A model generated the notes under the pieces. It ran no database searches and was not told the origin of the DNA. It worked only from the letters and a program-made list of their open reading frames with translations. From NCBI GenBank assembly GCA_949788275.1, contig OX460916.1, positions 1,674,001 through 1,738,000 on the forward strand: DNA of 64,000 nt. Reading direction: 5' to 3'. A program made the position numbers and the translations under genes. The DNA comes from Weeksellaceae bacterium (GTDB lineage Bacteria > Bacteroidota > Bacteroidia > Flavobacteriales > Weeksellaceae). Positions 1-64,000 of the stretch are shown piece by piece. Position 1 is the first letter of the stretch; each line of letters opens with the position of its first letter.

Positions 1-29
1 CTTGTCTGCCCGATCTCATAAAATAAACT

Positions 30-37
30 TATTTTTG
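30..37 (+). promoter_or_regulatory. -7 promoter box of the TlpA-like gene
   Basis: TATTTTTG matches the Bacteroidota -7 consensus TAnnTTTG and lies 10 bases before the ATG at 48. It implies a very short leader. The -33 element cannot be judged because the window begins here. Confidence 0.5.
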
Positions 38-47
38 ACTTAAAAAA

Positions 48-539
48 ATGAAAATCACCTTCGCTTTCAGCTTGCTCTTTACGCTATTCACCACGTTTCT
101 TCACGCACAAGACGATGTAAAAATCTATAAATACGAAGCGCTTTTCGATCGCTTACACGCTCCCAACGATCAAGTAACGGTGGTTAATTTTTGGGCTACT
201 TGGTGTGCACCCTGTGTAGAAGAATTACCCGCGTTTATGGCGGTCAATGAACAGCACAAAGACAACCCCCGTTTTAAAATGCTACTCGTTTCTCTGGATC
301 GTCCAAAAGCCATGGAGAAAATAACGGCTTTCTTACAAGAGCATCACATTACAGCTGAAGTTGTTTTATTAGACGATAACAAACGTAACAATATCTGGAT
401 TCCCGCTATTAACAAGGATTGGGGTGGAAATATTCCTATCACCGTGTTTTATAAAAACGGAAAACAAATAGTATTTAAGGGCAATCAGATGACGCAATAC
501 GAACTAGAAGATTATGTAAACGATTTATTAGAAGAATAA
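48..539 (+). CDS. TlpA-like thioredoxin-fold protein, exported
   Basis: This 163-residue protein begins with a signal peptide (about residues 1-20, ending LHAQ), so it should act in the periplasm. A thioredoxin fold follows with the redox motif WCAPC at residues 52-56 in the context VVNFWATWCAPC, and a cis-proline region IPITVFY near residue 129. The family moves electrons to or from thiols of exported proteins or cytochrome c maturation factors; the partner here cannot be told. It stands at the window edge, so its upstream neighbour is unseen. A copy of the dispersed hairpin repeat begins 2 bases after its stop codon, and no separate intrinsic terminator is visible. Family assignment is firm, exact role is not. 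Confidence 0.85.
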   Translation: MKITFAFSLLFTLFTTFLHAQDDVKIYKYEALFDRLHAPNDQVTVVNFWATWCAPCVEELPAFMAVNEQHKDNPRFKMLLVSLDRPKAMEKITAFLQEHHITAEVVLLDDNKRNNIWIPAINKDWGGNIPITVFYKNGKQIVFKGNQMTQYELEDYVNDLLEE

Positions 540-541
540 TG

Positions 542-700
542 GGGCGGCCGCTACGCGCCGGGCTATGCGCTCTATCTTTGCTGCAACAACCTTTCGGGTT
601 GAATTAAAACTCAAGGGGCAGCAAAGGATGCCGCTGCTATCCCTGCCGCAGAGCCAAGGGCTTAAAAGTGTTCATACTTGAACACTTTTAAGCCCTTGGC
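542..700 (+). repeat. Dispersed hairpin repeat, copy 1
   Basis: This 159-bp unit begins GGGCGGCCGCT. It contains an inner stem (CTTTGCTGC pairing with GCAGCAAAG), the block GGATGCCGCTGCTATCCCTG, and ends in a perfect 22-bp hairpin (653-674 with 679-700, loop TACT). Close copies lie at 10081-10237 and 30377-30533, with a diverged relative at 48066-48195. It follows the 48-539 gene in the same orientation. The hairpin is not followed by a T-run, so it is not a standard terminator. Similar cores are, as far as I recall, common between genes in Flavobacteriia with no known function. Confidence 0.85.
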
Positions 701-705
701 GATGA

Positions 706-760
706 GTAGATTTTAGTTTGTAGATAATTAGACGTTAGAAATTAGATTTTAGATAATAGA
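706..760. repeat. Degenerate TTAGATTTTAGATA-type repeats
   Basis: Short imperfect repeats of TAGATTTTAG, TAGATAATTAGA and TTAGATTTTAGATAATAG lie on the tail side of repeat copy 1. A similar tract lies on the tail side of copy 2 (9912-10006), so they seem to accompany the element. Confidence 0.5.
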
Positions 761-863
761 TAAAATTCAGCTTGTTCAAGATTCCTCATTCTATTCTATA
801 TTCTAATATCTATGTACTCATATCTATATACCAATAACCAATTATTTTTTAACGTGCGATTTT

Positions 864-981
864 CGGGCTAGGGATTGTAGCATTTGTTTGAGCTTTTGGT
901 GAAGTGAAACGAAACCAAAAGCGAGTGCGAAAAGCCCGTCTTTTGGTTGTTATTCTTCCAATAACAACCAAAAGGAGCCCC
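864..981 (-). repeat. Diverged hairpin repeat, second subtype
   Basis: Read on the minus strand, a core starts CGGGCTTTTCGC and ends AATCCCTAGCCCG, with an inner stem CTTTTGGT/ACCAAAAG (893-900 with 914-921 approximately). Next to it is a perfect 15-bp hairpin (940-954 with 960-974, loop CTTCC) whose outer 8 bases, CTTTTGGT, are the same as those of the inner stem. The plan (CGGGCT start, central stem, ATCCC end) resembles the other repeats. It is not downstream of a same-strand gene, unlike the other four copies. Confidence 0.6.
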
Positions 982-1102
982 CTAAATAATTAGTATGCTT
1001 CTCTTTTTAATTCGAGGGCATTCGAATCTTCCACTAAAATTTAAAAGGTTGTTTAACTGATCTTTTTTTTTGTAAATTTATAGAAACCAATGCGTAAATA
1101 TT

Positions 1103-1555
1103 ATGGCAAAGAACTACAAAAAAATAGTGAGAGAAGAGATTTACCGTTTAAAGAAAGCGGAGATTGAGGCGTTAAAATCGATGTATAATTTATACAATGA
1201 TAGCGCTGATATAGACGAAAATGCGAAATTAGAAATCGACGATTTCGCTCACCAATCCCAAAGTATGCAATCGGCCACCAATTTAGCTGAACGCTTGTCT
1301 GCGGATTATGAAAAGTTGGAAGAGTTTATGCAAATTTCGGAGGACCCCCATCATATCATCGAAGAAGGTTCATTGGTGGTCACCAACCAGTTTATTTTTT
1401 ATATAGGTCTGGCCCTACAACCTTTTGAATTGGATGCGTATGAAATTGTAGCTATCAGTGATGATGCTCCTATTTTTCAGGCAATGAAAGGAAAATCGAA
1501 AGGTGATAATTTCGAATTTAATGGAACCACTTATACCATAGAAGAAGTTTTGTAA
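1103..1555 (+). CDS. GreA/GreB-like elongation factor family protein
   Basis: This 150-residue protein has a charged helical N-terminal half (residues 1-80) and a C-terminal part (about 85-150) resembling the C-terminal domain of GreA/GreB: VVAIS-like strands, KGKSKGDNFEF and a final TIEEVL. Gre factors bind RNA polymerase and rescue backtracked complexes by stimulating transcript cleavage. Whether the N-terminal helices carry the acidic tip needed for cleavage is not clear, so it may be a Gre-related regulator that binds RNA polymerase without anti-pause activity. It is separated by one base from the hydrolase gene downstream, so the two are probably co-transcribed. A weak promoter-like pair (TTG near 1049, TAAATTTA near 1073) precedes it. 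Confidence 0.65.
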   Translation: MAKNYKKIVREEIYRLKKAEIEALKSMYNLYNDSADIDENAKLEIDDFAHQSQSMQSATNLAERLSADYEKLEEFMQISEDPHHIIEEGSLVVTNQFIFYIGLALQPFELDAYEIVAISDDAPIFQAMKGKSKGDNFEFNGTTYTIEEVL

Positions 1556-1556
1556 T

Positions 1557-2456
1557 ATGACGAAAATACACTGCATAGATCTTCAGTTTAAACACGAAGA
1601 GCATTCCATAGCTTCTTACCTTGTTGAAACCGAGCAAGGCCCCGTTTTGATCGAATCGGGCCCATTCTCTACTTTCGAGGTATTGAAAGAAGGTATCGAA
1701 AAAATAGGCTATCAGATCAAGGATATTCAGAATGTGATTTTAACCCATATTCATTTTGACCATGCGGGTGCGGCCTGGAAATTTGCCGAACACAGTGCCA
1801 AAATATATGTGCATCCTATTGGGGTTCCGCATTTGGAACGCCCTGAAAAACTGTGGAATTCGGCTGCCCAAATCTACGGGGACGAGATGGATACCTTGTG
1901 GGGAGAGATGAAACCGATTCCCGAGGATCAGCTTGTGGGTGTTAAAGATGGGGATGTGATTGAATTTGGGGACACTGTTTTTAATGTGCTCTATACGCCT
2001 GGGCATGCTGTGCACCATAATGCCTATCTATTGAATGATTCGTTGTTTACGGGTGATGTTGCGGGTGTAAAGATTGGTAATGGTCCTGTTGTCCCCCCTT
2101 GCCCACCGCCCGATATTGATTTAGCGACTTGGAAACAGTCGATTCAGAAAATGCGCGCTGTAAACCCGAAGAAATTGTACTTAACCCACTTTGATGTGCA
2201 TCACCATCCCGATGAAATCTTTGACCAATTGGAACAAACACTCGATGAGTGGGCCCATTATATTCGTCCGTTTTATACCGATCATATTCCAGCAGAAGAT
2301 ATTGTTCCGCTCTTTGTCGCTTACACCCAAAAAAACTACCGCGACCTAGGTCTAACGCAAGAACAGATACAGACTTACGAATATGCTAACCCCAGCTGGA
2401 TGTCGGTAAACGGTTTACTGCGCTACTGGAAATTAAAAGACCAGGGACGTATTTAG
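1557..2456 (+). CDS. Metallo-beta-lactamase-fold hydrolase
   Basis: This 299-residue cytosolic protein carries the full metal-binding set of the metallo-beta-lactamase superfamily: THIHFDHAG (H64, H66, D68, H69), TPGHAVHH (H150), FTGDVAG (D167) and THFDVHHHP (H211). Members hydrolyse thioesters, lactones, phosphoesters or similar bonds using two metal ions. The substrate cannot be read from the sequence; the wide pocket class related to glyoxalase II-like hydrolases is plausible. There is no signal peptide, so it is not a secreted antibiotic-degrading lactamase. It starts one base after the Gre-like gene and ends just before a strong terminator at 2461-2489, so the two genes form a simple operon. 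Confidence 0.85.
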   Translation: MTKIHCIDLQFKHEEHSIASYLVETEQGPVLIESGPFSTFEVLKEGIEKIGYQIKDIQNVILTHIHFDHAGAAWKFAEHSAKIYVHPIGVPHLERPEKLWNSAAQIYGDEMDTLWGEMKPIPEDQLVGVKDGDVIEFGDTVFNVLYTPGHAVHHNAYLLNDSLFTGDVAGVKIGNGPVVPPCPPPDIDLATWKQSIQKMRAVNPKKLYLTHFDVHHHPDEIFDQLEQTLDEWAHYIRPFYTDHIPAEDIVPLFVAYTQKNYRDLGLTQEQIQTYEYANPSWMSVNGLLRYWKLKDQGRI

Positions 2457-2460
2457 TTAT

Positions 2461-2489
2461 AAAAAAGGATGGGAATACCATCCTTTTTT
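2461..2489 (+). terminator. Intrinsic terminator after the hydrolase gene
   Basis: AAAAAAGGATGG, loop GAATA, CCATCCTTTTTT forms a 12-bp stem with a T-run, 4 bases after the stop codon. Confidence 0.9.
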
Positions 2490-2532
2490 AGGTCATATAC
2501 TGATTTATAAAGGCGATGTAACATCTTTTCTT

Positions 2533-2540
2533 TATTTTTG
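2533..2540 (+). promoter_or_regulatory. -7 box of the acetyltransferase gene
   Basis: TATTTTTG matches TAnnTTTG. Transcription would begin near 2547, downstream of the first possible start at 2538, which supports translation from the ATG at 2583. Confidence 0.6.
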
Positions 2541-2582
2541 ATTCTTCATCACCCCTTATTTTTATTTATAACCTCTTACCCC

Positions 2583-3221
2583 ATGAAAACCAATAATCCG
2601 CCCGATAAAGATCAAGTCTTTCCACTCGATCCCCATAAACAAGTATGCTTTCTGAAGAATACGGTGAGTAATCCCCGTATTCTTGTAGGTGATTATACCT
2701 ATTATGCCGATTTTGAACATGTCGATCGTTTTGAAAAAAATGTAAAATACCACTTCGATTTTATTGGCGATCGACTTATTATTGGGAAATTCTGCATGAT
2801 TGCTTCTGATGTAACCTTTATTATGAATGGGGCCAATCATCTTACCAAGAGTATCAGCTCCTATCCTTTTGCCATTTTTGGAAAAGATTGGAGCGCTGCC
2901 ATGGAAGGCAAAAGCTACCCCACCAAAGGCGATACCGTGATTGGCAACGATGTTTGGCTGGGATACCATGCGGTTATAATGCCGGGTGTAACCATAGGTG
3001 ATGGTGCTATTGTAGCGGCAGAATCGGTGGTTACCAAAGATGTGGAACCCTATACAATTGTTGGTGGAAACCCTGCAAAAGAAATTAAAAAACGTTTTTC
3101 AGAAGCGGAAATTCAACACCTTTTAAGGCTTGAATGGTGGAATTGGGATATTGAAACCATCACCCAAAATGTGCAGCATTTAACGGGTGATCAGATAGAT
3201 GCATTAGCTTTTGAACGATAG
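2583..3221 (+). CDS. CatB/Vat-type O-acetyltransferase
   Basis: This 212-residue protein belongs to the left-handed beta-helix acetyltransferases that use acetyl-CoA, including type B chloramphenicol and streptogramin A acetyltransferases. MNGANH (His86) corresponds to the catalytic histidine loop of Vat enzymes, followed by the [10 protein letters not shown] segment typical of that family. Hexapeptide turns [20 protein letters not shown] form the helix. Length matches the family (about 210). I chose the ATG at 2583, not 2538, because the promoter box overlaps the upstream start and the extra 15 residues are not family-like. The gene stands alone. Whether it acts on drugs or on another hydroxyl substrate cannot be told from sequence. 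Confidence 0.85.
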
Positions 3222-3258
3222 CTCGTTGACCTGTGTTTTTAAAAAATGGGCTAAAAAT

Positions 3259-3272
3259 ATGTTAATTAACAT
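3259..3272. promoter_or_regulatory. Perfect 14-bp palindrome upstream of umuC
   Basis: ATGTTAATTAACAT lies 44 bases before the umuC start. It is the only strong dyad in this short promoter region and may be an operator for damage-inducible control. It does not resemble the E. coli or Bacillus LexA boxes, so the regulator is unknown. Confidence 0.45.
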
Positions 3273-3316
3273 TTTCGACGACACCTTCTTGCGCTTATTG
3301 TGTGCAACTTTGCCTT

Positions 3317-4573
3317 ATGTATGCTTTAGTCGATTGCAATAATTTTTATGCCAGTTGTGAACGGGTGTTTCAACCGCCTCTGAATGGCAAGCCCATTGTC
3401 GTGTTATCCAATAACGACGGCTGTGTCATTGCGCGTTCTAGTGAAGCAAAGGCTTTAGGTATTCCGATGGGGGCTGCGGCCTTTAAATACGCCTCTTATT
3501 TTAAAAATAATGGCGTGTATGTTTTCTCTTCCAATTACCCTTTATACGCTGATTTAAGCAATCGGGTTATGCGTATTTTATCTTCATACTGCCCAACTAT
3601 GGAAATATACTCCATTGATGAAGCTTTTTTAGATTTACGGGGTTTTAATCGGTACAATTTGAATGCGTATGGCCGAAGTATAAAGCAACAGGTGTTTCAA
3701 TACACCAAAATCCCTGTTTGTATTGGCATAGGCCCCAGTAAAGCCTTAGCCAAGGTAGCGAATCATATTGCCAAGAAATTTCCTGAGCATCACCAGGGTG
3801 TTTATATTTTAGAGAGTGATGAGCAAATTACCAAGGCCTTAAAATGGTTGCCTATTAACGAGGTATGGGGAATAGGCCGAAAACTATCTAAACGACTTGC
3901 ACAAATAGGGATACATAAAGCCTATGATTTTATTCAACTAGCTGATGCCTATATTCTGCGCAATTTTTCGGTTGTCGAATTGCGATTAAAGAAAGAGTTA
4001 CTGGGGCAGTCTATTCTTTCACTGGAAGAGGTTACGACCAAAAAATCGATTGCCACAACGCGCACCTTTGAAACCGATGTTCTCGATTATGAATACGTTA
4101 AGGAGCGCATAAGTACTTTTGCGGTAAAATGTGCCGAAAAACTAAGGGCACAAGATAGCCAATGCGGAATGATTACCGTTTTTATACAAACCAATCGATT
4201 TGATAAAATAAACCCACCTTATAACCGAAGCTTAAGTCGGCAATTAAGCATGGATAGCAACTCGAATATGATTATTAACAAAGCGGCAATTGCGGTATTT
4301 AACGAACTTTACAAGGCTAACTATGCCTATAAAAAAGCCGGCGTTATGGTTTCGGGCATAACATCGACTCAGCAAAAACAGTTGAACTTGTTCGAGTTGG
4401 ATCATCTAAAGCATGGTCCATTAATGGATGTCATTGATGGATTAAATAAACGCTATGGATCTGAAACCATGAAATTAGGTTCTCAAGCGATGGACCGCAC
4501 TTGGAAAATGAGGCAAGAACATTTATCGCCTTCGTATACCACCCAATTTGATCAAATTCTTCAATTATGGTAA
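3317..4573 (+). CDS. umuC: Y-family DNA polymerase V catalytic subunit UmuC
   Basis: This 418-residue protein matches UmuC in length (422 in E. coli). The Y-family catalytic motifs are intact: [13 protein letters not shown] (Asp6), [13 protein letters not shown] and [10 protein letters not shown] (Asp102, Glu103). A helix-hairpin-helix with [11 protein letters not shown] and the C-terminal little-finger/DUF4113-like region ([27 protein letters not shown]) follow. It copies past DNA lesions when activated by processed UmuD. The ATG at 3317 starts exactly at MYALVDCNN; an upstream in-frame start at 3302 adds five unlikely residues. Its stop codon overlaps the start of umuD (TAATG), which implies translational coupling. 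The order umuC then umuD is the reverse of E. coli. Confidence 0.95.
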
Positions 4574-5019
4574 TGCCGAATTTTCATGATAATGAATTAA
4601 TTCCGTTGGGAATTGAACGAGATGGAAATGTTTATTTTGTTCAACACCATGGTGATATTGCTGCGGGGTTCCCCTCGCCTGCTGAAGATTTTATTCAGGA
4701 TAGAATTAGCTTAGATGCCCACTATTTAGCCAAGGTAGAATCCACTTTTATTAACCGAATTGCAGGAGATTCTATGTTTCCTGATTATGAAATTGGGGAT
4801 TTAATTATTGTTCGTTCCGATCTTGAACCCCGCCATGAAGACGATATTGTGGTAGCGATAAATGGCTCTGCTTACACGTTGAAGCGCTACGATTTAAAAA
4901 ATAATCAATTGCGGTCGGTTAATCCGATTTACAAAAATATTATTCAGCTATCCGAAAATGATACGGTCCTCATTTTAGGTGTAGTGACTAGTTTAATTCG
5001 TGAAAAAAGAAGCGGATAA
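4573..5019 (+). CDS. umuD: UmuD-like self-cleaving S24 peptidase
   Basis: This 148-residue protein is the UmuD partner of the polymerase. It has the S24 catalytic pair: Ser in AGDSMFPDYEIGD (residue 67) and Lys in AYTLKRY (residue 104). The expected self-cleavage site is Ala-Gly in IAAGFPSP (residues 31-32). RecA filaments stimulate cleavage, and the trimmed form joins UmuC to form Pol V. I use the ATG at 4573, which shares one base with the umuC stop (TAATG); a second in-frame ATG lies two codons upstream at 4567. There is no DNA-binding domain, so this is UmuD and not LexA. Confidence 0.92.
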   Translation: MPNFHDNELIPLGIERDGNVYFVQHHGDIAAGFPSPAEDFIQDRISLDAHYLAKVESTFINRIAGDSMFPDYEIGDLIIVRSDLEPRHEDDIVVAINGSAYTLKRYDLKNNQLRSVNPIYKNIIQLSENDTVLILGVVTSLIREKRSG

Positions 5020-5022
5020 AAC

Positions 5023-5955
5023 TTATAAATCATTGATAAACTTTTCGAAACGCATTCCATTTTCTACCGCCATTTTTTTACGGATGCGGTATTTTCTATT
5101 TTCAATGGATTTAATAGAGCAATTGTAAAAACGAGCAATATCTTTGGTATCCAGACTTAAGCGGGTTAGTGCACATATTTCTTTATCGCTTTGATTTAGA
5201 CTACACAATTTATCGATAAAGTCGGGAAATGTTTTTTCAAATTTTGACATAAAGAAAAGGTTTTTCTCACTGATAAGATGCTTTAATTCCCACAGATCAC
5301 TTTCTTTTATTTGTTGATTTTCTTTCATTAATTGATCAATAATCTTTCGTTTTGTACGTCTTTTTAGATTAATTGAATACATATGATCTTGAAAATTGAT
5401 AAATGTTAAAATGTAATACAATGATAACATAAAAACCAGAAAAATATTGACTCTAAATATATATTTTTGAATATGCTCTTGGAGTATAACCTGAGGTACG
5501 TTAAAATTATTAAAATACTCGCCATAAAAACTAGCGGCATACATAAAAAAGCTAAACAACAGAACACTATAAAATGTTTTTTCTTCTGCTTTGAAACTAA
5601 TTAAATAAGGCATAGACAGTAAATTAAAAAAATAAAAAAGGAAGAATCCTGTTTCAACACCATAGTGCAGATGATAGTAAACGGTTATAAAAGCAATAAG
5701 TAGTAGCGATACGGTTCGCATGGTATGCACATAGGCCCTATTAAATTTAAAAACGATAATAGACAAGCCGATGAATAAAAACAGAAAAAACAGTATCAGT
5801 AAAAACCCATCAAACGATTGAAAAACAATATATTCTTGTACGAAATAAAATAAATACAAAATTGAGAGAAAGAAACTAAGACGGACGAGTTGTATCCTAT
5901 AAGAGGATAAATTAATGGTTAAAAGTCGAATAAGACCTAAGCTATTATTTTTCAT
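5023..5955 (-). CDS. Membrane-anchored LuxR-type HTH regulator
   Basis: This 310-residue protein has about six membrane segments in its N-terminal two thirds (near 27-42, 51-68, 83-95, 104-121, 128-143, 168-187), a basic and charged linker (195-245), and a C-terminal helix-turn-helix (about 255-300). The HTH, with LSLDTKDIARFYNCSIKSIENRKYRIRKK, fits the GerE/LuxR type. The layout suggests a one-component regulator that senses something in or near the membrane and acts on DNA from there. It ends 3 bases from the umuD stop on the opposite strand. It is preceded by a Shine-Dalgarno-like AAGGAG and a long AT-rich region that may be its control region. Ligand and targets are unknown. Confidence 0.75.
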   Translation of the reverse strand: MKNNSLGLIRLLTINLSSYRIQLVRLSFFLSILYLFYFVQEYIVFQSFDGFLLILFFLFLFIGLSIIVFKFNRAYVHTMRTVSLLLIAFITVYYHLHYGVETGFFLFYFFNLLSMPYLISFKAEEKTFYSVLLFSFFMYAASFYGEYFNNFNVPQVILQEHIQKYIFRVNIFLVFMLSLYYILTFINFQDHMYSINLKRRTKRKIIDQLMKENQQIKESDLWELKHLISEKNLFFMSKFEKTFPDFIDKLCSLNQSDKEICALTRLSLDTKDIARFYNCSIKSIENRKYRIRKKMAVENGMRFEKFINDL

Positions 5956-5960
5956 AAGTG

Positions 5961-5969
5961 TTCTCCTTT
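5961..5969 (-). promoter_or_regulatory. Shine-Dalgarno-like sequence of the membrane regulator gene
   Basis: Read on the minus strand, AAAAGGAGAACACTTATG places AAGGAG 7 bases before the ATG. Bacteroidota genes rarely use such a site, and I see no equally clear one elsewhere in the window. Confidence 0.6.
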
Positions 5970-6744
5970 TTTTTGCTAATTAATTATAAAAAAACTTGAT
6001 ACGAAAATATCAATACCCTCATTACCACTTCAGTCTTTATAAGGCCTTGGAACAATATCCGTCATAGCTAACACATTTATAAAACAATGTCTATAACAAA
6101 AAATAAAGTAAGAAGTCATTATCAATTCATTATCACGAGAACCGTTTATCGAATAATTATTTTCACACATCATCAACTCATCGGATTTAAGATGCAAAAA
6201 AACCTTTATTTCTTATGATAAAGAAGTTTAAAATTATAGACTCGAAATGGTTAAAAACACTTTTTGAACTTGGTGGAAATAAATTTTCACAAGTTCAAAA
6301 AGTAAATTAAAAATACAACATTAAGTTAAAGGAAATACGCTATTCTTATGAAATTTCACTTGTTTTTGAATTTATTTTTGATTTCAATCAAACAATAAAT
6401 TTATTTTTAAAAATTCGGAAAAAAAACATCTAAAACAAATAGCTAATTCACTGTAAAAGAAATAGATATTTAAAAAGCAAGTATTTTCAAGTATGAAAGA
6501 ATTATTCCTATAATTCTTCTTTTTTATTAAAAAAAGCAATGCTTAGTGTGTTGAATGGGAAATATAACAAAGAGAGAATGAATAGTCCACACTCATAAAT
6601 CAAATACAAAGTACTATCGAGTATACGTATATGTTTTGGTTGAACAAGAATCTATAGTACTTTACAATTGATCAAAATCATTATAATTTTATCCAATAGA
6701 TCATTTAAATGGTTATTGAGAAAGCATAAATTGAATAGTTAGGC
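5970..6744. other. AT-rich intergenic region with two inverted repeats
   Basis: No convincing reading frame is present in these 775 bases. Two structures stand out. A hairpin at 6259-6303 has 14-bp perfect outer arms and a further 6-bp inner stem after one bulged base. A second inverted repeat has 10-bp arms (AAAGTACTAT at 6608-6617 and its complement at 6654-6663) with a 36-base spacer. Neither is followed by a T-run, so they are not plain terminators. The region could hold an untranslated RNA or the control region of the membrane regulator. Confidence 0.5.
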
Positions 6745-6954
6745 ATGAATAAAAAGTATGACAATTTAGTCGGTAAAACCCCTGAACAAATTACTCATTA
6801 TTTTGGGAATAGAAAGCCCACTGTGAATGAGGCAATTTGGGCTTATGAACTCCAATCGAATTGGTATGGTAGAAAAAAAATGTTGTACCTGTTTTTTGAA
6901 AACGATTCTGTTTCCCTCGTTATTTTTAAACATACGTATACCAAAAAGATATAA
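6745..6954 (+). CDS. Small protein with BamE/SmpA-like pattern
   Basis: This 69-residue product has no signal peptide. The pattern LVGKTPEQITHYFGNRKP, then WAYEL, then MLYLFFENDSVSLVIF resembles the short beta-sheet fold of BamE/SmpA-like proteins (a G-x-T-x-x-Q start, a W-x-Y strand, then a final strand pair). I infer a folded small protein, but no function is evident. It stands alone between an AT-rich region and a convergent glycosyltransferase gene. Its short length makes it less certain than its neighbours, but the conserved-looking pattern favours a real gene. Confidence 0.55.
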   Translation: MNKKYDNLVGKTPEQITHYFGNRKPTVNEAIWAYELQSNWYGRKKMLYLFFENDSVSLVIFKHTYTKKI

Positions 6955-7047
6955 AATCATCTGATAGTGCATCTTACTCTAGGGTAAGATACTTCGGAAT
7001 TGTATAAATAAAATTTGGGGCGGTAGCATCTATTGTTTAATTTTCAC

Positions 7048-8286
7048 TTAAGATTCTTTATTTTTTTCTTCAATCCACAAAGACATATACTTGGTGCTTT
7101 GATGGCTATGATGCTGTAGAAGTTGTCCCATAAAGTTGTGACGACGATGGTTTTCCAAATGCATAATTAAAAATTGAAGTCGACGATGAAAATTGTCTAA
7201 AAATAATGTTTTATTGTAGCGTTGATTGATTATCTCGGTTCCTGCACATTGCGCTTTATTCCATTGTTCTTGGTCGGTGTATAAAAGGATTGCCTTTTCA
7301 ACATATAAAGCATCGTTATCTTCTATATATCCATTCCAAGGTAATTCCCCTTTCATAGCTTCAGCACCAATGGATGAGGTAACCGATGGTGTTCCTGTTT
7401 GCATGGCATCGATTAACTTTCCTTTTACGCCCGCACCAAACTGTATAGGCGCTAAAAGAACACGGTAATTGGCAATGCTTTCTCGGGCATCTTCTGCCCT
7501 CCCTTTCACGATGAAACGCTCTTGGGCGTTGTTTAACTGCATCACTTTTTGGGAAGCATAAGCTCCATAGATGTGCATTTCTGCTTTGGGTAATTTCGAT
7601 TTTAGTAAAGGCCATATAACCGTTTTTAAATAGTGGGCACAATTCCAATTCGGTTCGTGTAAATAATTCCCCATAAATACAAAATGTTGGCGCTCTTCAT
7701 ATTTCACCCACTGTTTTTGTTGAGCAGGCGTTATTGGTTCTTCAAGAAAAGGCAAGTAATGCAGTAATTCGGGATCAATATGAAAAGTTTTAACGAGTAA
7801 ATCGATTTCTTGCTGAGAAATCATAAGGGCTATATCGCAACGGAGAATAGAAGCAATTTCGCGTTTTGCTTGATCGGAATACAGCAAATCGGTTGAAAAA
7901 TCGACTTGTTTTTTGGCTGCTTGTTGACGAGCATGGCGTAAAAAATGCAAATCTTCGGTGTCTAGAATACGCAGGGCATTTGGGCATTCTTGAGCCACAC
8001 GCCAACCGTATTGTTCTTCTACCATAAAGCGGTCGTACATAACAACAGAGGGTGAAAGAGTACGAATAAATTGATTAAATCCGCTATCGTTCAGTAGAAT
8101 AGGAACCTCATGAACACCCTTGGCTGTTAAATTAAAACTATGAGCAGACTTGGCAGCAGCACACGCAAAAGTCACCGTATAGCCTTGGGCTAAATAAAAA
8201 TCGATTAATTGCACCATCCGTGTACCTGCAGCAGAGGATGTTGGTTCTGGCCAAACTAAGCCAATAATTAAAATATGTGGGTTCAA
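7048..8286 (-). CDS. GT4-type glycosyltransferase
   Basis: This protein of about 412 residues has the GT-B fold of family 4 glycosyltransferases: an N-terminal Rossmann strand PHILIIGLVWPEP, and in the C-terminal domain FVFMGNYLHEPNWN, RFIVKGRAED, VLLAPIQFGAGVKGKLIDAM and GTPSVTSSIGAEAM, which hold the nucleotide-sugar site. It should transfer a sugar to a cell-surface glycan or lipid; donor and acceptor are unknown. I place the start at the TTG at 8286 because a -7 box (TATTTTTG, 8305-8312) overlaps the more upstream TTG at 8307. No other glycan genes are adjacent, so it is an orphan transferase. Confidence 0.8.
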   Translation of the reverse strand: MNPHILIIGLVWPEPTSSAAGTRMVQLIDFYLAQGYTVTFACAAAKSAHSFNLTAKGVHEVPILLNDSGFNQFIRTLSPSVVMYDRFMVEEQYGWRVAQECPNALRILDTEDLHFLRHARQQAAKKQVDFSTDLLYSDQAKREIASILRCDIALMISQQEIDLLVKTFHIDPELLHYLPFLEEPITPAQQKQWVKYEERQHFVFMGNYLHEPNWNCAHYLKTVIWPLLKSKLPKAEMHIYGAYASQKVMQLNNAQERFIVKGRAEDARESIANYRVLLAPIQFGAGVKGKLIDAMQTGTPSVTSSIGAEAMKGELPWNGYIEDNDALYVEKAILLYTDQEQWNKAQCAGTEIINQRYNKTLFLDNFHRRLQFLIMHLENHRRHNFMGQLLQHHSHQSTKYMSLWIEEKNKES

Positions 8287-8304
8287 AGCAAATGGTTTAA
8301 TGTT

Positions 8305-8312
8305 CAAAAATA
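8305..8312 (-). promoter_or_regulatory. -7 box of the glycosyltransferase gene
   Basis: TATTTTTG on the minus strand puts the transcript start near 8298, leaving about 12 bases of leader before the TTG at 8286 and excluding the TTG at 8307 as start. Confidence 0.5.
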
Positions 8313-8365
8313 AGACAAACTAAGCAGATTATTTGCTTATCTTTCCCGCGTAAAATGCGAAATCT

Positions 8366-9241
8366 ATGCGAAATCTACTTTTGGGAAGCGCCTTATTGTT
8401 TAGTTGCAATTTCTTAGCAGCCCAAGTTACTCAGAATAACAATACCATTGAAGTTAAAGCGGCTTTTAAGCCCAATACGCATTACTATTATGATGTGGTA
8501 TTTACGCAGTCTGAACTACTCCAGAAAGACACCTTATTGCTCGATAAAATAGAAACGACCATTGATGTGTATACATTTAGTGAAGGCGAAGGATTTTCGA
8601 TGTTTGAATGGAAAAGTCCTTTGATTGCTTTTAATCATTTCACCACAGAAGAACAAGGACCTTTGGTCACTGTTTTAAAGGATAAGCCTTTTATGATTAG
8701 TTACCGAACCGACGAGTCTGCCGTGATGGGTGAAGTAAGTAATTTTGATGAGATTGCCGAAGTTTTTGGTGCGTATTACACAACAAAAAATGCGAAAACG
8801 GTGGAAGAAAATTATGATTTAGCCACCAATACAGGGATGTATCTAACCTCTTTGTTTCATCAGTTTTATGGTTTACACTTTCCAGTGGACAAAAAAACCA
8901 CGATGAACTTTTTATTTTACAATCCCATGACAAACGTCTTTGAGTCTTCAAAGAACGATATTAATTACCTAGGGTACGATAAGGACCTAGATTTATATGG
9001 ATTTGAGATTGAACAAAAGGGATTGAAAACCGATGAGGATAATTCGGTTAGCATGATGAATCACAAAAAGGCAAGTACATTTAAAAACACTAAAAAAGGG
9101 GATAATTATAGCATTGAGGCGTTTGGAGAACGCACCTTCAAGGGTGATGGAATTCCGGTCTCTGTGAGTCAAACAACCGTTCTTAAGGTTAAGAATAGAG
9201 AATTGATTTATGACGTGAAAATGACTGCTCGTAAGTCGTAA
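8366..9241 (+). CDS. Secreted protein of unknown function
   Basis: This 291-residue protein has a clear signal peptide (MRNLLLGSALLFSCNFLAAQ, residues 1-20), so it is exported to the periplasm. The rest is mixed beta-strand and polar sequence without a motif I recognise. The start region contains an 11-bp tandem duplication (ATGCGAAATCT at 8355-8365 and 8366-8376) that creates two ATGs in different frames; only the second opens the long frame. It lies upstream of miaE in the same direction, with about 90 bases and a promoter box between them, so the two are probably separate units. Confidence 0.7.
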   Translation: MRNLLLGSALLFSCNFLAAQVTQNNNTIEVKAAFKPNTHYYYDVVFTQSELLQKDTLLLDKIETTIDVYTFSEGEGFSMFEWKSPLIAFNHFTTEEQGPLVTVLKDKPFMISYRTDESAVMGEVSNFDEIAEVFGAYYTTKNAKTVEENYDLATNTGMYLTSLFHQFYGLHFPVDKKTTMNFLFYNPMTNVFESSKNDINYLGYDKDLDLYGFEIEQKGLKTDEDNSVSMMNHKKASTFKNTKKGDNYSIEAFGERTFKGDGIPVSVSQTTVLKVKNRELIYDVKMTARKS

Positions 9242-9300
9242 TTGTCTTTTAGAATGAATTGCATGGAGGAAGCATACTTTTATTCCTCTTAAATAAACCG

Positions 9301-9308
9301 TACTTTTG
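9301..9308 (+). promoter_or_regulatory. -7 box of miaE
   Basis: TACTTTTG matches TAnnTTTG. Transcription would begin near 9315, which is downstream of the more upstream in-frame start (9259) and supports the ATG at 9331. Confidence 0.6.
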
Positions 9309-9330
9309 TTCTTCACAAAATACGAATACA

Positions 9331-9912
9331 ATGTTAGGATTAAAATTATTGACCGACCCCCGTTGGGCAAATATTGCCGAGTCGAATTTAGAAGAAATTC
9401 TAACCGATCATGCGTGGTGCGAACAAAAAGCGGCAACCAATGCCATTACGTTAATTGCGTATAATTCTGAACACGAAGATTTGGTGCAAGAATTAACGGA
9501 TATTGCGATTGAAGAAATGGAGCATTTTAGAATGGTGACCGAAATTATAAAGCAACGAGGTTATACATTAGGCAGAGAACGTAAGGATGATTATGTGAAT
9601 CAGTTGATGAAATTTATGCGCCGCGATGGTAGTCGTAATATGGCTTTTATTGATCGCTTATTATTTGCAGCTATGATTGAGGCGCGTAGTTGTGAGCGTT
9701 TTCGGACCTTATCTCAGCATATAAACGATGAAGAGCTAGCTAAATTCTACTATGATTTAATGGTTTCTGAAGCAAACCACTACACCACTTTCTTAAATTT
9801 TGCACGTAAATTGTCGACGGATGTTGATATTGATAAACGTTGGGCAGAATGGTTAGATTTTGAAGGGAAATTAATTCAAAGCTACGGAAATAAGGAAGCG
9901 ATACATGGGTAG
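9331..9912 (+). CDS. miaE: MiaE-type tRNA (ms2io6A37) hydroxylase
   Basis: This 193-residue protein has the ferritin-like four-helix diiron site of MiaE: a Glu in DHAWCEQKAA, ExxH in EEMEHFRMV, a Glu in MIEARSCERF and ExxH in SEANHYTTF. MiaE hydroxylates the isopentenyl group of 2-methylthio-N6-isopentenyladenosine at position 37 of tRNAs that read U-starting codons, using oxygen. The ATG at 9331 fits the family N-terminus (MLGLKLLTDPRW) and the promoter position. The companion genes miaA and miaB are not in the window. It is convergent with the Crp-like gene, with repeat copy 2 in between. Confidence 0.92.
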   Translation: MLGLKLLTDPRWANIAESNLEEILTDHAWCEQKAATNAITLIAYNSEHEDLVQELTDIAIEEMEHFRMVTEIIKQRGYTLGRERKDDYVNQLMKFMRRDGSRNMAFIDRLLFAAMIEARSCERFRTLSQHINDEELAKFYYDLMVSEANHYTTFLNFARKLSTDVDIDKRWAEWLDFEGKLIQSYGNKEAIHG

Positions 9913-10006
9913 TTTAGTAGTTAGTAGTTAGTAGTTAGTAGATATTAGATACTAGATTTTAGATTCTGGATTTTAGATACTAGATTTTAGATTCTGGATA
10001 TTGGAT
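9912..10006. repeat. AT-rich TTAGATACTAGATTTTAGAT repeats
   Basis: This tract holds GTAGTTA units repeated about four times, then a block TACTAGATTTTAGATTCTGG repeated twice in near-identical form. It lies on the tail side of repeat copy 2, just as a similar tract lies beside copy 1. No gene is present. Confidence 0.65.
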
Positions 10007-10080
10007 TTATTAGTCGACTTCTGTAAAACCTGTTTCCTGAGAAATAGAGCGGTTAATGAATCAAAAATGAACCTTTCAAC

Positions 10081-10237
10081 ACAAGGCCTTTGAAGTGTTC
10101 ACGAGTGAACACTTCAAAGGCCTTGTTCTGCGGCAGGGATAGCAGCGGCATCCTTTGCTGCCTCCTGAGTTTTAATTCAACCCGAGAGGTTGATGCAGCA
10201 AAGATATAGCGGATAGCCCGGCGCGTAGCGGCCGCCC
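10081..10237 (-). repeat. Dispersed hairpin repeat, copy 2
   Basis: This is the same unit as copy 1 in reverse orientation. It starts GGGCGGCCGC at 10237, carries the stem TTTGCTGC/GCAGCAAA and the GGATGCCGCTGCTATCCCTG block, and ends in a perfect 21-bp hairpin (10081-10101 with 10106-10126). Its 5' end is 23 bases after the stop codon of the Crp-like gene, in the same orientation as that gene. The stem shares the CAAGG base and GTGTTCA apex with copy 1 but differs in the middle, with both strands changed together. Confidence 0.85.
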
Positions 10238-10260
10238 AAATAAATTTTCCCTTTTTAAAT

Positions 10261-10836
10261 TTACTGGATTAAATAATTAGCGCGGATACGACTTAAGGAG
10301 ACTTGCGTGATTCCTAAGTGGGAGGCGATGTATTTAAGGGGTATACGCTGAATGATTTCGGGGTTTTCGCGAACCAATTTCGCATACCGTTCTGTAGCTG
10401 AAAGCGAAAGTCGATCGATAAAACGGGCTTCGGTTTGGTAAGCCCAGTGATCGGATATACTTCGTCCGAAATTGCAAATTTCTAAATCTTCGCGGTAGAG
10501 TTTCTTCAGTTCTTCTGTTTTAAGCTGATAAAGACTTGTGTCTTCGAGCAAATCGATGTGTTCATAAGACGATGTTTGATGCAGGTAGCCTTCGAAGGAA
10601 AGGAGCACGGCCTTTTCTAGAAATAATAAATACGACAATTCGTTTCCATTTTCGTCTACGATATACACTCTTGCAGCGCCTTTACTGATTAAATAGAAAT
10701 CGGGTTCGTAGCGGTCTGGCGAAAAGAGAATGGTTTTCTTAGGTAGGTGGATTAGTTGGGTTATGGCTTCTATTTTTTGATACGCTTCAGGAGATAGCGG
10801 ATAATAATCGTCGATAATATCTTTGAGATTGACCAC
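10261..10836 (-). CDS. Crp/Fnr-family transcription regulator
   Basis: This 191-residue protein has an N-terminal cyclic-nucleotide-binding-like beta-roll (about 20-120, with FYLISKGAARVYIVDENGNE) and a C-terminal helix-turn-helix (IASHLGITQVSLSRIR, about 168-185). It lacks the Fnr cysteine cluster and I see no full cAMP-binding signature, so its ligand is unknown. It begins with GTG. An ACCACGTGGT palindrome overlaps the start codon, and a TATCTTTA box lies at 10853-10860. Upstream is the nrdA terminator, so it is transcribed separately. Confidence 0.8.
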   Translation of the reverse strand: MVNLKDIIDDYYPLSPEAYQKIEAITQLIHLPKKTILFSPDRYEPDFYLISKGAARVYIVDENGNELSYLLFLEKAVLLSFEGYLHQTSSYEHIDLLEDTSLYQLKTEELKKLYREDLEICNFGRSISDHWAYQTEARFIDRLSLSATERYAKLVRENPEIIQRIPLKYIASHLGITQVSLSRIRANYLIQ

Positions 10837-10880
10837 GTGGTATAAGTTTGCGTAAAGATAGACATTCTGTGTTAGGCATA

Positions 10881-10908
10881 AAAAAATCCCTCGAATGAAC
10901 GAGGGATT
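10881..10908 (-). terminator. Intrinsic terminator after nrdA
   Basis: On the minus strand AATCCCTCG, a 6-base loop and CGAGGGATT are followed by a T-run, 32 bases beyond the nrdA stop. Confidence 0.9.
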
Positions 10909-10939
10909 GGGATGTTATATCCATGGATATTGAACGTGT

Positions 10940-12652
10940 TTAGGATTCGCAACTCGCACAAGAGACTAAGTTGGTAACCATTTCTTTAGAAACCGATTGT
11001 GAGCGTTGGTAATAAAGTGTTTTAACACCCAATTGCCATGCTTCGATCATAAGGCGATTGACTTCTTTCACGGGTAAATCTGAAGGGATGTTCAGGTTTA
11101 AAGATTGTGATTGGTCAACGTATTTTTGACGGATAGCTGCTTGTTGAATAATTTCTAGTTGAGAAAGTTCTTTAAATGTTTTAAAGACGGCTTTTTCTTC
11201 GGCTGATAATTGTTCGATGTGTTGAACTGAACCACCATTAAGCATAATTCCACGCCATACATCTTCGTTATCCAACTCTTTCTGTTGCAATAATTTCATT
11301 AAGTATTTGTTTTTACGCATGAAATTTCCTTTTGATAAACCCGCTTTGTAATAGTTGGAAGAAAAAGGTTCTATACCTGGTGATGTTTGTCCTAAAATCG
11401 CTGAAGACGATGTTGTAGGTGCAATAGCTAGGGTGGTTGTATTACGACGACCATAGCCTTTTAATACTTCAGGTTCACCGTAGATACGGGCTAAATCTTC
11501 GGTCGCTTTATCGGCTTTTTCGCGAATGTGCTTAAAGATTTCTGTTGTGCGCAATTTGGCTTCCATTCCTTCGAATGGAATCATGTTTTTCTGTAAGTAC
11601 GAATGCCATCCTAACACACCAAGTCCTAATGCACGGTGACGTTTCGCGAAACGATTGGCAGCAGAAAGGTAGTAGTTTCCTTCTGTTTTTTCTATAAATT
11701 CTTGCAATACGGCATCTAGGAAAAAGATGGCTAATTTAACCGCTTCAGTGTCTTTCCATTCGTCGTATAATTCTAAGTTCATCGATGATAAACAACAGAT
11801 AAACGATTCGTCTTTTGAAGACGGAAGCATAATCTCTGAACAAAGATTGGATGCGTTGATGCGCATATTTAAATCTTTATAAACTTGGGGTTTATTTTTG
11901 TTGACATTGTCTGAGAAAAAGATATATGGAAGTCCTTTTTCTTGACGAGACTCTAATACTTTGGCCCAAATTTGACGTTTTTCAGCGTCACCATCGATCA
12001 TTTCTTGCATCCAATAATCGGGAACACAAACGGCATTGAAAAGGTTTTGAATCGGGTTTCCGATTGATTTTATTTTCAAAAACTCTTCGATGTCGGCGTG
12101 ATCGATATCGAGATAAGCAGCAAAAGCACCACGGCGAACACCTCCCTGAGAAATGGTATCCATAGCGGTATCGAACAATTTCATAAAGCTAACCGCCCCA
12201 CTACTCTTTCCGTTATCGGTTACAGCGCTTCCACGTTCTCTTAATCCACCAAAATAGCCTGAAGTACCCCCTCCTATTTTGGTTTGCATAATCACTTCCC
12301 CTAATTTATGGGTAATCCCTTCAATACTATCGGGAATATGAACGTTGAAACAAGAAATCGGCAAGCCTCTTTCGGTTCCCATGTTAGCCCAAATAGGAGA
12401 GCTTAATGACATCCATCCTTTCTCGATCATTTCTTGAAAAGACTCTTTTAATTCGGGTTTAAATAGGCGTTTAGCAGCAGCCGTAGTAATACGATCAATG
12501 GCTCCTTCTACAGTTTCACCTTTTAAAAGGTAACCTCGGTTTAATATTTGTTCAGATTCTGAGTTTTTCCACCATAATTTTGGTGCATCACCTTCGAATA
12601 TCGCTGGCTTTATATCGTCGTTAGGAATTGTATTTAAAAGATTGTTTTCCAT
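10940..12652 (-). CDS. nrdA: Class Ia ribonucleotide reductase large subunit, without ATP-cone
   Basis: This 570-residue protein reduces ribonucleoside diphosphates to deoxyribonucleotides. Active-site parts are visible: the first redox cysteine in LPISCFNVH, the NLCSEI loop carrying the thiyl cysteine with Asn and Glu, the second redox cysteine in FICCLSSMN, the radical-transfer tyrosine pair in KTLYYQRS, and the C-terminal shuttle cysteines in SCASCES. It is about 190 residues shorter than E. coli NrdA: the N-terminal ATP-cone that gives dATP shut-off is missing. It follows nrdB by 75 bases on the same strand. Allosteric specificity control may remain, but overall activity control through an ATP-cone is absent. 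Confidence 0.95.
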   Translation of the reverse strand: MENNLLNTIPNDDIKPAIFEGDAPKLWWKNSESEQILNRGYLLKGETVEGAIDRITTAAAKRLFKPELKESFQEMIEKGWMSLSSPIWANMGTERGLPISCFNVHIPDSIEGITHKLGEVIMQTKIGGGTSGYFGGLRERGSAVTDNGKSSGAVSFMKLFDTAMDTISQGGVRRGAFAAYLDIDHADIEEFLKIKSIGNPIQNLFNAVCVPDYWMQEMIDGDAEKRQIWAKVLESRQEKGLPYIFFSDNVNKNKPQVYKDLNMRINASNLCSEIMLPSSKDESFICCLSSMNLELYDEWKDTEAVKLAIFFLDAVLQEFIEKTEGNYYLSAANRFAKRHRALGLGVLGWHSYLQKNMIPFEGMEAKLRTTEIFKHIREKADKATEDLARIYGEPEVLKGYGRRNTTTLAIAPTTSSSAILGQTSPGIEPFSSNYYKAGLSKGNFMRKNKYLMKLLQQKELDNEDVWRGIMLNGGSVQHIEQLSAEEKAVFKTFKELSQLEIIQQAAIRQKYVDQSQSLNLNIPSDLPVKEVNRLMIEAWQLGVKTLYYQRSQSVSKEMVTNLVSCASCES

Positions 12653-12727
12653 AAAGTGGGGATTTATGCGGTATATATTTTATAAAATAGTTTGGTGGTG
12701 TGAATGAGTTTTTATTGATTCTTGGTA

Positions 12728-13702
12728 TTAAAACAAATCGTTTGCTGTAATACTCTTATCATGTTTTGTATAGTCTACGGGGCGTTTCGCAAAGAAATCG
12801 TCTAAACTATTGGCAAAAACTTCTTCCTCAAACCAAGCCATTGGTTTGTACTCTTCGTTGGTGACATTGAATATAGGTTTAAACTTGATTTGTTTTAAAC
12901 TTTCATCCACTCTAAACTTCATGAAGTTTAATAAATCTTTCTTTGTAATGGTATCGATTTCACCTTCGATGAAGATCCAATCTAAGATGCGTTCTTCAAC
13001 CCCAATTGAATGACGAACAGCGTCTTCAATGGCTTGAACCGTAGCGTCGTCGAAAAAGTCGGGAAATTCTTCTCTGATTTTATTTACGATGTAAATACCG
13101 CCATTGGCGTGAATTTGCTCATCGACAGAAGTCCAAGCGATTATATTGCTCACATTTTTCATATACCCTTTGAAGCGCGTAAATGATAAAACGATAGCGA
13201 ATTGGCTAAAAAGAGATACGTTTTCAATAAGGATGGTAAACAGAATTAATGAAATCACATATTCTTTTTCTTGAGCCGATTTGGTGTTTTTTAAGACCGA
13301 AGATAAGTATTCTACGCGTTCTTTGATAACGGGAACATCCATTACGATTTCAAAAGCATCGTTATAGCCTAATACATCTAACAAGCGAGAATAGGCTTCA
13401 GAATGGCGAAATTCACATTCGGCAAATGTAGCCCCCAATCCGTTGAATTCGGGTTTAGGGAAATGATCGTAAATATCGCCCCAAAAAGTTTTAACAGCCA
13501 CTTCAATTTGAGCAATCGCTAATAAACTATGTTTAATGGCAGTTTGTTCCGCTAAATTTAGATGCGAATGAAAATCTTGGGTGTCGGCCGTAAAATCCAC
13601 TTCACTATGTACCCAGTATGCTTTTTGAATAGCTTCTGTGAACGTCAAAATTTCTGGATATTCAAATGGTTTGTAGTTAACTCTTTTTTGGAAAATAGAC
13701 AT
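12728..13702 (-). CDS. nrdB: Class Ia ribonucleotide reductase small subunit
   Basis: This 324-residue protein carries the diiron-tyrosyl radical cofactor. The ligands are visible as a Glu in IAQIEVAVK, ExxH in ECEFRHSEAY with the radical tyrosine four residues after the His, a Glu in ILIENVSLF and ExxH in DEQIH. That tyrosine identifies a class Ia enzyme and argues against a tyrosine-free subclass. No extra N-terminal cone is present. It is the first gene of the nrdBA pair and is preceded by a leader of about 147 bases (13703-13849). Confidence 0.95.
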   Translation of the reverse strand: MSIFQKRVNYKPFEYPEILTFTEAIQKAYWVHSEVDFTADTQDFHSHLNLAEQTAIKHSLLAIAQIEVAVKTFWGDIYDHFPKPEFNGLGATFAECEFRHSEAYSRLLDVLGYNDAFEIVMDVPVIKERVEYLSSVLKNTKSAQEKEYVISLILFTILIENVSLFSQFAIVLSFTRFKGYMKNVSNIIAWTSVDEQIHANGGIYIVNKIREEFPDFFDDATVQAIEDAVRHSIGVEERILDWIFIEGEIDTITKKDLLNFMKFRVDESLKQIKFKPIFNVTNEEYKPMAWFEEEVFANSLDDFFAKRPVDYTKHDKSITANDLF

Positions 13703-13849
13703 TTTTTATAAGCTTTTAAGTTAAAAATCGAGGTTTAGATTTTATCGATTGAAGTGAATTAAGTCTTCAGTTTAGCTTTCTTTTTTAGTCCCAAAAATGG
13801 TAAAAGCTGATGATCAAAGAGATGGTTCACCGAGTCGGTTGGTAATCTT
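13703..13849 (-). promoter_or_regulatory. Long, possibly structured leader of nrdBA
   Basis: A -7 box at 13856-13863 puts the transcript start near 13849, giving a leader of about 147 bases. On the minus strand it holds a short hairpin ACCG-ACT-CGGT (13829-13839) and a pair AGCTTT/AAAGCT (13803-13808 with 13774-13779) that encloses CCATTTTTGGGACT. Its GC is higher than that of the flanks. No reading frame or known riboswitch was recognised. Confidence 0.4.
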
Positions 13850-13855
13850 GTTTCC

Positions 13856-13863
13856 CAAATTTA
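13856..13863 (-). promoter_or_regulatory. -7 box of nrdBA
   Basis: TAAATTTG on the minus strand fits TAnnTTTG exactly. A TTG lies 23 bases upstream, somewhat more than the usual 19-21. Confidence 0.5.
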
Positions 13864-14002
13864 GCACAACTTTTTACATAAAAAAAACAAGGGCTGTTAA
13901 AATGACGAAAGGTTTTCAACAAGTTGTTAATTACCTAACAAACACCGCATTAAGAGAGCGATAGAAAGACAATGCTGTTGTTGAAAAGAGGTTAAAAAGA
14001 AC

Positions 14003-14037
14003 AAAAAAAAAGTCTATTCTTATTAGGAATAGACTTT
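14003..14037 (-). terminator. Intrinsic terminator after rny
   Basis: On the minus strand AAAGTCTATTC, a short loop and GAATAGACTTT are followed by a T-run, about 22 bases after the rny stop. Confidence 0.9.
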
Positions 14038-14058
14038 AAAATTGTATATAAAAAGTGA

Positions 14059-15630
14059 TTAACGAGCGATGTTGATCGCTCTTGTTTCACGGATTACAGT
14101 AACACGAACCTGACCAGGATAGGTCATTTCATTTTGGATTTTATCGGAGATTAAAAATGATAATTCTGCCGCTTGGGTATCATCAACTTTATCACTCTCC
14201 ACCATGACTCTTAATTCACGTCCGGCTTGAATCGCATAGGCTTTTTCCACCCCGTCAAAATTTAGGGCTGTTGCTTCTAAATCTTTTAAACGTTGGATGT
14301 ATGACTCGACTACTTGACGACGAGCGCCTGGACGAGCACCCGAAATAGCATCGGCTACTTGAACGATAGGCGAGATCAATGAGGTCATCTCTATTTCGTC
14401 GTGGTGAGCACCAATGGCGTTGATGACTTCTGGATGTTCTCCATATTTTTCAGCCCATTGCATTCCTAAGATAGCGTGAGGAAGTTCAGACTCATGTTCT
14501 GGAACTTTACCGATATCGTGTAATAAACCTGCACGTTTAGCTAATTTAGGGTTTAAACCTAATTCAGAAGCTAATGTACCAGCTAAATGAGCCACTTCAC
14601 GCGAGTGTTGAAGTAAGTTTTGCCCGTACGATGAACGGTATTTCATACGACCAACAATACGCACTAAATCTTTATGCAGCCCATGGATACCTAAATCCAT
14701 AACGGTTTTTTTACCGACTTCAATAATTTCTTCTTCGATTTGTTTCGTGGTTTTAGCAACCACTTCTTCGATACGTGCTGGGTGAATACGGCCATCGGTT
14801 ACTAAACGGTGTAAAGATAGACGGGCAATTTCACGGCGCACAGGGTCGAAACAAGAAAGGATAATGGCTTCGGGCGTATCATCAACGATGATTTCAACAC
14901 CTGTTGCAGCTTCAATCGCACGGATATTACGACCTTCACGACCAATAATACGACCTTTAATTTCGTCTGATTCAATATTAAAGACCGAAACTGAATTCTC
15001 AATAGCCTGCTCTGTCCCAATGCGTTGTATAGCCGAAACAACAATTTTTCGGGCTTCATTTTTCGCATTTAAATCGGCCTCTTCCATAATCTCTTGGATG
15101 TGACCTTGCGCTTTGGTGCGCGCCTCATCTTTTAAGACTTCGATTAATTCAGCACGAGCTTCCTCTGCTGAAAAATTAGATATTTTCTCAAGAATCTCAA
15201 CCTGCTTTTTATGCATGGTATCCACTTCTTTTTGACGAAGGTTTAATTTTTCAGTTCGAGATTGTAAATTACCTTTTTCAGATTTAATACTTTCTTTTTG
15301 TTTTTGAACCTCTGTTAAGTCTATTTTAATACGATCTTCTCGTTCTTTAACCTTTAATTCAGCATCTGAAACTTTTCTTTCGCGTTGGTTTACGACTTCT
15401 TCGTGCTTTGTTTTTAATTCAAGAAATTTTTCTTTTGCTTGAAGAATCTTTTCTTTCTTAATGGTTTCCCCATCTTTTTCTGCATCATTGACTAAGGCTT
15501 TAGCTTTGCGAGTTGCTTCATCAATCAATTCTTGGTTTTGTTTATCTACCGATTTTTTTGATAAAAAATAACCCACTACAGCGCCTACAATCAAGGCTAC
15601 AAATGCAATAATAATACTTAGTGTATCCAT
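14059..15630 (-). CDS. rny: Ribonuclease Y
   Basis: This 523-residue protein has an N-terminal membrane anchor (residues 4-23), a long coiled coil (about 30-200), a KH RNA-binding domain with [10 protein letters not shown] (226-235) and an HD nuclease domain with HSREVAHLA and LLHDIGK (His371, Asp372). RNase Y starts mRNA decay by endonucleolytic cuts at the inner membrane. Length and order match the family (about 520). The gene lies directly downstream of the probable 6S RNA, whose terminator ends only 24 bases before the rny ATG, so rny is probably expressed by readthrough or from a promoter overlapping the RNA gene. Confidence 0.97.
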
Positions 15631-15653
15631 AGAATTATGTAATGTTTATATAT

Positions 15654-15848
15654 AAAAAAACCTACATTAGTCAATATGTTTTGAGTTAACTCCTGTAAAC
15701 AGGATTTGAGTTAGTCTGTCAGTCAAGTATCCGCTGTCAATAAAAATTGAGCTTTTTTCAAAGCTGCGGCCCGCTTTCCGAACAGTGTTCACTCGGTAAC
15801 AAAACTAGTGTTGAGTTAACCAAATATAGCTAGAACTAATGTAGGAAT
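15654..15848 (-). ncRNA. ssrS: Probable 6S RNA
   Basis: Between zapA and rny lies a region of about 195 bases with no reading frame that folds into one long, interrupted hairpin. Its ends pair perfectly over 11 bp (CCTACATTAGT at 15845-15835, ACTAATGTAGG at 15671-15661), and the 3' arm runs into a T-tract (15660-15654), acting as terminator. Further in, GTTAACTC pairs with GAGTTAAC, followed by a large open middle and small apical hairpins. This long-rod, open-bubble plan is that of 6S RNA, which mimics an open promoter and traps housekeeping RNA polymerase. The position next to zapA matches the zapA-ssrS synteny of enterobacteria. Rfam has a flavobacterial 6S family; an Infernal search was not possible here. 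Confidence 0.68.
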
Positions 15849-15888
15849 ATGTTTAAGTTACAACGTTATATGTTGTTCTGAACTTCTC

Positions 15889-16179
15889 TTATTTACTAAT
15901 TGACTGATCAATTAATTCTAATAACTTAGAGATTCTCTCTGCGGTAATCTCTTCGTTATCTTTCATTTGCTTTTTCAACTTTGCTTCGCGTAAGGCTAAT
16001 TGAATAGTAACCATAGCTAAAGCGTCTTGTTTATCTGAAACAGCGTACTTCTCTTCAAACTGTTTTAGGATGGCGTTGATTTCTTGTGCACAATCCAAAA
16101 TCATTTGCTCTTCTTCAGTGCTAATGTTCATGGGGTATACACGTGAAGCAATTTTTATCTCAATTCGTTGAGTAGACAT
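15889..16179 (-). CDS. zapA: Cell division protein ZapA
   Basis: This 96-residue protein has the ZapA pattern: an N-terminal strand pair RIEIKIASRVYPMNIS, EEEQMILDCAQEINAILKQF, then a helix MVTIQLALREAKLKKQ and a coiled C-terminal tail. ZapA bundles FtsZ filaments at the division ring. It starts 6 bases after the coiled-coil gene upstream and is followed by the probable 6S RNA. This gene order, with rny beyond, supports both assignments. Confidence 0.88.
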   Translation of the reverse strand: MSTQRIEIKIASRVYPMNISTEEEQMILDCAQEINAILKQFEEKYAVSDKQDALAMVTIQLALREAKLKKQMKDNEEITAERISKLLELIDQSISK

Positions 16180-16185
16180 TTTATA

Positions 16186-16479
16186 TTACCTATTTGTTTT
16201 TATCTGAGCGATACATGTATCCACTTCATTAATTAACTTCGTCATCTTAAGTTTCATCATTCGCTTATATTCCTGATTACCATTCATGGCATTGGCCACT
16301 TTTAAACGGTTTACCTCTTCAGTTAAATGAATATTATGAGCTTGTGACTCTCTTAATTTATTTTTTAAACGAGTTGTCTCTTCTATTAAAGATCTCATCT
16401 CGTATTCTGTATGTTGATACTTCTCTAATATTTCTAAAACCTTGCTTTCAAGGATATCAAAATCCAATTCTTCTTCCAT
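16186..16479 (-). CDS. Coiled-coil protein paired with ZapA
   Basis: This 97-residue protein is almost entirely helical and charged, with heptad-like spacing over residues 5-70 (LESKVLEILEKY, LIEETTRLKNKLRE, LTEEVNRLKVA). It is the first gene of a unit with zapA (6-base gap). By shape and position it could be a ZapB-like partner at the division ring, but this is inferred from context and no diagnostic motif exists in such short coiled coils. A complete promoter precedes it. Confidence 0.7.
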   Translation of the reverse strand: MEEELDFDILESKVLEILEKYQHTEYEMRSLIEETTRLKNKLRESQAHNIHLTEEVNRLKVANAMNGNQEYKRMMKLKMTKLINEVDTCIAQIKTNR

Positions 16480-16512
16480 GATCAGAGAACCATTTTATTC
16501 TAGCTTCTAGGG

Positions 16513-16544
16513 CAAAAATAACAATTTTTTGCATCAATTCAACA
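16513..16544 (-). promoter_or_regulatory. Promoter of the zapA operon
   Basis: On the minus strand a TTG is followed after 19 bases by TATTTTTG (16513-16520), the full Bacteroidota -33/-7 pattern. Transcription would begin near 16506, 27 bases before the first start codon. The remaining 240 bases up to 16781 show nothing else I can name. Confidence 0.7.
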
Positions 16545-16781
16545 TAAAGGTTCATATTTTATTCTATTTTTTATATTGTTTTGTCGCTGAATCATTTAAT
16601 TTCAAAAATGGTCTATTTACAACTTAATGTTGCCTTTTGCTGATTACACAACGACCCTCCTATCTTTTAAATAAAAGAGGATTACTGCTTTTTTGTTATT
16701 TTTTTGAAGCAAGAATACGGGTATCGCGTTTTTTTGACTTAATTTTATTGCCAAAACTTTATCCACCGAAATTAAATCAAC

Positions 16782-18473
16782 ATGACTGTTTTTAGACACC
16801 CTTTATTCTTTTTCCTCTTTATCTCAAGTTGTGCATTAGCTCAACGAGCGATACAGCCAAAAAGTGAGTTCTATCCCAAAAACGATTTTAAGAATCCTTT
16901 AGAAATCACCAATTACTTGTCTGGAAACTTCGGCGAATTGAGAAATAATCATTTTCATACTGGACTTGATATTAAGACACAACAAAGAGAAGGATTAAAA
17001 GTACTAGCTGCCGGAGAGGGCTATATTTCACGCATCAATATTTCACCTACAGGCTATGGAAATGCACTTTATATAGACCATCCCAACGGATACACCACCG
17101 TCTATGGTCATCTACAAAAATTTAATCCTGAAATAGAAAAATTTATACGCGAAGAACAATACAAGAACGAATCATTCCAAGTAGAGCTTTACCCAAAAGC
17201 TGATCAGTTTAAATTAAAACAAGGTGATTTAATCGCCTTGTCGGGGAACTCGGGTGGATCAGGTGGACCTCACCTCCATTTTGAAATCCGCGACACAAAA
17301 ACAGAAGAACCCATTAATCCTTTTTACTTTGGTTTTCATATTCCCGATACGCGTCAGCCTAGTTTACTCGGCACCTATGCTTATGCCGTTCATGGAAAAG
17401 TTAACGGTCAACAAAACCGTATCGTTGTAGGAAGCAATGGTACAATTACTGCTTCTGGACAAGTTGGTTTTGGTGTAAAAGCCTATGATAAACACAATGG
17501 TGCTGAAAATAACAACGGTGTACATCAGATTGATGTCTTGGTAGACAATAATCCTATTTACACCTTTACCGCGAGTCGTTTTGCTTTTACAGAAACCAGA
17601 GCCATTAATAGTGTATGCGATTACGGTGATATACAACGCAATAACAGTTGGGTCTACCAAACGTTTGTCAGGGAAGGCAATCCCATCCGTACTTTTTCAA
17701 ATTTAAAAGACAATGGTATTTTAACGGTTGAAGCTGGTAAAACGTATCAAATAAAAATAATTGTATCTGACTATGCGAGAAACACCGTATCAAACAGCTT
17801 TAAAGTCATAGGAAAAAGCGAGGAAGAAGTGGCCGTAAAACAGCCAATAAATCCCATGTTTTGGAATAAAGACAATCATTTTAAAGCAGAAAACATTGAG
17901 ATATTTTTCCCGAAAAACATTTTCTATGAGGATTTTGACCTAAGCTACTCTAAAGATGGTGAAAAACATCGAATTGGGGATTCAAATTTCCCTGTCCATT
18001 CACCGTATACTTTAGTCATTGATCCGAAAAGTATTTCACCGGCTCATTTAGACAAGGCCATTATTGTAAGACAATATCAAAAACGAGGCGCCTGGCAGAA
18101 AAGCTATGAAAAAACGGTCTTTAAAAATGGTAAACTTGTAGCCGATGTGAGAGACTTTGGGGTATTTTCGATCGAATTGGATCATACTAAACCAACAATA
18201 ACACCGTTAAACATCAAACAAAACAGTGTCTTTACGGCTGCAAATACCATTATTCGTTTTACGATTCATGATAGTCAATCAGGAATTAAAGAATTTAAAG
18301 CGTATATCAATGGAAAATGGGTATTGGCAGAATATGATCAAAAGATTAGACGATTAACAATTGATCTGAACAAAGAACAAATTACCGTTGGAGAACACCT
18401 ACTAGAATTACATGTAAAAGATGAAAAAAATAATACAGCAACCTACTCTACAACCTTCAAGAAAAATTCTTAA
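16782..18473 (+). CDS. Exported M23-family peptidoglycan peptidase
   Basis: This 563-residue protein has a signal peptide (residues 1-20) and a LytM/M23 domain near the N-terminus: HTGLDI (His59, Asp63), YTTVYGHL (His110) and GGPHLHFE (His164, His166) are the zinc and catalytic residues of this metallopeptidase family. The domain should cut peptide cross-links in peptidoglycan or a similar glycine-rich substrate. The remaining 380 residues look like beta-rich, immunoglobulin-like modules. Its 3' end overlaps the next gene by 53 bases. No T9SS tail is seen, so it probably works in the periplasm. Confidence 0.9.
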   Translation: MTVFRHPLFFFLFISSCALAQRAIQPKSEFYPKNDFKNPLEITNYLSGNFGELRNNHFHTGLDIKTQQREGLKVLAAGEGYISRINISPTGYGNALYIDHPNGYTTVYGHLQKFNPEIEKFIREEQYKNESFQVELYPKADQFKLKQGDLIALSGNSGGSGGPHLHFEIRDTKTEEPINPFYFGFHIPDTRQPSLLGTYAYAVHGKVNGQQNRIVVGSNGTITASGQVGFGVKAYDKHNGAENNNGVHQIDVLVDNNPIYTFTASRFAFTETRAINSVCDYGDIQRNNSWVYQTFVREGNPIRTFSNLKDNGILTVEAGKTYQIKIIVSDYARNTVSNSFKVIGKSEEEVAVKQPINPMFWNKDNHFKAENIEIFFPKNIFYEDFDLSYSKDGEKHRIGDSNFPVHSPYTLVIDPKSISPAHLDKAIIVRQYQKRGAWQKSYEKTVFKNGKLVADVRDFGVFSIELDHTKPTITPLNIKQNSVFTAANTIIRFTIHDSQSGIKEFKAYINGKWVLAEYDQKIRRLTIDLNKEQITVGEHLLELHVKDEKNNTATYSTTFKKNS

Positions 18474-20862
18474 TTCCTTAGGGTTAATTTTTTTCGGAAG
18501 CCTACTTTGGGCGCAAACGGGGCATCTTACAGGAAAAGTCGTCGACGAAAATCGACTACCCCTTAGTGAAGCAGAAATCATTGTCAATGGGCAACAGTTT
18601 TACACCGATGACTCAGGAAATTTCAAGATTGAAGTTCCTGCAGGAAAATCGATTTCTATCACTTTTTCGACGAATGCCTATCATGCTTATACCCATACCC
18701 TTCAATTAAACGATAAATCGAAAAAAGAACTATTCATACAGTTAGTTCCAAACGATAACCAATCGGTATCCTTAAAAGAAGCGAAGGTGATCTTTCAATC
18801 GAACAAAAATAAACCAGTTAATAGTACCATTTTAAGTGCTGCACAAATGCAACAAGGGCCTAGTCTAACAGGAGGAGTTACCGATCTTTTGAAGACACTA
18901 CCCTTTGTGAATTCGAACACAGAACTTAGTTCACAATATATGGTTCGTGGTGGAAATTACGATGAAAACTTAATTTATGTCAACGGCATTGAAGTCTACA
19001 AACCTCAGTTAATAAGATCAGGCGAACAAGAAGGACTTGGATTTGTAAATCCTGCCATGACACAATTCGTCAATTTTTCGGCAGGCGGATGGGAAGCGAA
19101 ATATGGTGACAAGATGTCTTCCGTACTCGATATCTACTATAAGCGTCCAACCAAATTTGAAGGTCAATTAGAAGCGAGTTTAATGGGCGGAAACCTCACT
19201 TTGGGAGGAGCTACAAAAAACAAAAAATTATCCGCGATTGTTGGTGCACGCTATCAAAACAGAAACTTGGTATTAAATACCTTGGATGGTGATTCCGATT
19301 TCAATCCAGCATACTACGACATTCAAACGAGTATCAATTACGCTATTAACCCTAAATGGAATATTAATTTTTTAGGAACGGTATCCCGTTCGCGTTTTGA
19401 AATGGAGCCCAAAAACCGTGACACGTATTTTGGATCCCTTGATAATCCAATGCTATTAACCGTTCACTATAACGGTCGAGAAGATGATCGTTTCGCAACA
19501 GAAACGGCCAGTGCTTCAATCACCTATCAACCCTCTGAAAAATTGGATTTAGGGTTAGATATTTTCGCTTATCATTCCAAAGAACAAGAATATTTTGATA
19601 TCCAAGGAGCGTATTTTATATCTGAAGTGGACGGAGACGGGAAAAGTACCCAAACTTATGATGTTGGTTCCCAAATAGACCATGCTCGAAACAATTTTGA
19701 TGCACTCGTTGCTGGTATTCAACACAAAGGAAAATACAAACTAAATGTGAATAACTCCATCGACTGGGGGTTAAAATTTCAGCGTGAAGACATCCGTGAT
19801 TTATTAAACGAATGGCAAGTATTAGACTCGACGGGCTATGTGGTGAATAACCCTGCCTATGGAGAAGGCCTACAGTTAACGTATTCCATTAATGCCCAGA
19901 ATAAACTTCAATCGAATCGATTCTCAGGTTATTTACAATATACATCTAAATTTGAATGGAACGATGCTAAGGTAATGGTCAATGCGGGTGTACGAACTTC
20001 TTATTGGGATTTTAACGATGAAATCATCCTTAGTCCTCGCGCACAAATAGCCCTTAAACCTAATTGGGACAAGGATATGCTATTTCGCTTTGCAACAGGA
20101 GTTTATTACCAACCTCCTTTTTATAGAGAAATACGCCGTTTAGATGGTACTTTAAACGACCAAATTAAATCGCAACAATCCATACATTTCATTGTTGGAA
20201 ATGATTATGAGTTCAAGTGGATGAATAGGCCTTTCAAATTAACAACAGAAGCTTATTACAAAATTCTCAATAATTTAAATCCTTACTTTGTTGATAATGT
20301 CCGTATCCGTTACCAAGCAGACAATAATTCTAAAGGACATGCCTATGGCGTTGATATGCGTCTATTCGGTCAGTTTGTACCAGGAGTTGACTCATGGTTT
20401 AGCGCATCGTATGCACGCGCATACCAAAACATTGATGGCCGTGGTGACATTGCATTACCAACGGATCCTCGTTTCAAAGTATCGGCCTTCTTTCAAGACT
20501 ATATGGACTTCTTACCTTCCTTTAAAGTAAACGTGAATTTAATCTATGCTGCAGGACTCCCAAACGGAGCCCCTCAGTTTACAGATCCTTATGATTACAC
20601 CAATTATTTATCTGATTATAAGCGCGTAGATATTGGTTTTGTAAAAGAATTCATCAACCAAAAAGACTTAAAGCCCAGCCAATCGACTTTCTGGGGTAAC
20701 TTCAAAGAATTATCGGTTGGTCTAGATGTGTTTAATATCTTTGATATTCGAAATGAAATTAGCAATACGTGGGTAAGGGATGTAAATTCGCCCGCGATTT
20801 ACGCTGTTCCCAATCGATTAACAGGCCGATTCTTAAATGCCAAAATAAATTTTAAATTTTAA
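18421..20862 (+). CDS. TonB-dependent outer-membrane receptor
   Basis: This 813-residue protein has a signal peptide with a long, basic N-terminal region (residues 1-31, ending LLWAQ), a carboxypeptidase-regulatory-like domain (GHLTGKVVDENRLPLSEAEI, about 35-110), a plug domain (SSQYMVRGGNYDENLIYVNGIEVYKP) and a C-terminal 22-strand-type barrel. It should import a ligand across the outer membrane using TonB energy. No substrate-binding SusD partner is adjacent. Its start lies inside the M23 gene (53-base overlap); no in-frame ATG downstream would keep the signal peptide. The overlap suggests co-translation and perhaps a shared envelope role. Confidence 0.88.
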   Translation: MKKIIQQPTLQPSRKILNSLGLIFFGSLLWAQTGHLTGKVVDENRLPLSEAEIIVNGQQFYTDDSGNFKIEVPAGKSISITFSTNAYHAYTHTLQLNDKSKKELFIQLVPNDNQSVSLKEAKVIFQSNKNKPVNSTILSAAQMQQGPSLTGGVTDLLKTLPFVNSNTELSSQYMVRGGNYDENLIYVNGIEVYKPQLIRSGEQEGLGFVNPAMTQFVNFSAGGWEAKYGDKMSSVLDIYYKRPTKFEGQLEASLMGGNLTLGGATKNKKLSAIVGARYQNRNLVLNTLDGDSDFNPAYYDIQTSINYAINPKWNINFLGTVSRSRFEMEPKNRDTYFGSLDNPMLLTVHYNGREDDRFATETASASITYQPSEKLDLGLDIFAYHSKEQEYFDIQGAYFISEVDGDGKSTQTYDVGSQIDHARNNFDALVAGIQHKGKYKLNVNNSIDWGLKFQREDIRDLLNEWQVLDSTGYVVNNPAYGEGLQLTYSINAQNKLQSNRFSGYLQYTSKFEWNDAKVMVNAGVRTSYWDFNDEIILSPRAQIALKPNWDKDMLFRFATGVYYQPPFYREIRRLDGTLNDQIKSQQSIHFIVGNDYEFKWMNRPFKLTTEAYYKILNNLNPYFVDNVRIRYQADNNSKGHAYGVDMRLFGQFVPGVDSWFSASYARAYQNIDGRGDIALPTDPRFKVSAFFQDYMDFLPSFKVNVNLIYAAGLPNGAPQFTDPYDYTNYLSDYKRVDIGFVKEFINQKDLKPSQSTFWGNFKELSVGLDVFNIFDIRNEISNTWVRDVNSPAIYAVPNRLTGRFLNAKINFKF

Positions 20863-20888
20863 GCTGTCAAAAACAGCCAGTATAAGCC

Positions 20889-20913
20889 AGCGCCTTCAAA
20901 AAAAGGCGCTTTA
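20889..20913 (+). terminator. Terminator-like hairpin after the receptor gene
   Basis: AGCGCCTT and AAGGCGCT enclose a short A-rich loop, followed by only a short T-stretch. It probably ends the M23-receptor transcript. Confidence 0.65.
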
Positions 20914-20996
20914 TGTATCCTTAATAACTGTCAAAAAGTCACACTATGCGTATTGGCAAAATATTTGATTCTTGGAAGAATAAAAATAAACAGACT

Positions 20997-21548
20997 ATGT
21001 CAGAACAAACAATAAACGATGAATTAGATCAATCGATTAATTCTGAAGAAAATATTGAACAAACTAATGAAGCTACGCCACAAGAAGAGCAATCAATCGA
21101 TGAGAATGAGGCGATTAAAGAACAGTTAAACAAAGAAAAAGAACAATATTTACGTTTATTTGCCGAGTTCGATAACTTTAAGAAACGTACATCTCGTGAG
21201 CGAATAGATATCTTTAAAACGGCGAACAAAGAGGTTATTACCGCTTTATTACCTGTTTTAGATGATTTCGAACGTGGAATGTTACAAATCGAGAAATCGG
21301 GTGATGAAAGTTTAGTAACCGGTATTGCTTTAATTCAAAATAAACTAATCGACACCCTACATGGAAAAGGATTAGTGGCTATGGATGTAAAAGCTGGTGA
21401 TGATTTCAACACAGATTTACATGAAGCCATCACTCAAATCCCTGCACCAACAGACGATTTAAAAGGAAAAGTTGTAGATGTTATCGAAACGGGATACTTC
21501 CTAAATGAGGTAGTTGTTCGTTACGCGAAGGTAGTAGTAGGAATGTAA
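20997..21548 (+). CDS. grpE: Nucleotide exchange factor GrpE
   Basis: This 183-residue protein has an acidic N-terminal tail, a long helix (about residues 38-75: LNKEKEQYLRLFAEFDNFKKRT) and the GrpE beta-domain ending VVDVIETGYFLNEVVVRYAKVVVG. It releases ADP from DnaK. I prefer the ATG at 20997 (MSEQTINDE); an in-frame ATG at 20946 would add 17 basic residues not usual for GrpE. It is followed by dnaJ after 12 bases, forming a chaperone operon; dnaK is not in the window. Confidence 0.93.
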   Translation: MSEQTINDELDQSINSEENIEQTNEATPQEEQSIDENEAIKEQLNKEKEQYLRLFAEFDNFKKRTSRERIDIFKTANKEVITALLPVLDDFERGMLQIEKSGDESLVTGIALIQNKLIDTLHGKGLVAMDVKAGDDFNTDLHEAITQIPAPTDDLKGKVVDVIETGYFLNEVVVRYAKVVVGM

Positions 21549-21560
21549 GATTTTAGAAAA

Positions 21561-22685
21561 ATGTCAACGAAAAGAGATTATTACGAAATATTAGGTGTTG
21601 AGCGTTCAGCTGGAGCCGATCAAATAAAAAAAGCCTACCGGAAGTTAGCGATTCAATTCCACCCGGATAAAAATCCTGACAATAAGGAAGCAGAAGATAA
21701 ATTCAAAGAAGCAGCGGAAGCTTATGAAGTTTTAAGCGACGACAATAAACGTGCCCGATACGATCAATTTGGTCATGAAGGAGTTGGTGGAGCTGGCGGC
21801 TTTGGCGGCGGAGCTGGTGGCGGAATGAATATGGAGGACATCTTCTCTCATTTTGGCGATATCTTCGGCGGAGGCGGAGGCTTTGGTGGTTTTGGCGGAG
21901 GCCAATCACGCGGTCCTCGTCGTATGAAAGGGTCTGATCTTCGAATTCGTGTAAAACTTAACCTTGAAGAAATTGTTAACGGTTGCGAGAAGAAAGTTAA
22001 AGTTAAACGCTTTAAACAAGCAGAAGGCGTTACTTCAAAAACATGTACTAGCTGTAATGGTTCTGGACAACAGGTTCGTGTAACCAATACTATTTTAGGT
22101 CAGATGCAAACAGCCACAACATGTAGTACTTGTCAAGGTGTTGGAAAAGTGGCCGATAAAATTCCTTCAGGAGCCAATAACCAAGGTTTAATTAAGGTTG
22201 AAGAAACTATTGACCTTAAAATTCCTGCTGGCGTAAGAGATGGAATTCAATTGCAAGTCCGTGGAAAAGGAAATGATGCTCCTTTCGATGGAATAGCGGG
22301 TGATTTATTGGTTCTTATAGAAGAAGAAGAACACGAAAGCCTAAAACGCGATGGAAACAACCTTCATTACGATTTATATATTTCCATACCTGATGCTATT
22401 TTAGGCGCTTCAAAAGAGATTCCTACCGTAAATGGTAAAGTGAAAATTAAAATAGATAAAGGAACTCAATCAGGTAAAGTATTGCGTTTAAAAAGCCAAG
22501 GACTTGTCGATTTAAATGGATATGGAAAAGGTGATTTATTTGTTCATGTGAACATTTGGACTCCTAGCCACTTAAATAAAGACCAAGAAGCTTTCTTTGA
22601 AAAAATGAGAGACGACAAACATTTTAATCCTGAACCTAAAAATGAGAAATCATTTTTTGAAAAGGTAAAAGACATGTTTCAATAG
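21561..22685 (+). CDS. dnaJ: Chaperone DnaJ with a reduced zinc domain
   Basis: This 374-residue protein has a J-domain with HPD (residues 34-36), a Gly/Phe-rich linker (about 72-118), a zinc region and the C-terminal substrate-binding domains. Only two of the usual four CxxCxGxG motifs are present: CTSCNGSG (Cys162, Cys165) and CSTCQGVG (Cys188, Cys191). They correspond to the inner pair, so one zinc site remains and the other is lost. DnaJ brings unfolded proteins to DnaK and stimulates its ATPase. It is co-transcribed with grpE and ends at a strong terminator. Confidence 0.95.
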
Positions 22686-22695
22686 TAAATATTCC

Positions 22696-22727
22696 AAAAA
22701 AGCATTCGTTAATCCGAATGCTTTTTT
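22696..22727 (+). terminator. Intrinsic terminator after dnaJ
   Basis: AAAAAAGCATTCG and CGAATGCTTTTTT pair perfectly over 13 bases around a 6-base loop, 11 bases after the dnaJ stop. Confidence 0.92.
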
Positions 22728-22782
22728 GTTTTTTATTAGTTTATTGTTTTTTTTATCTATATTACTTCAAATTAACACAAAG

Positions 22783-25350
22783 ATGAAAAAAAATTTAACA
22801 CTAATTTTTTCAGCTTTTCTTATTTCAATGAGTACACAAGCTCAGCAAATAGAAGGGTTGATTAACACTTATCAGAAACAACAAAAAGGGACTTCACTGG
22901 ACTATAAAATTGTTGAAACCATTGAAGACAACCACTACACCCGCGTCTTCGCCCAACAAACCATTGAAGGTATTCCGGTATATAATTCCTATACCACCTA
23001 TATCATAAAAGATAACAAGATTGTATCTGATCAATCTTCAATGAGAAACTATTCCAGTTCAGCAAAAAAAAAATCACAACCCACTTTAAGTTTTGAAGAC
23101 ATCTTCCAAAAGATAGCTCATAAAGAAGGTTTAAGCGTCTTTATGAAAGAACCTGAAGTCTATACTAATCAAAAGGGGATCTTTAACAACTCTGCCTCAG
23201 GCAATAATCTTGTTTATTACATTGACGCACAACAAAATCCACACTTAGCATATAGTATTACATTTCGCAAAGCCAATGCAGAATTAAATGAAATTTTCGA
23301 TGCAGTGGTCGATGCACAATCGGGAGAAATACTCGAAATACATAGCCAAACGTTAAGTTGTGGCTTCAGTCATGGTTCTTTTTCGAATGAAAATTCTGCG
23401 AATTTTAAAAAAGAAGATTGGCAATGGCTCTACGATGACTTAGCGACAACCACCTCTTCGACTGCGAGTTATAATGTTTTTGCACTACCCTTAGAATCAC
23501 CAAATCATGGTCCTAGACGCCTAGTTTCATCCAATGAAGTCCATCCATTAGCTTCACCTTTGGGATGGCATCATGACGGAACTTCGAGCACAACAATGAC
23601 ATTAGGAAATAATGTAAAAGCAGTAAACGATCATCAATCAATAGGATACAATTCTAATGGGAGAAATATAAGCGATTATGTTGATGGAGGAAGTAATTTA
23701 AATTTCGACTTCCCTATCAATTCAAATTTGCATCCTTATGAGAATAAAAATGCGGTAACGACCAACTTATTCTACATGAATAACGTGATGCATGATATTT
23801 TTTACATGTATGGTTTCGATGAAAAAAACGGAAATTTTCAAACCACCAATCATAATAAAGGTGGAGCAGGAAATGATGCGGTCGTTGCATTAGCTCAAAC
23901 AGGCTTAAGCATTGATAAAAAAAATAACGCCACTTTTGGTACTCCTCGCGATGGCTCATTCCCAATAATGTCTATGTATCTATGGGATCCAGCCATCTAT
24001 CCTTTAACAATTCATTCTCCGAGTAATTTAGCTAGAATATATGCAGCAACCCTAGGAAGTTTCAGTGCACCACTCCCTACAGATGCGTTAAAAGCAGATT
24101 TAATACTCGCAAAGAAAGCGGAAACTACAGGAACACCTTATGACGGTTGTGGCACCATCTCAAACAGTGGAGAACTGAATGGTAAAATTGCTGTGATTGT
24201 ACGGGGTGAATGTGGATTTGCAATTAAAGTGAAAAATGTACAAAACGCAGGGGCAAAAGCCGCAGTCATTATAAACAATCAAGCCGGAGAACTATTAATG
24301 GGAGGGGAAGACAAAACGATTAATATTCCTGCTTTTGCATTAAATCAAGAAGATGGCAACCCGATTATCGCTGCGCTGAAAAACACAACAGTGAATGGAT
24401 CTATCCAGGCAAAAGAGTCTGTTTTACTAGATGGTAGTCTAGATAACGGTATTATTGCTCATGAATATGGCCATGGAATTTCAAATCGACTAACCGGTGG
24501 ACCAAATATTTCAGGTTGTTTAAGCAACAAGGAACAAATGGGAGAAGGCTGGAGTGACTTCTTCGGGCTAATGATTACCCAACTACCAGGCGATGTAGCA
24601 ACAACTCGTAGAGGAGTGGGTTCATACGCGTCAGACCAAAAGACAACAGGACCAGGAATTCGTCCAACTGTTTATACAACAGACATGTCTGTAAACCCTT
24701 CGACTTATGGGTATTTAAAAAATTATAAACCCGAAGATTCTCCCCATGATACAGGTTATGTATGGGCTTCTATGTTATGGGATTTAAACTGGAAAATGAT
24801 TGAGAAATACAATTTCTCACCCGATATGTATGGCGGAAATGCTGGTAATAACCTAGCGTTACAATTAGTTGTAGATGGATTAAAACTGCAAAAATGTTCT
24901 CCTGGCTTTATCGATGGCCGTAATGCAATTCTAAAAGCCGATGAAATAAATAACAACAGCGAGAACCAGTGTGATATTTGGTCCGTATTTGCGAGAAGAG
25001 GTTTAGGTTACAGTGCCGATCAAGGTAGCTCAAACATAAGAGATGATGCCAAAGAGGCTTTTGATATGCCGCCAAGCTGTCTTCTATCAACACAATCTGT
25101 CACTAAAAACAATAATTTACAGCTCTATCCAAATCCAGCCAAAGACATTGTTCACATTGTTGATAAAACAATCAAAGGGGAAGTTAAAATAGAAATTCTT
25201 GATCTTACAGGTCGCTTAGTTTCAAGTGAAACGATTAATTTTAACAATGATCGCACTTCAATTTCTACGCAACACCTAAGTAGTGGAATTTATATTGTTA
25301 AATTTCATTTAACCGATGGGGTAGTCACTAAAAAAATCATTAAAAAATAA
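22783..25350 (+). CDS. Secreted M36 metallopeptidase with T9SS tail
   Basis: This 855-residue protein has a signal peptide (MKKNLTLIFSAFLISMSTQAQ), an FTP-like propeptide (about 20-190), and a fungalysin (M36) catalytic domain with HEYGHG (His560, Glu561, His564) and a third zinc ligand in GEGWSD (Glu588). A protease-associated domain (about 420-520) is inserted before the active site. The last 75 residues (LYPNPAKD, GRLVSSE, LSSGIYIVKF, final KKIIKK) are a type IX secretion sorting domain, so the enzyme is exported through the outer membrane. It probably digests external protein. The ATG at 22783 opens the signal peptide; an upstream start at 22726 would precede it with 19 extra residues and overlap the dnaJ terminator. 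Confidence 0.95.
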   Translation: MKKNLTLIFSAFLISMSTQAQQIEGLINTYQKQQKGTSLDYKIVETIEDNHYTRVFAQQTIEGIPVYNSYTTYIIKDNKIVSDQSSMRNYSSSAKKKSQPTLSFEDIFQKIAHKEGLSVFMKEPEVYTNQKGIFNNSASGNNLVYYIDAQQNPHLAYSITFRKANAELNEIFDAVVDAQSGEILEIHSQTLSCGFSHGSFSNENSANFKKEDWQWLYDDLATTTSSTASYNVFALPLESPNHGPRRLVSSNEVHPLASPLGWHHDGTSSTTMTLGNNVKAVNDHQSIGYNSNGRNISDYVDGGSNLNFDFPINSNLHPYENKNAVTTNLFYMNNVMHDIFYMYGFDEKNGNFQTTNHNKGGAGNDAVVALAQTGLSIDKKNNATFGTPRDGSFPIMSMYLWDPAIYPLTIHSPSNLARIYAATLGSFSAPLPTDALKADLILAKKAETTGTPYDGCGTISNSGELNGKIAVIVRGECGFAIKVKNVQNAGAKAAVIINNQAGELLMGGEDKTINIPAFALNQEDGNPIIAALKNTTVNGSIQAKESVLLDGSLDNGIIAHEYGHGISNRLTGGPNISGCLSNKEQMGEGWSDFFGLMITQLPGDVATTRRGVGSYASDQKTTGPGIRPTVYTTDMSVNPSTYGYLKNYKPEDSPHDTGYVWASMLWDLNWKMIEKYNFSPDMYGGNAGNNLALQLVVDGLKLQKCSPGFIDGRNAILKADEINNNSENQCDIWSVFARRGLGYSADQGSSNIRDDAKEAFDMPPSCLLSTQSVTKNNNLQLYPNPAKDIVHIVDKTIKGEVKIEILDLTGRLVSSETINFNNDRTSISTQHLSSGIYIVKFHLTDGVVTKKIIKK

Positions 25351-25361
25351 ATTTATATCAA

Positions 25362-25399
25362 TAAAAAGGGTGCTCAATCAATTGAGCACCCTCCTTTTT
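25362..25399. terminator. Bidirectional terminator between convergent genes
   Basis: GGGTGCTCAAT and ATTGAGCACCC form an 11-bp stem with A-rich and T-rich flanks, serving the M36 gene on one side and the HMA-protein gene on the other. Confidence 0.85.
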
Positions 25400-25421
25400 A
25401 TGTTAACAAACATACCTACAC

Positions 25422-25802
25422 CTAGTGAAGAGGTATATGAATTATAGGTTCAGCATCTTCTTGGGTATCATCTTCACGATCATAAACACAACAACTATGT
25501 AAGTTTTTATATACTTCATCGTCTGCTTTAATCGTATCAGTATCGTGACCCACACCAGCGACCGACTTCTTGACATCATCAACAGAAGACTTGGTTTCGT
25601 TTAAAATAATATGCAAGTTTTGTCCTGTTGAATCCCATTCAGCACTTTTTACACCTTTTACTTTGTAAGCCGCTTTTTCAATACGCTCTTTACAAAGTCC
25701 ACAATTTCCTTTTACGTGTACATCGTGTACAGCGTTTTTACTTTGTGCGTTCACCATAAAACCTAAAAGTAAAAGAGTGAACATGAAAAATTTGTTTTTC
25801 AT
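25422..25802 (-). CDS. Exported HMA (heavy-metal-associated) domain protein
   Basis: This 126-residue protein has a signal peptide (MKNKFFMFTLLLLGFMVNAQ) and one HMA domain with the metal motif GNCGLCKERIEKA (two cysteines in CxxC). A polar tail with HSCCVYD adds a second Cys pair. HMA domains bind soft metals such as Cu(I) or Zn(II); an exported one would act in the periplasm. It is the third gene of a minus-strand group after an HYC_CC_PP-type protein and a TonB receptor (17-base gap to the latter), so a role in periplasmic handling of a metal brought in by the receptor is likely but inferred. Confidence 0.82.
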   Translation of the reverse strand: MKNKFFMFTLLLLGFMVNAQSKNAVHDVHVKGNCGLCKERIEKAAYKVKGVKSAEWDSTGQNLHIILNETKSSVDDVKKSVAGVGHDTDTIKADDEVYKNLHSCCVYDREDDTQEDAEPIIHIPLH

Positions 25803-25819
25803 CTTGTATAATCTTGTTT

Positions 25820-28060
25820 TTAATTTAATTTAAATCGTAATCCGGCATAATACATTTGCCCAAAAATAGGGGCGTAAACGAGTGAGCTATCAAAGTTAGA
25901 TCCAAAAGGATTATCCGCTCCTAAGATAACGCGGTCTTGTTGGTAATTCGTCATATTCTCTCCTCCCACATACACTTCAAAACGTTTAGAAAACACTTTG
26001 GTTACCTGTGCATTCAGCGTAGAGAAAGGATTCGAATAAGCCGCTAATTGATTTTCTGGGCTATTATCGGTTGTTGAAGGCAAACGTTGCTTGCCTAACC
26101 AATTCCATGTTAAATCGAAACGCCAATGCGCACCTCCACGTGAATTAGTCTGATACTCTAAGTTGGTAAAAAAACGGTGTTTTGCTTGCATCGCTTTCTC
26201 CATGCGTCCATTTTCATAATCGGTCTGAATATCAAAGTATTTATAAGCTGAACGGATGAAAAAACGTTCAAAAGGCGTATAATTAAAATCAACCTGAACC
26301 GAATTGGCATAGGATTTCCCATCCAAATTATACAAACGTACCTGATGTGCAGAATAATCGATATCAGTCACAATTTGATTCTCAAAATCGGTACGGTAGA
26401 GATCCAATGTTACATCGGCTTTCTTACCAAATAACCTAAACTCTTGGGTAAAGCTCATACCATAATTCCAAGCAATTTCAGGATCCAACCCATAAATCTC
26501 ACCACCACTACCTTTAATAACAAAGGCTCTAGAGGATGCAAACAAATTCTGATTTTCTGCGAAAACATTGTTCAATCGTTTTCCACGCCCCACCGATCCT
26601 TTCACTGTTGTCCCTTCCCAAGGCGTATAACGTGTATGTAAACGCGGAGTTAAGAAAAAGCCCATTCGGTTATGATAATCAGCACGTATTCCCGCAATTA
26701 CCTGAAAGTTTTTCATATTATCATGGGTATATTCAAAGAATGTTCCCACCGAGTTATCAATTCGATCAAAATTTTTCGCATCGGGTAAGGCCACAAACTC
26801 CTCGTATTTATCCAAAGCAAAACTGGCTCCGGTAGAAAACTTATTTTTTGTATTGCTAATAATCGAATTAAAAATAAAATTCGAGTACACGCTTTGCTGG
26901 GTAATATCGTATTGGTTTAAACCAAAATACGATTCTTGCTGATGGTAATTGTAAGCGGTTTGAAGCCCCATACTTTGGTATGGCATACCGGGGAAAACAT
27001 ACCCTATTTTAGACGACAAGTCGACTTTTTGAGTCGTTATTTCCGATCCCCAAAGATTGGTCGTCAACTTATCCCGTTTCTTATCAAAATCAACTTCTCC
27101 TCCTTGTTTATCATCGTGCATGTAGCGAGCCGAGAAAAAACCAATCCAACCTTTTTCGAGGTTCTGATACTGCCAGCGATTCATCACATTAATTTGCTTA
27201 CCAACAGGGCTGTCTAAAAATCCATCATTGTTCATATCGTTCTTCGCTACGCGTGCATTTCCATGCAAGAAAAGAGAAGAACTCCATTTATCAGACAATT
27301 TCTTATTCAAATGAGCATTGGCCTCTAATCGAGCATCGGTAGAACCATACAGATTTAAATAAAAAGGAATGTCATTCGCTGGTTTTATCAGTTCGGTATT
27401 AATTTGACCCGAAATACTTTCAAAACCATTCACAACCGTTCCCGCGCCTTTTGTCACCTGAATGCTCTCTACCCACGTCCCTGGCGTAAACGTTAAGCCA
27501 TAGGCCTGAGAGGCACCACGAACCGAAGGAATGTTTTCCTCCGCAATTAAGATATAAGGACTTGTTAGGCCCAGCATTCTAATCTGTTTCGTACCCGTTA
27601 CAGCATCGGAAAAGTTGACATCAATAGACGGATTTGTTTCAAAAGATTCAGCTAAATTACAACAAGCAGCTTTTAGTAATTCTTTTCCAGTCATTACCGA
27701 CATATTCGTAGCACCAAACGATTTTTTAATCGAATTCCGTACATTGGTTACGCGTACCTCCTTCAACGCATTGGTTTCAGAGGGGACGAGCGTATAGGTT
27801 AAGAAATCGAAATTCAACGGAGTAACTTCAGTCGTTTGATAACCATTATAATGAATCTCAAACGTTTTTGTTTCAGGATGTGACGATAATTCAAACTCCC
27901 CTTCAGCATTGGTTAAAACGAAATTTTCATCGTTTTTCCAATAAATCTCGGCGCCAACAATTGGCTCATTTTTATCGTTTACAATTTTACCTTTCACCCC
28001 TTCTTGGGCAAAAGTAAAGACAGTACTCAGTAATAAAACTGAGGTATATAAGTATTTCAT
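25820..28060 (-). CDS. TonB-dependent receptor, probably metal-related
   Basis: This 746-residue protein has a signal peptide (about 1-18), a carboxypeptidase-regulatory-like domain (about 20-100), a plug with KELLKAACCNLAESFETNPS and DAVTGTKQIRMLGL, and a C-terminal barrel ending in YYAGLRFKLN. The Cys pair in the AACCNL segment recurs, as far as I recall, in flavobacterial receptors encoded beside HMA proteins. It should import a ligand across the outer membrane; neighbours with metal-binding motifs suggest copper or another transition metal. The substrate remains an inference from context. Confidence 0.88.
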   Translation of the reverse strand: MKYLYTSVLLLSTVFTFAQEGVKGKIVNDKNEPIVGAEIYWKNDENFVLTNAEGEFELSSHPETKTFEIHYNGYQTTEVTPLNFDFLTYTLVPSETNALKEVRVTNVRNSIKKSFGATNMSVMTGKELLKAACCNLAESFETNPSIDVNFSDAVTGTKQIRMLGLTSPYILIAEENIPSVRGASQAYGLTFTPGTWVESIQVTKGAGTVVNGFESISGQINTELIKPANDIPFYLNLYGSTDARLEANAHLNKKLSDKWSSSLFLHGNARVAKNDMNNDGFLDSPVGKQINVMNRWQYQNLEKGWIGFFSARYMHDDKQGGEVDFDKKRDKLTTNLWGSEITTQKVDLSSKIGYVFPGMPYQSMGLQTAYNYHQQESYFGLNQYDITQQSVYSNFIFNSIISNTKNKFSTGASFALDKYEEFVALPDAKNFDRIDNSVGTFFEYTHDNMKNFQVIAGIRADYHNRMGFFLTPRLHTRYTPWEGTTVKGSVGRGKRLNNVFAENQNLFASSRAFVIKGSGGEIYGLDPEIAWNYGMSFTQEFRLFGKKADVTLDLYRTDFENQIVTDIDYSAHQVRLYNLDGKSYANSVQVDFNYTPFERFFIRSAYKYFDIQTDYENGRMEKAMQAKHRFFTNLEYQTNSRGGAHWRFDLTWNWLGKQRLPSTTDNSPENQLAAYSNPFSTLNAQVTKVFSKRFEVYVGGENMTNYQQDRVILGADNPFGSNFDSSLVYAPIFGQMYYAGLRFKLN

Positions 28061-28124
28061 GAATATATTTTACGTGGTATTAAACAAAAAGATCATCACC
28101 GTGGTGATGCTAAATGATTAAACC

Positions 28125-28553
28125 TTAGCCCTCGTAAAACAACAGTTGAGAATTGGAAATATAATTGGGGGGCGCATGACACTCCACAGAATGAGCCAGT
28201 AAGGTCAAACGCTGATGAACAGAATGCTCCAAATCACCAAAGTCCTGAAGATCGACAGACGATTCAACAAAAAACTGCACCTTTATTTTAAGAACCTGTG
28301 CCAGTTGCTGATCAATTGCTTTATCCATAAAAGCTTGCTCATCACAACATCCCCCATCCTCTTCCGAATTAGAATCAGACATCGTTGCACAGCAATGTTT
28401 CACTTCACTTACCTCACAATGTGTTGCCTGAACCTGTGTAAAACGAATTTCTTCCATCATGCCTTGGCAAAAATGCATTGTACAAGCCATCCCTAGATTA
28501 GATATAATCAAGAGAGTTGAGCACAACACAGCTATATGACGATAGAATTTCAC
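28125..28553 (-). CDS. HYC_CC_PP-type small exported protein
   Basis: This 142-residue product has a signal peptide (residues 1-23) and cysteine- and histidine-rich motifs: ACTMHFCQG, KHCCATM, GGCCDEQ and a late CHAPPNY. This series is the pattern of the flavobacterial HYC_CC_PP family, which has no firm function but typically sits beside TonB receptors and HMA proteins. The Cys and His content suggests metal binding in the periplasm. The start is GTG (28553). A -7 box at 28559-28566 would start transcription about at the GTG itself, so the mRNA may be leaderless. It leads the metal-related cassette. Confidence 0.78.
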   Translation of the reverse strand: MKFYRHIAVLCSTLLIISNLGMACTMHFCQGMMEEIRFTQVQATHCEVSEVKHCCATMSDSNSEEDGGCCDEQAFMDKAIDQQLAQVLKIKVQFFVESSVDLQDFGDLEHSVHQRLTLLAHSVECHAPPNYISNSQLLFYEG

Positions 28554-28558
28554 AGCTA

Positions 28559-28566
28559 CAAAAATA
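28559..28566 (-). promoter_or_regulatory. -7 box of the metal-related cassette
   Basis: TATTTTTG on the minus strand lies 5 bases before the GTG start of the first gene, giving a nearly leaderless transcript. Confidence 0.5.
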
Positions 28567-28760
28567 GCAAAAACAAAAAGGCAACCAATTATATCGTGTT
28601 ATAAAATTTTCTAAAGATGTTACATAACTTTCGAGTTATCAATTTCAAAACACCTCCTTGTTCTAACCAATCTTAAATTCCACAAATAATCTTGCCTCAT
28701 TCCTTTCATTAACTCGCTAAAATTCACTAAAATTGCATTTCTAAATAGAAATAAAAGACT

Positions 28761-30299
28761 ATGTCAGAAGATATTTTCAAAAAGGTGATTTCTCACGCCA
28801 AAGAATACGGATTTATATTCCAATCCAGTGAGATTTATGATGGATTATCAGCTGTTTATGACTACGGACAAAATGGAGCTGAACTAAAAAACAACATCAA
28901 ACAATATTGGTGGAAAGCCATGGTGCAATTAAACGAAAACATCGTCGGCATCGACTCTTCTATCTTTATGCACCCTACCACTTGGAAAGCTTCAGGTCAC
29001 GTGGATGCATTCAACGATCCATTGATCGACAATAAAGACTCTAAAAAACGTTACCGCGCCGATGTTTTAATTGAAGATTACTGTGCCAAAATTGAAACAA
29101 AAATAGAAAAAGAAGTTGCAAAAGCCGAAAAACGCTTTGGTGACGCCTTTGATAAAGCCGAATTTATTTCAACCAATGGCCGTGTTGTAGAATACCAACA
29201 AAAAATTGATAGCATTTTGCAACGCATGGGAAAATCGTTAGAAAACGAAGACCTAGAAGATGTAAAAGCCCTAATTGAAGAATTGGAAATTGCAGATCCT
29301 GTAACGGGCTCTAAAAACTGGACCGAAGTTCGTCAGTTCAACCTGATGTTCGGGACCAAATTAGGCGCTACCGCCGATCAAGCAATGGATTTATACTTAC
29401 GCCCAGAAACGGCTCAAGGAATTTTCTTAAACTACCTCAACGTTCAAAAAACCGGACGTATGAAATTACCTTTTGGGATTGCCCAAATCGGTAAAGCTTT
29501 CCGTAACGAAATCGTTGCCCGCCAATTCATTTTCCGCATGCGCGAATTCGAACAAATGGAAATGCAATACTTCGTAAAACCCGGAACCGAATTAGATTGG
29601 TATGCTAAATGGAAAGAAACCCGTCTTAGCTGGCACCATTCATTAGGTTTAGGAGACGATAATTACCGTTTTCACGACCACGAAAAATTAGCTCATTACG
29701 CCAATGCAGCAGCCGATATCGAATTCAAATTCCCTTTCGGATTCAAAGAATTGGAAGGAATTCATTCACGTACCGATTTCGATTTAAAAGCGCACGAACA
29801 ATTTTCAGGTAAAAAAATCCAGTACTTCGACAACGAAACCAACGAAAGCTATACCCCTTTTGTGGTAGAAACATCGGTTGGTTTAGACCGTTTATTCTTA
29901 TCAATCTTCGCCAATTCTTTAAAAGAAGAAAAACTAGAAGATGGTTCAGAACGCGTTGTTCTTCGTCTACCCGCTCCTTTAGCGCCTATAAAAGCCGCTA
30001 TTTTACCATTGGTCAAAAAGGACGGTCTACCCGAATTAGCAGAGAAAATCGTTAAACAATTGCGATTCGATTTCAACGTTATTTACGAAGACAAAGATTC
30101 TATCGGAAAACGTTACCGCCGCATGGATGCCATTGGTACCCCTTTCTGTATTACGGTCGATCACGATTCTTTAAACGACAACAGCGTAACCTTACGCCGT
30201 CGCGATACCATGGAACAAGTACGTGTTTCTATCGACGAATTAAATACCATCATCGATAAAGAGGTCAACATGAAATACCTTTTCGAAAAATTAAAATAA
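28761..30299 (+). CDS. glyS: Glycyl-tRNA synthetase, homodimeric class II type
   Basis: This 512-residue enzyme attaches glycine to tRNA-Gly. It is the eukaryote/archaea-like dimeric form, not the alpha2-beta2 form: an N-terminal segment with GFIFQSSEIYDGLSAVYDYG, class II motif 2 with RNEIVARQFIFRMREFEQME, motif 3 with VVETSVGLDRLF, and a C-terminal anticodon-binding domain (PAPLAPIKAAILPLVK onward, from about residue 410). Length fits the bacterial members. It stands alone with its own terminator, followed by hairpin repeat copy 3. Confidence 0.96.
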   Translation: MSEDIFKKVISHAKEYGFIFQSSEIYDGLSAVYDYGQNGAELKNNIKQYWWKAMVQLNENIVGIDSSIFMHPTTWKASGHVDAFNDPLIDNKDSKKRYRADVLIEDYCAKIETKIEKEVAKAEKRFGDAFDKAEFISTNGRVVEYQQKIDSILQRMGKSLENEDLEDVKALIEELEIADPVTGSKNWTEVRQFNLMFGTKLGATADQAMDLYLRPETAQGIFLNYLNVQKTGRMKLPFGIAQIGKAFRNEIVARQFIFRMREFEQMEMQYFVKPGTELDWYAKWKETRLSWHHSLGLGDDNYRFHDHEKLAHYANAAADIEFKFPFGFKELEGIHSRTDFDLKAHEQFSGKKIQYFDNETNESYTPFVVETSVGLDRLFLSIFANSLKEEKLEDGSERVVLRLPAPLAPIKAAILPLVKKDGLPELAEKIVKQLRFDFNVIYEDKDSIGKRYRRMDAIGTPFCITVDHDSLNDNSVTLRRRDTMEQVRVSIDELNTIIDKEVNMKYLFEKLK

Positions 30300-30317
30300 A
30301 CTTTTTTATTTTTTATA

Positions 30318-30349
30318 TAAAAGACTGCCAAAAGGCGGTCTTTTTTTTT
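30318..30349 (+). terminator. Intrinsic terminator after glyS
   Basis: AAAGACTGCC, loop AAAA, GGCGGTCTTT plus a T-run, 20 bases after the stop codon. Confidence 0.9.
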
Positions 30350-30376
30350 ACCTCCTTTCTTTTAGACAATTCTTTT

Positions 30377-30533
30377 GGGCGGCCGCTTCGCGCCGGGCTA
30401 TTCGCTCTATCTTTGCTGCAAGAACATCTCGGGTTTATGGAAACCCCAGGTAGCAGCAAAGGATGCCGCTGCTATCCCTGCCGCAGCGCCAAGGTGTTAA
30501 GGTGTTCGATGACGAACACCTTAACACCTTGGC
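30377..30533 (+). repeat. Dispersed hairpin repeat, copy 3
   Basis: This unit begins GGGCGGCCGCTTCGCGCCGG and carries CTTTGCTGC/GCAGCAAAG, an internal hairpin GGGTTT-ATGG-AAACCC and the block GGATGCCGCTGCTATCCCTG. It ends in a perfect 21-bp hairpin (30488-30508 with 30513-30533, loop ATGA). The hairpin shares CCAAGG at the base and GTGTTC near the apex with copy 1. It follows glyS in the same orientation, beyond the glyS terminator. Confidence 0.85.
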
Positions 30534-30536
30534 TTC

Positions 30537-30931
30537 AATCATAAATTTTAAATAACCAACATCCAATTTTAGAAGTATGAAACTTCAATAGGTACTTAGT
30601 TTCGAAACATATGGTCGCTCATCTCAAAGACCTAAAATGAATTCTCAATGTAAAACATTCGCTTCTAGCTAAAATTCGACGCCTTAAAGGATGCTTATCC
30701 CTACTAATCTCTTCGCCCCATGCCTTCTATCTATTGAAAATCTACTAAAGAGTTTTCGGTTTATCCAACAACGAAACACTCTGACCTATACCTACTTGCG
30801 CATGCAAACAATCATAAAAAGCGGTATGGTTACCTACACCTAAATCAGTACATTCGTTATGGTTGTATGGAGTATAGTCATAAAGACCAAACATGAAAAA
30901 AATAAATCAACTACTTACCAAAATTTCTATT
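30537..30931. other. Intergenic region without recognisable gene
   Basis: About 395 bases separate repeat copy 3 from the M48 peptidase start. I see no reading frame with coding character, no RNA gene and no clear promoter box. Confidence 0.5.
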
Positions 30932-31723
30932 ATGAAAAAAACTTTATTTACACTTGCCATAATCGCTTTGGCTGGTACAGGAACTGTGAATGCCCAAAAA
31001 TTAAATGGGGGTAAAATTGGTGCTGTAGCCGGCGCTGCAAAAGCATTAACCGTAAGTGATGCCGAAGTCATTGAATCAGCTGCAAAATCGGTGAAATGGA
31101 TGGATGAAAACAATGCGACTTGTTCATTAACCGACAAAGACCCCAAGAAAAAAGCCTATGCTCAACGCCTTGAAAAAATCTTTGGGCCCTATAAAAACCA
31201 CGATGGTTTAAAATTAAACTACAAAGTCTATTACGTGACCGATGTCAACGCCTTTGCTTCTCCTGATGGAAGTGTTCGCGTATTTTCTTCCTTAATGGAC
31301 ATCATGACCGATGATGAACTATTGGGGATTATTGGGCACGAAATAGGCCATGTAAAATTAGAGCATTCTAAAAAAGGTTATAAACAAGCCTTATTAACGG
31401 CAGCTGCGGCCCAATATGCTGGATCAACGTCGGGTTCTGTAGCCGATTTTGTCAATTCAGATTTAGGAAAAGCAGCAGAAGCGTTAACTGGCGCACAATT
31501 CTCCCAAAAACAAGAATCGGCCTCAGACAGTTATGCGTACGATTTTCTCGTGGCGAATAAAATAAACCCCGAAGCCCTTGTCACCGCATTCACCAAATTT
31601 GGTGATATGGAAAAGGAAGCCAATTCCGATAAAAGCATGGGTAAAAAAATGTTTTCGAGTCACCCAGACAGTGAAAAAAGAGCAAAACGCATGGCAGATA
31701 AAATAAAAAAAGACAAAAAATAG
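30932..31723 (+). CDS. Exported M48-family zinc metallopeptidase
   Basis: This 263-residue protein has a signal peptide (MKKTLFTLAIIALAGTGTVNAQ) and the M48 active site IIGHEIGHVKLEH (His136, Glu137, His140) with a third ligand region QKQESASDSYAYDF (Glu195 or Asp199). It resembles the soluble periplasmic M48 peptidases (YcaL/LoiP/BepA type) that degrade misfolded envelope proteins, rather than membrane-bound HtpX. The ATG at 30932 starts the signal peptide directly; an upstream start at 30893 would add 13 residues. It stands alone and ends at a terminator. Confidence 0.88.
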   Translation: MKKTLFTLAIIALAGTGTVNAQKLNGGKIGAVAGAAKALTVSDAEVIESAAKSVKWMDENNATCSLTDKDPKKKAYAQRLEKIFGPYKNHDGLKLNYKVYYVTDVNAFASPDGSVRVFSSLMDIMTDDELLGIIGHEIGHVKLEHSKKGYKQALLTAAAAQYAGSTSGSVADFVNSDLGKAAEALTGAQFSQKQESASDSYAYDFLVANKINPEALVTAFTKFGDMEKEANSDKSMGKKMFSSHPDSEKRAKRMADKIKKDKK

Positions 31724-31754
31724 CCCCTTTCTCTCCTTTTTCTGAGATTCAATT

Positions 31755-31785
31755 AAAAAAGCTTGAAAAAATTTCAAGCTTTTTT
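31755..31785 (+). terminator. Intrinsic terminator after the M48 gene
   Basis: AAAAAAGCTTGAAA and TTTCAAGCTTTTTT pair perfectly around a 3-base loop. Confidence 0.9.
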
Positions 31786-31909
31786 CTTATCCCTAATTCG
31801 GGAATTAATTCTATGATATCAATTGGCTTAAGACTGCCTCCACAGGCATAACAACGAGATTTATAAAAAACAACAAATGTTAAAATTCTATTTTTTGATA
31901 GTTTGGTAA

Positions 31910-31917
31910 TAATTTTG
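31910..31917 (+). promoter_or_regulatory. -7 box of the PF04020 membrane protein gene
   Basis: TAATTTTG fits the consensus and lies 35 bases before the ATG at 31952. No -33 TTG is found at the usual distance. Confidence 0.45.
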
Positions 31918-31951
31918 CATCTTAGAATATATAATCTAAAAAAATAGTACC

Positions 31952-32293
31952 ATGAGTTTTATTGTCAATCTTTTTGTTTCAGCACTTGTTGTGTTCGGAC
32001 TAGCAAATATTCTACCAGGTGTATCCGTTTCAGGGTTTGGATCTGCTATTTTAGTGGCCGTTGTCATCGGTTTTCTAAACGCGTTTATCCGACCAATCTT
32101 AGGATTTTTAAGTATCCCTATAACAATCCTAACATTGGGTTTATTTTCATTTGTGATTACCGCGGTGATTATTTTACTCGCCAGTGCCATTATGGGCGAT
32201 AGTTTCCATGTCGATGGATTCTGGTATGCCCTACTATTCGGTGTAGCCTTAGGAATTGTGAACTCGTTAGTCGGCGGATTATTATCCGACTAA
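31952..32293 (+). CDS. Four-helix membrane protein, PF04020 (YvlD-like)
   Basis: This 113-residue protein consists almost wholly of four membrane helices (about 4-22, 27-50, 55-78, 88-110) and carries the family hallmark NAFIRPILGFLSIPITILTLGLFSFVIT split over helices two and three. The family is labelled phage holin superfamily IV in databases, but chromosomal members such as YvlD are not phage genes; in Bacillus a relative is linked to envelope stress. No phage genes surround it here. Function is unknown beyond membrane location. Confidence 0.8.
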   Translation: MSFIVNLFVSALVVFGLANILPGVSVSGFGSAILVAVVIGFLNAFIRPILGFLSIPITILTLGLFSFVITAVIILLASAIMGDSFHVDGFWYALLFGVALGIVNSLVGGLLSD

Positions 32294-32315
32294 ATCATTG
32301 TTTATTGCATAAAAT

Positions 32316-32346
32316 AAAAACCGATATGGCTTACATATCGGTTTTT
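32316..32346. terminator. Bidirectional terminator overlapping the WYL gene stop
   Basis: AAAAACCGATATG, loop GCTTA, CATATCGGTTTTT. It serves the PF04020 gene on the plus strand and the WYL gene on the minus strand, whose stop codon lies inside the stem-loop. Confidence 0.88.
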
Positions 32347-33365
32347 TTGGGTTGTATCATATACTGATCTGCAGCAGCGCTTAATCGTTTTTGAATTCGC
32401 TTCCGTAAAGGTCTAGGTGCTAAAACCTCCAACTCTTCACCAAAACCTATAAGCTCACGCTCCAATTCGAAATTAAGAATAACGTCAATGGAAAATAGAG
32501 CACTAAGCTCCGTTTCCTCAATCAGTTTTTGCGTGGCATGCAAAGGCTTAGTAACTATATAAGGTGTTAGTTTTTTTGTCACCTTAAAAACAACTTTTTG
32601 CTCTCGTTCAGTAAGGGATTTGGTTACACCAATAGCATTGTCGAAGTAATGTTCGAAATCAATCGCTGGCATATCTACAAAATCTTCATTGGCCAATTCA
32701 TAAAAATCCACCATACGATCTAAAGCCAATGTATAAAGCGTTTTCGACTTTTGTGGTTTGACCAATAAAAACCAACGATTACGGTATTCCTTTAGTAAAT
32801 AAGGATAATAGATGGTTTGTCTTGGTTCGTTTTGACGGAACGACTGGTAATTGATTAAAAGAGGCTGCTTATTGGCTACAGCTGTGTAAAGGCGATTTAA
32901 ATGCGCTAACCCCTTGAGTAAAGGATTTTCCTCGAACTGAATATAGTTACGGGTTTTCTCTTTGGTCTTCGCTAAATTATTTTCGAGGCGAGTAATCACG
33001 CCATTCAATTCATCGAAATACTGAAAACCATTCACTTGCTTTAAAAAACCAATGACTTCTTTCATTTTCTCCATATCTGCCGATGAAACAGGTGAATTTT
33101 GGATGCTGTAATTTTTATCGGCGTAGCTATAATACTTTCTATCAGTAACAATAATGGGTGCATGGTACCCCAATTTATCACTTCGCATTAACTGAATATC
33201 CCCTTGAATCGTTCGCTTCGATATACCCGATGTTATTCCTTCATAGTCGTAAAGCGCCTCTGATACCGCCTCCATTAAATCGTCCAACGCCCATTTGCGG
33301 TAATGATTTTGGAGGCATTTATCAATGGTTTGATACCTTAATAAGGCTATTTTGTTTGTGGCCAT
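32331..33365 (-). CDS. WYL-domain transcription regulator
   Basis: This 344-residue protein has an N-terminal winged-helix region (residues 1-70, with RYQTIDKCLQ and GISKRTIQGDIQLMR), a WYL ligand domain in the middle (QPLLINYQSFRQ, YYPYLLKEYRNRWFLL, LDRMVDFYEL) and the WCX C-terminal extension ending LEVLAPRPLRKRIQKRL. WYL regulators sense nucleic-acid fragments, nucleotides or related ligands and often control stress or defence genes. It is divergent from the noncoding RNA and SPFH-rtcB unit across about 150 bases holding repeated TACGCAAATACAT sites, so it is a likely controller of that unit. Confidence 0.9.
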   Translation of the reverse strand: MATNKIALLRYQTIDKCLQNHYRKWALDDLMEAVSEALYDYEGITSGISKRTIQGDIQLMRSDKLGYHAPIIVTDRKYYSYADKNYSIQNSPVSSADMEKMKEVIGFLKQVNGFQYFDELNGVITRLENNLAKTKEKTRNYIQFEENPLLKGLAHLNRLYTAVANKQPLLINYQSFRQNEPRQTIYYPYLLKEYRNRWFLLVKPQKSKTLYTLALDRMVDFYELANEDFVDMPAIDFEHYFDNAIGVTKSLTEREQKVVFKVTKKLTPYIVTKPLHATQKLIEETELSALFSIDVILNFELERELIGFGEELEVLAPRPLRKRIQKRLSAAADQYMIQPKKTDM

Positions 33366-33416
33366 AGCGATTAACTTGCTCTAAAAATACAAAAAACGGA
33401 TTGAACAACGCAACCA

Positions 33417-33441
33417 ATTTGCGTAGTTTACGCAAATACAT
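33417..33441. promoter_or_regulatory. Inverted-repeat operator candidate near the WYL gene
   Basis: ATTTGCGTA and TACGCAAAT form a perfect 9-bp inverted repeat with a 3-base spacer (33417-33437). The right half continues as TACGCAAATACAT, which recurs at 33518. It lies 52 bases upstream of the WYL gene start and is a good candidate for its own operator. Confidence 0.55.
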
Positions 33442-33517
33442 CTCAATAAACTCAAAATAAAACTAATATATCACTGAAATAAAGCCACTTGTAATATAAT
33501 TTAAAAAATAACTCAAC

Positions 33518-33535
33518 TACGCAAATACATTGCGC
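33518..33535. promoter_or_regulatory. Second TACGCAAATACAT site
   Basis: This 13-bp sequence is an exact repeat of 33429-33441. Here it is followed by TGCGC, making a looser inverted repeat (TACGCAA, then TTGCGC). It precedes the structured noncoding region, so the same regulator could act on both divergent units. Confidence 0.5.
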
Positions 33536-33654
33536 ACTACTACCCCAACTTTGTCGTAGAAAATAAGTCGAAAGCTTTCGTTTGTGCTTCTGTATAGCAC
33601 GACAGTAGAAAATGTTTCATCTCTTCTATACTGGCTCTCGCTTTTTTCGATAAA

Positions 33655-33724
33655 TGAATGTGTTGGTGGTTCGAGTCCACCCGTCAAAGTTTCTTTGACG
33701 TATATCAATTGGTAGATAAATTCA
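33655..33724 (+). ncRNA. Circularly permuted tRNA-like module (YrlA-like)
   Basis: Read in order, the bases give: anticodon-stem 3' strand TGAAT, a 5-base variable loop, T-stem GGTGG, T-loop TTCGAGT, CCACC, acceptor 3' strand CGTCAAA, a short loop GTTTC, acceptor 5' strand TTTGACG, TA (positions 8-9), D-stem TATC, D-loop AATTGGTA, GATA, A26 and anticodon-stem 5' strand ATTCA. All four helices are perfect and have standard lengths (5, 7, 4, 5), and the conserved U8, A14, G18-G19, A21 and U54-U55-C56-A58 equivalents are present. The acceptor end is closed and no CCA end exists. This matches the known plan of YrlA Y RNAs, tRNA mimics linked to rtcBA in Salmonella. It cannot be a normal tRNA. Confidence 0.75.
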
Positions 33725-33936
33725 ACTTGGGCTAACGCCACACTCGCCATCGGTTCGATGGCCCCTAGCCTTCGGGCATCATGTAACAAGAAAGTCGAGC
33801 TGCTTTCAGATGAACTGATCTACGGATTAAGCGAGTCATTTGTAGAACGACCTGAATACGACTCCTTTTTGGATGATTGAACAAAGAAAACACGATGGTA
33901 CAAAACGGAACATTGGTGTAATCGGCCACTCAAAAC

Positions 33937-33998
33937 AAGCCAACGAAGCAACGGATTCCGTCAGAAGCAAAGAAAAAGGCTTGGCTTTCTTTTTTTTT
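33937..33998 (+). terminator. Terminator candidate of the tRNA-like transcript
   Basis: AAGCCAA (33937-33943) pairs with TTGGCTT (33981-33987) around an inner hairpin ACGG-ATT-CCGT, followed by a T-run of eight. It ends 27 bases before the SPFH start codon and could separate the RNA from the mRNA or act as an attenuator. Confidence 0.5.
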
Positions 33999-34024
33999 AA
34001 TTAAACAACTATAAACCTAACATC

Positions 34025-35119
34025 ATGAAAAAATTAACAGTACAACCAAACGAAATAGCCATCAATCGCCAAGATAAAACCATTAAAAAAATCTATACAG
34101 CCGGAACCTACTGGATCTTTCCTTGGGCAACGGTAGAAGTTTTTGATATCAATTTACCAATTGAAGAGTCTCTGCATGGGTTGTTTCAAAACAATCAACA
34201 ACTTCAGTCTATGGTCGATTATGTTGAGGCAGCCCATAACGAAGCAATCTTGGTCTTCGTAAATAAGCAGTTTAAAACAGCATATCAAAATAGCAATGCG
34301 ATGTTTTGGAAAGAAACCACCCAACTGAAGTGGGAAAAACACACCTTGAGTTCAACTGAAATTGTAAAGAACTTACAGCCCCAACAATTGGAGTGTTTAC
34401 GACAAATTGGAGCGATAAGAAACTTTTGTGTACCCGCTTTTTTTGAAGGCCTATTATTTGTTAACGAACAATTCATAGACGTTTTAAAACCAGGCGACTA
34501 TGCTTTTTACAAAAATGAGACAGCTATTCACGTGGTCATTCGTGAAATACGAACACAAACAATGGAGATACTTGGGCAAGAAATTTTAACCAAAGACAAA
34601 GCACAACTGCGCATCAATTGTATGCTGCATTACCAATTGACCAATTTTAGAAAAGCTTATGAATCGAACCGAGATTTTGAAAAAAATTTGTACCAGACCA
34701 TTCAATTGGGGTTACGTGAATTTATTGGTGGATTAAGCTTTGATGAATTAATGGCAGATAAGAATTCGGTTTCTTCTTTCTTAATCGATCAATACCGGAC
34801 ATCCTTTCAAGCAATCGGTATTGATATCAAAGAAGCAGGCATCAAAGACATCATCTTACCGGGTGATATTCGCGAAATTATGAACAAAGTCTTAATTGCC
34901 GAAAAAAACGCGCAAGCCAATTCCATTATGCGTCGTGAAGAAACGGCTTCTACCCGAAGCTTGCTTAACACAGCCAAATTGATGGAAGAAAACGAGTTAT
35001 TATGGAAACTAAAGGAAATGGAATACATTGAAAAAGTCGCTGAAAAAGTGAACTCAATTTCTATTTCGGGTGGTGGAAATGTACTAAATGAATTGAAAAC
35101 CTTATTTATAAAACCTTAA
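34025..35119 (+). CDS. SPFH/band-7 (slipin-like) protein without membrane anchor
   Basis: This 364-residue protein has a C-terminal SPFH/band-7 domain (about 150-300: ILTKDKAQLRINCMLHYQL, NLYQTIQLGLREFIGG, IGIDIKEAGIKDIILPGDIR) and a helical tail (AEKNAQANSIMRREETASTR onward). Residues 1-150 hold what looks like a duplicated small module (AGTYWIFPW near 27, PGDYAFYKN near 158). Unlike stomatins and slipins it has no N-terminal hydrophobic hairpin, so it may be cytosolic. It precedes rtcB by one base, so they are surely co-transcribed. SPFH proteins form large ring assemblies; a scaffold role in RNA repair is an inference from this pairing, which is recurrent in bacterial RNA-repair operons. 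Confidence 0.82.
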   Translation: MKKLTVQPNEIAINRQDKTIKKIYTAGTYWIFPWATVEVFDINLPIEESLHGLFQNNQQLQSMVDYVEAAHNEAILVFVNKQFKTAYQNSNAMFWKETTQLKWEKHTLSSTEIVKNLQPQQLECLRQIGAIRNFCVPAFFEGLLFVNEQFIDVLKPGDYAFYKNETAIHVVIREIRTQTMEILGQEILTKDKAQLRINCMLHYQLTNFRKAYESNRDFEKNLYQTIQLGLREFIGGLSFDELMADKNSVSSFLIDQYRTSFQAIGIDIKEAGIKDIILPGDIREIMNKVLIAEKNAQANSIMRREETASTRSLLNTAKLMEENELLWKLKEMEYIEKVAEKVNSISISGGGNVLNELKTLFIKP

Positions 35120-35120
35120 A

Positions 35121-36560
35121 ATGAAAGCAATAACACAACATAAACAACCCCTAAACGGTAATGATTTAATCGCATTAGGTTATCCTGAAAATGAAATTCT
35201 AGGGGTTGCCTTAAAAATAAATCGGAAAAGAACAGGGTTAACCAAAGCTGAAATGCTCGCTCATTATGCAGCCGTATTCGCCCATCCAGAAAATTTTATA
35301 ACACATCCTCTATTTAAATCCTTAGCCAAAGGCTTTATAGACGGTATTCATTTACCCAAAGAAAACACCATTCCATTAAGAGAAGAGGTCATCCCCTACG
35401 CCCTCTATGGCGAAAAACAGATTGAAGACGGCGCTAGAAAACAAATGAATATAGCAATGCAATTACCCATAACGGTGGCTGGTGCTTTAATGCCAGATGC
35501 TCACCAAGGATATGGTCTACCGATTGGTGGGGTGTTAGCCACAAAAAATGCGGTTATTCCTTATGGGGTTGGTGTGGATATCGGGTGCCGAATGGCGATG
35601 TCTATTTTCGATTTACCCGCTTCACATTACTTTAGCCATCACGATCAATTAAAGGAGATCATTCTTGGAAACACCAAATTTGGTGCTGGCCATGGTTTTC
35701 ATGGAAAATACAAAGCAGAACACGCCGTATTAGACGATGCTAAATTCGAAACCAATCCCTTTATTGCAAATCTTAAAGACAAGGCTTGGTCTCAATTAGG
35801 GTCTTCAGGCGGAGGGAATCATTTCGTTGAATTTGGAATCCTCGATTTTAAAGAAACCGATGCGGAATTAAACATTGAGAAAGGTCAATATCTAGCACTG
35901 TTAACCCATTCAGGATCTAGAGGATTTGGAGCAACCATTGCAGGGCATTATACCCATCTCGCTAAAAGTATGTGCCCTTTACCCTACCAAGCTAAAAATT
36001 TAGCCTACTTGGATTTAGATACCCAGGAAGGTCAGGATTATTGGTTAGCGATGACGTTAGCGGGAGATTATGCCTCAGCCTGTCATGCCGTAATTCATCA
36101 GAAGATTACCACTGCACTAGGTGCTGAAGTCATGGCAACCATTGAAAACCATCATAATTTTGCCTGGAAAGAAATGTTGAATGGAGAAGAGGTAATTGTT
36201 CACCGAAAAGGAGCGACTCCTGCCGCTAAAGGGGTTATGGGAATAATTCCTGGCTCGATGACCGCCCCTGGTTTCTTGGTTCGCGGAAAAGGAGAAGCCA
36301 ATGCGATTAATTCGGCCTCTCACGGTGCAGGAAGGCAAATGAGTAGAACCCAAGCTATAAAATCGCTCGATCAAAAAGCGATCACCAACTACTTAAATGA
36401 CGTTGGAATTACCTTAATGGGTGCAGGAAAAGATGAAGCTCCGATGGCTTATAAAGATATTCACGAGGTGATGGCTGCACAAACCGATTTAGTGAATGTG
36501 GTAGCTACGTTTACACCCAAAATGGTGCGTATGGCCGATGATGGAAGTAAAGAAGATTAA
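35121..36560 (+). CDS. rtcB: RNA-splicing ligase RtcB
   Basis: This 479-residue enzyme joins RNA 2',3'-cyclic phosphate (or 3'-phosphate) ends to 5'-OH ends using GTP and Mn(II). Its motifs are complete: MPDAHQGYGLPIGGV, GVDIGCRMAM (Cys156, metal ligand), SSGGGNHFVEFG, THSGSRGFG, ENHHNFAW and ASHGAGRQMSR (His401, guanylylated residue). Length is that of the long archaeal-like form (about 480) rather than E. coli RtcB (408). It is second in the SPFH-rtcB operon; no rtcA, archease or Ro60 gene is nearby. Its substrate here may be cleaved tRNA or the tRNA-like RNA upstream. Confidence 0.96.
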   Translation: MKAITQHKQPLNGNDLIALGYPENEILGVALKINRKRTGLTKAEMLAHYAAVFAHPENFITHPLFKSLAKGFIDGIHLPKENTIPLREEVIPYALYGEKQIEDGARKQMNIAMQLPITVAGALMPDAHQGYGLPIGGVLATKNAVIPYGVGVDIGCRMAMSIFDLPASHYFSHHDQLKEIILGNTKFGAGHGFHGKYKAEHAVLDDAKFETNPFIANLKDKAWSQLGSSGGGNHFVEFGILDFKETDAELNIEKGQYLALLTHSGSRGFGATIAGHYTHLAKSMCPLPYQAKNLAYLDLDTQEGQDYWLAMTLAGDYASACHAVIHQKITTALGAEVMATIENHHNFAWKEMLNGEEVIVHRKGATPAAKGVMGIIPGSMTAPGFLVRGKGEANAINSASHGAGRQMSRTQAIKSLDQKAITNYLNDVGITLMGAGKDEAPMAYKDIHEVMAAQTDLVNVVATFTPKMVRMADDGSKED

Positions 36561-36886
36561 TAAATAATCTATCCTACCGCATTGGTCCAGAGTTGTTCGT
36601 TAATAGGTCAGTTGGAAACGGAACTATCTGGTTGAAACAGACTAAGAATCGAGAAAAACTATAAATCAAAGATATTTGATCGAGAAAAACTATTAATCGT
36701 TCTAAAAATAGATTCTTAACAAAAACAGCACAAATACCTAAAAATAAGAGCTATAAAACTATTCGACAACACTAATTATCTAATTTAAACATAACAAAGA
36801 GCTAATCAACAAAAGTTATTAACAAGATTATTCACAATTAAAAAGTTTATCTACCTTTGCCTAACATTTAATAATAAACATAGAAA
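36561..36886. other. Intergenic region with 20-bp direct repeats
   Basis: ATCGAGAAAAACTATAAATC (36648-36667) recurs at 36679-36698 with one mismatch. No clear terminator follows rtcB. A promoter for the next gene lies at 36852-36859. Nothing else is recognised. Confidence 0.5.
36852..36859 (+). promoter_or_regulatory. -7 box of the 2OG-Fe oxygenase gene
   Basis: TACCTTTG fits TAnnTTTG and lies 27 bases before the ATG at 36887. Confidence 0.55.
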
Positions 36887-37840
36887 ATGTCACAAAACGG
36901 AATTCCATCGGTCAATTTAGCAGACTTCTTATCAGAAGATCCAGCTCGAAAACAAAAATTCGTTAATGAAATAGGGAAAGCCTATGAAGAAATAGGATTT
37001 GTTGCTTTAAAAGGCCATTTCTTATCAGACGAACTTGTGGAGAATTTATATAAAAATGTACGTGAGTTTTATGCTTTACCTACAGAAACAAAAAGAAGTT
37101 ACATCATTGAAGGCATTGGTGGACAACGTGGATACACGGCTTTTGGTACAGAGCATGCAAAAGACAAACCAGAAGGCGATTTAAAAGAGTTTTGGCACTT
37201 TGGTCAGTATTTAGAAGAGGCCGATAAGCCCGCTTTTAACTACCCAGAAAATGTGAGTGTTAATGAAGTAGCTGATTTTAATCAATACGGAGAGGAAGCT
37301 TTTAAAAACTTAGAAAAAACAGGTGTTTACGTATTACGTGCTTTAGCTATTTTCTTAGGCTTAGATGAATTCTACTTTGACAAAAAGGTACAAAAAGGAA
37401 ATTCTATTTTACGTGCAATTCACTACCCACCTATCACGGAAGAACCTAAAGGAGCTGTACGCGCCGGAGCCCATGGAGATATTAACTTAATTACCTTATT
37501 GATGGGTGCTCAAGGTAGAGGTCTTCAAGTACAACGTCACGACGGGACTTGGGTTGATGCCATTGCTGAAGAAGATGAATTGGTTATTAATGTAGGTGAT
37601 ATGCTATCGAGACACACCAACAACCGTTTAAAATCAACGATCCATCAAGTCGTTAACCCGGATAAAGAGTTATGGGGAACATCGCGATTTTCGATCCCTT
37701 TCTTTATGCATCCTGTTAGCGAGATGGACTTGTCGGTCTTAGAAAATTGTGTTTCTGAAGAGAACCCAAAACAATTTGATGATATTACGGCAGGAGATTT
37801 CTTAACGCAACGTTTAAGAGAAATTGGACTGATTAAATAA
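36887..37840 (+). CDS. 2-oxoglutarate/Fe(II) oxygenase, isopenicillin N synthase-like
   Basis: This 317-residue protein has the N-terminal DIOX_N part (VNLADFLSED, AYEEIGFVALKGH) and the 2OG-Fe(II) domain with HGDINLITLL (His-x-Asp), the distal histidine in KSTIHQV and the co-substrate motif RFSIPFF. Such enzymes couple decarboxylation of 2-oxoglutarate to oxidation of a substrate; relatives include isopenicillin N synthase and plant dioxygenases, but the name does not imply beta-lactam synthesis. No pathway neighbours help. Active-site residues are complete, so it should be functional. Confidence 0.9.
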   Translation: MSQNGIPSVNLADFLSEDPARKQKFVNEIGKAYEEIGFVALKGHFLSDELVENLYKNVREFYALPTETKRSYIIEGIGGQRGYTAFGTEHAKDKPEGDLKEFWHFGQYLEEADKPAFNYPENVSVNEVADFNQYGEEAFKNLEKTGVYVLRALAIFLGLDEFYFDKKVQKGNSILRAIHYPPITEEPKGAVRAGAHGDINLITLLMGAQGRGLQVQRHDGTWVDAIAEEDELVINVGDMLSRHTNNRLKSTIHQVVNPDKELWGTSRFSIPFFMHPVSEMDLSVLENCVSEENPKQFDDITAGDFLTQRLREIGLIK

Positions 37841-37870
37841 TTTGATTCAAGGCCCTATTTATAAATAATA

Positions 37871-37904
37871 AAAAATGCGATGAAGTCTTTCATCGCATTT
37901 TTTA
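37871..37904. terminator. Terminator between convergent genes
   Basis: AAAAATGCGATGAA and TTCATCGCATTTTT form a 14-bp stem with a 4-base loop. It ends the oxygenase transcript and overlaps the stop codon of the convergent gene. Confidence 0.88.
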
Positions 37905-38420
37905 TTGATAATCTTTCACATACATATGGTGATTAAATATATTCATACATAATAACGTATATTTATAATCGTGTTTATTGATATTCACTTCAAAAGCGGG
38001 TTCCGTATTATGGAACTTAATCTTTAGATCATCGTTTCTATCAATCATCAGATAAATAGATGAAATAATAGGTCGAATATCGCTCATCCACTGGTCGAGG
38101 TCATCAAACGAATTTTTGATGATTTGAAAACGATTGAAATAGTCTTGGAATTTTTTCTCATAGCGCTGAATTTGGGTAAGGCGATCGAGTTCACGATAGA
38201 GATCGATAAAAACGCATAAATCTTCGCGTTTACTACACACACATGGATAAAGTTTTTTTCCTTGATAGAACCAAGCAGACCACTTGCTACAAGCAGTTTG
38301 ATTAATGGCTTCTTTGAATTCATTTTCATACTTCAGGAGCCACCAATTCATTCGACAAATTTTTAAGTTTCCTTTTGCCAATCCGATTAGTTCTTCGATA
38401 TAAGCCCTTACATACAACAT
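37902..38420 (-). CDS. Hypothetical protein, 172 residues
   Basis: No family is recognised. There is no signal peptide. The first half is helical and rich in Trp, Cys and Lys (MNWWLLKYENEF, CSKWSAWFYQGKKLYPCVCS), and the second half is helical then beta-rich, with several aspartates. Composition and codon use resemble the neighbours. The stop codon lies within the shared terminator, as is usual for real convergent genes in this window, which supports that it is expressed. The next gene upstream on the same strand is 68 bases away and may share its transcript. Confidence 0.6.
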   Translation of the reverse strand: MLYVRAYIEELIGLAKGNLKICRMNWWLLKYENEFKEAINQTACSKWSAWFYQGKKLYPCVCSKREDLCVFIDLYRELDRLTQIQRYEKKFQDYFNRFQIIKNSFDDLDQWMSDIRPIISSIYLMIDRNDDLKIKFHNTEPAFEVNINKHDYKYTLLCMNIFNHHMYVKDYQ

Positions 38421-38488
38421 AGCTACTAATTGAATAATTTTATAATGAATTATCTAATTTACGAAACTTATCGGCTTCTTTGGCTGTT

Positions 38489-39070
38489 TTAAGCTATTTT
38501 AAGAATTTTTATGATTTTGAAGTTTACGTCCAGGTTTACTTGATAGAATAAAATATGCTCTTTTTGCTTTCCATTATCAGAATACACATGTCGAATAGGG
38601 AATGTAACAACAAAAGGTTTTTTATCTTGCGGCTTAACTTGGTGTATGAATGCCTGATAAACTAATTGATACCACGTATCTAAGGGAGCATATATCCCAA
38701 AATAATGGGGGTAATCTAAATCTTTAAGAGTTTGATAAACGTAATGGATCGTATAACGATCAATTTCTATTTTAGAAACACAATTCAATTGGGGATTAGC
38801 TTTACAGAAAACAACATCAGTTTCATAGCGAGGTTGATCGAGTATTATTTCAAAATCAGTAAAATCCACTTTATCAAATTTATTGATTGTTGCATCAATC
38901 ACAATCTTTGTATTAGCTGTTTTAAAATCACTAGCAATGGCCTCTACTAAGCTGTTGTAGATTTCACCTCGCACCAGATAAGGATTCACTTGCTGAGCTG
39001 ATAAAAAGACTGAGCAGCATAAGAAAAGTGATAAGTAAATAAATGAACTGAAAAATGAATAAATATTCAT
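38489..39070 (-). CDS. Exported hypothetical protein, 193 residues
   Basis: A signal peptide (about 1-25, with FIYLSLFLCCSVFLSAQQ) marks it as exported. The mature part alternates strands and helices and includes two isolated cysteines (VVFCKANPQLNCVSK) that could form a disulfide. No family is recognised. It is upstream of, and in the same direction as, the 172-residue hypothetical protein; the pair may form a small unit. The upstream region (39071 onward) is AT-rich. Confidence 0.6.
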   Translation of the reverse strand: MNIYSFFSSFIYLSLFLCCSVFLSAQQVNPYLVRGEIYNSLVEAIASDFKTANTKIVIDATINKFDKVDFTDFEIILDQPRYETDVVFCKANPQLNCVSKIEIDRYTIHYVYQTLKDLDYPHYFGIYAPLDTWYQLVYQAFIHQVKPQDKKPFVVTFPIRHVYSDNGKQKEHILFYQVNLDVNFKIIKILKIA

Positions 39071-39352
39071 ATTGAAGGGTCTATCTAAATGATTACCGAA
39101 TGTATTTATTTTTTTTTAGAAAAATAAATAAATATTTATAAAAAACAATAAACCTGCTAAAAGATAATACTATGTTTCCATTACTGTTAAAAAACTCATA
39201 AAAATCAACAACATGCTATATATCATTATTTATATTCAAAAAAAAATCGGAGATTTGTCCTATCAAATAATTTATTCATAGATGTAATTAAGTAATGCAT
39301 TAAGCAGTATTTTTTTACTTTTTAGAGTTTTTTATAGTAGTTTAGGTTGGTT

Positions 39353-39383
39353 AATAATCCGTTCTCAGAACGGATTATTTTTG
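39353..39383 (+). terminator. Orphan terminator-like hairpin
   Basis: CCGTT and AACGG with A/T arms form the hairpin and TTATTTTTG follows. No plus-strand gene ends upstream of it, so it may close an untranslated RNA beginning after 39071. Confidence 0.5.
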
Positions 39384-39626
39384 TTTATAGTGGTTTGGAA
39401 TAAATCTACCATCCATGGATCTATTCTTAAAGCTTATTTCTCCACACGGTTAGTCTATTCCGCTTTATTCATTTCTCAAACTTCTTACAGCCCTAACTAC
39501 AAGCTATTTACCATGGATTAATACTCAATTCTAAACAAGGTATTTTTTTTACAAATATAACACTCGATAATACTTATTCTGTACTATTAAGTATTCCCCA
39601 TAGGGACATTACATATCCAATCTACA

Positions 39627-39634
39627 TAAGTTTG
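39627..39634 (+). promoter_or_regulatory. -7 box of the three-paralogue operon
   Basis: TAAGTTTG fits TAnnTTTG. It would give a leader of about 53 bases before the first gene at 39694. Confidence 0.5.
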
Positions 39635-39693
39635 TAATAAAATTACTTATAATTTATTCAATCAAGTAATTACAATTTATTAATCAGCAAATC

Positions 39694-40479
39694 ATGAAGT
39701 TAGCATTTACCCTGATCGCACTCTGTTTTCATATGCTCCATTGTTTCGGACAAATTGGAATAGGAACGGATACTGTAGATCCATCGATACTATTACAAAT
39801 AGAAGACAAATTAAATACAACTGATCAAGGAGGAGTTCTTTTCCCTCGCATTGCTCTTCTAGCAGCGAATAGTATTGCCCCCATAGAAGGCAGCCCTACC
39901 ACAGGACTAATGATTTACAATACGGCTACTTCTGGTACTGCTAGCGATAGTGTCAGCCCTGGCTTATACTATTGGGACAATGACTTAAAGCGATGGAGCA
40001 GAATGACTCAAAAGAATCAACATGCTGTGGCTTTATTTTCGAATCAGGATACAAAAACAGATATTAATGCAAAAAAAGGTGTGTATGCAGATTTATTTGC
40101 CAATACTCGTTTCAATTACAACACAGCACTTTATCAAAAAATAAATAACACAACCCTTCAAATTAATGAAGTAGGTTACTATAAAGTAATACTGAATTTA
40201 GATTTAGCCTCTTCTGGAGGGGCCGATAATTTCGGATTAGAGGTATTGGTCAATGAAAGGGAAGATATTGTTTCCGAAAACATGTACATTCCTGGACGTT
40301 GGAATTCAGCAAGTTCTCCTGAAAAATTTTTCCCAAATGGCCGTTCATTTACCATTTATATCCCGATTAATACAGCCAGAAGCACCATCAATATTAAAAC
40401 CTACCAAATCGACCCGAACACCGATGTATATTTTAAAAATCCTGATACATCAACCATATCCATTGAAAAGATCCGATAA
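39694..40479 (+). CDS. Secreted C1q-like protein, paralogue 1
   Basis: This 261-residue protein has a signal peptide (about 1-19, ending HCFGQ), an N-terminal module with QIGIGTDTVDPSILLQI, GVLFPRIALLA, GLMIYNTA and PGLYYWDNDLKRW, and a C-terminal beta-rich domain whose spacing (TLQINEVGYYKVILNL, ending STISIEKIR) resembles a C1q/TNF-like jelly roll. The N-terminal pattern is widespread in surface proteins of Flavobacteriia. It is first of three tandem paralogues, 2 bases before the next. No T9SS tail is seen. Function may be in binding or adhesion, but this is inference. Confidence 0.75.
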   Translation: MKLAFTLIALCFHMLHCFGQIGIGTDTVDPSILLQIEDKLNTTDQGGVLFPRIALLAANSIAPIEGSPTTGLMIYNTATSGTASDSVSPGLYYWDNDLKRWSRMTQKNQHAVALFSNQDTKTDINAKKGVYADLFANTRFNYNTALYQKINNTTLQINEVGYYKVILNLDLASSGGADNFGLEVLVNEREDIVSENMYIPGRWNSASSPEKFFPNGRSFTIYIPINTARSTINIKTYQIDPNTDVYFKNPDTSTISIEKIR

Positions 40480-40481
40480 TT

Positions 40482-41282
40482 ATGAAAAATTTAACCTTAT
40501 TATTCAACATAAGTATGTTTTCGTTAAGCTCATTGATTTACAGTCAGGTAGCCTTTGGAACATCCACCGTCGAAAAAGGGATAGCCCTACAACTAGAAGC
40601 CAATGACAAAGGCGTATTGTTTCCACGGGTAGTTTTAACCTCTAAAAACGCCACATCACCTTTGCTAACATCTATACCTACAGGCACGATGGTTTTTAAT
40701 ACAAAAACTACAGGGACATTCCCTAATCTTATTACTCCTGGGCTTCATTGGTGGAGCGCTGAAGAAAAACAATGGACCAATGTAAACACTAATCTCGTTA
40801 ACCCTACTTTAAAATACACCAACAGAGAGTCGACCATCAACTACAACGTGGAATATTGGCAAAATGCTGAATTATTTGGGCAAAAAGTGTTTAATGAGAG
40901 TAATTCCGTTTACAACGTAAATTCATCAGCCCAAACATTAACCATCGGTATGGCTGGTTTATATGCTATTTCTCCTCTTTTATCATTTGATCGTCTTAAA
41001 GGAAGTCATTCATCTAGAATTTCATTAACTGCTCGGGTATACGTTAATGAAAAACCCGTAGGCACAGAACAAGTCATTAATCCGGGGTTTACCCACTCCA
41101 TTAATAAAGACCGTGGACTATTTTCCCATTCATTTACCGAATATCTTGAATTAGATAAAAATGATGTTATTAGTATTAAGCTTATGAAAACATATGGCTC
41201 TTATAGTGGATCAGCCGGTAAATCAGAAGTCCAATTTAAACAATCAGGCGATTCGAGTATTTCAATACTTCGCATTCGCTAA
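40482..41282 (+). CDS. Secreted C1q-like protein, paralogue 2
   Basis: This 266-residue paralogue has a signal peptide (about 1-21), the module VAFGTSTVEKGIALQLEA, GVLFPRVVLTSKNA, GTMVFNTK and PGLHWWSAEEKQW, then a C-terminal jelly-roll-like domain (TLTIGMAGLYAISPLL, ending SSISILRIR). It differs from paralogue 1 over most of its length while keeping the frame of motifs, so the duplication is old. It lies between paralogues 1 and 3 with gaps of 2 and 19 bases, in one operon. Confidence 0.75.
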   Translation: MKNLTLLFNISMFSLSSLIYSQVAFGTSTVEKGIALQLEANDKGVLFPRVVLTSKNATSPLLTSIPTGTMVFNTKTTGTFPNLITPGLHWWSAEEKQWTNVNTNLVNPTLKYTNRESTINYNVEYWQNAELFGQKVFNESNSVYNVNSSAQTLTIGMAGLYAISPLLSFDRLKGSHSSRISLTARVYVNEKPVGTEQVINPGFTHSINKDRGLFSHSFTEYLELDKNDVISIKLMKTYGSYSGSAGKSEVQFKQSGDSSISILRIR

Positions 41283-41301
41283 CTAACATGAATCATACAT
41301 T

Positions 41302-42096
41302 ATGAAATATATTTACACTATCGCTTTTTTATGGGTATTTAATCAAGGGTTTTGCCAAGTAGGAATAGGAACAATTACGCCTGAATCTTCTTCAATACTA
41401 GATGTTTCAGCCACGAATTTAGGCGTATTAATCCCTCGTGTGGCCCTAATTGCATTAAACAACTCCTCCCCTCTTGGAAACGATATTCCTGAGGGGACCA
41501 TAGTATTCAACATCTCCAATGCAGGAGAAGGCATAAATTCTGTTATTCCTGGGGTTTATATTTGGCAAAAGAATAGATGGGTATTCCCAGCTTCTATCGG
41601 CGTAGACTCCCAAGTTGCCGTACAATTTAATAATGAGAAATTTAGCTCGACTAATTTTAATCCAAACCGGGTTCATCAATCGGTACAGATTGATATTTTC
41701 CATCATCAAAAATTTAATGATGATTCAGACGTTTTTGAAAAAATCGATACCTATAGATTAAAAGTAAAAAAAGAAGGGCTATATCTAGTTTCAGCAAACT
41801 TAGCCTTACGTATAGTAACACCTGTTGAAGACTCTCGTATCAACAATTATATTCATTTTAAACTCGACGGACGATTGGCCTCATCGAGTATGAGTACCTT
41901 GGTTCCTCAATTTGACCCCAAAAAGACCGATATTGACGGACGATTTGCTTTTGGCTCAACCTCTTATATGCAAATTAATGCAGGACAGATAATTACATTA
42001 GAATCGGAAAAAGTAAAGGATGGTAAAAATTACGATGGAGAGGTCACCTTCGACAGAGACAGCCTTTCGAGCATTACGATCATAAGACTTCAATAA
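41302..42096 (+). CDS. Secreted C1q-like protein, paralogue 3
   Basis: This 264-residue protein repeats the plan of its two neighbours: signal peptide (about 1-19, ending QGFCQ), VGIGTITPESSSILDVS, GVLIPRVALIAL, GTIVFNIS and PGVYIWQKNRW, then the C-terminal domain (TYRLKVKKEGLYLVSANL, ending SSITIIRLQ). Its N-terminal motif is nearest to the common flavobacterial form. The set of three might make a hetero-trimer, since C1q-like folds assemble as trimers; that is a suggestion from number and order only. Confidence 0.75.
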   Translation: MKYIYTIAFLWVFNQGFCQVGIGTITPESSSILDVSATNLGVLIPRVALIALNNSSPLGNDIPEGTIVFNISNAGEGINSVIPGVYIWQKNRWVFPASIGVDSQVAVQFNNEKFSSTNFNPNRVHQSVQIDIFHHQKFNDDSDVFEKIDTYRLKVKKEGLYLVSANLALRIVTPVEDSRINNYIHFKLDGRLASSSMSTLVPQFDPKKTDIDGRFAFGSTSYMQINAGQIITLESEKVKDGKNYDGEVTFDRDSLSSITIIRLQ

Positions 42097-42558
42097 CCAT
42101 TAAAACAATCTTAGCACTAATCAACAAAACCCCAACTCACCCATGTTTATTAGCTAATAAATTCTCGTTCATATCAATAAATAATAACCGTTATAGGGAT
42201 TAGCTATCTTAAGAGAAATGAATACTTTATCTTTCTTTAGCGACAATACTTTATCTGTGGCAATAAGATCTTGCTTCAGCATATTTGAAAAACAACAAGA
42301 AAGTAGTACATAAAACTGCTTCTGTTGAATGAACCCTATCCAGTGGAAAAAGCGAATTTTTTAATTCAATGGCACACCCTTGCGTAGTAAAAAATAAAGA
42401 TTGGTTTTGGACATTTGATTTTATTCATTAAAACTTTCCGTTTTGTACATGAATATAACACAGCTAACTAAGCTTAACAAATTGCGCCAACTTCAAATTG
42501 GTTTTTTTTTCTATCTTGCAAACTATAACGAAACAAGAAATTAGAAATCACAAATAGA
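42097..42558. other. Intergenic region without recognisable gene
   Basis: About 460 bases of AT-rich sequence. I see no coding frame, tRNA or convincing terminator. A TATCTTGC near 42512 is a poor promoter match for the thiolase gene. Confidence 0.5.
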
Positions 42559-43740
42559 ATGAAAGAAGTTGTTATTGTCTCAGCTGTTCGTACAGCTATG
42601 GGATCATTTTTAGGAAGTTTATCAACAGTAGCTGCTACTGATTTAGGTGCTACAGCCATTAAAGGTGCATTACATAAAATCAATTTAGACCCTTCATTGA
42701 TTGATGAAGTATACATGGGGAATGTTTTACAGGCAGGTGAAGGACAAGCTCCGGCAAAACAAGCGATGATTAAAGCAGGCATACCCAATACAGTTCCGGC
42801 TACCACCGTGAATAAAGTATGTGCTTCAGGAATGAAAGCCGTGATGTTAGCTACCCAAGCTATTCGCTTAGGTGATGCAGATGTTGTTGTTGCTGGAGGA
42901 ATGGAAAACATGTCTATGGTTCCTTTCTATAGCCCAAACCAACGCACAGGAAACAAATACGGAAATACCGTTTTACTAGACGGTATCGTTGCTGATGGAC
43001 TACAAGATGCCTACAGCAAAGAAATGATGGGAACTTGTGGAGATTCTTGTGCGGCAGAATACGGTGTAACTCGTGAGCAACAAGATGAGTTTGCAATTAA
43101 CTCTTATAAAAAATCGGCTGCTGCATGGCAAGCAGGAAAATTCGACAATGAGGTTATTCCTGTTGAAATTCCTCAACGCAAAGGAGATCCAGTTATTTTT
43201 AAAGAAGACGAAGAATATAAAAATGTCAATTTTGATAAGGTCCCTGGTTTACGCGCTGTTTTTTCGAAAGACGGGACGGTAACTGCCGCCAACGCTTCGA
43301 CCATTAATGATGGTGCTTCTGCAATAGTCTTAATGTCGATGGAAAAAGCGGTAGAATTAGGTCTAAAACCCTTGGCGAAAATTATAGCGTATGCAGATGC
43401 AGCACATGCACCAGAAAAATTTACAACAGCACCAGCTAAGGCCGTCGAAAAAGTATTAAAGAAAGCTAATTTAGATGCTTCGGCAGTAGACTATTGGGAA
43501 TTTAACGAAGCGTTTTCGGTTGTTGGAATTGTAAATACGCAACTATTAGGCTTAGACGCTGACAAAGTGAACGTTAATGGAGGGGCTGTATCTTTAGGAC
43601 ACCCGCTTGGAAACTCGGGTTCTCGAATTTTAGTAACCTTATTAAATGTCTTAGAACAAAACGGCGCAAAAGTAGGTGGTGCTGCTATTTGCAACGGTGG
43701 AGGTGGTGCTTCTGCAGTTATTATCGAAAAAATAAACTAA
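42559..43740 (+). CDS. Acetyl-CoA C-acetyltransferase (thiolase)
   Basis: This 393-residue enzyme belongs to the biosynthetic/degradative thiolases. The acyl-accepting cysteine is in NKVCASGMKAV (about residue 89), the histidine in SLGHPLGNSG (about 349) and the second cysteine in AICNGGGGAS (about 379). It condenses two acetyl-CoA to acetoacetyl-CoA or reverses that step. Length fits AtoB/PhaA. No beta-oxidation partner is adjacent, so direction of use is unclear. It is transcribed alone. Confidence 0.94.
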   Translation: MKEVVIVSAVRTAMGSFLGSLSTVAATDLGATAIKGALHKINLDPSLIDEVYMGNVLQAGEGQAPAKQAMIKAGIPNTVPATTVNKVCASGMKAVMLATQAIRLGDADVVVAGGMENMSMVPFYSPNQRTGNKYGNTVLLDGIVADGLQDAYSKEMMGTCGDSCAAEYGVTREQQDEFAINSYKKSAAAWQAGKFDNEVIPVEIPQRKGDPVIFKEDEEYKNVNFDKVPGLRAVFSKDGTVTAANASTINDGASAIVLMSMEKAVELGLKPLAKIIAYADAAHAPEKFTTAPAKAVEKVLKKANLDASAVDYWEFNEAFSVVGIVNTQLLGLDADKVNVNGGAVSLGHPLGNSGSRILVTLLNVLEQNGAKVGGAAICNGGGGASAVIIEKIN

Positions 43741-43854
43741 AAAGACAGATTGTGATAGCCTTTTTCAAAAGGCTATCACTCACTCTCTCTTATGTTTAAT
43801 CATTATTCTCAAAACAATTCTGCATTAAAAACCAAAGGTTAATAAAACCTTTTT

Positions 43855-43862
43855 TATATTTG
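43855..43862 (+). promoter_or_regulatory. -7 box of accA
   Basis: TATATTTG fits the consensus. Transcription near 43869 excludes the in-frame TTG at 43868 as start and supports the ATG at 43886. Confidence 0.6.
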
Positions 43863-43885
43863 CGGGATTGAACAAACACTTTTGT

Positions 43886-44839
43886 ATGGAATATTTAGAA
43901 TTTGAACAACCTATCAAAGATTTAGTAGAGCAATTAAACAGCTGTCAAATAGTCGGTGAAGGTAGCGGTGTTAATATCAAACAAGCCTGTGTTGAAATTG
44001 AAATTGCAATTGAAAATAAAAAGAAGGAAATCTATGGAAGTTTAACGCCATGGCAACGAGTTCAATTATCTCGTCACCCTTCTCGTCCTTATACGTTAGA
44101 TTACGCTTACGCAATTACCAATAATACATTCACTGAGATTCATGGCGATCGTACCTTTGGAGACGATAAAGCGATGATTGGAGGAATGGGTCAAATTAAT
44201 GGTCAAACATTTATGATTATTGGTCAACAAAAAGGAAAAAACACCAAAGAAAGACAATACCGTCGCTTTGGAATGTCGAATCCAGAAGGTTACCGTAAAG
44301 CGTTACGTTTAATGAAATTGGCCGAAAAATTCAATATACCTGTCTTAACTTTGGTCGACACGCCAGGTGCTTACCCAGGCTTAGAAGCTGAAGAACGCGG
44401 ACAAGGAGAGGCAATTGCCAAAAACATCTACGAGATGTTAAAACTAACCGTTCCTATTATCACGGTGGTAATTGGTGAAGGGGCTTCTGGAGGGGCTATC
44501 GGAATCGGTGTTGGAAATCGTGTATTCATGATGGAAAACTCTTGGTATTCGGTGATTTCTCCTGAAAACTGTTCGACCATTCTATGGAGAACATGGGAAT
44601 TTAAAGAACAAGCGGCATCGCAAATGAAACTAACTGGTGCAGACATGTTAGAACTTGGTTTAATTGAAGCAACCATAAAAGAACCATTAGGTGGGGCACA
44701 TTACAAACCAGAAGAAGCTTTTGATAACCTAAAAACAAAGGTATTAGAAACCTATGCTGAATTGAAAAAACTAACCCCTGCTGAATTAACAAAACAACGC
44801 CAAGATCGTTTTATCGCTTTTGGTGAATTCTCAGGATAA
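43886..44839 (+). CDS. accA: Acetyl-CoA carboxylase carboxyltransferase alpha subunit
   Basis: This 317-residue protein is AccA, which with AccD moves the carboxyl group from biotin carrier protein to acetyl-CoA, giving malonyl-CoA for fatty acids. Typical segments are [77 protein letters not shown] (read in parts) and [12 protein letters not shown], the oxyanion-hole glycines. Length matches E. coli AccA (319). The start is the ATG at 43886. It is followed by a terminator and dnaB. Confidence 0.96.
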
Positions 44840-44870
44840 GTACACACCCCTACTTTTAAGTATAAAAATT

Positions 44871-44908
44871 AAAACGAGATATTCTATTCGAACTATCTCG
44901 TTTTTTTT
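44871..44908 (+). terminator. Intrinsic terminator after accA
   Basis: AAAACGAGATA and TATCTCGTTTT enclose a 12-base loop and are followed by more T. Confidence 0.88.
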
Positions 44909-44910
44909 CG

Positions 44911-44918
44911 TAATTTTG
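44911..44918 (+). promoter_or_regulatory. -7 box of dnaB
   Basis: TAATTTTG lies 7 bases before the ATG at 44926, so the transcript would start at or next to the start codon. Confidence 0.55.
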
Positions 44919-44925
44919 AACCCTT

Positions 44926-46527
44926 ATGGAGCAAGTGAATAATTATCAAAACAGTTCGGCTAAAACCAATAAAGTGATTGGCTTAGAGCGAGGTAAATTA
45001 CCTCCTCAAGCTGTTGACTTAGAACAAGCTGTGCTAGGTGCTATGATGATTGATAAAAAAGGTTTAGACGAAGTGATTGATATCCTTTCGCCTCAAAATT
45101 TTTATCGACCAGAGCATCAGGCGATCTATACTGTTATTCAAAAGTTATTCAATGACTCACAACCCATTGATTTATTAACCGTTGCCAACGAATTAAAATC
45201 GGACGGAAAACTAGACATGATTGGGGGCGATTATTATTTAATTCAACTCACTCAAAAAGTCTCTTCTTCAGCACACATTGAATATTATGCACGTGTGATT
45301 CAGGAAAAATTTATTCTGCGTAAACTCATCGAGATATCGTCTCAAGTCATCGAAAAATCATACGACGAAACATCGGATGTTTTCGATTTATTGGATTATT
45401 CAGAGAGTAAACTTTTCGAGATTACTGAAGGCGGGATCAAACGAAGTTATTCCGAAGCAGGAACCCTTGTCCAGGAAGCCATTGAAAAAATTAAAGTCAT
45501 GTCGACTAAAGAAGGCATGAGTGGAATTGAATCGGGTTTCACGGAAATTGATAAAATCACCTCGGGTTGGCAACAATCCGATCTTATCATCCTTGCAGCT
45601 CGTCCCGGAATGGGGAAAACAGCCTTTATCTTGTCGATGGCCAAGAATATGTCTGTTGACCGTAATATTCCCGTAGCTGTCTTTTCATTAGAGATGTCCT
45701 CGGTTCAGTTAATTACCCGGATGATCTCAGGAGAAACAGGGATTTCGGGGGAAAAACTACGGAAGGCCAAATTGGCGGATCACGAATGGAAGCAACTGTA
45801 TTCAAAAGTAAAGGGCTTAGAAAATGCACCTTTATACATTGATGACACCCCGGCCCTATCCATCTTCGACCTTCGAGCAAAAGCGAGACGATTGGTCTCT
45901 CAACACGGTGTTCGTATGATTCTTATCGACTACTTGCAGTTAATGACTGCCGGTGGAAAAACCAATGGTAACCGTGAGCAAGAAATCTCGATGATTTCCC
46001 GTTCATTGAAAGCCATTGCCAAAGAATTAAACATTCCTGTAATCGCCTTATCACAGTTATCGCGTTCGGTAGAAACCCGAGGAGGAAATAAACGCCCACT
46101 CCTATCCGATCTTCGTGAATCTGGAGCCATTGAACAAGATGCTGATATCGTCTCTTTTATCTACCGCCCAGAATATTATAAGCTCGAATATTGGGACGAC
46201 GATAATGCCCCATGTGCAGGTCAGGCAGAATTTATTATTGCTAAACACCGAAATGGTGCTTTAGAAAATGTTCGTCTGCGTTTCATCAATGAACAGGCAA
46301 AATTCGATAATCTAGAACCAACGTATGGAGACGATTTTGAAATTCCGAGTTCAATGAACGAATACAGTGCTAAAAACGCTACTGCAACAGGAAACTTTGG
46401 TGGAAATAGCGATTTCACCTTTAATAGCGCTATCAACTTACCGCCTGCCAATCCGATGGATTCCTTTGGTGACCTAAGCGATTTTTCTAGCGTTATGAAT
46501 GACCAAGACGAAAATTTACCTTTCTAA
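44926..46527 (+). CDS. dnaB: Replicative DNA helicase DnaB
   Basis: This 533-residue hexameric helicase unwinds DNA at the replication fork. The N-terminal DnaB domain (PPQAVDLEQAVLGAMMID) is followed by a linker and the RecA-like core with Walker A ARPGMGKTAF (about 226-235), EMSS, Walker B MILIDYLQLM and the SQLSR and RPLLSDLRESGAIEQDAD segments. The Asn-rich C-terminal tail is typical of Bacteroidota forms. No intein is present. A terminator separates it from accA and its promoter is nearly leaderless. Confidence 0.97.
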   Translation: MEQVNNYQNSSAKTNKVIGLERGKLPPQAVDLEQAVLGAMMIDKKGLDEVIDILSPQNFYRPEHQAIYTVIQKLFNDSQPIDLLTVANELKSDGKLDMIGGDYYLIQLTQKVSSSAHIEYYARVIQEKFILRKLIEISSQVIEKSYDETSDVFDLLDYSESKLFEITEGGIKRSYSEAGTLVQEAIEKIKVMSTKEGMSGIESGFTEIDKITSGWQQSDLIILAARPGMGKTAFILSMAKNMSVDRNIPVAVFSLEMSSVQLITRMISGETGISGEKLRKAKLADHEWKQLYSKVKGLENAPLYIDDTPALSIFDLRAKARRLVSQHGVRMILIDYLQLMTAGGKTNGNREQEISMISRSLKAIAKELNIPVIALSQLSRSVETRGGNKRPLLSDLRESGAIEQDADIVSFIYRPEYYKLEYWDDDNAPCAGQAEFIIAKHRNGALENVRLRFINEQAKFDNLEPTYGDDFEIPSSMNEYSAKNATATGNFGGNSDFTFNSAINLPPANPMDSFGDLSDFSSVMNDQDENLPF

Positions 46528-46638
46528 GGGTAGATTATCAGATTTATTAATAAACCTCGAGTTTCTATCAATTTTTCGTATCCTAACTTCTTTTTTAGGA
46601 ACTGCAATTGATAGAAATTTGCTTAAAATAGTCGACGT

Positions 46639-48012
46639 ATGGCAAGTTCAATCAGAACACTCAATCCTGCTACAGGAAAAATCGAAAAAGAATTCGATGC
46701 ACACACACCAGAACAAATCAACCACACTATAGAAACCGCACATTCGTTATACACTACTTGGAAAAAAACGTCTTTTGAAGATCGTGCTTCCATTATTAAA
46801 AAAGTAGCCCACAAAATGCGTCAACAAAAAGCGCACTTAGCCCGCTTAATCACAACCGAAATGGGTAAACCTGTTCACGAAAGTGAAATTGAAGTGGATT
46901 ATTGTGCAAACATCTTGGATTATTATGCAGACCATGCAGCCATTTTCCTGGCAAATAAACCTGTTGAAACCGAAAAAGGACAAGCCTTTGTGGTTTCAGA
47001 ACCTATCGGTGTTCTACTAGGTATTATGCCTTGGAATTTCCCTTTTTCACAAATTGTTCGCTTTATAGCTCCCAATTTAATGGCGGGGAATACGGTTGTT
47101 TTAAAAACCGCTTCAAACATTCCGCAATGTGGTATAGCCATTGAAAATTTATTCACCAAAGCAGGTGCTCCAAAAGGGCTTTACAGCAACTTATTACTAG
47201 CGGGTAAAGATGCCTCGGCTCTTATCAACGACCCTCGCATTGTTGGCGTATCGTTAACAGGATCCGATGCCGCTGGCGCAAGTGTTGGTCAAATCGCTGG
47301 ACAAAATGTCAAAAAATCGGTTTTAGAATTGGGTGGAACCGATCCCATGATTGTTTTAGACGATGCTGATATCACAAAAGTGATGAACGGAACCATTAAC
47401 GGCCGTTTACGCAATGCAGGTCAGGCGTGTACTTCATCGAAACGCATCTTGGTTCAAGCAGGAATATACGATGCGTATTTAGCCAAGATTACGGCCCATG
47501 TAGAACAACTAAAAGTAGGCGATCCTATGCAAGCTGACACAGCTATGGGCCCTGTAAGTTCTGAGGGTGCATTAAACACATTACTTAAACAAGTTTCTGC
47601 TTCCGTTGAGAAAGGAGCTACGTTAATCACCGGTGGAAAACGAATCGATCGTCCTGGATCATTTATGGAACCCACCATATTAACCGATCTACAGTCGGGT
47701 ATGCCCGCATACGACGAAGAAGTTTTTGGCCCTGTGGTCTGCATCATAAAATTCAACACCATAGAAGAAGCCATCTATATGGCCAATGATACCGTTTACG
47801 GCTTAGGTGCATCCATTTACAGTGAAGACCAAGAAAAGGCCCTTTCAATTGCCTCACAAGTCGACGCCGGAATGGTTTACATCAATAAGCAAGTCTCTTC
47901 AAGCCCCGAACTTCCTTTTGGAGGAACCAAACGCTCGGGATATGGACGCGAATTATCGGAAGCAGGAATTCAAGAATTCCTCAATAAAAAATTAATTATG
48001 GTCGTTGGTTAA
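46639..48012 (+). CDS. NAD(P)-dependent succinate-semialdehyde dehydrogenase-like enzyme
   Basis: This 457-residue protein is of the shorter aldehyde dehydrogenase type seen in Sad/YneI. It has the cofactor fold (GIMPWNFPFSQ), the general-base Glu in VLELGGTDPMIVL and the nucleophile Cys in NAGQACTSSKR. It oxidises an aldehyde to an acid; succinate semialdehyde is the likeliest substrate by family. The family more often has LGGSDP; here it is LGGTDP, a mild change. No GABA or polyamine genes are adjacent. It ends at a strong terminator. Confidence 0.9.
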   Translation: MASSIRTLNPATGKIEKEFDAHTPEQINHTIETAHSLYTTWKKTSFEDRASIIKKVAHKMRQQKAHLARLITTEMGKPVHESEIEVDYCANILDYYADHAAIFLANKPVETEKGQAFVVSEPIGVLLGIMPWNFPFSQIVRFIAPNLMAGNTVVLKTASNIPQCGIAIENLFTKAGAPKGLYSNLLLAGKDASALINDPRIVGVSLTGSDAAGASVGQIAGQNVKKSVLELGGTDPMIVLDDADITKVMNGTINGRLRNAGQACTSSKRILVQAGIYDAYLAKITAHVEQLKVGDPMQADTAMGPVSSEGALNTLLKQVSASVEKGATLITGGKRIDRPGSFMEPTILTDLQSGMPAYDEEVFGPVVCIIKFNTIEEAIYMANDTVYGLGASIYSEDQEKALSIASQVDAGMVYINKQVSSSPELPFGGTKRSGYGRELSEAGIQEFLNKKLIMVVG

Positions 48013-48036
48013 TCCATTTCCTATTCGATATCTTAT

Positions 48037-48060
48037 AAGCGGCTTAAAGCCGCTTTTTTT
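48037..48060 (+). terminator. Intrinsic terminator after the aldehyde dehydrogenase gene
   Basis: AAGCGGC, loop TTAAA, GCCGCTT and a T-run, 24 bases after the stop codon. Confidence 0.92.
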
Positions 48061-48065
48061 ATGTC

Positions 48066-48195
48066 CCCGTTTTCAACGTGATCTTTCGCGCCAACGATAG
48101 AAGTGGAAATCCTTTTCTGCATCTACTATTTTCAGTTGAAATAGTAGATGCAGAAAAGATTGGGAACGGATAGCGTGGCCCGTAGGGAGGCGCCC
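48066..48195 (-). repeat. Diverged hairpin repeat, copy 4
   Basis: On the minus strand it begins GGGCGCCTCCCTACGGGCC and contains GCTATCCG, then ATCTTTTCTGCA opening a perfect 20-bp stem (48112-48131 with 48139-48158, 7-base loop) closed by AAAAGGAT, then a CTTCTATCG end. The frame ATCTTT-stem-AAAGGAT is the same as in copies 1-3, but the stem sequence is unrelated and the tail hairpin is lacking. Its 5' end lies 26 bases after the stop of the truncated hemoglobin gene, in the same orientation. Confidence 0.7.
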
Positions 48196-48221
48196 AAAAA
48201 AATAAAGCGCGTGAGGCGAAG

Positions 48222-48620
48222 TTATTCTTCTTCGTGATCGTGGTTTTTCTGTTGATCGATTTTAAAAAGAATTAGGTCGCGCATAATCCGCGCTCTTTTT
48301 TTGGCTTCTTGGGTGTTGGTTCCTTCGAAATGCGTGTCTAAAATAGTATTCCACCTATCAAGCCAACGGTTGAAATGATGCGGTAATAACGCTTCTTTTT
48401 TATTCAACATAAGATGTACACGCATGGGGAAGCCATTGAACGTTGCTTTACCCAGTAAAATGGATTCCCAAAACTGAATCATATGAGGCAGATGTTGTTC
48501 CCAATTCACTTGGGCGACTGAAGTAAAAAAATGCCCAATTACTTCATCATCCATTACCTGATCGTAAAATAGGTGCACCAATTTTGAAACATCTTCTGAA
48601 GTCGTGATATCTTTTTTCAT
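48222..48620 (-). CDS. Group III truncated hemoglobin
   Basis: This 132-residue protein has the short 2-over-2 globin pattern: LVHLFYDQVMDDEVIGHFF, HLPHMIQFWESILLG and, in the later helices, the proximal histidine region LPHHFNRWLDRWN. Group III members often have the HF-x-RW motif seen here. They bind oxygen, NO or sulfide, but roles vary. The tail is rich in His and Glu. It faces rbfA divergently across 90 bases. Confidence 0.85.
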   Translation of the reverse strand: MKKDITTSEDVSKLVHLFYDQVMDDEVIGHFFTSVAQVNWEQHLPHMIQFWESILLGKATFNGFPMRVHLMLNKKEALLPHHFNRWLDRWNTILDTHFEGTNTQEAKKRARIMRDLILFKIDQQKNHDHEEE

Positions 48621-48682
48621 GGCGTAAAATTACAAATTATCCGATTCATGGGCTAGTCCTTTTTAATCAGGAAAAAATGCAG

Positions 48683-48690
48683 TATTTTTG
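48683..48690 (+). promoter_or_regulatory. -7 box of rbfA
   Basis: TATTTTTG fits TAnnTTTG and lies 20 bases before the TTG start of rbfA at 48711. Confidence 0.6.
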
Positions 48691-48710
48691 CAGCTTAAAA
48701 CAAATTAAAT

Positions 48711-49070
48711 TTGGATAGTAATAGACAACAAAAAGTAGGGAAATTATTTCAAGAAGAATTGGCCGAAGCATTCAGAAAATGGGCTGTTGAGGAATTTCCT
48801 GGTAATATTCTTAGTGTAACCGAAGTAAAGGTAACACCGGATTTAAGTGGTGCGAAAATTTACGTAAGTATTTTTCCAGCTGCGCGAAAAGCCGAAATTA
48901 TGGCTGCCATCAAAGAAAATACGCCTTTATTTAGAGGAATATTGTCTCGTGGTGCGGCAAAAAAGATGCGTATAACGCCCGAATTAATTTTTATCTTGGA
49001 TAACTCGTTAGACGAGATTGATAAAATTGATAAAGCTTTACGTGGTGAAGGAAATAATCCGATCTTGTAA
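48711..49070 (+). CDS. rbfA: 30S ribosome-binding factor RbfA
   Basis: This 119-residue protein has the RbfA KH-like fold: QQKVGKLFQEELAEAF, ILSVTEVKVTPDLSGAKIYVS in parts, and RITPELIFILDNSLDEIDKIDKAL at the end. RbfA helps mature the 5' end of 16S rRNA and is needed in cold. The start is TTG; no in-frame ATG lies near, and the following residues (DSNRQQKVG) align with the usual family start. It overlaps no gene and precedes the permease gene by 6 bases, so they share a transcript. Confidence 0.9.
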   Translation: MDSNRQQKVGKLFQEELAEAFRKWAVEEFPGNILSVTEVKVTPDLSGAKIYVSIFPAARKAEIMAAIKENTPLFRGILSRGAAKKMRITPELIFILDNSLDEIDKIDKALRGEGNNPIL

Positions 49071-49076
49071 TCACTG

Positions 49077-50261
49077 ATGAGAAACATTTCATTTTACATT
49101 GCGCAGCGGTATTTTCTGTCGAAGAACAATACCAATGCTGTAAATATATTAACTTCTATTGCTGTGGGTGCCATCTTGGTTGCTACAGCTGCTTTATTTA
49201 TTATTCTATCTGTTTTTTCTGGGTTAGAAAAAATGAATTTAAAGTATTATAGCAATGTAAATCCTGAAATAAAAATATCGCCTGTCGAAGGCAAAGTTTT
49301 AGAACAAATTGACAACCTGGAAGGTGTTTTAAAAAAGAATGCTTCTGTGGTGGCTTTTTCTCGCGTTATTGAAGAGAAAGTCTATTTGGACTATCAGGGA
49401 AAGCAAGATATTGCTTACCTAAAAGGAATTGACGAGAACTTTACCAAGGTTACTCGGATTGATACAGTTGTCTATGGTGGTGAGTTTATTAACTTTGAAC
49501 ACCCAGACAACTTTATTGTTTCTGCAGGAATTGCACAACGCCTGCAATTGTATGTGGATCCTTTGGTACCGACCAATTTAATGATGCCTAAAGCGGGTAC
49601 AGGTATTATAAAACAAGAAAGCGATGCTTTTATCAATGAAGAAGCTTACAATGTAGGAATCTTTATGCTGAACGAACAGTACGACAAGCATTTGTTTGCG
49701 CCTATTGGTTTGGCCCAAAAACTATTGAACCTAGACGAGGAATCGGCCTATTCTCTAGAGGTAAAAACCAACGGAAAGCAATCGCTTAACGATGTAAAGA
49801 GTCAGCTTGCAAAACAATTAGGAACGGCCTATAAAATTGAAACCCGGCAAGATTTGGATTCGGCATTCCTCAAAGTAATGAATATGGAAAACCTGATTAT
49901 CTACTTGATTTTCACGTTGGTTATTATTATTGCTTGTTTTAATTTGGCAGGGACAATTATTATTATAATTCTCGATAAGAAGAAAGAAATTCAGACCATG
50001 TATAGCTTTGGTCTTTCGCGTTCAAATGTTCGCAAAATTTTCTTCTATACCGGAATGATTATAACTTCGGTAGCCATGTTAACCGGTTTATTGATTGCTT
50101 GTGTTATTGGTTTATTACAAATAAATTTTGGATTGGTGATGGCTTCGGAAACCATTCCGTTTCCTTTTGTATTTACGCTGGCTAACGTTATCACCGTACT
50201 CGTGACCGTTGCAGGTATTGGTGGGTTAGTTTCTTGGGTCATTGCCCGACAAATTAAATAA
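49077..50261 (+). CDS. LolC/LolE-like ABC permease (FtsX family)
   Basis: This 394-residue membrane protein has one N-terminal helix (about 25-50), a large periplasmic domain (about 50-270) and three C-terminal helices (about 278-305, 325-350, 365-390), the MacB/LolC/FtsX plan. It opens with YIAQRYFLSKNNTNAVNILT, typical of LolC/E-type permeases in Bacteroidota. With an ATPase encoded elsewhere it probably extracts lipoproteins from the inner membrane. The operon with rbfA is common in related genomes as I recall. Confidence 0.85.
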   Translation: MRNISFYIAQRYFLSKNNTNAVNILTSIAVGAILVATAALFIILSVFSGLEKMNLKYYSNVNPEIKISPVEGKVLEQIDNLEGVLKKNASVVAFSRVIEEKVYLDYQGKQDIAYLKGIDENFTKVTRIDTVVYGGEFINFEHPDNFIVSAGIAQRLQLYVDPLVPTNLMMPKAGTGIIKQESDAFINEEAYNVGIFMLNEQYDKHLFAPIGLAQKLLNLDEESAYSLEVKTNGKQSLNDVKSQLAKQLGTAYKIETRQDLDSAFLKVMNMENLIIYLIFTLVIIIACFNLAGTIIIIILDKKKEIQTMYSFGLSRSNVRKIFFYTGMIITSVAMLTGLLIACVIGLLQINFGLVMASETIPFPFVFTLANVITVLVTVAGIGGLVSWVIARQIK

Positions 50262-50417
50262 GTTATTCAGCAATTTACAACCGCTACAATCCATTTATTT
50301 TCAGGTAACCTACCTATATCTCTATAAACGGCGTTCTCCTAGTGCGCTTACTACAAGTTATAGCTTCTATTGGCACTGTATTGATCTACTCTAAGAAGGA
50401 TTTAACTTAGGTGATTT

Positions 50418-52250
50418 TTAATCCCATCGGTTCCAACGGATATAGCTTGGTTTACTAAAGTCGAAATCCATTAACTTGAAATCGTTATTATCGAACACAT
50501 TGGTCTTAATGGCGTTATTTTCTCTTCCTGGAATACTTGGATAATAGGAGATGGATAGTTGAATATTCTTGAAAACGAAATAATCATTACTTAACATCAC
50601 GCCTAAACTAAAACGGGAAAAAACAGGGTTTTCCTGATTTAAAACAAACTTTTTACTATCGCCTAAAACCCCAAAACTCGCGTTGAAAAATGGCGCCATA
50701 CGGAACCCTAAAAATTCGTAAGGTGAATAGGTTTGTAGTTGGTACTCCATCATTAACTTTTGGGTTCCTAAGACTTCACGGTTATCCCCAAAACCATCGA
50801 TCCCCAGATAGTCGCTTTGATGTAAGGACAATAGATCGGCTGGTGAATGAAGACGATTATAGCCATACAAGTAATTCATATTGACAAAATTTCTCATTTT
50901 CCATTGACCAACAGCAATAAGATTGGAGAAATAAAGCGTTTTAATAGAAAGTGTTTGTTGCTCTAGTCTATTTTTGTTTAGAAAACCACCAAATTGAGCT
51001 TCTACACCTAAATAACCCGTTGAAAGAAAACCACCAATCGAACCTTTAGCACCTAGATAATAGCGGTCCTTTTGATTTTTACGCTGCAAAGCAGCAATTA
51101 AACCGAAGGCTTTTCCCACTTCAATATCCTCATCGATATCGTAGTTAAAAATAAATTTTCGTTTCACGTAATGCCTCGACGAAAGACCTATACCAAGAAA
51201 GTAGTTTTCTTGATTGGAAAAAAAGCGAATCGAATCAATTTCAGGACTAGGTGTTTCTTTGAAGTTCCTTTTGTAATAACGTCCCGAGACAACGAGATTG
51301 GTTATATCTTTGTTCCAATAATTATTAATTCGAAAGGCTTTGGCTAACCAAAAGTCTTTGTAATCGTATTTGAAGTTATTTTGAATAGTGGGTTCGCGAA
51401 CAAAATCCAATGAATCTTGGTAATAGCGTTGACCAACTGTTATTCCACCAGCATATTTTGCCAAAGGTGAATAAAATGGTCGATCTAAACTGATGGATTT
51501 ATTGTAGTGTTCATCTTCATTTTTGTAGTAATTCACATTGGCTCTAATTCTTGTTTTCGCAATATTAGGCACCGAATAATTGAATTGGTAGAGGGATTTT
51601 CCACGTTCGAAATTATGGCGATAGCGGTTATCAAAGGTATGACCTAAACCAAGGAAATTTCGTTCCCGAATACGTGCCCCTACCCGAGAACTGGATACAC
51701 TACCTGTAAAGATCATACTCCAAGAATCAATGGCATTGACATACAAATCGACCGAATCCTTGGCCACGTTCTTGCCCTTAATTTCAACGCGGCGAATCGA
51801 TTGATTTGCTCTCACTAAACGCTCGGACTCGGAAACTTTCAATGAATCGTAGCGATCGCCTTGTTTAAAAAGTAAAAGTTCGCGCACCACAAAACGTTTG
51901 GTTTTTGCATGAATATCATTTCCTGCACGTTCAATCCACTTACTCGGTTGTTTAAGGGTATCCTTTAAGGAATATCCGAAAGGATCGTGGGTAGAAATAA
52001 TAATATTTCGAATCACCTTTCCTTCGTGCAAGATGTAATCTTTGGCTTCTAGGTCACCTGTATTCGGTGAACGTTTCTTTTTAATAAAAAGCTTCTTCAC
52101 TTTATCGCCTAAATTATCTGCATCCTCTTCTTTATTACTACCAAGCGGAATAATTCGAAAAGGGATGGTATCGGATTCTTGGGCGCATACCCTAAGGGCA
52201 AACACTTGTAATACGAAGAAAAAACAGATGAATAGATTAATTTTTTTCAC
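50418..52250 (-). CDS. Omp85/BamA-like outer-membrane protein
   Basis: This 610-residue protein has a signal peptide (about 1-23), a POTRA-like region (about 75-165: VIRNIIISTHDPFG, VVRELLLFKQGDRYDSLKV, RRVEIKGKNVAKDSVDLYV) and a C-terminal beta-barrel with strands such as GVEAQFGGFLNKNR, ending in YIRWNRWD. Only one or two POTRA domains are present, against five in BamA, so it is a smaller Omp85-like protein rather than the main BamA. It may insert or export a limited set of proteins. It starts 9 bases after the NlpC/P60 lipoprotein gene and is probably in its operon. Confidence 0.8.
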   Translation of the reverse strand: MKKINLFICFFFVLQVFALRVCAQESDTIPFRIIPLGSNKEEDADNLGDKVKKLFIKKKRSPNTGDLEAKDYILHEGKVIRNIIISTHDPFGYSLKDTLKQPSKWIERAGNDIHAKTKRFVVRELLLFKQGDRYDSLKVSESERLVRANQSIRRVEIKGKNVAKDSVDLYVNAIDSWSMIFTGSVSSSRVGARIRERNFLGLGHTFDNRYRHNFERGKSLYQFNYSVPNIAKTRIRANVNYYKNEDEHYNKSISLDRPFYSPLAKYAGGITVGQRYYQDSLDFVREPTIQNNFKYDYKDFWLAKAFRINNYWNKDITNLVVSGRYYKRNFKETPSPEIDSIRFFSNQENYFLGIGLSSRHYVKRKFIFNYDIDEDIEVGKAFGLIAALQRKNQKDRYYLGAKGSIGGFLSTGYLGVEAQFGGFLNKNRLEQQTLSIKTLYFSNLIAVGQWKMRNFVNMNYLYGYNRLHSPADLLSLHQSDYLGIDGFGDNREVLGTQKLMMEYQLQTYSPYEFLGFRMAPFFNASFGVLGDSKKFVLNQENPVFSRFSLGVMLSNDYFVFKNIQLSISYYPSIPGRENNAIKTNVFDNNDFKLMDFDFSKPSYIRWNRWD

Positions 52251-52259
52251 TCGAGAGAA

Positions 52260-52832
52260 TTATAAAAGTCGGACGGCTTTTACAAACCTCGTTTTCCAGT
52301 AATTTTCATCCATGGAAGAAATCATCACACCTTTTGAAGTAGAGGAATGAATAAAGTAAATAATACCACTGTTATCAATTCGCTCAACAATGCCTACATG
52401 AGAAATGGATTTACCCGACGTATTAAAAAAGATGAGATCACCCGATTTAGCTTCACGGATATTGATTTCTTTTCCATGGCCGGCTTGCGCACTCGAGTTA
52501 CGTGGTAAGCTTATACCCAATTCATCGAAACTCACATAGACTAGACCAGAGCAATCAAAACCTGAACGAGTGGTTCCACCATATTTATAGGGCGTACCGA
52601 GGAAGGATTTAGCTGTTTTCAGTAAACGATTAGCATCTTTAGACACGGCTTTATTACTCGCTCGATACGTTCCTGTTTTCGAGTTAGAATTTGATTTTGA
52701 AGGGTATTTCTTGGCTGTAGGATAATGCTTTCCGCCCACTTTTTTATAGGTTACTACTTTATTCGTCGTACACGAAGTAATGAAGAAACAAACTACAATC
52801 AAACTTCCTATATATCTTCCTATCCTGGTCAT
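52260..52832 (-). CDS. NlpC/P60 (C40) lipoprotein peptidase
   Basis: This 190-residue lipoprotein has a lipobox FITSC (Cys21) and an NlpC/P60 domain with SGFDCSGLVY (Cys94), SHVGIV (His145) and FIHSS (His162) as catalytic triad. It should cut the gamma-D-Glu to diamino acid bond of peptidoglycan stem peptides. The linker (25-65) is rich in Ser, Lys and Asn. It is between an ECF sigma gene and the Omp85-like gene on the same strand, an envelope-linked group. Confidence 0.9.
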   Translation of the reverse strand: MTRIGRYIGSLIVVCFFITSCTTNKVVTYKKVGGKHYPTAKKYPSKSNSNSKTGTYRASNKAVSKDANRLLKTAKSFLGTPYKYGGTTRSGFDCSGLVYVSFDELGISLPRNSSAQAGHGKEINIREAKSGDLIFFNTSGKSISHVGIVERIDNSGIIYFIHSSTSKGVMISSMDENYWKTRFVKAVRLL

Positions 52833-52882
52833 TTTTGTATTTTCTAGTATTATGGCTCTATTGAATAGAACGTTTAAATGGT

Positions 52883-53425
52883 TTAATTATTATTTTGAAG
52901 GATATCCATTAACAATTGTTTAGCACGAAGAATTCGCACTTTTACATTGGCAAGGGATAAATTGAGCTCCAAGGCAATTTCTTTATAGGTTTTCTCTTCC
53001 AGATACCTTAATTCAATGACCGCTTGATAGGTTGGATTAAGTTTTTGAATAGCTGCGATTAATTCATCGTTATCTTGCTTTGAAATTAGATAATCTTCGG
53101 GTGAAGGGTGAGAATCAAAAGATTGAATTTTATCGGTGTATTCATCAAGCGGAATATTGAGCTCAGGGGATTTCCGAATATGGTCAATCATGGTATTGTG
53201 GGCAATTGAAATGACCCATGTAGAAAAATCAAAATCCTCATTATAAAGCTTTAACTTACTTAGCACCTTGGTAAATGTTTCTACCGTGATGTCTTCGGCT
53301 TCTGCTTCATTTTTAATTTTAGAAACCACATAGAAGAAAACTTTATTCCACAAAAGTTCTATTAAGGCATTTTGAGCAGATTGTTTTCCTTTTTTGGCTT
53401 CTAATATAATCGTCTTAATGGTCAT
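52883..53425 (-). CDS. ECF-type RNA polymerase sigma factor
   Basis: This 180-residue protein has sigma region 2 (about 25-90, NEAEAEDITVETFTKVLSKL and FSTWVISIAHNTMIDHIRK) and region 4 (about 125-175, LNPTYQAVIELRYLEEKTYKEIA read in parts, then LSLANVKVRILRAKQLL). It directs RNA polymerase to a set of stress or envelope promoters. No anti-sigma gene lies beside it; the downstream neighbours are an NlpC/P60 lipoprotein and an Omp85-like protein, which might be its targets. The start codon is 45 bases past a terminator hairpin. Confidence 0.9.
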   Translation of the reverse strand: MTIKTIILEAKKGKQSAQNALIELLWNKVFFYVVSKIKNEAEAEDITVETFTKVLSKLKLYNEDFDFSTWVISIAHNTMIDHIRKSPELNIPLDEYTDKIQSFDSHPSPEDYLISKQDNDELIAAIQKLNPTYQAVIELRYLEEKTYKEIALELNLSLANVKVRILRAKQLLMDILQNNN

Positions 53426-53470
53426 ACGGTTTAGTCAACTTGTATAAATATATGATATTATTAAATACAA

Positions 53471-53500
53471 AAAAAGCTTCAATAAAAATTGAAGCTTTTT
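53471..53500 (-). terminator. Terminator after the tRNA-Gln cluster
   Basis: AAAAAGCTTCAAT and ATTGAAGCTTTTT pair over 13 bases around a 4-base loop; it ends just after the last tRNA-Gln on the minus strand and could also work on the plus strand. Confidence 0.85.
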
Positions 53501-53501
53501 G

Positions 53502-53572
53502 TAGACCTACAGGGATTCGAACCCCGACAGGCGGCACCAAAAACCGATGTGCTACCGTTACACCATAGGTCT
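53502..53572 (-). tRNA. tRNA-Gln (UUG), copy 1
   Basis: The cloverleaf is AGACCTA acceptor, a GTGT/GCAC D-stem with AACGGTA loop, loop TTTTGGT with anticodon UUG, and T-arm CGGGG-TTCGAAT-CCCTG, 71 bases with A as discriminator and no encoded CCA. The anticodon stem has a U-C mismatch at 27-43 and a U-G at 31-39. It is identical to copies 2 and 3. Confidence 0.93.
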
Positions 53573-53603
53573 ATTTAAATAATAAGTTGAATGTGAAATT
53601 AAA

Positions 53604-53629
53604 AAAACCTCAACCTGAATTGAGGTTTT
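53604..53629 (-). terminator. Hairpin between tRNA-Gln copies 1 and 2
   Basis: AAAACCTCAA and TTGAGGTTTT pair perfectly around CCTGAA, and the minus strand runs into T. It looks like a terminator between two tRNA genes, so the copies may be separate units or partly attenuated. Confidence 0.7.
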
Positions 53630-53639
53630 AAAAATTTTG

Positions 53640-53710
53640 TAGACCTACAGGGATTCGAACCCCGACAGGCGGCACCAAAAACCGATGTGCTACCGTTACA
53701 CCATAGGTCT
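53640..53710 (-). tRNA. tRNA-Gln (UUG), copy 2
   Basis: All 71 bases are identical to copy 1. It is separated from copy 1 by 67 bases with a hairpin and from copy 3 by 46 bases. Confidence 0.93.
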
Positions 53711-53756
53711 ATTCAACTTTTTTGCAATAATAAGACGTTTTTAAGAAAAAAACTTG

Positions 53757-53827
53757 TAGACCTACAGGGATTCGAACCCCGACAGGCGGCACCAAAAACC
53801 GATGTGCTACCGTTACACCATAGGTCT
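53757..53827 (-). tRNA. tRNA-Gln (UUG), copy 3
   Basis: All 71 bases are identical to the other two copies. As the first in the minus-strand direction, it is nearest the promoter, which I cannot place with confidence in 53828-53957. Confidence 0.93.
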
Positions 53828-53957
53828 TTGTCTTAATTGCAGTGCAAATATAGAAAGGTTTTTTTATTCTCCAAAACTATTTTAACAAGTTTTCCCATTA
53901 ATAGAGGGATTAGTCCATAAATGATTGATTATGAATTTCAAAAAAAACGAAAATTTT

Positions 53958-55124
53958 TTAAATTTTTAAACGTTTGATTTGATTTTTGAATTTTTGCTTC
54001 AAATCTTGTCCACTATCAAAGACCATTTGTTCGTTTGATGGAAATGCTAAAGGACGTCGGCCAATCATATTGATATACTCTTTTTCTAAGGCTCGACGAT
54101 CACCTGAGAATTTCCCGTACGAATCTCTAAACACATATTGACTAACTAGGTTATTCTTTTCAAGTATTTGACCATTGGCATTATTAATGACAAAATATTG
54201 GGCGGTAATCGTTGCTTCTTTACGACGCATATATTCTTCGAAACGACTTTTAACGGTGATGTAACGATCAACCACAATGGGCTTACCATCTTTATCCTTT
54301 ACAATTTCGCCATTTTGTACCAACTCTTCCTTACCATCGATAATTTTCTTTTCAAAGGTATGCACTTCTATTTTCTCTTGCTCGGGTGAAATCACAATTT
54401 GGTCGAAATGCAATTGAATAATATAATCGTAAACTGAAGATTGTTTCCCGCTATAAAATTCAGTCCATTGGCTGTCTAATCCGTAGGAATTAAAATCGAG
54501 TAGATCTCTTTCCAAAGCTTTTGGAATAACGACATTGGTGCTATTTTTTAATTCGATTAAAACGAGGTAAGTTCCTTTACTTTTAGCTTGTTGCATTAAA
54601 ACTGGAGAATCTAAATAATTACCATATACTTTCTGTAGTTCTTGCAGTTTATAATACGCATCTTGGGCACTTTTCTTGTCAGGACGTGCCAAAAAACCTC
54701 TCGCTTCTTGGTATAGGAATTCGGCATACTTTAGTTTAATGGTTGCCATAGCCTTGCTATAATCCTTTGTTTTAAAATTATAGCGATTTCCCGTAACATT
54801 CGAATTATTAACACCCGCAATAGCCTCTTGTCTTACCTGAAGTCCATTGATTAAGTAATACAATTCTTTGTATTTACTGTTGCTTGGGTCAGCTTCTAAA
54901 TATTTAATACGGGCTTCGTCTGCATCCATAGCACCGTGATAGGCCTGATGGATTATAGGCATGTATTTGGCTGCATTTTTAACAGACGGGTTTTTGGTAT
55001 AAAACTGTAACGATTGGTAAAAAGCTTCGTTAAAATTCCCCGAGACTAAGGCCGAGTTAGCCGCTTTATAAGGGCTACAGCCAACAATAAGTACAAGTAG
55101 TAAAAGTGTAAAGGTCGATCGCAT
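53958..55124 (-). CDS. Predicted lipoprotein of unknown function
   Basis: This 388-residue protein has a lipobox IVGC (Cys16) and should be a lipoprotein in the envelope. Residues 20-200 are helical and resemble TPR-like repeats (NSALVSGNFNEAFYQSLQFY, KYAEFLYQEARGFLARPDK), and the later part is beta-rich with a KDKDGKPIV turn. I do not recognise the family. It starts 19 bases after the xpt stop and may be in the same transcript as xpt. No catalytic motif is seen. Confidence 0.75.
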   Translation of the reverse strand: MRSTFTLLLLVLIVGCSPYKAANSALVSGNFNEAFYQSLQFYTKNPSVKNAAKYMPIIHQAYHGAMDADEARIKYLEADPSNSKYKELYYLINGLQVRQEAIAGVNNSNVTGNRYNFKTKDYSKAMATIKLKYAEFLYQEARGFLARPDKKSAQDAYYKLQELQKVYGNYLDSPVLMQQAKSKGTYLVLIELKNSTNVVIPKALERDLLDFNSYGLDSQWTEFYSGKQSSVYDYIIQLHFDQIVISPEQEKIEVHTFEKKIIDGKEELVQNGEIVKDKDGKPIVVDRYITVKSRFEEYMRRKEATITAQYFVINNANGQILEKNNLVSQYVFRDSYGKFSGDRRALEKEYINMIGRRPLAFPSNEQMVFDSGQDLKQKFKNQIKRLKI

Positions 55125-55143
55125 ATAGATTGAGTTTAGATGT

Positions 55144-55710
55144 TTATAAAAATTCGATATAGTTGTCTTTTAGGGTTTGAATTCGTACGAGTGATTCAAC
55201 TCTTGTACCACTTTTTTCTAAACGGGTTGCACCTTCTTGAAAACTTTTCTCAATAATGAAACCCATACCCACTAGTGTGGCATCCGCTTGACCGATTAAA
55301 TCCTTGGCTCCCAGGGCAGCATTACCATTAGCAAGAAAATCATCGATAAATAAAACACGGTCATTTTTTCCTAAATAATTTTTACTTACACAGACATCAT
55401 ACGTCCGATCTTTGGTATACGAATACACCTGAGCAGTATACATATCGCCCATTGTTTTAGGTTTAGCCTTCTTAATAAAAACCACGGGTAAACCCCATTC
55501 TAATCCCACCATTATAGCGGGTGCAATTCCGCTGGCTTCTATGGTCACAATTTTGTTAATGCCTAGGTCACTAAAACGCTTTACAAACTCTAATGCGATG
55601 CTGTGCATTAAAACAGGATCCATTTGGTGATTGATAAAACTATCGACTTTTAGGATTCCTCCGTCGAAACTTTGTCCGTCTTTTAAAATTCTATCGTGTA
55701 ATTCTTTCAT
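55144..55710 (-). CDS. xpt: Xanthine phosphoribosyltransferase
   Basis: This 188-residue protein matches Xpt: the N-terminal [25 protein letters not shown] (in parts) and the PRPP-binding motif [16 protein letters not shown] (about 127-142). It turns xanthine and PRPP into XMP, feeding GMP synthesis. It follows guaA by 67 bases and a terminator, so guanine-nucleotide salvage and synthesis are neighbours. I see no purine riboswitch in the short upstream region. Confidence 0.93.
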
Positions 55711-55731
55711 GTTTCAACTAAAAAAAGTATT

Positions 55732-55763
55732 AAAAAAAAGCCAGCACTTTACAGGCTGACTTT
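55732..55763 (-). terminator. Terminator between guaA and xpt
   Basis: On the minus strand AAAGTCAGC and GCTGGCTTT (one G-U pair) enclose a 9-base loop and run into T. Confidence 0.8.
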
Positions 55764-55777
55764 ACTATGTAGATTAT

Positions 55778-57310
55778 TTATTCCCATTCAATGGTTGCGG
55801 GTGGTTTAGAGCTAATGTCATAAGCCACGCGGTTTATACCTCTCACTTCGTTAATGATTCGGTTAGAAACCACTTCTAAAAACTCGTAAGGAAGTTTAGA
55901 CCATGTTGCTGTCATAAAATCGATCGTATTGGCTGATCGGACAACAGCGGTATATTCGTATGTACGTTCATCCCCCATAACACCGACCGATTTTACAGGA
56001 AGTAAAACCACGAAAGCCTGAGACACCTGATCGTATAAATCGTTTTTATATAATTCTTCGATAAAGATATCGTCAGCCTCCTGAAGAATTCGAACTTTCT
56101 CTGCATCCACTTCACCTAAAACACGGATACCTAATCCAGGTCCTGGGAAGGGATGACGGTAAACCAATTCTCTTGGGATTCCTAATTCCACACCTACTTT
56201 ACGTACTTCATCTTTAAATAATTCACGCAAAGGTTCTAATAAGGCTAATTTCATATCATCCGGTAATCCACCTACATTGTGGTGAGATTTAATGGTGGCC
56301 GAAGGTCCTTTGACCGACTGTGATTCAATAACATCGGGATAGATTGTTCCTTGCGCTAGAAAAGCGGCATCTCCAATTTTTTTCGATTCTTCATCAAATA
56401 CAGCGATAAAATCATGGCCAATTGCTTTACGCTTAGCCTCTGGTTCGTCTACACCTTTTAAGCTTCCTAAGAAACGATCGGCCGCATCCACCATTTTGAT
56501 ATTCATCTTGAAGTGTTTCCCATAATTTTCCATGACCTTTTTCCCTTCGTCTTTACGAAGTAAGCCGGTATCCACAAAAATACAGGTCAATTGGTCACCA
56601 ATAGCGCGTTGAATTAACACCGCAGCAACAGAAGAATCAACACCTCCTGAAAGACCCAAGATCACTTTTTTATCACCAACGACTGTGCGAATACGCTCAA
56701 TTTCGGTTTGGATAAAATCTTTAATCTTCCAATTTTTCTCTGCTTTACAAATATCAAAAACAAAATTGTTTAAAATCTCAGAGCCAAACTCGGTATGAGA
56801 AACCTCTGGGTGAAACTGTACGGCAAAGATTTTTTTCTCTTCATTGGCAAAGGCAGCAATATCAACCGTTGATTTAGCTGTTACAATAGCCCCAAGCGGT
56901 GCTTTTGTAACTTCATCAAAATGGCTCATCCATACGGTCGATTTCTCTGGAAGAGCGGTCATCAATGAATTATCAGCTAAAAGCGATAATTCCGATTTTC
57001 CATACTCTCCTTTCTCCCCTTTTTTCACTTCACCACCCAATAAATGAGCAATCAATTGCATTCCATAGCAAATTCCTAAAACAGGAATTCCTAGTTCAAA
57101 CAATTCTTTTTCAACCAATGCAGCCTCATCACCAAAAACCGATGAAGGTCCGCCTGATAAAATGATTCCTTTGGGTTGATGTTTTTTGATTTCTTCGATT
57201 GGAGTGAAGTAAGGGATAATTTCGGTATAAACTCCAAACTCTCGGATTCTGCGGGCAATTAACTGATTGTATTGCGAGCCAAAATCCAAAATAATAATTC
57301 CGTTCGTCAT
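55778..57310 (-). CDS. guaA: GMP synthase (glutamine-hydrolysing)
   Basis: This 510-residue enzyme makes GMP from XMP with glutamine and ATP. The N-terminal class I amidotransferase shows GICYGMQ (Cys nucleophile) and QFHPEVSHTE (His, Glu). The ATP-pyrophosphatase domain has LGLSGGVDSSVAA (P-loop), and the C-terminal dimerisation domain ends in KPPATIEWE, the family signature. A -7 box precedes it. No guaB lies in the window. Confidence 0.97.
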   Translation of the reverse strand: MTNGIIILDFGSQYNQLIARRIREFGVYTEIIPYFTPIEEIKKHQPKGIILSGGPSSVFGDEAALVEKELFELGIPVLGICYGMQLIAHLLGGEVKKGEKGEYGKSELSLLADNSLMTALPEKSTVWMSHFDEVTKAPLGAIVTAKSTVDIAAFANEEKKIFAVQFHPEVSHTEFGSEILNNFVFDICKAEKNWKIKDFIQTEIERIRTVVGDKKVILGLSGGVDSSVAAVLIQRAIGDQLTCIFVDTGLLRKDEGKKVMENYGKHFKMNIKMVDAADRFLGSLKGVDEPEAKRKAIGHDFIAVFDEESKKIGDAAFLAQGTIYPDVIESQSVKGPSATIKSHHNVGGLPDDMKLALLEPLRELFKDEVRKVGVELGIPRELVYRHPFPGPGLGIRVLGEVDAEKVRILQEADDIFIEELYKNDLYDQVSQAFVVLLPVKSVGVMGDERTYEYTAVVRSANTIDFMTATWSKLPYEFLEVVSNRIINEVRGINRVAYDISSKPPATIEWE

Positions 57311-57654
57311 TTGTGTTTGTCTTTGCGCAAAATTAAGGTAATTCTAGCTTTTAAGCAGTATATTCTTCTTAATTCTTTTAAGCATACAAAAGAATTGCTT
57401 CTCCGTTTGACGTTATAAATGCAATTGAAAGGTAATCGATCATTATCCATCGTTGTATGGAGAAAAAAGGTGAATTTCGGTATGCTCGATACCGTTTATG
57501 GTTTTAAAACGGTTTATCGTTTAAGTTCATCAAAGAACTGTAATTGTTTTTACGCTCTTATTTTTATGAATTACACTACTTTGAATACTTATTGAATAAT
57601 TTTTATTTTATTCTAAAGGCGAATTATTAACCCGTAATTTCTATTGACTAAAAC
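57311..57654. other. Intergenic region between guaA and mtgA
   Basis: No coding frame is seen in these 344 bases. A -7 box (TAATTTTG, 57328-57335, minus strand) serves guaA. Two small inverted repeats are present: AATTCTTTT/AAAAGAATT (57371-57379 with 57388-57396) and CGGTAT/ATACCG near 57479. None has a T-run typical of a terminator for mtgA. Confidence 0.55.
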
Positions 57655-58323
57655 CTATTGAATGATTTTCTCAATAGCAGGATCTCCACTCAGGTTATTC
57701 ATTTGGCGTTTAACCCAAGCGGCACGGCGCGTTACCAAGTGGTCGGCTGGATTAACATTGTATTTTTTGGGATTAGGTAAAACCACTGCAATTTTAGCGG
57801 CTTCATCCTTGGTCAAATCTTTGGCTGGCTTTTGAAAGTAATAGTGAGAGGCGGCTTCTATTCCATATACCCCAATTCCCATCTCAGAAACATTCAGGTA
57901 CATTTCGAGGATGCGTTCTTTCCCCCAAATCAATTCAATCATAAAGGTAAAATAAGCCTCTAGTCCCTTACGAACCCACGTACGTCCTTGCCATAAAAAA
58001 ACATTTTTAGCGACTTGTTGCGAAATCGTACTTCCACCCCGTAAAGACTTCCCTTTTTCGTTGTGCTCTATGGCTTTTTGAATTCCTTTGATATCGAAAC
58101 CGCTGTGTTGGGCAAATTGTTGGTCTTCAGCAGCAATAACCGCTAATTTAATAGTACGACTCATTTCAGCAGCATCTACATAATCTCTTTTTAGTGATTT
58201 CCCCTCTATAAGCGAGGTAAGCTGCGTAATGGTAAAAGGTGGATTGATCCACTTAAGTGCGATAATATAAGCGAATTGAAAAACAATTATATACAGGATT
58301 GTTTTACGGATGAACTTGAACAT
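57655..58323 (-). CDS. mtgA: Monofunctional peptidoglycan glycosyltransferase
   Basis: This 222-residue protein has one N-terminal membrane helix (about 6-25) and a GT51 domain with AAEDQQFAQHSGFD (catalytic Glu), GGSTISQQVAKN, GKERILEMYLN and EAASHYYFQKPA. It polymerises lipid II into glycan chains but has no transpeptidase domain. Length fits MtgA. A -7 box (TACATTTG, 58343-58350) precedes the start by 19 bases. Confidence 0.94.
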   Translation of the reverse strand: MFKFIRKTILYIIVFQFAYIIALKWINPPFTITQLTSLIEGKSLKRDYVDAAEMSRTIKLAVIAAEDQQFAQHSGFDIKGIQKAIEHNEKGKSLRGGSTISQQVAKNVFLWQGRTWVRKGLEAYFTFMIELIWGKERILEMYLNVSEMGIGVYGIEAASHYYFQKPAKDLTKDEAAKIAVVLPNPKKYNVNPADHLVTRRAAWVKRQMNNLSGDPAIEKIIQ

Positions 58324-58342
58324 AAACGGCTTTTATAGAACA

Positions 58343-58350
58343 CAAATGTA
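58343..58350 (-). promoter_or_regulatory. -7 box of mtgA
   Basis: TACATTTG on the minus strand matches TAnnTTTG and would start transcription near 58336. Confidence 0.5.
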
Positions 58351-58390
58351 CTCGAATAATTGAAAAAAAAAATTATTGATCCGTGAGTTC

Positions 58391-59059
58391 TTAAAAAGAA
58401 GTTTTGGCCATTTGAGAAGAACATTCGTAATACGGATTAGAAAAATCGCTCCAATAAGCAATTTTTTGATCGTTCCCTAAGTAATTTTTCCAAATCCCTA
58501 GATATGCATTATTAAAATAACCTTCTTCTTTTTTATCCGAATCATCGTAGTAAACTGTATCGTTATGCGTCATAAACCATTTAGACACCAACTTCCCCGA
58601 AAAGAAACCTGACTGTCCTTTTCCACGGCGTTCGTTAAAAACATAGTGCGCTTCAATTAAGCCATGGATTCGAGGAGCAAGTAGGGCGTATTCAATATTG
58701 TCTATTTTAGCTGTATTGATTATTTCTTGAATATTTTGAATAATAATTCGACCAGAGAATTCTGATTTAATACCTTTAACCGTTGTTTGGCCAAAAACCA
58801 TGTAATCACTTGGGTCGTTACCGTTTTTAATCACGTTAATAATTTGGAAGCTAATAGGATCTTGATTCTCTCCAATAGCACCAATACTAACTTGAGCTTT
58901 TGCGTTTTTCCACACCGGTGAAAAATCAAAATCTAAATAATCGGATACAATGTAATTTCCCAATTTTTGATGTGAATTTAAAATACTTCTCACACAAACT
59001 TCCTGAGCATGTATAGTGTATACAAAAAACAACATACATATTACAAATAATTTCTTCAT
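58391..59059 (-). CDS. Exported hypothetical protein, 222 residues
   Basis: A signal peptide (MKKLFVICMLFFVYTIHAQ) marks it as exported. The mature part is beta-rich with a basic loop (RRGKGQSGFFSGKLVSKWF) and a C-terminal Cys (YYECSS) that could pair with the early Cys in QEVCVRS. I do not recognise a family. It is upstream of mtgA on the same strand by 67 bases, but mtgA has its own promoter box. Confidence 0.65.
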   Translation of the reverse strand: MKKLFVICMLFFVYTIHAQEVCVRSILNSHQKLGNYIVSDYLDFDFSPVWKNAKAQVSIGAIGENQDPISFQIINVIKNGNDPSDYMVFGQTTVKGIKSEFSGRIIIQNIQEIINTAKIDNIEYALLAPRIHGLIEAHYVFNERRGKGQSGFFSGKLVSKWFMTHNDTVYYDDSDKKEEGYFNNAYLGIWKNYLGNDQKIAYWSDFSNPYYECSSQMAKTSF

Positions 59060-59200
59060 TCTTAAACCAACCTAAATTAAAAACTCTTTTCAAATCTACT
59101 CATTTAGTCTGATAAATAATAAAAGAAAGTGGTGAAATTTTAAGTAATTAAATCGCTTTTTTAGTTAATAATCATAATAATAGTTAATTACAAACGACAA

Positions 59201-59228
59201 AAAAAGGTGATCAAATGATCACCTTTTT
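59201..59228 (-). terminator. Intrinsic terminator after purD
   Basis: AAAAAGGTGATCA, loop AA, TGATCACCTTTTT, 15 bases beyond the purD stop on the minus strand. Confidence 0.9.
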
Positions 59229-59242
59229 AAACCTATACAACA

Positions 59243-60496
59243 CTATACCAATCCAATATCGGTTCGGTAATATTGATAATCAAAATGAACTTTCTTTATA
59301 TTCTCGTAAGCTTGTTCTCGGGCTAATTGAAGCGTATCACCTAATCCAACAACATTAATCACTCGTCCGCCTGTGGTCACTATTTGTTCATCGGCTTGTT
59401 TAGCACCAGCCACAAACCAAGGGCAATCGACCTTTTCTAATCCGCGGATTTCATAACCTTTTTCATAGTTCCCAGGGTATCCGCCAGACACTAAAACAAC
59501 ACAACATGCGTTTTGGTTTGTAAAGTCTAAGGTAAATTCTTCTCCATTGATCGCTTTATTAACGACGTCAAATAAATCGTTCTTAAGCAGAGGTAAAGTG
59601 GTTTGGGTTTCTGGATCGCCCATTCTCAAGTTATACTCTAACAAATACACCCCCTTTTGATTAACCATAAGGCCGAAGAAAATCACACCTGCGAACTTTA
59701 ACCCTTCTTTAATTAAACCACATTTTGTAGGTTCAAGAATATCTTCTTCAAACGCTTTCAAGTGGGCATTGGTAAATAATGGATTTGGAGCAATTACACC
59801 CATACCACCTGTATTTAATCCAGTTTCGCCTTCACCAATCTTTTTATGATCTTTCGCAGAGACAAAAGGAACAATTTTTTTACCGTTAAAAAAAGATAAA
59901 ATAGAGACTTCAAATCCTTCTAGATATTCTTCTATAACCACTTCTGCTCCCGCATCACCGAAGGTTTTATCGAGCATGATTTCATCAACCGCTTTTTCTG
60001 CTTCTTCTAAGTTTTGACAAATAATAACGCCCTTTCCTGCGGCTAAGCCACTTGCTTTAACCACAATAGGAAATTCTTGTGTTTGAAGGTACTCTTTCGC
60101 TAAATGACGGCCTTGGAAATTTTGATAAGCAGCTGTTTTCACACCATATTTAGCCATAAAATCTTTGGCGAAAGCTTTACTTGCCTCTAATTGAGCGGCC
60201 TCTTTTTGGGGACCAAAAACACGAAGGTTTGCGGCCTGAAAAAGATCGACAACTCCATCGGCAAGCTCTACTTCTGGGCCTACAAACGTAAGGTCGATTA
60301 AGTTTTCTAGAGCAAAGTCGCGCATATCTTCTAACGAAGAAAGCGCCACATTTGTTCCTATTTGAGCTGTACCAGCATTACCTGGGGTAAAGAACAGTTC
60401 AAGTTCTTCTTCTTTTTGTAAGAAATCGTTTTGAAATTTCCAACCAATGGCGTGTTCTCGTCCACCAGATCCGATGATTAATATTTTTGTGCTCAT
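59243..60496 (-). CDS. purD: Phosphoribosylamine-glycine ligase
   Basis: This 417-residue ATP-grasp enzyme makes GAR from phosphoribosylamine, glycine and ATP, the second step of purine synthesis. Typical parts are ILIIGSGGREHAIGW, FTPGNAGTA, the ATP-grasp loops VVKASGLAAGKGV and VVIEEYLEGFEVS, DHKKIGEGETGLNTGGMG and YNLRMGDPETQ. It is 58 bases after purH with no terminator between, so the two are probably co-transcribed. Confidence 0.96.
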   Translation of the reverse strand: MSTKILIIGSGGREHAIGWKFQNDFLQKEEELELFFTPGNAGTAQIGTNVALSSLEDMRDFALENLIDLTFVGPEVELADGVVDLFQAANLRVFGPQKEAAQLEASKAFAKDFMAKYGVKTAAYQNFQGRHLAKEYLQTQEFPIVVKASGLAAGKGVIICQNLEEAEKAVDEIMLDKTFGDAGAEVVIEEYLEGFEVSILSFFNGKKIVPFVSAKDHKKIGEGETGLNTGGMGVIAPNPLFTNAHLKAFEEDILEPTKCGLIKEGLKFAGVIFFGLMVNQKGVYLLEYNLRMGDPETQTTLPLLKNDLFDVVNKAINGEEFTLDFTNQNACCVVLVSGGYPGNYEKGYEIRGLEKVDCPWFVAGAKQADEQIVTTGGRVINVVGLGDTLQLAREQAYENIKKVHFDYQYYRTDIGLV

Positions 60497-60554
60497 TTTT
60501 GTTTGTATTTTGTTTGTGGAAAATGTTTTATACTCATTGAATTACTCAAAAAGA

Positions 60555-62066
60555 TTAATGCATAAAATGTCTCATTCCGGTAAATACCATTGGTATTTCG
60601 TGTTCGTTGCACGCGTCGATACTTTCCTGATCCTTAACAGATCCACCAGGCTGAATAATGGCTGTTATGCCGTTTTCAGCAGCGAAATCGGCTACATCAC
60701 GAAAAGGAAAAAAGGCATCAGAAGCTAAGACTAAATCTTGATCGACCTTGGCTTTAGCGCGTTCAATTGCTTGTTGAGCAGCCCAGATACGATTGGTTTG
60801 TCCACCCCCAATACCGTAGGCTTGTCCGTTTGTGGCAACCACAATCGCATTGGATTTAACCCATTTCACAATTTTTTGTGCAAAGATTAAGTCGGTCATC
60901 TGTTTTTGAGATGGCTGGGTCGTCGTCACAATTTGAAATTCGTTCGAAAACTGGTTATCCGACGATTGAACAATTAAACCACCGTCTACTTTTACGTAAG
61001 TCACCTGATCTGCAACAGGATTGTTGACTTTAATGACACGTACATTTTTCTTTTGCTTAAAAATTTCTAAGGCATCCGCTGTAAAATCGGGAGCAATAAC
61101 AATTTCTAAAAATATTTTATTCAGTTCAACCGCTGTATTCGCATCGACCTTTTTATTGAAAGCGATAATTCCACCAAAGATTGACATGGGATCACATTCG
61201 TAGGCTTTTGTATACGCATCCACAACCGAATCACCAATGGCTACACCACAAGGCGTTGAGTGTTTTACAGCACAACAACTAATATCGTTAAATTCTGATA
61301 CTACCTTGTACGCCAAATCCATATCTCGAATATTGTTAAAAGAAAGTTCTTTTCCTTGTAAATATTCAAAATCTTTCATTGCCCCATTTTTGGTTTTATC
61401 TACATAATAAGCCGCTTTTTGATGCGGGTTTTCACCATAACGAAGATCCATTACTTTTTCATAAGAAGACTCTAGGTAGGTTGGAAAATCGTCTCCTAGA
61501 ATATAAGATGATATCGCTGCATCATAAGCCGCCGTTAAATTGAAAACTTTTCCTGCAAATAATTTACGGGTTTCTAATCGGGTTGTTCCTTCTGCTGTTA
61601 TTTCTTGCATCACCTTCGCATAGTCATTCGCGTCCGTTACTACCGTCACATCGTAAAAGTTTTTGGCTGAAGAGCGCAACATCGACGGACCTCCGATATC
61701 GATAAATTCGATCATTTCGGCTTCCGATAAACCTGTATTCATTTTCTCAAAGAAAGGATACAAATTCACAATCACTAAATCAATTGGGTTAATCCCTAAT
61801 GACTCGATGGTTTTCATATGGTTTTCGTCTGAACGACGCGCCATAATTCCACCATGAATAGCTGGATGCAATGATTTCACACGACCATCTAAAATTTCGG
61901 GAAAGCCGGTAACATCTTTTACTTCGGTTACCTCGATTCCATGATCTTGTAAATGTTTATAGGTACCCCCTGTCGACAAGATTTTGTAATCCTGAGCGAC
62001 AAGAAATTGAGCAAATTCGACTAAGTTCGACTTGTCTGAGACACTAATCAGCGCTTGTTTTTGCAT
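60555..62066 (-). CDS. purH: Bifunctional AICAR transformylase/IMP cyclohydrolase
   Basis: This 503-residue enzyme does the last two steps to IMP. The N-terminal cyclohydrolase part has [24 protein letters not shown] and GGIMARR; the C-terminal transformylase part has KHSTPCGVA (catalytic Lys-His), GGGQTNRI and the final [13 protein letters not shown]. Length is slightly short of E. coli PurH (529) but all motifs are present. It is followed by purD. The start region has an A-rich leader (AACGAAAACAAA), no Shine-Dalgarno. Confidence 0.96.
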
Positions 62067-62114
62067 TTTGTTTTCGTTTTTAAAGTTTATGTTTTAAAGT
62101 TTTGTTCAAAAAAA

Positions 62115-62148
62115 TAACCCCTCAATTCAAGATTAAAGGGGTCGTTAT
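62115..62148 (-). terminator. Intrinsic terminator after purN
   Basis: On the minus strand ACCCCT and AGGGGT with flanking pairs enclose a 14-base loop and run into a T-run. Confidence 0.75.
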
Positions 62149-62152
62149 GGTG

Positions 62153-62713
62153 TTAAGCTTCGCTTAATTGTTTGATTGATTGGATCAGTAACTGGCTTTC
62201 GACTTCCGCTACCTTTCTTTGTAAATCTTCTACCTGATCATTATCTTCAATGGTGAAGGACGCTTGAGCTATAATTTGCCCCTCGTCTACTCCAGCCGAG
62301 ACATAATGAACGGTTGCTCCAGAATGTGTTTCTTTGGCATCCAAGACCGCTTGATGGACTTTCGCTCCATACATCCCTTTTCCTCCGTATTTCGGTAGAA
62401 GAGATGGATGAATATTAATCATCTTATCACCCCATTTCATTGTAAATTCAGGAGACAGAATCGTTAAAAAACCTGCTAGGACAATTAGATCAATATCTTC
62501 TTCCATTAGATTGTGATTAGCATCTTCGGAAAAATTCTTTCGCTCTAAGATATAGGTTCTGATATCGCGATCCAATGAACGTTCGATGGCATAGCAATTG
62601 CGATCGGCCATCACCATGGATAGTTCAACTTGGGGTAAAACACCTTCGTCAATGGCTTGGATTATATTTTGAAGATTTGATCCACCTCCGGATACAAATA
62701 CGGCTATTTTCAT
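62153..62713 (-). CDS. purN: Phosphoribosylglycinamide formyltransferase
   Basis: This 186-residue enzyme transfers a formyl group from 10-formyl-tetrahydrofolate to GAR, the third step of purine synthesis. It shows FVSGGGSNLQNIIQA (phosphate loop), LAGFLTILSPEF, INIHPSLLPKYGGKGMYG (catalytic Asn and His) and HYVSAGVDEGQII (catalytic Asp). Ten GTTT units (AAAC on the coding strand) lie directly before the ATG and cover the ribosome-binding region. The helicase gene ends 66 bases upstream, so purN is likely co-transcribed with it. Confidence 0.95.
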   Translation of the reverse strand: MKIAVFVSGGGSNLQNIIQAIDEGVLPQVELSMVMADRNCYAIERSLDRDIRTYILERKNFSEDANHNLMEEDIDLIVLAGFLTILSPEFTMKWGDKMINIHPSLLPKYGGKGMYGAKVHQAVLDAKETHSGATVHYVSAGVDEGQIIAQASFTIEDNDQVEDLQRKVAEVESQLLIQSIKQLSEA

Positions 62714-62753
62714 GTTTGTTTGTTTGTTTGTTTGTTTGTTTGTTTGTTTGTTT
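62714..62753. repeat. Tetranucleotide repeat (GTTT)10 at the purN start
   Basis: Ten perfect GTTT units touch the purN start codon; on the coding strand they read AAAC repeats ending CAAACATG. Such tracts change length by slippage and here would alter the spacing and A-content of the translation-initiation region but not the frame of the protein. Confidence 0.95.
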
Positions 62754-62779
62754 TGTGTTCCTATTAATCAAAGGCCCGT

Positions 62780-64000
62780 TTAATCGATAAAAAGCAACGC
62801 TTTTTTAATATCTTCATAACCAATTTCCCCATTAAAATAATCGAAAATAGGTTTTAACACCCGATTCTCTTCAAATTCAACTTCACTGTAAGCTAAACGT
62901 ACTTTATCGATTAATTGGTCGGCTGGTTTGAAGCGACTTAAGTCGATCGAAGGATCAGCTTCTTTGATTCGACCAATATGATCAACGATGACCGAAGAAG
63001 TTAAACCACGGCGATCGACGATTTCATCGATTGTAAGCCCTTCAACAACATAATCTTTGGTAATTTCGTAGGTCGACTTTTTGGTTGCTTTAGTCCCTGT
63101 TTTTGCTTTTTCTTTATTTTTCGCCATCTGCTTTTTATCAAATGTACCACCGACATGGCGAATAAACGGTGCCCACGAACCTTTCAATTCTTGTTCATCG
63201 AGTTGATCATCGGATAAATGAGATAATTCCTGAAAGCGTTTATCGGCTTTCATCGCCAAGGCATCAATTTGCAGAGCGGTTTCATTTAACCCATGTAAGG
63301 TTAAACTATTTAGATCGCGTAATCGCGATAAGGCTACATACCCTTGTCCTTTCTCAAAAGCTTTGGATAAATCGATAAAAGCAGCATCCAAGGTCATTCC
63401 TTGGCTTTTATGAATGGTAATCGCCCAAGCCAAACGAAGTGGAACTTGGGTAAAAGACACCAAGGCCTTTCCCGTTTCATCTTCAATGGCCCAAGTTTCA
63501 GGTTTGGCCACATGAAACTGATTGTCGAATGTTTTCACAATCGGTTCATCTTTTTCAGTATAGCCCGAAACGGTGCCTAAGGTTCCGTTGACATAGCCCA
63601 CATCGAAGTTATTTCGAACGAACATCACTTTAGCCCCAATTTTCAATTCCAAAACCTCATCGGCTAGAACCGATTTTTTCAGGACTTCGGCTAGATTAGC
63701 ATTTCCTGTGATTTTTGCCTCGAACACTTTAGCTGAAGAATCAATTTCGACTAATTTCCCTTTATTAATTCGATCGACATCCATATTATGGGTGTATAAA
63801 CGAGTTTGGGATTCCATTTCATCGGGAAAATACGCAATTCGGCTTTGCAAAGTTTCAATCAATGGTTCCGTAACGAAACCGGCACGAATAGCATTTAAAA
63901 TATCGTTTAATTCGTTATTGGTCTGACGGAACTGTTCGGTTAAGTAGCAGATATGGGCTTTGGCATTCACCCAAGCATCTGCCATAAAACAAAACTTATC
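62780..64000 (-). CDS. ATP-dependent helicase, RecD/Pif1-like (3' part)
   Basis: Only the C-terminal 406 residues are inside the window; the frame stays open to its right end, so the Walker A and B motifs are unseen. Visible are later SF1 motifs: YLTEQFRQTNNELN, IGAKVMFVRNNFDVGYVNGTLG, the UvrD_C_2-type AWAITIHKSQGMTLD and FEKGQGYVALSRLRDLNSLTL. The final 130 residues hold a basic Lys-rich linker and a helix-turn-helix domain (DYVVEGLTIDEIVDRRGLTSSVIVDHI), a known tail of Bacteroidota Pif1/RecD-like helicases. It likely unwinds DNA in repair or replication. Confidence 0.88.
   Translation of the reverse strand, partial: DKFCFMADAWVNAKAHICYLTEQFRQTNNELNDILNAIRAGFVTEPLIETLQSRIAYFPDEMESQTRLYTHNMDVDRINKGKLVEIDSSAKVFEAKITGNANLAEVLKKSVLADEVLELKIGAKVMFVRNNFDVGYVNGTLGTVSGYTEKDEPIVKTFDNQFHVAKPETWAIEDETGKALVSFTQVPLRLAWAITIHKSQGMTLDAAFIDLSKAFEKGQGYVALSRLRDLNSLTLHGLNETALQIDALAMKADKRFQELSHLSDDQLDEQELKGSWAPFIRHVGGTFDKKQMAKNKEKAKTGTKATKKSTYEITKDYVVEGLTIDEIVDRRGLTSSVIVDHIGRIKEADPSIDLSRFKPADQLIDKVRLAYSEVEFEENRVLKPIFDYFNGEIGYEDIKKALLFID

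Follow-up and report, generated by a model that had tools for sequence, protein, structure and literature searches.

A candidate tRNA-mimic RNA directly upstream of slipin in bacterial RNA-repair operons

What does a complete tRNA body, encoded in circularly permuted order, do directly in front of genes for RNA repair? Such a site occurs in a Weeksellaceae bacterium (contig OX460916.1 of assembly GCA_949788275.1), within a stretch of 64,000 nucleotides which we call the window. The site lies between a divergently transcribed regulator gene and a gene pair coding for a slipin and an RNA ligase, and the surrounding features are as follows.

32331..33365, minus strand: divergent WYL/WCX transcription regulator (Pfam WYL 2.1e-10, WCX 8.9e-10)
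33519..33553, plus strand: operator-like palindrome ACGCA..TGCGCA, followed by a TTTG element (pattern search; the repeat was also detected)
33583..33632, plus strand: 5' domain with a P2 hairpin, whose stem closes a UUCUGUAUA-type loop, and a P3 stem with a 2-nt bulge (model R2, covariation)
33655..33724, plus strand: permuted tRNA-like unit, a complete tRNA body (sequence reading, covariation, YrlA match, geometric search)
33746..33762, plus strand: hairpin GCCATC-GGTTC-GATGGC 3' of the unit, by its sequence not anticodon-like
34025..35119, plus strand: slipin, an SPFH/Band-7 protein (Pfam Band_7 1.3e-18; PDB profile match to stomatins)
35121..36560, plus strand: RtcB RNA ligase (Pfam RtcB 4.1e-83)

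The slipin consists of a stomatin-like core (approximately 135-340) and an additional N-terminal part, and gave no match in a phage collection at E 1e-10. Elsewhere in the window, four Flavo-1 RNAs (RF01705) score above gathering (552-651, 10128-10227, 30387-30486 and 48085-48184), and three tandem tRNA-Gln(TTG) genes are present on the minus strand at 53501-53827.

The unit is arranged in the 5' to 3' order V-loop, T-arm, closed acceptor hairpin, U8/A9 and D-arm, and its anticodon stem is open at the ends.

33655-33659 (tRNA positions 39-43) with 33720-33724 (27-31): anticodon stem, 5 bp
33660-33664: V-loop, 5 nt
33665-33681: T-arm, 5 bp, loop TTCGAGT
33682-33688 with 33694-33700: acceptor hairpin, 7 bp, loop GTTTC at 33689-33693
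33701-33702: U8 and A9
33703-33718: D-arm, 4 bp
33719: position 26

With every element located and the top score of a geometric search over both strands of the window (21.85 among 25 units; runner-up 16.8), the circularly permuted, complete tRNA body described in an earlier sequence-only reading was confirmed. The best score obtained in 30 first-order Markov windows was 19.45, which is below that of the unit. We built a covariance model of the unit (R1), trained solely on the genus of the window, which matched exactly 33655-33724 with 73 bits, the window locus being one of its ten training rows. Independently of this training, the Rfam model for YrlA (RF02553) matched positions 33652-33728 with 30.1 bits (E 1.8e-4 for 681 bases), below its gathering cut-off of 69, so that the YrlA-type plan recognised in that reading holds at a sub-threshold score. 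No tRNA was called at 33655-33724 by ARAGORN or the Rfam tRNA model, and minimum-energy folding of the site was unremarkable (z -1.40 for 121 nt and z -1.09 for 431 nt); the case for the unit is therefore built on covariation and not on folding energy. The window species contains a single unit without an anticodon-like arm, and the hairpin at 33746-33762 occupies the place taken in many other species by a second unit or such an arm.

Within the genus, the units vary in sequence and retain the fold. In an alignment of 10 of the 13 units (omitting the first units of L004 and L008, plus L009), 97.9% of the cells were paired, double changes occurred in 11 of 19 pairs, and covariation amounted to 0.407 compared to 0.123 after shuffling. 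A second alignment was prepared from 36 R1 matches of a class-wide genome sample, leaving out the window; it was fitted to R1 and is hence biased towards the structure of that model, and one of its matches lies far from slipin (L155, 3951-4025). It yielded 95.7% paired cells, a covariation of 0.809 versus 0.256 shuffled and double changes in 16 of 19 pairs; as many double-changed pairs arose in 20 of 500 shuffles, whereas no shuffle attained the remaining values. Compensatory changes in the four helices, named in the sequence-only reading as the check on its fold, are present in both alignments, by which all four helices of the permuted unit covary across Bacteroidota. The register of the fold was analysed in 80 named slipin loci, the best 80 of 476 obtained by a slipin profile search, which by title belong nearly all to Bacteroidota (Flavobacterium, Myroides, Chryseobacterium, Pedobacter, Sphingobacterium, Larkinella, Runella, Chitinophagaceae and others). 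Among the 41 loci that could be anchored, 72 of 82 acceptor stems pair at 5/5 in the permuted register, whereas the mean acceptor pairing in the canonical register was 2.63 of 5 and equalled the random value of 2.70. Because the permuted stems pair and the canonical acceptor strands do so no better than random ones, the permuted register is the right one, and an array of tRNAs in canonical register was rejected.

Real tRNA genes are nevertheless common in the vicinity. ARAGORN called 143 of them upstream of slipin in 32 of the 80 loci (within L066-L138), at distances of 0.8-7 kb and on the same strand, and 50 of 111 array spacers are 12 nt or shorter. The loop of the array tRNA-Asp reads CTGTCTC or TTGTCTC (U37) in 14 of 15 cases versus CTGTCAC in the genome of the window, the only genome used for this comparison; the loops of array Phe and Pro tRNAs also vary. 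A tight junction of two tRNAs nearly has the geometry of the permuted unit, which suggests a possible origin of permuted tRNA mimics where two tRNAs abut in a dense array. We also considered that the unit is a functionless remnant of a decayed array, in which a two-tRNA junction just resembles a permuted unit. The frequency and tight spacing of the upstream tRNA genes would fit this explanation, as would the R1 matches produced by tandem tRNAs in the genus, but the acceptor strands pair inside the unit and not across tRNAs, and the strong covariation contradicts decay. We regard a remnant as very unlikely; array junctions may be the origin of the unit, but its structure appears to be kept by selection.

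The sequence-only reading can be refined in that the RNA extends beyond the tRNA body, which forms one of its modules: a 5' domain precedes this body, a second unit often follows, and an anticodon-like arm is present in many other species. The 5' domain starts approximately 70-115 nt before the first unit; its P2 hairpin contains a U-G closing pair around a loop like UUCUGUAUA, and the bulge of P3 starts with U. In a pattern search, both P2 and P3 were found in 69 of the 80 loci, though the second stem is doubtful in some, and a geometric finder applied without cut-off placed two tandem units in 69 of 80 loci. From the 69 loci passing the pattern search, we chose 35 rows with perfect P3 and at least 3 of 4 pairs in P2, so that the covariation of P3 is overstated in the resulting values of 92.7% paired cells and a covariation of 0.620 versus 0.181 shuffled; the count of double-changed pairs was reached by 24 of 500 shuffles. 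A model of the 5' domain derived from these rows (R2), which include one row of the same genus and leave the window locus outside, recognised the window copy at 33583-33632 with 43.4 bits (E 6.7e-9 in the genome). Searching the class sample under Infernal's stricter filters and an E cut-off of 0.001, we obtained R2 matches in 22 of 396 genomes. Eighteen of these belong to the 30 genomes that contain slipin at a cut-off of E 1e-40 (1.7 expected by chance), and all 18 matches in slipin genomes lie 0.4-0.7 kb upstream of the slipin gene on the same strand. Three of the four R2 genomes outside the slipin set gave weak matches (G241, G318 and G381), without a slipin match; at two weak R2 loci without slipin (L187 and L188), no R1 unit was detected and none of ten neighbouring proteins was matched.

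The connection with slipin was then analysed in the genus, in the named loci and in the class sample. A DNA match to the region was obtained in 11 of 14 genomes of the genus, including that of the window, and at the ten other loci (L002-L011) a WYL gene adjoins the RNA in all ten and slipin lies within the stretch in eight. Slipin is encoded in 13 of the 14 genomes, 12 of which gave an R1 match of at least 68 bits and the thirteenth (L063) a weak one of 24 bits. The genus genome without slipin (G001) showed no DNA match to the region and eight R1 matches, of which the four listed ones are 116 nt long, a length typical of tandem tRNAs. Among the 80 named loci, an R1 match is present upstream of slipin in 78 (L113 and L124 were missed), and all 169 R1 matches in these loci are on the sense strand of slipin, some of those farther upstream being tRNA-array junctions. 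In the class sample, R1 matched upstream of slipin in 29 of 30 loci, including that of the window, and the thirtieth (L162) carries the 5' domain, which is present in 28 of these 30 loci. R1 alone is unspecific, as matches were found in 194 of 197 genomes of the family, many of them from tandem tRNAs or Ro60-linked units; matches of about 99-117 nt in this search were set aside as tandem tRNAs, and two of those in the genome of the window coincide with tRNAs. The geometric finder, again applied without a score cut-off, detected a unit upstream of slipin in all 80 loci, on the reverse strand in 14 and downstream in 17.

In the stretches obtained for the 80 loci, the neighbouring genes code for RtcB in 48 cases, WYL proteins in 40, RlaP in 18-19 and TROVE in one. 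No rtcB gene was present inside the stretch at 32 loci, and at L066 and L086 RtcB is encoded kilobases away and the RNA is still at slipin. The link to an SPFH-rtcB operon proposed in the sequence-only reading stands, but slipin rather than rtcB is the more constant partner of the RNA. One exception (L185 in G465) has the order WYL, a strong copy of the RNA, a gene for 214 amino acids and RtcB, without slipin; by eye, a similar palindrome precedes both the RNA and the 214-aa gene at this locus. The window itself shows all features by which we define the slipin-linked RNA, namely the P2 and P3 elements of the 5' domain, at least one permuted unit and, 0.3-0.8 kb further downstream, a slipin gene in the same orientation.

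Because of the shared permuted plan, the RNA may be taken for a classical YrlA-type Y RNA whose partner Ro60 is encoded elsewhere or was recently lost. The gene for Ro60 (Rsr) is normally adjacent to YrlA. The Rfam match reported above would agree with this assignment, and of the 197 family genomes 43 indeed contain TROVE genes, several of which have Y-RNA-like units close by. Permuted units of this kind were seen at L025, L026, L028, L029, L031-L035, L037, L039, L040 and L048-L051, several near TROVE in the same family. However, TROVE was absent from all 14 genomes of the genus in a search that gave matches in a control genome, and, among the 40 of 80 slipin genomes that were searched, from 36. 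The sequence-only observation that no Ro60 gene is in view thus extends to the whole genome of the window. The Ro60-linked Y RNAs of the family carry by eye an outer stem CAAGTGTCGT...TTACCTTG, and no outer stem like this was seen at the window RNA. At gathering score, the Rfam YrlA model called neither the eight Ro60-linked loci nor the 20 of 30 class-sample slipin loci that were searched with it. R2 was found in two of 12 Ro60-linked loci searched (L048 and L051), both adjoining slipin. Because the 5' domain occurs at Ro60 loci solely beside slipin, the slipin RNA is not the same RNA as the family's Ro60-linked Y RNAs, and the linkage to slipin holds class-wide. Membership in YrlA was rejected on the unmet gathering score and the missing Ro60, and we consider a classical YrlA improbable. 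In place of Ro60, the RNA has slipin as its genetic partner, to which RtcB, RlaP and a WYL regulator are often added.

Many relatives of the window RNA end in an arm that resembles an anticodon arm. A hairpin with a 7-nt loop follows the last unit in 61 of the 80 loci and contains U33 in 58 of them; at least two of these 61 loops (L066 and L076) are T-arms of a next unit, and some others are doubtful. Under a stricter 5-bp rule, we obtained 103 hairpins in 65 loci, 79 of them with U33, and the loops of 37 (in 35 of 80 loci) are identical to a real tRNA loop, which differs between species. Examples of such loops among L061-L140 are those of L130, L096 and L074. The set of real loops comprised 69 loops from 294 tRNA calls, duplicates included, and lacks some genuine loops. 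In comparison, only 19 of 1962 such hairpins elsewhere in the loci match real loops, and shuffling the 79 U33 loops 5000 times gave 2.3 matches on average and 8 at most. The number of distinct U33 loops matching exactly is 12 of 34; these counts come from related species, and the loci are not independent. On a single stem, CTACA/TGTAG, different species show loops identical to those of the Lys, Asp, Ile, Tyr and Glu tRNAs.

These arms bear on whether the locus is a circularly permuted tRNA gene, whose halves would be joined into a real tRNA by the neighbouring RtcB. Genes of this type occur in red algae and archaea, and the 3' half preceding the 5' half beside an RNA ligase as well as the hairpins with genuine anticodon loops in 35 loci would suit such a precursor. 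Yet the window unit has no anticodon loop, its acceptor loop of just 5 nt contains no CCA, and the RNA is present at the 32 loci without rtcB in the fetched stretch. A permuted tRNA precursor was rejected on the missing anticodon and the short acceptor loop, and is of all explanations the one to which we give the least credit.

Distant slipins were found in nine records from Citrobacter, E. coli, Burkholderia, Photobacterium and Subdoligranulum, of which six regions were inspected as single examples. In Citrobacter, the slipin gene adjoins a divergent gene for RtcR and a gene for a nucleotidyltransferase, and a sigma54-like TGGCACG..GC element, identified by eye, precedes a T-arm/acceptor element. 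R1 matched weakly in Citrobacter (16.9 bits) and Subdoligranulum (17.2 bits), and the leader of the latter looks permuted by eye. In Photobacterium (L242), two tRNA-like units in canonical order precede slipin, with scores of 54 and 46 bits for the Rfam tRNA model; because the units are in canonical order there, the R1 match of 37.6 bits represents their junction. One of these units appears by eye to have a 6-nt anticodon loop. Upstream of slipin in Burkholderia (L241 and L244), a tRNA-like fold in canonical order is seen by eye, in which a GAAA tetraloop replaces the anticodon loop.

The 33519-33553 element is the sole plus-strand match of the palindrome/TTTG pattern in the window. We searched 35 of the 40 WYL loci, those in which WYL was judged to adjoin the RNA, and found the pattern upstream of slipin in 14, compared to 10 matches in 927 kb of control sequence; the pattern had been shaped on sequences already inspected. 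It is missing in 21 of the 35 loci, including three of the same genus (L061-L063). The element is likely a promoter or operator of a joint RNA/slipin transcript, and the WYL regulator perhaps binds the palindrome. A consensus scan revealed no intrinsic terminator before slipin.

This arrangement leads to the main rival of the interpretation given below, a cis-acting leader, in which the tRNA-like part would be a sensor in the leader of the slipin-rtcB mRNA and regulate expression in cis. Binding of a tRNA-specific protein, or cleavage of the leader, would then alter transcription or translation. The position of the unit on the sense strand between the promoter-like element and slipin, the result of the terminator scan and the Citrobacter element following a sigma54-like sequence all fit a leader. 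On the other hand, the RNA is large, conserved and composed of several domains, often with two tRNA bodies, and no alternative terminator or structure sequestering the Shine-Dalgarno sequence was noticed, the terminator consensus scan being the sole search made for them. Its Ro60-linked relatives are stand-alone RNAs. We rate a leader function, by either route, as rather unlikely.

With somewhat better than even confidence, we interpret the site as one module, the tRNA mimic, of a conserved structured RNA whose gene immediately precedes slipin in bacterial RNA-repair operons. Judged from the comparative data, this RNA is probably a scaffold or bait for tRNA-recognising proteins, by a mechanism that we infer as follows. 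Expression of the RNA would accompany that of the operon when tRNAs are damaged. The 5' domain may bind the slipin oligomer, and the tRNA-shaped part may dock a tRNA-recognising protein, be it a repair enzyme (RtcB or RlaP, for example) or an anticodon nuclease that attacks the cell. The RNA would in this way act as a scaffold or bait at a repair site organised by slipin. The sequence-only reading had suggested a mimic of tRNA with some other partner than Ro60, or a sensor or substrate in RNA repair, and the RNA may act in either way. This assignment of the two parts follows the analogy with YrlA, which binds Rsr via its basal stem and PNPase via its tRNA-like domain (PMC8394870). TROVE proteins and a tRNA-like partner have likewise been described as forming an RNA-repair platform (PMC7824862, citing a 2020 review and one more work).

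A more specific proposal, which we put forward tentatively, regards the RNA as a bait for anticodon nucleases or a gauge of their damage, equipped with anticodon loops that switch between species. It would display unchargeable tRNA bodies, joined in many species by an anticodon arm. The arm loops indeed switch between genuine loops of Lys, Asp, Phe, Tyr, Ser, Ile, Glu, Met, Leu and other tRNAs, and such switching, partly on one stem, is expected from an arms race with tRNA-cutting toxins. If the slipin-held bait is cut, this would either report the attack to the WYL- or RtcR-controlled operon or spare the real tRNAs, and RtcB or RlaP would reseal the cut bait. In Salmonella, the RtcR operon is regulated by damaged tRNAs, and it was suggested that YrlA might inhibit an anticodon nuclease competitively (PMC7790460). 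YrlA itself was reported to be uncleaved in the same study (PMC7790460), which disfavours a bait that acts through cleavage.

No prior description of a slipin-linked tRNA-mimic RNA, and no explained role of slipin (SPFH) in RNA repair, was found in the literature searched. If our interpretation is correct, tRNA-mimicking Y-like RNAs are not bound to Ro60 but include a second class, widespread and associated with slipin. This class would supply defined molecules for studying the signals and targets of bacterial RtcB/RlaP operons, and may help to explain how broken tRNAs are detected or mended in cells. Whether such an RNA is a bait or sensor for tRNA-cutting toxins can be tested directly on the anticodon loops that change from species to species.

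Four known systems invite comparison. Like the permuted tRNA genes of algae and archaea, the unit encodes the 3' part ahead of the 5' part, but the window unit lacks an anticodon, has a minimal acceptor loop and shows no sign of a mature tRNA. With the RtcR-controlled rtcBA operons, the slipin loci share the RtcB ligase and, in Citrobacter, the vicinity of RtcR and a nucleotidyltransferase, whereas a WYL protein is the usual neighbour in Bacteroidota (40 of 80 loci); the rtc locus of P. aeruginosa contains an SPFH gene (PMC13086221). The Anabaena regulator TrcR represses a tRNA (trn) operon and rtcB, and the slipin gene alr0740 is tabulated with these among the affected genes (PMC10272220). 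This combination of tRNA operon, rtcB and slipin recalls the tRNA genes upstream of slipin in 32 of our 80 loci, although the regulator is a different one and the excerpt of PMC10272220 available to us does not mention a tRNA-mimic RNA. From YrlA (RF02553), encoded in the Salmonella rsr-yrlBA-rtcBA locus, the slipin RNA differs by its own 5' domain in place of the outer stem of the Ro60-linked loci, by its frequent two tandem units and anticodon-like arm, and by slipin as the linked gene; the window genome contains no Ro60/TROVE gene, and the window score is below Rfam gathering. Both RNAs have in common the permuted module with a closed acceptor and an open anticodon stem, and their setting in RNA-repair operons.
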